Assembly (NCBI GenBank): GCA_031290675.1
Contig: JAITNC010000080.1
Span: forward strand, 1 to 8,813
Length of the DNA stretch: 8,813 bases
From: Campylobacteraceae bacterium
Lineage (GTDB): Bacteria; Campylobacterota; Campylobacteria; Campylobacterales; Campylobacteraceae
Reading direction: 5' to 3'
The notes under the pieces are model-generated. The model made no database searches and was not told the DNA's origin. It saw only the letters and a list, made by a program, of their open reading frames with translations. A program made the translations under genes and the position numbers. The first letter of the stretch is position 1; each line of letters opens with the position of its first letter. Of this stretch, positions 1-8,813 are shown piece by piece.

Positions 1-127
1 TATCTCCTCTGCTCGTTTTTTTGGTATTCTCAAGCTCGTCTTGCACCAAAACCACCCGCCATTCTACATCCTTGACGGCTGTTTGGTTTGCCAAATACCC
101 TGATAAATGAATTTTTTGAAAAAGCTC
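1..127 (-). other. Open reading frame running off the left edge, origin unrecognised
   Basis: In a frame shifted relative to the purT remnant, a stop at 130-128 is followed by codons that stay open to the window edge, about 42 codons. Part of the translation reads LANQTAVKDVEWRVVLVQDE and then a charged, K-rich tail. It looks more protein-like than the competing purT frame over the same bases. It has no ATG; a TTG at 94-92 is the only plausible start, and its ribosome site is weak. It may be the front of a different gene or the joined body of one whose start has been lost. I do not recognise the family. Bases 1-229 hold nothing else I can support. Confidence 0.2.
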
Positions 128-216
128 TCAACCGCAACCACCTCATGTCCAAGTTCGTCGCTTCCAAGCAACATTATTTTGATACTATCGTGCTTCAATG
201 GAGTTGTTAATACCAT
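64..216 (-). pseudogene. purT: Remnant of purT (formate-dependent GAR transformylase), 5' end only
   Basis: An ATG at 216-214 opens a 50-codon frame that ends at TAG (66-64). Its first ~30 residues, starting MVLTTPLKHDSIKIMLLG and continuing S-D-E-L-G-H-E-V-V-A-V-E, match the PurT N-terminus as I know it (TPLK...IKIMLLGSGELGKEV..., the start of the nucleotide-binding ATP-grasp fold). Intact PurT is about 390 residues. Here similarity stops after AVE-S-F, and the frame then reads low-complexity F/K/Q-rich sequence to the stop. In PurT a second E-V-I-A-V-D motif follows about 12 residues after the first G-K-E-V. The remnant's G-H-E-V-V-A-V-E looks like a fusion of the two, so a small in-frame deletion probably preceded the truncation. 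It lies 13 nt downstream of the membrane-protein gene on the same strand and has no clear ribosome site. A 50-residue functional peptide is possible but unlikely. Confidence 0.6.
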
Positions 217-229
217 AATAAATACTTAA

Positions 230-622
230 TTAATCTTTTTTATAATACTTAATAAGACCTTTTGTCATAAAGTGAAATGTAACTACAATAACGATAAAAT
301 ACAAAAATACATTACCTGTTAGCTTTCCAATAAAATATGCGGAAAAATTGACAGAATTACCGTTATAAATTGCAGGTAATATATTGTAGGTCAATGTAAA
401 AACCAATATAATAATAGTTATAGTGAATGAAAAAATAAATTTCTCTTTCTCCGTAGGCACTCTTTGCTCTTTTTTGACAAAATGATAAGAGGCAAAAATA
501 GAAGATATTATATGTATCATAATGCCAAAGTTTTTGATATTAACGCTTGTATATCCCATAAGCACATATATCATACTAATCAAAAAACTATAACCAAAAA
601 ATATAAGAATATATCTATACAT
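230..622 (-). CDS. Small four-helix membrane protein, ABZJ_00895-like
   Basis: This is a 130-residue hydrophobic protein with four predicted membrane helices at about residues 3-23, 31-49, 61-82 and 99-121, and a basic C-terminal tail (KYYKKD). Between helices 2 and 3 is a charged loop F-V-K-K-E-Q-R-V-P-T-E-K-E-K (48-61). The pattern of helix, FV-x3-R-x-PT-x2-EK loop and further helices resembles the uncharacterised ABZJ_00895 family of ~140-residue inner-membrane proteins. That assignment is from memory of the pattern and is tentative; function is unknown. The ATG at 622 is preceded by GGGGAG at a usual distance. It begins 37 bp after hypA on the same strand, but it is far more AT-rich than the hyp genes, so it looks like an acquired gene rather than an old member of the maturation operon. 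Either read-through from hypA or the promoter candidate inside the hypA end could express it. Confidence 0.75.
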   Translation of the reverse strand: MYRYILIFFGYSFLISMIYVLMGYTSVNIKNFGIMIHIISSIFASYHFVKKEQRVPTEKEKFIFSFTITIIILVFTLTYNILPAIYNGNSVNFSAYFIGKLTGNVFLYFIVIVVTFHFMTKGLIKYYKKD

Positions 623-645
623 TCAAACTCCCCATCTAAAATATT

Positions 646-673
646 AGTATATCGTACCCTCACTCCATCTCAA
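646..673 (-). promoter_or_regulatory. Candidate sigma-70 promoter for the membrane-protein gene
   Basis: On the minus strand TTGAGA (673-668) and TATACT (651-646) are separated by 16 bp, each matching five of six consensus bases. The -35 box lies inside the last codons of hypA. Transcription would start near 639, about 17 nt before the ATG at 622. This would give the AT-rich gene its own expression, independent of the hyp operon. Chance matches in AT-rich DNA are common. Confidence 0.4.
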
Positions 674-1001
674 GTCGCATCAGTAACATCTCCTCCCCGT
701 CCACTATCTCTACATCGTTTTCGCCGCATTGCGGGCAGATAAATTCATTGCGTGTGAGGGTGCTCTGGGCACCGCAGGCGAGGCATTTGATGATGATATC
801 CTGTATGTTCATCACAAGTTCTGACCCCTCGCAGATAGTTTTTTCTTTAAATGTGTCAAATGTCAGCTTCAAAAAGTGCGGTTCTATGCCGCTGAGTTTG
901 CCTATTTTGACCTCTACTTTTGTGATTTTTTTGGCGTTATTGGCTTTGGCGTTATCTTCGCAGAGCGATAAAAGCGAGTTTACGACTGATAGCTCGTGCA
1001 T
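660..1001 (-). CDS. hypA: Hydrogenase/urease nickel incorporation protein HypA
   Basis: HypA is the metallochaperone that, with HypB, inserts nickel into the large subunit of [NiFe] hydrogenases in the cytoplasm. The 113-residue length is typical. The N-terminus is M-H-E-L-S, in which His2 and the N-terminal amine make the nickel site. The zinc site is seen as two CxxC pairs, C73/C76 and C89/C92, separated by 12 residues. The ATG (1001-999) follows the hypE stop directly, with a GAGG ribosome site 9 nt upstream inside the end of hypE, so the two are translationally coupled. It is the last gene of the hypBCDEA block. No clear terminator follows in the 37 bp before the next gene. Nothing is missing or truncated. 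Confidence 0.97.
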   Translation of the reverse strand: MHELSVVNSLLSLCEDNAKANNAKKITKVEVKIGKLSGIEPHFLKLTFDTFKEKTICEGSELVMNIQDIIIKCLACGAQSTLTRNEFICPQCGENDVEIVDGEEMLLMRLEME

Positions 1002-2003
1002 TTAACATATCCTCGGCAACAGTTCGCCTTTTGGCGGTTCTAAAAACCTGCTCGTTCCCCAAGCCGACTTCAAAATCACATGCTCTTTGTAAGAAGCCGT
1101 TACTTTTCCTATCGTGCAGGATTTGGCGCACTCCCCAAACTGCCTTAAGACGCCGAGCGTTTTTTCTGCGTCCTCGCCCCTTACACATATCGCCATAGTG
1201 CCTTCATTTGCCAATTCGTACGGCTCAAAACCAAATATCTCGCAAAGTCCTTTGACCTCATCTGATACCAAAATATCGCTCTCATTAAGCTCAATGCCGA
1301 CTTTTGACGCCAAAGCCCACTCGTTGAGAACTGCACTTAGTCCGCCTCTCGTAGCGTCCCTCAGGGCTTTTGGACGAACGCCGCTGTTAAACAACGCCTC
1401 AAATGGCGCGAAAAGCGAGGCACAATCACTTTTCAAATCCCCTCCAAGCTCAAGCTCTTCCCGCTTTGCCAAGATGCAAGCGCCGTGATTTCCGACCTCG
1501 TTTGAGATGATGATGACATCGCCCTCTTGCAAGTTGTGCGAGGAGATATCGGCGCAGACTATCTCGCCTATGCCGCTTGTGTTGATAAACAAGCCGTCCG
1601 CACTGCCGCGTGGGACGACTTTTGTGTCGCCGGCGACTATTTTCACGCCGCTTTTTTTCATCTCGTCTTTCATTGAGATGACTATCTTTTCCAAATCCTC
1701 ATACAAAAAGCCCTCTTCTATGATAAATCCACAGCTAAGATACAGTGGTTTCGCCCCTGCGCTCACCAAGTCGTTTACTGTGCCGGCGATAGCTATCTTG
1801 CCTATGTCGCCGCCGTTGAAAAAAAGCGGCGTTACGGTGAAAGAGTCCGTTGTGAAGGCTATACGGCCTTTGATGTTCAAAGTCGCACTGTCTTCCATCT
1901 TGTCTAGTATCTCATTGCCAAAATGTTTGAAAAAAAGTCCGCTTATCAAAGACTGCATCTCTTCGCCGCCACCACCGTGGCTTAGTAATATCTTATCGCT
2001 CAT
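1002..2003 (-). CDS. hypE: Hydrogenase maturation protein HypE (carbamoyl dehydratase)
   Basis: HypE accepts a carbamoyl group from HypF on its C-terminal cysteine and dehydrates it with ATP to a thiocyanate, the source of the two CN ligands of the active-site iron. The 333-residue chain has the glycine-rich start L-S-H-G-G-G-G-E-E (7-15), the PurM-like ATP-binding stretch around T-T-D-S-F (51-55) and G-G-D-I-G-K (64-69), the loop G-D-T-K-V-V (125-130), a C-terminal R-D-A-T-R-G-G segment typical of PurM/HypE domains, and the essential C-terminal P-R-I-C with Cys333 as last residue. The ATG at 2003 follows the hypD TGA by one base, with AGG in the hypD end as ribosome site. It is co-transcribed with hypD upstream and hypA downstream. 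It appears fully functional. Confidence 0.97.
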   Translation of the reverse strand: MSDKILLSHGGGGEEMQSLISGLFFKHFGNEILDKMEDSATLNIKGRIAFTTDSFTVTPLFFNGGDIGKIAIAGTVNDLVSAGAKPLYLSCGFIIEEGFLYEDLEKIVISMKDEMKKSGVKIVAGDTKVVPRGSADGLFINTSGIGEIVCADISSHNLQEGDVIIISNEVGNHGACILAKREELELGGDLKSDCASLFAPFEALFNSGVRPKALRDATRGGLSAVLNEWALASKVGIELNESDILVSDEVKGLCEIFGFEPYELANEGTMAICVRGEDAEKTLGVLRQFGECAKSCTIGKVTASYKEHVILKSAWGTSRFLEPPKGELLPRIC

Positions 2004-2004
2004 C

Positions 2005-3135
2005 TCAGTCCCTTAAAAATTTTCCATATTTATAGTACGCCGCACACGCCCCTTCGCTTGACACCATACACGAGCCTATCGGCGTTTTTGGAGTACACGC
2101 TTTGCCAAAAACCTTACACTCAAACGGTTTGGCTCTGCCTCTTAGTATCTGTCCGCAAATGCAAAGTTTGTGGTCGTCTATCGGCTTTTTGGAGAGTTTT
2201 GAAGCGAACAGTACCTCAGCGTCCAAATGCTCATACTCGCGCTTGAGCTTCAATGCGCTTTTTGGTATGTCGCCAAGCCCACGCCAGCGGAAACTAGAGC
2301 GCTCCTCAAGATAGGTATTTATCAACTCTTTGGCTTTTACGTTTCCGTGTTCACTGACGGCTCTTGAGTACTCATTTTCAACCTCACAGCGTCCCTCATT
2401 GAACTGCCTGACGATGCGCAAAACGCCGTCCATAACATCGCTCGGCTCAAAACCCGACACGACGACAGGTGTTTTGTAGCGTTGTACTATCGGCTCAAAT
2501 ATGCCGTATCCTGTTATGACGCTCACGTGAGAAGGCCCCAGAAATGCGTCTATATGGTTCTCTTCGCTCATGATGGCGTGAACAGGCGGCGGGACTAAAA
2601 CGTGGTTGATGTGAAATAAGATATTTTTTATATCCTCTTTCACGACTTTGTCTATCAAGACCGCACTCATCGGCGTTGTGGTTTCAAACCCGATAGCGAA
2701 AAATACAACCCTCTTGTGCGGGTTTTCTTTGGCTATTTTAAGCGTGTCAAGCGGCGAATACAAAGCCCTGATGTCGCACCCCTCAGCCCTTAACGCCTGC
2801 AGCGATGTTTTGCTTCCGGGTACTCTTATCATATCGCCAAGCGTCGCTAAGATGACATTTGGCTCTGCGGCTATCGCTATCGCCTCGTCTATGCGCTCTT
2901 TTGGCATCACGCACACGGGACAGCCCGGGCCGTGTACAAAGTTGATATTTTCGCTCATAAGCTGCGTTAGACCATACTTCATTATCGTATGCGTATGACC
3001 GCCGCAAATCTCCATAATATTTAGCTTTTTTTTCGCCTCTTTTTTGATTTGCAGGCTGAGAGCTTTGATGTGTTCGGGATTTCTGTATGAATTAATGAAG
3101 TCTGTCTGCAAGCCCCATATCTCCTTCAAGTTCAT
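2005..3135 (-). CDS. hypD: Hydrogenase maturation protein HypD (Fe-S scaffold)
   Basis: HypD, together with HypC, is the scaffold on which the Fe(CN)2CO group is assembled. It carries a [4Fe-4S] cluster and redox-active cysteines. Visible motifs are M-E-I-C-G-G-H-T-H (41-49, Cys44), G-P-G-C-P-V-C-V (69-76, Cys72 and Cys75), G-F-E-T-T-T-P (149-155) and a C-terminal cluster region with Cys325, 327, 340, 347, 356 and 364, ending M-V-S-S-E-G-A-C-A-A-Y-Y. Length is 376 residues from the ATG at 3135, as in the family. That start gives a 44-nt overlap with hypC and has only a weak ribosome site. A TTG at 3111-3109 has a perfect AAGGAG 9 nt upstream and would give 368 residues with a 20-nt overlap. 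Conserved sequence begins around F-I-N-S-Y-R (13-18), so both starts keep the whole domain. hypE follows after one base. Confidence 0.97.
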   Translation of the reverse strand: MNLKEIWGLQTDFINSYRNPEHIKALSLQIKKEAKKKLNIMEICGGHTHTIMKYGLTQLMSENINFVHGPGCPVCVMPKERIDEAIAIAAEPNVILATLGDMIRVPGSKTSLQALRAEGCDIRALYSPLDTLKIAKENPHKRVVFFAIGFETTTPMSAVLIDKVVKEDIKNILFHINHVLVPPPVHAIMSEENHIDAFLGPSHVSVITGYGIFEPIVQRYKTPVVVSGFEPSDVMDGVLRIVRQFNEGRCEVENEYSRAVSEHGNVKAKELINTYLEERSSFRWRGLGDIPKSALKLKREYEHLDAEVLFASKLSKKPIDDHKLCICGQILRGRAKPFECKVFGKACTPKTPIGSCMVSSEGACAAYYKYGKFLRD

Positions 3136-3373
3136 CTATCTCGCCGTCGCGCATTTTTGCGGCTATCTCTTCGTATATCGCCAAGCTCTCTTTAGCGTCC
3201 GCTTCGCTTATCTTGCCCATAGCAAAACCCACGTGTATAAGCACGTACTCGCCTATGTCCACTTTTTCGTCTATCAGGTCAAGCGATACTTTGCGCAAAA
3301 CGCCGAGAGTTTCAACTGTGGCGTTATTGTTCTCGTCTATCTCAACGACACGTGAGGGTATTGAAAGACACAT
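3092..3373 (-). CDS. hypC: Hydrogenase maturation chaperone HypC
   Basis: HypC (HypC/HybG/HupF family) binds the active-site iron with HypD and delivers it to the precursor of the hydrogenase large subunit. The N-terminus M-C-L-S-I-P-S provides the essential Cys2, which is exposed after loss of the initiator Met. The second conserved element V-L-I-H-V-G-F-A (44-51) contains the iron-binding His47. At 93 residues it is a little longer than the common 75-90. The extra length is a charged C-terminus (D-E-L-E-G-D-M-G) whose codons overlap the start of hypD, so translation of the two partner proteins is coupled. The ATG at 3373 comes one base after the hypB TGA, with GAGGGG as ribosome site in the hypB end. 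It is intact. Confidence 0.97.
   Translation of the reverse strand: MCLSIPSRVVEIDENNNATVETLGVLRKVSLDLIDEKVDIGEYVLIHVGFAMGKISEADAKESLAIYEEIAAKMRDGEIDELEGDMGLADRLH
3109..3126 (-). promoter_or_regulatory. Strong internal ribosome site that may define a TTG start for hypD
   Basis: AAGGAG at 3126-3121 is the best Shine-Dalgarno sequence near the hypD start. It lies inside codons 4-5 of the ATG-initiated frame and 9 nt before an in-frame TTG (codon 9, 3111-3109). The annotated ATG at 3135 has only a GCGAG-like sequence ahead of it. The true HypD N-terminus could therefore be at the TTG. Confidence 0.4.
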
Positions 3374-3374
3374 C

Positions 3375-4178
3375 TCAACCCCTCAATGCTTTTTTCATCT
3401 TGAGATAGTTTATCCATTTGTCTATGCCTTTTTTGGACTTGCTATCGCACTCAATGATATCAACTTTTGGGTTCAACTTCCTTGCTTCTCTTATCGCTTT
3501 TTCCACACTAAAATCAAAATGCGGCAAAAGCTCCGTTTTGGTTATCAAAAGTATATCGGCGGCTTTGAACATCACAGGGTATTTTGCAGGTTTGTCGTCC
3601 CCCTCAGGCACTGACAAAAGCACGACATTTAGATGCGCTCCGACATCATAGCTTGCGGGACAGACGAGGTTGCCGACATTTTCTATAAAGACTATGTCAA
3701 GTCCTGAGATTGGCATATGATGAAGCCCCTCGTGTACCATAAAAGCGTCCAGATGACAGGCTTGCCCTGTAGTTATCTGATAAGCGGGCGCGCCTTTTTT
3801 GATGATACGCTCGGCGTCTTGATTTGTTTCCAAATCCCCCTCTATCACGCCTATCTTGAAACTGCCCTCTTCTATCGTGGCTTCAAGCAGCGTTGTTTTT
3901 CCGGCACCCGGACTGCTCATAAGATTTATCGCCAAGATGTTATATTCTTCAAAGTGAGCTCGGTTATTTGCCGCCTCTTTATCGTTGGCGTCAAGTATCT
4001 TAGTGATAACTTCCACAGTTTTTTTATCGCCAAGCTGCGGGTTTGAGTGGGCGTGAGCGTGGGTATGTTCGTGAGTATGTCCCTCTTCGTGGGCGTGAGC
4101 GTGAGAGTGGCTGCTCCCATCGGCGTGGGTATGTTCGTGTGAATGGCTGTTTATGGAACAACCGCAATCTTTACACAT
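3375..4178 (-). CDS. hypB: Hydrogenase nickel incorporation GTPase HypB with His-rich nickel store
   Basis: HypB is a SIMIBI-class GTPase that hands nickel to HypA and the hydrogenase large subunit. Domains in order: an N-terminal high-affinity site M-C-K-D-C-G-C (Cys2, 5, 7); a histidine-rich segment with 14 His between residues 12 and 44, likely a nickel store; and the G domain from about 55, with P-loop S-S-P-G-A-G-K-T-T (88-96), G-D-L-E-T (114-118), and the metal-site residues C141-H142 and C173 (E. coli Cys166/His167/Cys198 equivalents). The base-specificity motif is T-K-T-E (213-216) where NKxD is usual. Length is 267 residues. The ATG at 4178 has CAGGAG upstream. hypB opens the hypBCDEA block and is preceded by a 108-bp gap with its own promoter and a palindrome, so it is probably where this operon, or an internal transcript, begins. 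Confidence 0.97.
   Translation of the reverse strand: MCKDCGCSINSHSHEHTHADGSSHSHAHAHEEGHTHEHTHAHAHSNPQLGDKKTVEVITKILDANDKEAANNRAHFEEYNILAINLMSSPGAGKTTLLEATIEEGSFKIGVIEGDLETNQDAERIIKKGAPAYQITTGQACHLDAFMVHEGLHHMPISGLDIVFIENVGNLVCPASYDVGAHLNVVLLSVPEGDDKPAKYPVMFKAADILLITKTELLPHFDFSVEKAIREARKLNPKVDIIECDSKSKKGIDKWINYLKMKKALRG
4057..4139 (-). repeat. Imperfect 66-bp in-frame duplication in the hypB His-rich region
   Basis: A 17-bp stretch, GCGTGGGTATGTTCGTG on the plus strand, occurs identically at 4057-4073 and 4123-4139, exactly 66 bp (22 codons) apart. In protein it is the repeated H-E-H-T-H-A at residues 14-19 and 36-41. The DNA between is made of related GTG/GCG-rich units. This is the mark of a histidine tract that expanded by duplication and may vary in length between strains. 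Confidence 0.7.
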
Positions 4179-4206
4179 TTTTATCTCCTGATATATTTTA
4201 TATGGT

Positions 4207-4229
4207 TTGTTATGGGGCGATTATAACAA
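4207..4229. promoter_or_regulatory. Perfect palindrome over the hypB -10/+1, candidate NikR operator
   Basis: TTGTTAT (4207-4213) and ATAACAA (4223-4229) are exact inverted repeats with a 9-bp spacer, and the palindrome covers the hypB -10 box and likely start point. The half-site core TGTTA/TAACA resembles the GTGTTAC/GTAACAC half-sites I recall for deltaproteobacterial NikR, and it fits the loose Helicobacter half-site TRWYA. The spacing is shorter than in known NikR operators (E. coli GTATGA-N16-TCATAC; Geobacter about N13-14). With nikR directly upstream, autogenous nickel control of hypB is plausible. A different regulator is equally possible. Confidence 0.45.
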
Positions 4230-4249
4230 GAAAAAGCACTAAAAGGCAA
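4220..4249 (-). promoter_or_regulatory. hypB promoter with extended -10 box
   Basis: On the minus strand TATAAT (4225-4220) is preceded by TGT, giving a perfect extended -10 (TGnTATAAT). A candidate -35, TTGCCT (4249-4244), lies 18 bp upstream and matches four of six bases. A start near 4213 would leave about 35 nt before the hypB ATG. An extended -10 with a poor -35 is the usual form of vegetative promoters in this phylum. This is the best promoter in the window. Confidence 0.65.
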
Positions 4250-4274
4250 ACAATTTTTAATTTCAAGCCTTTTA
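4231..4274 (-). terminator. Terminator- or attenuator-like stem-loop after nikR
   Basis: TAAAAGGC (4240-4247) and GCCTTTTA (4267-4274) form an exact 8-bp inverted repeat with a 19-nt loop, 12 bp past the nikR stop. On the minus strand the hairpin is followed after four bases by five T residues (4235-4231). The stem is short and the loop long, so termination would be partial. The downstream arm overlaps the proposed -35 of hypB, so it could instead be an operator. Confidence 0.35.
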
Positions 4275-4286
4275 ACCTCTCAATAT

Positions 4287-4703
4287 TTACGATATCGGCA
4301 CTGCCGCTTTGACAAGTTTGGCAAATTTCACGCCCTTAAGTCCCGCTATCTTTTGAGAAAAGCCGACTATATCGTCCGCCATGCCTTTTAACATTATCGT
4401 CTCTAAGCAATTTTCGTGATTGACGTGTACGTGCGTCGTGCACATGATGGTCAAGTTTGCGTCGTGCTGTATGTCTGTTATCTTTTGTACCAAGTCGTTT
4501 TGATGATGAGTGTAGACTATGCTGAGTATGCCTATCACCTCGTCATATCCGCCTTCCCACTCATCTTTGACCATCTTTTCACGTATCAAATCCCTGATAA
4601 ATTCGCTCCTTGAAACATAGCCCTGCGTTTCTATCTTGTTGTCAAGCTCGTTCAAAAGCGGTTCGGGAAGCGAGATAGTAAATCGTATGATTTGTTCGCT
4701 CAT
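4287..4703 (-). CDS. nikR: Nickel-responsive transcriptional regulator NikR
   Basis: NikR is a tetrameric repressor (or dual regulator) that binds DNA through N-terminal ribbon-helix-helix domains and nickel through a C-terminal ACT-like domain. The first ~45 residues hold the RHH pattern (I-I-R-F-T-I-S-L-P beta strand, then two helices with [12 protein letters not shown]). The square-planar nickel ligands are all present as His80, His91, His93 and Cys99, with the same mutual spacing as E. coli H76, H87, H89 and C95. The 138-residue length is standard. The ATG at 4703 has AAGG six bases upstream. nikR lies between hypF and hypB, with 45 bp before it and 108 bp after it. It is the only regulator in the cluster and suggests that maturation is matched to nickel supply. 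Nickel transport genes may be further targets elsewhere. Confidence 0.95.
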
Positions 4704-4727
4704 ATGCTGCCTTTATTAATATTTTTT

Positions 4728-4733
4728 ATTATA
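4728..4733 (-). promoter_or_regulatory. Candidate -10 box for nikR
   Basis: The 45-bp gap between hypF and nikR is very AT-rich and holds TATAAT on the minus strand at 4733-4728, inside the self-complementary TATTATAATA. No -35 is evident at 16-18 bp. Transcription would begin near 4721, about 18 nt before the nikR ATG. The palindromic -10 could also be a weak autoregulatory site. Confidence 0.4.
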
Positions 4734-4748
4734 ATAGTATGAAATATC

Positions 4749-6950
4749 TTATATATGGTTTAACGCATATACTATCTGTCCAAGCGATATAGAACTGTCG
4801 TTTGGCGATATATCACGAGCCGTAACAAACTCTATATCATGGCTTTTCAAGAGCTTTTTTAGAAGCGTTTTGTTTTGAAAAACACCGCCCGAGAGTACTA
4901 CTTTTTTGTCATACTTTTTGGCTATTTGTAGTAAAACAAGCGCCAAAGTATTTATAAATTTCGTAGCCGCAACGTTAGCCCTTTCACCAAGCATCGCCAA
5001 AAACCAATGGCTGTATTCTATCTCGCCTTTATCGTTTATCTTTATCTCGTAACTCTCGTTTATGCTCTCATCATACAAAGCCTCTATCATCATACCGCTC
5101 TCGCCCTCGTATGTAGTGGTTTTCATCTGCAAAATGATAGCCGCCGCAGCGTCAAACAACCGCCCTACCGAATGGCACAAAAGCGCATTTATATCTTTCT
5201 CATAGCTTTGCTCCAGCAGGCGCTTCTCTTTGAAACTATCCAAAAACGCCGCGACCTCTTTTCGCTCACGATGAGGATAAAGTATGGAAAAGGCTGTTCT
5301 GTTTATATTTTTGACGCTTTTATCGCCTCCAAGAAGCTTAAAAGGGGCAAATGTATGAACTCTTTTGTACGCTTTCATATCGCACAGGAAAAACTCCCCG
5401 CCCCAGATACTGTTATCATCTCCAAGCCCCGTGCCGTCCCACGAAACCCCCAAAACTTCCTCATCTATGCCCTGCTCAAACATCACAGCCAATATATGAG
5501 CATAGTGGTGCTGCACGTTCAAAGTGGGGATATTTTGTTTTTTAGCCCAAAGCGACGAGGCGTAGTTCGGGTGAGCATCGCAGACCAACAGATGCGGTGC
5601 AAAATCATAAAACCGTATAAAAGAGGCTATGGTTCTCTTGTACGCCTCCACGCTCTCAACGCTGTCCAAATCCCCTATATGGGGGCTGATGATGATATTT
5701 GAGCCGTTAAATATAGCTATAGTGCTTTTTTGGTGCGCCCCAAGAGCCAATATCTTTTTATCGCAGCCGTAAAACGTCTTGAAGGATTTTGGCGTAAGCC
5801 CTCTTGAGAGCCTCAAAACGATAGCCCTTTTATCCGCAAACTGCACGACGCTGTCATCGCTAAAGTTTACTATATCGCGCTCAAAATCCACAAACGCTTC
5901 TATCACGCCGCCAAGTTTGCCAAGCTGCTCTTTTGAGGTGATGATAGGCTCGCCGCTGATGTTTGCGCTCGTGGCGATGAGCGGTCTTTGTGTAAGCTCC
6001 AAAAGCTGCGTATGCAGAGGCGTATAAGGCAAAAAAACGCCAAGTGTATTGATATTTGGGGCGATGATGTCAGGCAGTGTACACTCTTTTTTCTTGCTCA
6101 CAAGCACTATCGGGCGGGCGGCGGAAAGAAGTGCGCTCTCCTCCTCTTTTGTCGTGTCGCAGTAGCGTTTTATCATCTCAAGTGAGCCAAAAAGCACGGC
6201 AAAAGGTTTTGCAGGACGTCTTTTTTGCTCTCGCAAGCGCAAAATGGCACTTTCGTTTAAAGCGTCGCAAATGATGTGAAACCCGCCCATACCTTTGAGC
6301 GCTGTTATCCGTCCTGCTGTTATCGCATGAGATAATTTTTGCAGTGGCAAGTCCCGCGTACTTGAACCCTCGCTCACATCATAAAATCTCACAGCAGGGC
6401 CACACCTCGGACAGCTTATGGGTTGAGCGTGGTAGCGGCGGTTGAGCGGGTCTTTGTATTCACGCTCGCACTCGGGACACATTTGAAAGGCACGCATAGA
6501 GGTATTTTCACGGTCGTACGGTACGCTCTCCATGATGGAGTACCTCGGCCCGCAATTTGTGCAATTTATCAAAGGGTAGCCAAATCGTCTGTCGTTTTTG
6601 TCCTCCATCTCACGAGCGCAATCCTCGCAGAGCGACATATCCGGCACGATAAGCGTGCTTTTGAGGTTTTGGCTTTGGCTTTTGATGATTTTGAAATCCT
6701 CAAAATTTCTCAACGCAACTTGGATTATCTCCACGCCGTCCACACGTGCCAAAGGCGGAATACTCTCACGAAGTTCACGCTCAAAAGCGCAAAAACTCTC
6801 CGCCTCCCCCTCAACTTCTATATGAACCCCGCTCGCTTGGTTAAATACTACGCCTTTGAGGTTGTGCCCCAGTGCCAATGTGTAAACAAACGGGCGAAAT
6901 CCAACGCCCTGCACCCTGCCCTCAATATCGTAGATTTTACATATTTTCAT
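4749..6950 (-). CDS. hypF: Carbamoyltransferase HypF
   Basis: HypF uses carbamoyl phosphate and ATP to make carbamoyl-adenylate and transfers the carbamoyl group to the C-terminal Cys of HypE. All four expected parts are seen in 733 residues: an acylphosphatase domain (1-90) with G-R-V-Q-G-V-G-F-R (11-19, Arg19) and Asn37; two zinc fingers with Cys108/111, 130/133, 158/161 and 180/183; a YrdC-like domain (about 200-385) with A-K-P-F-A-V-L, L-P-Y-T-P-L-H (307-313) and S-A-N-I-S-G-E-P (328-335); and a Kae1-like domain (about 395-733) with H-H-Y-A-H (481-485), W-D-G-T-G-L-G (504-510), S-G-G-V-F-Q-N (687-693) and N-D-S-S-I-S-L-G-Q (717-725). The last motif is more often NDGG. The ATG at 6950 follows the stop of the upstream HypF-like gene with no gap, so the pair is translationally coupled. 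The protein appears catalytically complete. Confidence 0.97.
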   Translation of the reverse strand: MKICKIYDIEGRVQGVGFRPFVYTLALGHNLKGVVFNQASGVHIEVEGEAESFCAFERELRESIPPLARVDGVEIIQVALRNFEDFKIIKSQSQNLKSTLIVPDMSLCEDCAREMEDKNDRRFGYPLINCTNCGPRYSIMESVPYDRENTSMRAFQMCPECEREYKDPLNRRYHAQPISCPRCGPAVRFYDVSEGSSTRDLPLQKLSHAITAGRITALKGMGGFHIICDALNESAILRLREQKRRPAKPFAVLFGSLEMIKRYCDTTKEEESALLSAARPIVLVSKKKECTLPDIIAPNINTLGVFLPYTPLHTQLLELTQRPLIATSANISGEPIITSKEQLGKLGGVIEAFVDFERDIVNFSDDSVVQFADKRAIVLRLSRGLTPKSFKTFYGCDKKILALGAHQKSTIAIFNGSNIIISPHIGDLDSVESVEAYKRTIASFIRFYDFAPHLLVCDAHPNYASSLWAKKQNIPTLNVQHHYAHILAVMFEQGIDEEVLGVSWDGTGLGDDNSIWGGEFFLCDMKAYKRVHTFAPFKLLGGDKSVKNINRTAFSILYPHRERKEVAAFLDSFKEKRLLEQSYEKDINALLCHSVGRLFDAAAAIILQMKTTTYEGESGMMIEALYDESINESYEIKINDKGEIEYSHWFLAMLGERANVAATKFINTLALVLLQIAKKYDKKVVLSGGVFQNKTLLKKLLKSHDIEFVTARDISPNDSSISLGQIVYALNHI

Positions 6951-8603
6951 CTAAAGCTCTATCGGCAGCTCTTTGCTAAAGTGGACTTTATGGTTTACGC
7001 TAAGGTGTTTGACGCAGAGATTTGATATGCTCTTTGTGCCAAAAAGCGAACCCATAAAAAATATATTTTCCACCTCAAAATCGCCCTTGAGTTTATCGGC
7101 AAAATCGCTCAAAAAATAGACCAAACTCTCGCCTATACCGTAAGAGAGCATACCGTCATCAGCCCCTGCAAGCCTGAAACTCATCACGCTTTTTAGCAAT
7201 TTGTATGCGTCCAACGACTGCTTTGCGCTGTTTTCGTCTATAAGTTTATAATCAATCCTTGGACCCTTCTCGCCTGCAAACATCTCTATATTTTCCAAAA
7301 GTTTCTCTCTTGCCAGCCTCAAGTCATCGCCAAATCCCATCAAAATCGCCGCTATACCCCAAAGATTTGACACACTTTGCGCCACCCCTTCAAACGATAT
7401 ATTTTCTATTTTTTGATATATATGAGGGAAAGCCTGTTTGTAATTTGCCACAAGTTTCTCTCCGCTCTCATCGCTGGCAAGGCGCAAAAATATCTCTTTA
7501 AAAGAGTTTTTAAACTCTATGCTCAAGATGTCCAAAACGCCCACTTTATCGTTGTAAAACATAATCTTATCGTTGTGTTTGAGGCTTAGGTATATACCGC
7601 AATTTGCCTTGTCAAACACGCCGCTCTCCTGCATCGTAGCAGCAAACTGCGTGTGATAGTGGTGCTTCAAAAACTTGATATTTTTCAAGCTCTGCGGCTT
7701 CATGTGCCACGTGCCGTGAGTGATGATGTTTTGCCCGCTTTGTAAAGCGCATACTTCAAGTCGTGGACGTGGAGTGATACCCTGCTCAAAATACAAAAAC
7801 GCCGAAGCGAGGTTCTCTTTTTGCTCCAAAATAACAAATTCAACCCCTTTTTTAAAGAGCGCCAACGACAAAAAATACAAAAACAGGTCATCAGCCATAG
7901 CAAGCCTTAAAAATCTTGGAAAATTTGGATATTTTGAAGCAAATATCATATTTGTATGGGCTCGCACTATCGGTTTTTCAAGCGATACGAGCGTGCTAAT
8001 CTCTTCGTTTTTTGTAACCGCTATCTTGCTTACGATGCTAAGCTCACTCGGCATCACGACAAACTCATCATCATAAGCTTTGTCTTCTATCTGCGAAACA
8101 CAAAAGATGCCGCTTAGTGTTTTGATATTTAGCTTTTGACCCTTTGCCACGATGTCCGCCGCACGCTCAAAAGCTTCAGCGAAATCTTCGCTGTATTTGT
8201 GCCGCACACCGTCCTGTTCAAAGATGAGCGGCAAATAGATTTGCTGATTTTCCCCTATCTCGTTTTGCACAAACGGATTAAAATCCCTCACAGCCGTGTC
8301 TAATGCCTGTTTTGTAAATGGCAGATATATATCGCACGGCGGCACTCTGATGGCTTGGTTTGTATCCCACGCTTCATCAATATAGGCGTTGGTTGAGTTC
8401 AAAAACAGAGAGTATGGAAGCTCTTTTGAGAGTTTCTCAGAAAACAGACCAAGCTGCTCCTCATCGCCTTTGACGTGCAACAAAACTTTATCGTCCTTTT
8501 TGCTGATATAACTCTCCACATCAGCACTTTTGGCTATATTGTCCAGAAAATTTTCCAAAACTGCGTTTTGCGAAACATAAGTAAATTCATAAACTAAAAT
8601 CAT
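6951..8603 (-). CDS. HypF-like protein: degenerate HypF paralogue without zinc fingers
   Basis: This 550-residue protein has no obvious catalytic motif, but reading it against the adjacent HypF shows colinear similarity. Residues 40-63 match HypF 42-65 without gaps (acylphosphatase strand and helix, V-x3-V-x-G-x2-E). Residues 181-213 match HypF 250-282 without gaps, with 12 of 33 identical by eye, ending P-I-V (YrdC-like). G-I-T-P-R (275-279) faces G-L-T-P-K, H-H-Y-H (314-317) faces H-H-Y-A-H, S-V-x2-L (410-414) faces the same pattern at HypF 594-598, and G-S-L-F-G (518-522) faces G-G-V-F-Q. Key residues are gone: Arg19 and Asn37 equivalents are Glu17 and Lys35, the third His is Thr318, and the chain ends before NDSSISLGQ. 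The region of the eight zinc cysteines holds only Cys90. It may be a non-catalytic partner of HypF or HypE. The ATG at 8603 has AGAGGA just upstream. Expression is coupled to hypF. The existence of the gene is near certain; the paralogy is inference. Confidence 0.8.
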   Translation of the reverse strand: MILVYEFTYVSQNAVLENFLDNIAKSADVESYISKKDDKVLLHVKGDEEQLGLFSEKLSKELPYSLFLNSTNAYIDEAWDTNQAIRVPPCDIYLPFTKQALDTAVRDFNPFVQNEIGENQQIYLPLIFEQDGVRHKYSEDFAEAFERAADIVAKGQKLNIKTLSGIFCVSQIEDKAYDDEFVVMPSELSIVSKIAVTKNEEISTLVSLEKPIVRAHTNMIFASKYPNFPRFLRLAMADDLFLYFLSLALFKKGVEFVILEQKENLASAFLYFEQGITPRPRLEVCALQSGQNIITHGTWHMKPQSLKNIKFLKHHYHTQFAATMQESGVFDKANCGIYLSLKHNDKIMFYNDKVGVLDILSIEFKNSFKEIFLRLASDESGEKLVANYKQAFPHIYQKIENISFEGVAQSVSNLWGIAAILMGFGDDLRLAREKLLENIEMFAGEKGPRIDYKLIDENSAKQSLDAYKLLKSVMSFRLAGADDGMLSYGIGESLVYFLSDFADKLKGDFEVENIFFMGSLFGTKSISNLCVKHLSVNHKVHFSKELPIEL

Positions 8604-8625
8604 TAATCCTCTTTTGAGTGTTTTT

Positions 8626-8654
8626 TATATACCCCTCCCATTGTCATGCGTGAA
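8626..8654 (-). promoter_or_regulatory. Weak promoter candidate ahead of the hypF-like/hypF pair
   Basis: On the minus strand TTCACG (8654-8649) and TATATA (8631-8626) are 17 bp apart, each matching four of six consensus bases; reading the -10 as TATAAA two bases later improves it. Transcription would start near 8619, about 16 nt before the ATG. The operon could equally be read from a promoter outside the window. Confidence 0.3.
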
Positions 8655-8662
8655 CGAAGCCC

Positions 8663-8701
8663 CACAGTGTCATGGCTCTGCCGAAGGCGTGAGCATCTGT
8701 G
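8663..8701. repeat. Imperfect palindromic element upstream of the hyp cluster
   Basis: Three nested arms pair in order: CACAG (8663-8667) with CTGTG (8697-8701); ATGGCTC (8672-8678) with GAGCAT (8691-8696), one base bulged; and GCC (8680-8682) with GGC (8686-8688) around a GAA loop. A partial second copy of its start, TGTCATGCGTGAACGAAG, lies immediately left at 8643-8660 and shares TGTCATG with 8668-8674. This looks like a dispersed palindromic intergenic repeat rather than a terminator, since no T-run follows on either strand. Confidence 0.5.
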
Positions 8702-8735
8702 TTTATTTTTACTTTTTTTGCAACTCTTACTCTTA

Positions 8736-8761
8736 TTACTTTCTTTTCCGAAAGAAAGTAA
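8736..8761. repeat. Perfect 11-bp hairpin, part of a likely dispersed intergenic repeat
   Basis: TTACTTTCTTT (8736-8746) and AAAGAAAGTAA (8751-8761) are exact inverted repeats around the loop TCCG. Downstream on the plus strand the sequence continues CCAAAGAAAC with a C-rich run to the window edge. AAGAAAGTAACCAAAGAAA-type stretches are, from memory, a recurring intergenic element in many proteobacterial genomes. No T-run follows on either strand, so it is not a standard terminator. I see no gene in 8604-8813. Confidence 0.55.
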
Positions 8762-8813
8762 CCAAAGAAACTCCCCCTAAGTGTAACTGTCCTTCGGATA
8801 CCCTGCGCATATT

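Follow-up and report, generated by a model that had tools for sequence, protein, structure and literature searches.

HybE, HyaF (HoxQ) and HyaE are hydrogenase-specific accessory proteins that are encoded together with the structural genes. In Helicobacter pylori, the hydABCDE operon corresponds to hp0631-hp0635 (PMC4992972), and the loss of hydE is reported to abolish hydrogenase activity, which nickel does not rescue, and to leave urease normal (PMC7695850, citing Benoit 2004); in later papers its function is still given as unknown or as incompletely understood (PMC7695850, PMC5557546). For the carbamoyltransferase HypF, the known complex has the C-terminal cysteine of HypE pointing to the HypF Kae1-like domain (PMC4506123). 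A naturally truncated HypF, HypF1, occurs in C. necator, and its authors suggest that it can interfere with the HypE-HypF interaction (PMC9100943). The name HydE is also given to a radical SAM protein, which is the HydE meant in a paper on Sulfurospirillum (PMC4794192).

In this work we analyzed a window of 8,813 nucleotides from a Campylobacteraceae bacterium, in which a 550-codon gene abuts hypF. We conclude that this gene is hydE, and that its product is a HypF paralogue that has lost the catalytic residues and the zinc ligands. The initial annotation missed the published identity of the gene; its observation of a degenerate HypF was right, and proves firmer than could be demonstrated from the letters alone, whereas its interpretation was half right. 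The name hydE was already known; that HydE is a degenerate HypF whose occurrence follows the hydrogenase rather than HypF is absent from the papers searched. In the full-text literature that was searched, outside of which most subscription journals fall, the relationship between HydE and HypF was not found.

Identity and genomic context of hydE

The genes of the window lie on the minus strand in the order hydE, hypF, nikR, hypB, hypC, hypD, hypE and hypA (Table 1), and the TAG stop codon of hydE directly abuts the ATG of hypF, as initially described. The HypB protein has a long N-terminus rich in histidine, like that of the nickel-storing HypB proteins, and downstream of hypA lies a gene for a small ABZJ_00895-family membrane protein (230-622, minus strand). 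Upstream of hydE, the end of the contig (8640-8813) is non-coding and repeat-like, and around TTTCTTTCGGAAAAGAAAG it contains a short inverted repeat. In this organism, hydA, hydB, hydC and a 5' portion of hydD are located at the end of another contig (C22, L166), and hydD is not encoded in the 210 bases upstream of hydE within the window; hydE may thus have been split from hydD, or an insertion may lie between them.

Table 1. Location of hydE, its domains, the accompanying genes and a plasmid-borne relative
Feature	Positions	Strand	Remarks
hydE, 550-aa HypF-derived accessory protein	6951..8603	-	ATG start, TAG stop
Acylphosphatase-like domain, aa 1-76	8376..8603	-	Catalytic Arg/Asn replaced by E/K
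Zinc-finger region remnant, aa 89-125	8229..8339	-	No Cys in finger 1, finger 2 deleted; aligned to HypF and to zinc-bearing HydE relatives
YrdC/Sua5-like domain, shortened, aa 126-300	7704..8228	-	Structure matches Sua5/TsaC from aa 108
Kae1-like domain without first part, aa 310-550	6954..7676	-	TsaD/Kae1 match to about 74-284
hypF, canonical	4749..6950	-	TIGR00143, 773 bits; start codon adjoins hydE stop
nikR, nickel-responsive regulator	4287..4703	-	Database profile matches
hypB	3375..4178	-	TIGR00073, 285 bits
hypC	3092..3373	-	TIGR00074, 85 bits
hypD	2005..3135	-	TIGR00075, 503 bits
hypE	1002..2003	-	TIGR02124, 445 bits
hypA	660..1001	-	TIGR00100, 95.9 bits
641-aa HydE type, Sulfurimonas paralvinellae plasmid	L172 6056-7981	+	Plasmid also encodes HypF, with its fingers

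The neighbourhood of hydE was examined in 80 named loci, kept from 105 matches to one peptide pattern; all belong to Campylobacterota by title, and they include H. cetorum (L079) and not H. pylori. The hydD gene is located within 300 bp upstream of hydE in 72 of these loci, and in 38 hypF follows at a distance of up to 700 bp; both are present in 30 and no locus lacks both, so that hydE was not found away from hydD or hyp genes. Upstream hydD is missing from eight loci, of which seven are from Campylobacter and the eighth sits at a contig edge; each of them has hypF downstream. In named loci of Helicobacter, Sulfurospirillum, Sulfurimonas, Sulfurovum and Arcobacteraceae, as well as in the Helicobacter-like genome G153 and in genome G167, hydE follows hydC-hydD, and the HydE profile A1 matches the frame after hydD in G153 (with an E value of 4.5e-72), in G167 and in named Helicobacter loci. 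Since this is the position of H. pylori hydE (HP0635), the window gene is identified as hydE.

Among the 38 loci with hypF linked to hydE, the two genes overlap or are separated by no more than 12 bp in 31. This coupling, together with the shared fold, would fit a HydE that acts on HypF itself, as a regulator or as a subunit without catalytic activity, either in a heterodimer or as part of a carbamoyl channel; nevertheless, in G153 hydE (662 kb) and hypF (45 kb) are far apart, and the distribution described below makes this reading very unlikely.

Most of the relatives recovered in protein searches (71 matches listed in one, the best 120 of 553 in another) are nameless, and some bear the database names "Kae1-like domain-containing protein" or "hydrogenase maturation factor HypF". 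A plasmid search with the window HydE returned one Sulfurovum record. On a plasmid of Sulfurimonas paralvinellae, hydrogenase genes, a HydE-family "hypothetical protein" of 641 residues, hypF and other hyp genes are found together.

Homology to HypF and loss of its functional residues

The homology between HydE and HypF is real, as judged from the family profile and the predicted structure. The model of the window protein, whose core is predicted to be well ordered, matches the HypF fold over 508 of 550 residues (HypF structures PDB 3vth, 3vti, 4g9i and 3tsp), and the order of the HypF domains is retained. To call it a full-length paralogue is a little too strong, since it lacks zinc finger 2 and the opening portion of the Kae1-like domain. 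Searches with single models or sequences gave far less: TIGR00143 scored 13.9 bits against a cut-off of 466.1, the Pfam acylphosphatase family (12.7 bits) and HypF_C_2 on the Kae1-like domain (14.4 bits) were also below their cut-offs, and a single-sequence search of the PDB returned three matches with E values of 0.5-0.8, none of them HypF. The gapless match of residues 181-213 to HypF 250-282 that had been pointed out does have 12 identities in 33 positions; it was discarded as proof of homology because it is near chance (one of 40 shuffled HypF sequences reached 12 identities), as was the uninformative BLASTP comparison with the neighbouring HypF (E 0.22). For the Helicobacter-like member of G153 no Pfam family was matched, and its tie to HypF is drawn from the family profile.

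The arginine and asparagine of the acylphosphatase domain (Arg19 and Asn37) are each found in 0 of 24 HydE proteins of the 550-residue type versus 23 of 23 HypF proteins, and the window protein has E and K at these columns, in agreement with the initial annotation. This had counted seven of the eight zinc cysteines as lost; in fact all eight ligand columns lack cysteine, given that finger 1 has none, finger 2 is deleted and Cys90 lies outside of the ligand columns. In contrast, all eight ligands are present in the six longer relatives (586-646 residues). Histidine is found at the three HypF histidine columns in 2, 2 and 0 of the 24 proteins; the third histidine of HHYAH is lost as proposed, and the literal HHY of the window protein is not conserved. 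The GGVFQN motif, previously considered absent, is degenerate, with the first glycine in 24 of 24 and the phenylalanine in 16 of 24. The motifs HHxxH, DGTG and NDxx..GQ, which we take to be the functional motifs of the HypF Kae1-like region, are missing from HydE, in line with the reported loss of the terminal NDSSISLGQ, and little is left of HypF's ATP and carbamoyl-phosphate motifs, most having been lost or deleted. From these changes we infer that HydE is catalytically inactive, although lost motifs are no proof of inactivity. Of 138 near-invariant HypF positions, just 7 are shared by 80% or more of the 550-residue type proteins, and the HydE sequence thus shows no sign of a HypE interface inherited from HypF.

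The family has conserved motifs of its own: SLEKP, inside the YrdC/Sua5-like domain, where E209 and P211 are invariant (alignment A3), and KGPRIDYKL and MSFKLAGVDD, represented in the Kae1-like domain of the window protein by KGPRIDYKL and MSFRLAG. Such motifs and a well-ordered predicted core could indicate a new catalytic or small-molecule function on a reworked YrdC/Kae1-like pocket; given the erosion of the substrate motifs, the truncated start of the Kae1-like domain and the existence of still smaller members, this is highly improbable. Frames below 550 residues were seen in G222 (380 residues) and G366 (511 residues). At L061 844-1986 (plus strand), in one Campylobacteraceae genus, a member reduced even more strongly, to 380 residues, is placed straight after a hydD-like frame.

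Distribution, origin and selection

Profile searches for HydE (A1), HypF and hydA were carried out in 397 Campylobacterota genomes; doubtful cases were checked individually and the genome sets were compiled from the result tables by eye. A1 gave raw matches in 364 genomes, from which six were dropped: G142 and G179, with remnants carrying stops; G196, with a 94-residue frame; G239 and G392, whose matches cover part of the profile inside frames of 740 and 738 residues, read as HypF; and G170, whose match falls inside a 1022-residue frame. The weakest matches kept were those of G345 (8.4e-11), G366 (9.3e-12), G352 (1.5e-13) and G222 (9.2e-14); G345 and G352 belong to the genus of G222. For two of the 33 A1-negative genomes, a re-search with A3 gave a match to the HypF frame only (G200) and no match (G285).

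Matches to hydA were obtained in 368 genomes, and 358 of them have a hydA of the main class (357 at an E value of 1.4e-130 or better, and G020 in two pieces, 4.5e-90). HydE is present in 358 of 358 main-class genomes, and no intact copy was found in the other 39. Among the latter, a different hydA match is seen in ten: G126, G129, G282, G284, G303, G326 and G392 (1e-107 to 1e-112), G200 (E 2.6e-59), G285, and G170 (1.2e-4, under the cut-off). In six of these ten HydE-less genomes (L145, L146, L148-L151) hydA lies inside a frame of ~800 residues. Of three N-termini of such frames, two start with a GGGIAAVY stretch, which looks FAD-binding from its sequence, and none has an RR motif. The hydA of G200 is of another class and does have the RR motif; its genome encodes no HydE, and thus not every exported hydrogenase needs HydE.

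Of the 397 genomes, 14 have a strong HypF (E 5.1e-200 or better) and no intact HydE (G126, G129, G142, G179, G200, G239, G282, G284, G285, G287, G303, G326, G386 and G392). Two of them, G142 and G179, gave no hydA match, and what is left of their hydE is interrupted by several stops, while hypF is matched at 1.8e-224 and 3.4e-221; in these genomes hydE decays after the loss of hydA and hypF persists. The opposite situation, HydE with no strong HypF, was seen in G099, G366, G356, G210, G382 and G387, all of them assemblies of 50-170 contigs. In three genomes (G225, G122 and G125) there are two hyd operons with a hydE apiece, alongside a single HypF above the cut-off. The occurrence of HydE therefore tracks the hydrogenase rather than HypF. 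The HypF proteins unaccompanied by HydE, the copy number that follows the hyd operons in these three genomes and the decay along with hydA all lead away from a constitutive HypF subunit or a carbamoyl-channelling partner, as had been suggested, and towards a factor for one class of hydrogenase. The role of a HypE partner, suggested as well, may still apply.

In an unrooted maximum-likelihood tree of 31 HydE and 29 HypF sequences, which include HypF from other phyla and from one archaeon, a branch with 100/100 support splits all HydE from all HypF sequences; therefore the hydE of the window is no recent tandem copy of hypF, contrary to the first interpretation. The long and the short HydE types form one group each. 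The separating branch is long (more than two changes per column), and the wide distribution of HydE suggests that the split is old. HydE is under purifying selection, which upholds the idea of a HypF derivative maintained without its catalytic residues: in eight of eight pairs dN/dS was 0.12-0.31 for HydE versus 0.08-0.24 for HypF, with HydE evolving slightly faster in every pair and one pair being saturated at synonymous sites.

A proposed role and its relation to known systems

We favour the view, to which we give a probability of about 0.55, that HydE is an adaptor without catalytic activity which serves the maturation of one enzyme, the hydABC membrane-bound uptake hydrogenase. HydE would reuse the protein-binding surfaces of HypF, probably that directed towards HypE (or towards the HypC-HypD-HypE scaffold), and would have gained affinity for its own hydrogenase. 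It could then steer the delivery of the ligands or of Fe(CN)2CO to the HydB precursor; alternatively, it could keep this precursor competent until cleavage by HydD and Tat export. A more detailed version, which we advance tentatively, is that of a dead HypF scaffold, one per respiratory hydrogenase, that docks HypE or HypC-HypD through the old partner surface of HypF and routes Fe(CN)2CO to its own hydrogenase.

The main competing explanation is that HydE is a late chaperone of HydA/HydB, acting in assembly or Tat proofreading in place of chaperones of the HybE/HyaF type and with no contact with the Hyp proteins. The linkage of hydE to hydD and hydBC, the single hydE per hyd operon in the three genomes mentioned, and its absence from the six genomes in which the sole hydA found is the ~800-residue frame would all be accommodated, as would the wording on membrane localisation in PMC4992972. 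HybE and HupH_C were detected in none of 121 sampled Campylobacterota genomes, which indicates that some of the usual helpers of such hydrogenases are missing. A helper of the HyaE type is possibly present, however, given that HyaE (PF07449) had matches in 117 of the 121; these are short frames read as thioredoxins, most of them covering only about positions 49-103 of the profile. A HypF fold is moreover an odd start for a subunit chaperone, and hypF lies close downstream in 38 of the 80 loci. On balance we regard a late chaperone as less likely than the adaptor.

HydE offers a clear example of how an enzyme can be remodelled into an accessory protein, and its living relatives have gone to different lengths in losing zinc fingers and domains. 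A role as a dedicated, probably non-catalytic assembly helper would explain why a gene with no known role was reported to be necessary for hydrogenase activity. HypABCDEF plus the protease would then be an incomplete maturation set for these hydrogenases, which matters for their heterologous production; and a dead HypF scaffold, if true, would represent a client-specific layer in the assembly of the NiFe site, so far undescribed.

With the radical SAM HydE that matures [FeFe]-hydrogenases, the window protein shares the name alone; the two are unrelated, and no radical SAM domain was matched at E values up to 1. The proposed role brings HydE close to HybE, HyaF and HyaE as a hydrogenase-specific accessory protein; with Pfam E values up to 1, PF11939 (HybE) and PF04809 (HupH_C/HyaF) had no match in it, and the HyaE family had no Pfam match in it either. 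C. necator HypF1 is likewise a reduced HypF variant, but it has one of the three domains and appears functional under some conditions (PMC9100943), whereas HydE keeps the domains and not the active-site residues. HydE has the acylphosphatase-like, YrdC-like and Kae1-like order of the carbamoyltransferase HypF, and its gene adjoins hyp genes; in contrast to HypF, it is devoid of the catalytic residues and of zinc fingers, and its Kae1-like domain lacks the opening portion. Another close counterpart, HP0635, is the HydE encoded by the hydABCDE operon of Helicobacter, a member of the same family that follows hydC-hydD in Helicobacter loci, whereas in the window hydE heads the run of hypF and the other hyp genes, and hydABC with part of hydD are on another contig.
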